A DNA stretch of 5,858 nt. Source: an uncultured Prevotellaceae bacterium. Its GTDB lineage: Bacteria; Bacteroidota; Bacteroidia; Bacteroidales; Bacteroidaceae. A program made the position numbers and the translations under genes. The stretch lies in contig CAMPCG010000194.1 in NCBI GenBank assembly GCA_946644025.1, positions 1 through 5,858 on the forward strand, read 5' to 3'. This document shows positions 1-5,858 of the stretch, piece by piece. The notes under the pieces are model-generated. The model searched no databases, was not told the DNA's origin, and saw only the letters and a list, made by a program, of their open reading frames with translations. The first letter of the stretch is position 1, and each line of letters starts with the position of its first letter.

Positions 1-8
1 ACTGAGCG

Positions 9-27
9 ATGACGCTTTCAGCGTCAT
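9..27. repeat. Short perfect hairpin (8-bp stem, 3-nt loop)
   Basis: ATGACGCT (9-16) and AGCGTCAT (20-27) are exact reverse complements around a TTC loop. Only a short T run (27-29) follows, so it is a weak match to an intrinsic terminator. It might end a gene lying left of the window, but that gene cannot be seen. Confidence 0.5.
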
Positions 28-28
28 T

Positions 29-48
29 TGCGGATAATTGCGGATAAT
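29..48. repeat. 10-bp tandem direct repeat, two perfect copies
   Basis: TGCGGATAAT occurs twice head to tail, at 29-38 and 39-48. The unit is close to one DNA helical turn, so both copies would face the same side of the helix. That fits a protein-binding site but could equally be a chance slippage duplication. No gene is attached to it. Confidence 0.6.
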
Positions 49-97
49 CATATTATACATATATCCAAGATGTGTATAAAGGGTAGTTTGCCGGTGT

Positions 98-120
98 GGG
101 GACAGAACCGTGCCAGCCCC
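98..120. repeat. Possible degenerate REP-like palindrome
   Basis: GGGGACAGAACCGT at 98-111 is followed by GCCAG and then CCCC (117-120). From memory, GGGGAC-AGAACC-GTCCCC type palindromes occur as dispersed REP-like elements near IS200/TnpA_REP-type transposases in gut bacteria. Here the right arm is interrupted by about five bases, so only GGGG/CCCC still pairs cleanly. No transposase is present. The identification is tentative. Confidence 0.25.
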
Positions 121-173
121 TACTGAGAAAGCAGTCAAAGGGGAGGGGTGAGCGGCAGACACGCTTTATTAAT

Positions 174-195
174 TTATAGTGCGTACGCTCTATAA
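174..195. promoter_or_regulatory. 22-bp near-perfect palindrome, candidate operator
   Basis: The left half TTATAGTGCGT (174-184) and right half ACGCTCTATAA (185-195) are reverse complements except for one T/T pair. The core GCGTACGC (181-188) is a perfect 8-bp palindrome. With no loop it suits a dimeric DNA-binding protein better than an RNA hairpin. It sits about 105 bp upstream of the -33 box at 301, so it could serve that promoter or an unseen one. Confidence 0.4.
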
Positions 196-300
196 TAATG
201 TATAGGCGGAGGGCAGGAAAGATTAAATTGATGTAGTGCCGATGCTTTTTTGATTTCAGTCAAAAATAAGGGCTGTTCCCGCACACAGTGGGTAAAATCC

Positions 301-331
301 TTGGTCGGAATAAAAAACCGCCGTACCTTTG
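301..331 (+). promoter_or_regulatory. Bacteroidetes-type promoter of the small secreted protein gene
   Basis: TTGG at 301-304 matches a -33 box. After exactly 19 bp comes TACCTTTG (324-331), a perfect match to the -7 consensus TAnnTTTG of the Bacteroidetes primary sigma factor. Transcription should begin near 336-340, giving an untranslated leader of about 155 nt before the start codon at 496. The 12-mer TACCTTTGCACC (324-335) recurs exactly at the next promoter (998-1009). Confidence 0.75.
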
Positions 332-392
332 CACCGTCAAAAGGAACAAAAGCCTGGCGACAAGGATAACAAAACACAATTTAATTAAAGTA

Positions 393-468
393 GGATGCAG
401 ACCTGGTTAAAGGTAAAAAGATTGTAAAAAGGATAAACACAAAGAACACACACGACAAGGTCTGCTCC
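393..468 (+). promoter_or_regulatory. Inverted repeat able to close the mRNA leader
   Basis: GCAGACCT (397-404) and AGGTCTGC (458-465) are exact reverse complements. Adding GGA (393-395) and TCC (466-468) lengthens the stem to 11 bp with one bulged base (T396). The enclosed 53 nt are A-rich and probably unstructured. The stem ends 27 nt before the start codon, leaving the purine-rich ribosome-loading stretch free. This may stabilise or regulate the message. It matches no riboswitch class I can name. Confidence 0.4.
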
Positions 469-495
469 GAGTAAAGAAAAGAAAGGAAAAAGAAA

Positions 496-855
496 ATGAA
501 AAAGATTGTTTTGATGGTAGTAGCCATGATGACCATGACCATGAGCTTCGCTGAAAACGAGAACACGAAGGCTGTGAAGGGTATTGAGGCCTACGACATG
601 ACGGTCAATATGAGAAAGCTGGCCGTTACGCTGGGTCTGACCTTCGACCAGATGGAAGCCGTGAAGGACATTCACCACCAGTTCTCGCAGGAAATGATGA
701 TGGCCGCAACAGCTGAGAGCGACGAGCGTGAGGCTCTGGTAGACCAGGCTGTTAAGAAGGATGCACGCTATATGCACTACGTGCTGAACGACAAGCAGTA
801 CAAGACTTACCTCATGCTGCTTAACGTCACGCTCCAGAACCGTGGCCTCAAATAG
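496..855 (+). CDS. Small secreted Spy/CpxP-like helical protein
   Basis: This is a 119-residue protein with a clear Sec signal peptide: KK at 2-3, a Met/Val-rich hydrophobic core at 4-18, and likely cleavage after SFA (residue 19). That leaves a mature chain of about 100 residues outside the inner membrane. The mature part looks all-helical and charged. It has LTFDQ at 48-52, an exact LTxxQ motif as in the Spy/CpxP periplasmic chaperone family, and a second similar LNDKQ at 97-101. There are no cysteines and no lipobox. The start follows a purine-rich stretch (469-495) with AGGAA, and the signal peptide begins right at this ATG. It has its own promoter and its own terminator, so it is transcribed alone, probably strongly. 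The family link rests on two short motifs and general shape. A Bacteroidales-specific protein of unknown function is the alternative. Confidence 0.85.
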   Translation: MKKIVLMVVAMMTMTMSFAENENTKAVKGIEAYDMTVNMRKLAVTLGLTFDQMEAVKDIHHQFSQEMMMAATAESDEREALVDQAVKKDARYMHYVLNDKQYKTYLMLLNVTLQNRGLK

Positions 856-881
856 GGAAAGTTCTTATAGCCAATAGGTTA

Positions 882-924
882 GGGGATGCTTCTTCGAGTG
901 AAGGAGCATCCCCGTTTTCTTCTT
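882..924 (+). terminator. Strong intrinsic terminator
   Basis: GGGGATGCT (882-890) pairs with AGCATCCCC (905-913). The stem continues through a T-G wobble (891/904) and CTTC/GAAG (892-895/900-903) to a GAGT loop. That makes a 14-bp stem followed by the T-rich tract TTTTCTTCTT (915-924). It lies 26 bp after the stop at 855 and separates the small secreted gene from the next unit. Confidence 0.9.
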
Positions 925-954
925 GCCCACCCCTGCTTATGGAGCGTGGTGTGG

Positions 955-972
955 GTTAAAGGGAGTTAAAGG
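955..972 (+). repeat. Two GTTAAAGG copies spaced by one helical turn
   Basis: GTTAAAGG occurs at 955-962 and 965-972, with starts 10 bp apart. The pair lies just upstream of the expected -33 position of the next promoter. That is a reasonable place for an activator or a supporting promoter element, though two copies of a short A-rich word could be chance. Confidence 0.4.
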
Positions 973-973
973 C

Positions 974-1005
974 TATGCGTATTCCTATGAAAAGTATTAC
1001 CTTTG
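974..1005 (+). promoter_or_regulatory. Bacteroidetes-type promoter, probably giving a leaderless message
   Basis: TACCTTTG at 998-1005 is a perfect TAnnTTTG -7 box. TATG at 974-977 is a poor -33 match with a 20-bp spacer, so the upstream half is weak. The -7 box ends only 4 bp before the ATG at 1010. Transcription should therefore start within a few bases of the start codon, leaving little or no room for a ribosome binding site. Confidence 0.65.
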
Positions 1006-1009
1006 CACC

Positions 1010-1618
1010 ATGACTATAGAACTCAATGAGGTGACCCTTCCCGGCTCTGAGCAGGCATTGTCGCTGCTGGCCGACGAGGGTCAGCTGACGTGTATCACTG
1101 GCGGCAGTGGCGAGCGTCGCACCCGCTGCCTCTATATGCTGATGGGCTTCGAGGCCCCCTCGGGCGGCTGCGTTAGCGTCGACGGCGAGCCGCTTGCCGG
1201 CGGCTGCATCAACCATCTGCGCAAGCACATCGCCTTCGTGCCGGCCAGCCTCGACACCGTTGGGCAGCTTGTGCCCTACGAGCCTCCCACCATTCAGGAC
1301 GTGCTCGCCCTGCGCTCCAACCGCGGCCTTGCTATCAGCGAGGCCGACGTTGAAGAGGAGTGCCGGCGTGCGGCGGGAATAGCCAATCCCCTCCAACAGC
1401 CGGCGTCTGGCAGGCAGGATTCGCTCCGTCGGCAGAAAGTCTTGTTGCTGGCTGTGGCGGTGCTGCGCCGCAAGCCCGTGCTGCTGGTCGACAGCCCTCT
1501 GGCCTCGACAGCCACCTACCTGCAGCAGCAGGCCCGCCAAGAGGGTAGGACGGTCATCGTGGCCACCGACGATGCCGCCGTCGTCAGGCTGGCCGACAAT
1601 GTTGTAAGCCTGATATAA
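1010..1618 (+). CDS. Degenerate ABC-ATPase-like protein (probable pseudo-ATPase)
   Basis: This 202-residue protein follows the fold order of an ABC ATPase but has lost the catalytic residues. The Walker A region (31-38) reads GGSGERRT instead of GxxGxGKS/T, so the lysine is Arg37 and a glycine is Arg36. The Q-loop is VPA (Ala79, not Gln). The signature is ASGRQ (132-136) or SLRRQ (138-142) rather than LSGGQ. Walker B (157-163) is VLLVDSP, with Asp161 kept but Ser162 in place of the catalytic Glu. The H-loop is TDD, with Asp187 replacing His. The frame is open throughout and the hydrophobic strands are kept, so it looks maintained rather than decayed. The ATG at 1010 was chosen because the first beta strand (IELNEVTL) begins there. 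An in-frame TTG at 923 lies inside the preceding terminator. There is no membrane segment and no permease partner in view. The large glycosyltransferase fusion starts 28 bp downstream and is probably co-transcribed. Its role is unknown; a regulatory or scaffolding partner is a guess. Confidence 0.75.
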   Translation: MTIELNEVTLPGSEQALSLLADEGQLTCITGGSGERRTRCLYMLMGFEAPSGGCVSVDGEPLAGGCINHLRKHIAFVPASLDTVGQLVPYEPPTIQDVLALRSNRGLAISEADVEEECRRAAGIANPLQQPASGRQDSLRRQKVLLLAVAVLRRKPVLLVDSPLASTATYLQQQARQEGRTVIVATDDAAVVRLADNVVSLI

Positions 1619-1646
1619 CTACTTGTGAACTAATATTCTACACTAT

Positions 1647-4600
1647 ATGACATCAAGCATTGATTTTTGTTCATTATACGCCATCCCCGAACTACTTGAC
1701 CTCCCCATCGTTTCGCAGACATTGACCGTCGACGAGCTGCGCAGCAGTGCGTCGCTGCGCAGCGTGGCCCGTTGGTCGTCGGCTCCGTTCGTGGCCTTGC
1801 TGACGAAGCCCGTCGAGATGATTCTCGGCGAGTGTGCCCTCGACCGCATGGCCCAGGCCGCCGCCGACACGGGGGCCGCCATGGTCTATGCCGACCGCTG
1901 GACCTCAGCGAAGGGTGAGCTGAAGAAACATCCCGTCGTCGACTACCAGTTGGGCAGCGTGCGCGACGACTTCGACTTCGGCCCCCTGCTGCTCGTTCGG
2001 GGCAGTCTGCTCCGCCAGTGGGCCGACGAGGCTGAGGCGTCGTCGTATGCCTACGCCGGCCTCTACGACCTGCGCCTGTGGCTGAGCCGCCACGGCCGGC
2101 TGCTGCACCTCGACGAGCTGCTCTATACCGAGGCCGAGACCGACCTGCGCGCGTCGGGCGAGAAGCAGTTCGACTACGTCAACCCCGCCAACCGCGAGGT
2201 GCAGGTAGAGATGGAGCAGGCCGCCACTGCCCACCTCCAGGCCATCGGCGCACTTGTGGACATCGGCGAATACACCGAGGTGGACTTCACCGAGCAGGAC
2301 TTCCCCGTCGAGGCCACAGTCGTCATACCCGTCTACAACCGCGAGTCGACCATTGCCGATGCCGTAGGCAGTGCCCTCTCGCAGAAGACCTCGTTCCCGT
2401 TCAACGTCATTGTCGTGGACAATCACTCCACCGACGGCACGGGCATGGTGCTGAGCGAGGAGCTGAAGCATTGTGAAGACGGGAAGCTGATAGTCCTTAC
2501 CCCCGAGCGCACCGACCTTGGCATAGGCGGATGCTGGAACCTGGCCGTCGACGACCCCCGCTGCGGACGTTTCGCCGTGCAGCTGGACAGCGACGACCTC
2601 TACTCCTCGCCCCAGACGCTGCAGCGCATTGTCGATGCCTTCTACAGTCAGCGGGCAGCCATGGTGGTGGGCTCCTACCGTATATGCGACTTCCACCTCC
2701 AGACCTTGCCGCCGGGACTTATAGCCCACCGGGAGTGGACCGACGACAACGGGCCTAATAACGCGCTGCGCATTAACGGATTAGGTGCTCCGCGTGCTTT
2801 CTTTACTCCATTGCTGCGCGAGTTCCGTTTGCCCAATACCAGCTATGGCGAGGACTATGCCATGGGGCTGCGCTTCTCGCGCCAGTACCGCGTCGGGCGC
2901 ATCTACGACGAGCTGTACCTCTGCCGCCGCTGGGGTGGCAACAGCGACTCCAACCTGAGTCAGGAACGCCTCAATGCCAACAACCACTACAAAGACCAGC
3001 TGCGCACCATCGAGATACTGGCCCGCCAGGCCTTGCACGAGGCACACGGTGGCAGTGGCCCGTCGTCTCCCCTGGACCGCTTCTTCGACCGTCAGATGCG
3101 GCTCTGGCCCGACACCCTGCGCCGCTACCACGACCTGTCGGGCGTTGAGACCCGCACGCTGTCGGCCAGCACCGACGACGGCCCTGCCGAAGCAGAACCG
3201 GCACCAAACATGCCCCTCGCGGTGCAGCACAACCCCGCCCGCATACGCTCCACCGGCGCTTCCATCAGCCGCGAAGCCCTCAGCAAGCGCCCATGCTTCC
3301 TCTGCCGGAAGAACCGCCCCGAGGAGCAGCTCACGTCGCATATCGTCATTCACAGCTCGCAGCTGCATAACTACGCCCTCTATCCCACGAACTACGAGCT
3401 GCTCGTCAATCCTTACCCCATCCTTCCCCGCCACTTCACCATCGTAGCCGGTAGCCACACGTCGCAGCGCATACTGCCCATGCTGCCGCTGATGATGCAC
3501 ATGCTCGACAAGTATGCCGACCTGACGCTGTTCTACAACGGTCCGCTGTGTGGAGCCTCGGCCCCTGACCATGCCCATCTGCAGGCCGGCACCAGCGGCA
3601 TCCTTCCCCTGCAGCGCGAGTGGCCGCGACTGGCAGCACACCTCACGCCCCTTTCGCTGGGTGACGCTGGCGGCGACGCAGCGACGGACTCGAAGGCCGA
3701 CGATGCACTGATGGCCACCATCGACGACTATCCCTGCACCGCTGTGCTGATACGTGCCACCAAGGCCAGCGACTGTCTGCAGCTCTTCCGTCGGCTCTAC
3801 GACGTGCTGCCTGTCCCCGACGGACAGGCAGAGCCGATGATGAACATCGTGGCCTGGCGCAACGGCAGCGACCGCCTGATGGTGGTCTTCCCCCGTGCCA
3901 AGCATAGGCCCGACTGCTACTATCAGACCGGTGACGACCAGCTGCTCGTCAGCCCCGGCGCCCTCGACATGGCGGGACTGATCATCACGCCCCGCCGCGA
4001 GGACTTCGAACGGCTTACGCAGGAGCGGGCCGTCGGCATCCTGCGTGAGTGCAGCCTCAGCTCCATTCCCGCCGTCCAGCCTGCCAAGAAAGCCGCTCAC
4101 ACCTTGCCCTGCGAGCCCAGCGTCAGCGTAGGAATCCTCACAGCCGACCATCTGGACTTCCACCTCAACGGCACTTACCAGGCCAAGGGCGAGACCATCT
4201 GCGGACCGCAGACCGTAGAGCTGTCAGGGGGCAGTCTGCTATGGCGTGGGCAGCAATATCAGGAACTGTGCTTCACGCCGGTGCTCTCACCCGCCACCGC
4301 TCACCCCTTGCCCCTCGACAGTTCGCAGAGGCCCGAGTCGTTCACCCTTCAGGATGTCACGATTGGCAAAGGATTCCACTGGGAACAGCAACAGCAGCAA
4401 ACGTTCCTGGGCACGCTGCGCCTGATGGTGGACGGAGACAAGGTGTTGGCCATCAATGAATTGCCCGTGGAAGACTATCTGGAAAGCGTCATTTCCAGCG
4501 AGATGAGTGCCGACTCGCACCCTGAGCTGCTGAAGGCTCACGCCGTCATCTCCCGTTCGTGGGTGCTCTACCAGAAGCAACTCAGGAGCAGGAACCGACA

Positions 4601-5471
4601 GGCGCAGGCCGGGAAACCCTCCATCATCCGCAAGGACGGCGAACTGCTACGCTGGTACGACCGTGAGGAGCACACGCTCTTTGATGTGTGTGCCGACGAC
4701 CACTGCCAGCGATACCAGGGCATCGGGGGAAGTGAGGGAGTGATGAGTGAGGGAGTGATGAGTGAGGAAGTGATGAGTGATAAGCTGGCGGCTGCCGTCA
4801 ATGCCACCCGCGGCGAGGTGCTCACCTACGGCGGCGAGCTTTGCGATGCACGCTTCTCCAAGTGCTGCGGAGGTCAGACCGAGGAGTTCCAGTACTGCTG
4901 GGACGACACGCCCCGGCCCTATCTGCGAAGCGTTGCCGACCCCTTCTGCAATACCAGCGACGAGCGCGTGCTGAGGCAGGTGCTGCGCGACTACGACCAG
5001 CAGACCATCCCTTCGTTCTACCGCTGGACGGTGGAGTACACGCAGGAAGAGCTCTCGGAACTCGTGGCGCGGAAAACACAGCTGGACCTGGGAACCATTA
5101 CCGACCTCGTCCCCCTCTCGCGCGGCAAGAGCGGACGCATCTGGCGCCTGCAACTCGTAGGCACCAAGGGCAGTTTCGTCATAGGAAAGGAATTGGAGAT
5201 AAGGCGGGCCCTGAGTGAGACCCACCTGCTCAGCTCGGCCTTTGACGTGGAGGTCGTCGACTGTTCAACCTCGGCCGAAGGACATTCGGAAAGTGCTGAC
5301 GCTGTCTCAGGCGTCGTCTTCCGCCTCCATGGCCGGGGGTGGGGACACGGCGTAGGACTGTGCCAGATAGGTGCCGCGATGATGGCCGAGAAGGGCTATT
5401 CCTACCGCGACATCCTTCAGCACTACTATCCGGGAGCCGAGATTACTTCTCTAATTCAAAAACGGGGATAA
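1647..5471 (+). CDS. Glycosyltransferase family 2 / DUF4922 / SpoIID-LytB fusion protein
   Basis: This is a 1274-residue multidomain protein. Residues 45-165 resemble the second half of a GT-A glycosyltransferase (VYADRW, then a DLRLWL segment) but lack the nucleotide-binding half. Residues 222-455 are a family 2 glycosyltransferase: TVVIPVYNRE at 224-233, a DSDD metal site at 314-317, and GED at 401-403 as candidate catalytic base. A Pro/Ala/Glu-rich linker (about 505-525) leads to a DUF4922 domain (about 540-800) with CxxC (550-553) and HAHLQ (642-646). That is the HxHxQ motif of GalT and Ap4A/GDP-galactose phosphorylases, with His644 as expected nucleophile. A second linker (about 803-822) precedes a SpoIID/LytB domain (825-1270) with the conserved VISSEM glutamate (Glu952), a KCCGG cysteine cluster (1073-1074) and GRGWGHGVGLCQ (1229-1240). 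SpoIID enzymes cleave peptidoglycan strands lacking stem peptides, but no signal peptide or membrane segment is visible here. Three SEGVM-type repeats (1029-1043) sit in a SpoIID loop. No promoter is seen in the 28-bp gap to the upstream gene, so the two probably form an operon. Sugar donor and acceptor cannot be told from sequence. Confidence 0.9.
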   Translation: MTSSIDFCSLYAIPELLDLPIVSQTLTVDELRSSASLRSVARWSSAPFVALLTKPVEMILGECALDRMAQAAADTGAAMVYADRWTSAKGELKKHPVVDYQLGSVRDDFDFGPLLLVRGSLLRQWADEAEASSYAYAGLYDLRLWLSRHGRLLHLDELLYTEAETDLRASGEKQFDYVNPANREVQVEMEQAATAHLQAIGALVDIGEYTEVDFTEQDFPVEATVVIPVYNRESTIADAVGSALSQKTSFPFNVIVVDNHSTDGTGMVLSEELKHCEDGKLIVLTPERTDLGIGGCWNLAVDDPRCGRFAVQLDSDDLYSSPQTLQRIVDAFYSQRAAMVVGSYRICDFHLQTLPPGLIAHREWTDDNGPNNALRINGLGAPRAFFTPLLREFRLPNTSYGEDYAMGLRFSRQYRVGRIYDELYLCRRWGGNSDSNLSQERLNANNHYKDQLRTIEILARQALHEAHGGSGPSSPLDRFFDRQMRLWPDTLRRYHDLSGVETRTLSASTDDGPAEAEPAPNMPLAVQHNPARIRSTGASISREALSKRPCFLCRKNRPEEQLTSHIVIHSSQLHNYALYPTNYELLVNPYPILPRHFTIVAGSHTSQRILPMLPLMMHMLDKYADLTLFYNGPLCGASAPDHAHLQAGTSGILPLQREWPRLAAHLTPLSLGDAGGDAATDSKADDALMATIDDYPCTAVLIRATKASDCLQLFRRLYDVLPVPDGQAEPMMNIVAWRNGSDRLMVVFPRAKHRPDCYYQTGDDQLLVSPGALDMAGLIITPRREDFERLTQERAVGILRECSLSSIPAVQPAKKAAHTLPCEPSVSVGILTADHLDFHLNGTYQAKGETICGPQTVELSGGSLLWRGQQYQELCFTPVLSPATAHPLPLDSSQRPESFTLQDVTIGKGFHWEQQQQQTFLGTLRLMVDGDKVLAINELPVEDYLESVISSEMSADSHPELLKAHAVISRSWVLYQKQLRSRNRQAQAGKPSIIRKDGELLRWYDREEHTLFDVCADDHCQRYQGIGGSEGVMSEGVMSEEVMSDKLAAAVNATRGEVLTYGGELCDARFSKCCGGQTEEFQYCWDDTPRPYLRSVADPFCNTSDERVLRQVLRDYDQQTIPSFYRWTVEYTQEELSELVARKTQLDLGTITDLVPLSRGKSGRIWRLQLVGTKGSFVIGKELEIRRALSETHLLSSAFDVEVVDCSTSAEGHSESADAVSGVVFRLHGRGWGHGVGLCQIGAAMMAEKGYSYRDILQHYYPGAEITSLIQKRG
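4731..4780 (+). repeat. In-frame 15-bp tandem repeat inside the SpoIID domain
   Basis: AGTGAGGGAGTGATG occurs at 4731-4745 and 4746-4760. A third copy with one G-to-A change is at 4761-4775, and AGTGA follows at 4776-4780. It encodes SEGVM, SEGVM, SEEVM and then SD. Both other plus-strand frames of the unit contain TGA stops, so only this frame could be tolerated. It looks like a recent expansion in a loop between YQGI and the AVNATRGEVLTY strand. Confidence 0.85.
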
Positions 5472-5858
5472 ACGACTTGTCGACGGCGGTGGTCACGGTC
5501 TGGCCTCCCTCGTAGGTCTTACCCGTGCGGCGGTCGCGCCAGTGCCCTTCGGTCTTGGGCAGATAGGTCTGCCACTCGCTGACGCCGGGCTCTGTGACGG
5601 GGCTGATGAGCAGCCGCGGCCCAAACATATACTCGTATTTCTGCTGGAGCGCCACGGGGTCGTCGGCGAAGTCGAAGATGAGTGGACGCATGAGCGTGTA
5701 GCCCTCGGTGCTGACACGGCGGGCGCACTCCTCGATGTAAGGACGGAGGGCTTCGCGCTCCTTGATGCAGCGAGTGATAATCTGCTGTGCTTCAGGTCCG
5801 TAGTTCCAAGGCTCTGTATTACTCATATAGCCATGCACGCGCATCAGCGGCAGATAGA
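5443..5858 (-). CDS. GH31 family glycosidase (alpha-xylosidase/alpha-glucosidase type), C-terminal part
   Basis: The reading frame stays open to the right edge, so only the last 138 or so residues are present and the true start lies outside the window. The visible part begins YLPLMRVHGY, the GH31 segment after the catalytic barrel motifs. It continues with EPW, a REALRPYIEE helix, the MRPLIFDFADDP motif, YMFGPRLLISPVTE, and the YLP...HWRDRRTGKTYEGG beta domain that is strongly conserved in GH31. The SPVTE wording is closest to alpha-xylosidases of the YicI kind. The catalytic aspartates lie upstream and cannot be checked. GH31 enzymes remove terminal alpha-linked glucose or xylose from oligosaccharides; in Bacteroidales they are usually periplasmic. 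Its stop (5443-5445) lies inside the end of the convergent glycosyltransferase fusion gene, and no terminator separates the two. Confidence 0.92.
   Translation of the reverse strand, partial: YLPLMRVHGYMSNTEPWNYGPEAQQIITRCIKEREALRPYIEECARRVSTEGYTLMRPLIFDFADDPVALQQKYEYMFGPRLLISPVTEPGVSEWQTYLPKTEGHWRDRRTGKTYEGGQTVTTAVDKSFIPVFELEK

Follow-up and report, generated by a model that had tools for sequence, protein, structure and literature searches.

What would join a glycosyltransferase, a domain of unknown function (DUF4922) and a SpoIID module in a single polypeptide, and do the three act together? The question is raised by an open frame at 1647..5471 of the window, by which we mean the whole 5,858-nt stretch analyzed here, from an uncultured Prevotellaceae bacterium. 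The frame runs without a stop over 1274 codons, is closed by a stop codon and has homologues of equal length; it and all features described below lie on the + strand. The frame unites three genes that are inherited together and that stand as separate neighbors in related gut bacteria. Their gene neighborhood, often beside an importer of cell-wall fragments (the muropeptide permease AmpG), points to an uncharacterized intracellular recycling of cell-wall sugars. We found no role assigned to the three genes next to AmpG. In the gut and the rumen, Prevotella and Bacteroides are dominant.

The three modules of the fusion protein

As proposed in the first-pass annotation, three unrelated enzyme modules share the chain, each recovered by Pfam above its cut-off: GT2 (PF00535, residues 224-352, 64.3 bits versus 23.3), DUF4922 (PF16269, residues 479-648, 164.4 versus 23.6) and SpoIID (PF08486, residues 931-1061, 87.4 versus 23). 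The motifs it had named, DSDD (residues 314-317), HAHLQ (642-646), Glu952 and GWGHG (1231-1235), are all present and invariant in 16/16 aligned sequences, the window protein among them, and on this conservation the active-site residues of all three modules appear intact, as it had also held. An assembly error, which it had raised as a possible refutation, does not account for the fusion, because the 120 homologues listed (of 7999 scored) are all 1187-1335 amino acids long and come from many contigs, and 74 of 80 loci encode a single frame of more than 1100 amino acids with DSDD, HxHxQ and GHGxG.

The catalytic GT2 domain spans residues 221-468 (2307..3050). The aspartates of its DSDD motif (2586..2597), D314, D316 and D317, are kept in 26/26 unfused GT2 relatives, as are E402, D403, R427, R428 and W429; we take these to be the DxD metal site and the ED/RxW-type residues of the family. 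Profile and metal-site residues place the domain in GT2, with sugar transfer from a nucleotide sugar as its putative activity. The structure of the chain was predicted in two pieces, with the SpoIID part left out. An AlphaFold2 model of 475 residues (pLDDT 88, pTM 0.86) aligns over residues 1-465 with both GT domains of the chondroitin polymerase K4CP (2z86). Given this alignment, residues 1-~205 (1647..2261), a region reached by few other alignment rows and with no DxD by eye, are probably a further, degenerate GT-A-like domain.

The DUF4922 module, with an Ap4A-phosphorylase-like fold, covers residues 479-~805 (3081..4061). Its HxHxQ active site, HAHLQ (3570..3584), is well kept among 34 unfused relatives (H642 and H644 in 34, Q646 in 32), as is a CxxC at residues 550-553 (3294..3305; C550 in 34/34, C553 in 33/34) that may supply metal ligands. 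The CxxC and H604 are conserved in DUF4922 and, on sequence conservation, may resemble the zinc site of GalT (CxxC plus two His). The GalT/HIT-like label given to DUF4922 stands as far as HxHxQ and the GalT superfamily are concerned, but not for GalT as the nearest fold, Ap4A phosphorylase being the structurally nearest. Pfam PF19327 (Ap4A_phos_N, cut-off 23.1) stays below threshold on both the window protein (14.1) and the B. clarus protein (22.8), and is found in precomputed annotation of some homologues. A domain family may be shared with the GDP-L-galactose/GDP-glucose phosphorylases: homologues also carry PF26216, which we take to be a GDPGP1 C-terminal domain. In the accessible portion of a plant paper, DUF4922 and GGP proteins are grouped in one superfamily (PMC9871823).

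The SpoIID module (residues 825-1268, 4119..5450) is of the long, apparently cytoplasmic type. It matches NCBIfam TIGR02669 (SpoIID_LytB) at residues 935-1267 with 183.2 bits (cut-off 83.3) and does not reach the spore_II_D equivalog TIGR02870 (134.2 versus 234.75). By eye, it starts with the VxVGI strand that also opens unfused long SpoIIDs. Glu952 (4500..4502), kept in 68/68 other fusions and in 28/29 unfused long SpoIIDs (one gap), aligns with E101 of Clostridioides difficile SpoIID, whose E101A variant is described as inactive in the part of the report available (PMC6221140). A candidate metal site, H1009, C1015, H1019 and C1020 (4671..4706), aligns with C. difficile H134/C140/H145/C146 and is complete in 68/68 fused and 29/29 unfused long SpoIIDs. 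W1232 and H1234 of GWGHG (5337..5351) are equally invariant (68/68 and 29/29), in sequences picked by a pattern containing GHG. A 15-bp tandem repeat (4731..4780; 3.3 copies, 97% match) codes for a SEGVM-type loop inside the module.

The window protein has no strongly hydrophobic segment (maximum 19-residue Kyte-Doolittle mean 1.25), and by hydropathy no signal peptide or membrane anchor is visible. Visible signal peptides are likewise absent from long SpoIIDs and present on secreted SpoIIDs. Judged by hydropathy and visual inspection, the SpoIID module seems to reside in the cytoplasm, a point on which the first-pass annotation was silent.

Co-inheritance and gene neighborhood

Among 296 Bacteroidota genomes, 41 encode a strong DUF4922 match, three weak matches having been dropped. 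Tandem GT2 is found in 40 of these 41 versus 0/255 of the remaining genomes, and the long SpoIID in the same proportions (40/41 versus 0/255); all three parts occur together in 39/41. In this phylum-wide sample, GT2 lies within 1.5 kb of DUF4922 in 32/41 genomes; a SpoIID up to 8 kb away occurs in no more than 17/41. Within the family of B. clarus, 179/201 genomes encode DUF4922. The state of fusion varies: of 150 typed frames, 32 are shorter than 500 amino acids, 75 have the size of two modules and 43 that of all three. The GT2 fusion, whose spread had been left as a question, is therefore widespread, given these 43 frames, the 74/80 single-frame loci and the full length of all 120 listed homologues. 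DUF4922 had also been described as joined to SpoIID in other Bacteroidales; such a fusion exists in 1 of 20 loci examined, but the commoner two-module form is GT2 with DUF4922 (18/20).

Of the 74 fusion loci that extend 1 kb or more past the gene, 50 have an AmpG-family gene within 300 bp downstream in the same orientation (median gap 12 bp); a looser count, which tolerates overlaps of as much as 400 bp at longest-ORF starts, raises this to 56/74. The AmpG-family scores lie under the strict curated cut-off. No AmpG adjoins the window gene, whose neighbor is a GH31 gene on the other strand, or the gene of its nearest relative. In a B. clarus locus (L077) the order is GT2, DUF4922, SpoIID and AmpG-family permease, accompanied by NamZ twice, a MurQ that passes its curated threshold, a kinase-like protein of the BadF family and an FAD/Fe-S 2-hydroxyacid dehydrogenase. 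The one DUF4922 genome without a long SpoIID (G227) has the order NamZ-AmpG-GT2-DUF4922, followed by a NagZ-like GH3 with no visible signal. A GT4 glycosyltransferase lies between SpoIID and DUF4922 in L119 (by profile) and in L113 and L130 (by similar start), which could hint at biosynthesis.

Salvage and its alternatives

We favor, at a probability of roughly 60%, an enzyme with several activities that serves peptidoglycan salvage in the cytoplasm. The co-inheritance, the recurrent gene order beside AmpG and the match to the MurNAc/muropeptide operon of Tannerella forsythia speak for it, and also support the idea of a coupled salvage pathway first put forward for this chain. Further points in favor are the catalytic Glu and metal loop kept by the long SpoIIDs, their lack of visible signal peptides, and the gene order of G227. 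AmpG would import glycan fragments of peptidoglycan, and the SpoIID module would cleave MurNAc-GlcNAc bonds in those free of peptide. Tandem GT2 and the Ap4A-phosphorylase-like DUF4922 would then shift the freed sugar among glycoside, nucleotide sugar and sugar-1-phosphate, returning it to the nucleotide-sugar pool. Counting against salvage, AmpG does not adjoin the window gene or that of its nearest relative and is missing within 300 bp in 24/74 loci (18/74 by the looser count), the AmpG-family scores are below the strict cut-off, SpoIID lies near DUF4922 in a minority of genomes, GT4 genes intervene in some loci, MurQ is not enriched alongside DUF4922 (33/41 versus 179/255, p 0.20) and AnmK is rarer with it (18/41 versus 190/255). 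The sections of the SpoIID literature consulted likewise contain no assayed cytoplasmic SpoIID.

A split glycoside phosphorylase, with GT2 reversed, DUF4922 phosphorolysing UDP-GlcNAc and SpoIID trimming strands, is a doubtful proposal. The inverting GT2 would run backwards on imported GlcNAc-beta-1,4-MurNAc, converting UDP and disaccharide to UDP-GlcNAc and MurNAc, and the fused DUF4922 would turn UDP-GlcNAc into GlcNAc-1-phosphate, pulling the uphill step and recycling UDP. Cytoplasmic SpoIID would shorten longer peptide-free strands to size, and peptidoglycan sugar would be recovered without NagZ hydrolysis or a kinase. That GT2 with DUF4922 is the commoner two-module fusion would follow, because UDP-GlcNAc would pass between both sites; the NagZ-like GH3 straight after GT2-DUF4922 in G227 argues against it.

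Biosynthesis is also an unlikely explanation. DUF4922 would make or trim a nucleotide sugar, GT2 would assemble, in the cytoplasm, a glycan or the head group of a glycolipid, and SpoIID would trim this product, AmpG being secondary. The likeness of the GT2 pair to the polymerase K4CP, the intervening GT4 genes and the loci lacking AmpG fit this, whereas the recurrent GT2-DUF4922-SpoIID-AmpG order and the NamZ and MurQ of L077 do not, and a glycan-cutting module would be odd within a synthase. Less likely still, DUF4922 may be a scavenger of Ap4A or NDP-sugars, and the fusion a neutral result of operon order with its modules in separate pathways. The Ap4A phosphorylase fold favors such a housekeeping or regulatory role, as does the variable fusion state, by which fusion itself is not required, but unrelated functions would hardly keep all three parts in 39/41 genomes when SpoIID lies near DUF4922 in just 17. 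GT2 and a nucleotide phosphorylase require cytoplasmic substrates and the protein lacks a strongly hydrophobic segment, making it very improbable that the fusion is exported with no classical signal and targets the wall of its own cell, even though the SpoIIDs characterized in the portions of the reports available find their peptidoglycan substrate outside the membrane (PMC6221140, PMC6635528).

If the salvage reading is true, one branch of the SpoIIDs in Prevotella and Bacteroides is cytoplasmic, peptidoglycan salvage in these bacteria includes a step not yet described, and DUF4922 gains a testable chemistry. As natural unfused versions exist, the three parts can be assayed singly.

Comparison with known systems

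The closest counterpart in gene order is the AmpG/MurNAc operon of T. forsythia (Tanf_08345-08385), where, in the part of the report available, gtf-gtf-lytB-ampG-ybbC-murTKQ form a single transcript and AmpG is functional (PMC5388701). Its gtf-gtf-lytB-ampG-ybbC order is that of the B. clarus locus, and we infer that the second gtf is DUF4922. As described there, the three genes are separate, unlike in the window, where AmpG does not adjoin the fusion.

Like the window protein, the Escherichia coli K4 chondroitin polymerase K4CP has two GT-A domains in tandem, and both align. However, only the second retains DxD in the window protein, and the overall rmsd of 22.3 indicates that its domains are packed differently. 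C. difficile SpoIID is a membrane-anchored sporulation protein. Its structures (5i1t, 5txu) share the catalytic Glu and the H/C/H/C metal set with the window module, which in contrast is internal to its chain and has no visible export signal. Yeast Ap4A phosphorylase Apa2 (4i5t) has the same fold as the DUF4922 module at an identity of just 18%; the conserved CxxC and H604 may set DUF4922 apart from it. GalT and the Arabidopsis ADP-glucose phosphorylase (2h39) share with this module their superfamily and HxHxQ.

The fused chain and its unfused relatives

The frame at 1647-5471 (+) runs uninterrupted across 1274 codons, and its GT2, DUF4922 and SpoIID domains all score over curated cut-offs in profile searches, bearing out the first-pass annotation's view of three enzyme modules in one chain. 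That annotation also found the key motif residues of each module present, and the named catalytic residues are indeed invariant in a 16-sequence alignment. Full-chain homologues are 1187-1335 aa long in all of the best 120 of 7999 scored, and the five with organism names are all Prevotella. A scan of species genomes yielded a best 80 loci (46-78% identity in the best segment), 74 of which hold a single frame of >1100 aa with DSDD, HxHxQ and GHGxG. A contig end interrupts the fusion at L049, L070 and L074, L072 has a GT2+DUF4922 frame followed by SpoIID, and Bacteroides clarus (L077) has three unfused genes. At L056 (9548-13657) the 1369-aa fusion frame stops without the SpoIID GHG end motif and the tblastn match continues to 13890, which reflects either a stop codon or a frameshift close to the 3' end.

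DUF4922 is present in 179 of 201 genomes of the B. clarus family. Among the matches listed, 150 DUF4922 frames were typed by length alone: 43 have the size of the triple fusion, 75 that of two modules, and the other 32 fall under 500 aa. Twenty of the 75 two-module loci were inspected: 18 are GT2+DUF4922, one is DUF4922+SpoIID and one (L195) gave a DUF4922 match only. As SpoIID comes next in 17 of the 18 GT2+DUF4922 loci, these together with the frame sizes fit an operon that fused stepwise with its order unchanged.

Co-inheritance and a second SpoIID branch

Among 296 Bacteroidota genomes, 41 have a strong DUF4922, and the tandem GT2 profile (E <= 1e-40) matches 40, all within those 41. The 92 full TIGR02669 matches separate by length into a short group (726-882 bp) and a long group (981-1026 bp), with no full match in between; four partial rows were left out, two being pieces of genome G018, which was entered by hand in the long group. 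The long group thus comprises 40 genomes, every one among the 41, and the short group 52, of which 14 belong to the 41. GT2, DUF4922 and long SpoIID occur together in 39 of the 41 (G160 has no tandem GT2 match at that threshold, G227 no long SpoIID). Of the 41, 32 have GT2 no more than 1.5 kb from DUF4922 and 17 have SpoIID no more than 8 kb from it. Therefore, the three genes are kept together at genome level even where they are not adjacent. Genome G051 carries a second, apparently broken GT2/DUF4922 pair (contig C140, locus L147; internal stops or short pieces), in addition to an intact copy of each gene on a different contig.

By eye, all 18 short SpoIIDs having an ORF start like a signal peptide, whereas 18 of 20 long SpoIIDs open directly with a conserved [EQ]P-x3-[VI]-x-[ILV] strand; of the other two, L177 is truncated and L183 has an upstream extension. 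In the fusion this strand falls within the chain, at about residue 825. The metal loop (H1009, C1015, H1019, C1020) is complete in 68/68 fused and 29/29 unfused long SpoIIDs and absent from 20/20 short ones. Given these differences in length, N-terminus and metal loop, the long proteins form a separate, probably cytoplasmic, metal-binding branch. Within the window's SpoIID module, an in-frame 15-bp tandem repeat (4731-4780, 3.3 copies) encodes a SEGVM-type loop absent from the other 15 aligned members.

Gene neighbourhood and possible role

Of 74 testable loci, 50 have a same-strand AmpG-family muropeptide permease <=300 bp downstream, a count that rises to 56 when overlaps of up to 400 bp are allowed for longest-ORF starts; six of the 80 loci, with <1 kb downstream, were left out, and assignment was by best match to TIGR00901 at scores under its strict cut-off. 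The B. clarus cluster additionally encodes two NamZ, a MurQ scoring above its cut-off, a member of the BadF family and an FAD/Fe-S 2-hydroxyacid dehydrogenase that could use D-lactate released by MurQ. In other Bacteroidota, Amidase_3 sits between SpoIID and AmpG at locus L128, and in G227 a NagZ-like GH3 follows GT2-DUF4922; 10 of 37 flanks hold an RlpA-like protein by motif, three of these checked as DPBB_1 by profile; RlpA prefers peptide-free glycan. The occurrence of amidase and SpoIID in these loci suggests peptide-free glycan as the substrate.

At L119, L113 and L130 a GT4 glycosyltransferase gene (by profile for L119, by a similar N-terminus for L113 and L130) lies between long SpoIID and DUF4922. 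Unfused DUF4922 at L124, L125, L134, L143, L144, L146 and L147 adjoins ORFs of response-regulator, STAS-like and sensor-like type (identified by eye for L125, L134 and L144, by matching ORF lengths for L124, L143, L146 and L147), with GT2 adjacent in most and an RlpA-like lytic transglycosylase nearby.

Upstream of the fusion, an ABC-ATPase-like ORF (1010-1615, +; PF00005, 36.5 bits) stops 28 bp before it and has, by eye, a degenerate Walker A (GGSGERRTR). A homologue occupies the same place at L001 (9301-9927), the locus of the window gene's nearest relative; the ORF was not found among recurrent neighbours. A 119-aa ORF (496-855, +) with a signal-peptide-like start by eye gave no family match over cut-off in profile searches.

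We favor a role in cytoplasmic peptidoglycan-fragment salvage, at a probability of about 0.6. The active-site residues are intact, the genes are co-inherited, their order recurs and no export signal is visible; the substrate, direction and product are what we infer. Against salvage, the window gene is followed by the end of an opposite-strand GH31 glycoside hydrolase gene (5443-5856, -), whose frame overlaps the last fusion codons; L001 instead has an ORF resembling a peptidase and a gene of the glucosamine-6-phosphate-isomerase family. Genomes with DUF4922 show no enrichment of MurQ (33/41 versus 179/255 without it). AnmK is rarer in them (18/41 versus 190/255), reflecting either fragments that are not anhydro sugars or ancestry. 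According to excerpts of a Waddlia study, SpoIID there is a muramidase on denuded strands leaving mostly non-anhydro ends (PMC6635528); by analogy, such products would fit the scarcity of AnmK.

A biosynthetic role for the modules is less likely but would be compatible with the GT4 gene in some loci. The boldest reading the data allow, though an unlikely one, is a split glycoside phosphorylase, in which GT2 would run backwards to make UDP-GlcNAc and DUF4922 would phosphorolyse it. Ap4A-phosphorylase-type enzymes split a nucleotide bond with phosphate, and inverting GT2 chemistry is consistent with beta-linked GlcNAc-MurNAc and alpha UDP-GlcNAc; the NagZ-like gene argues against the scheme in G227.

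Relation to known systems

Our searches of the open-licence literature listed no description of the fusion protein, of a probably cytoplasmic branch of long SpoIIDs, of strict co-inheritance of these with GT2 and DUF4922, or of the Apa2-like fold of DUF4922. Each of the three domains is of an already known kind, and the operon itself is already published in T. forsythia, where, in the excerpted text, gtf, gtf, lytB, ampG, ybbC and murTKQ form one transcript and AmpG is functional (PMC5388701). By its published gene names, that operon resembles the B. clarus cluster described here.
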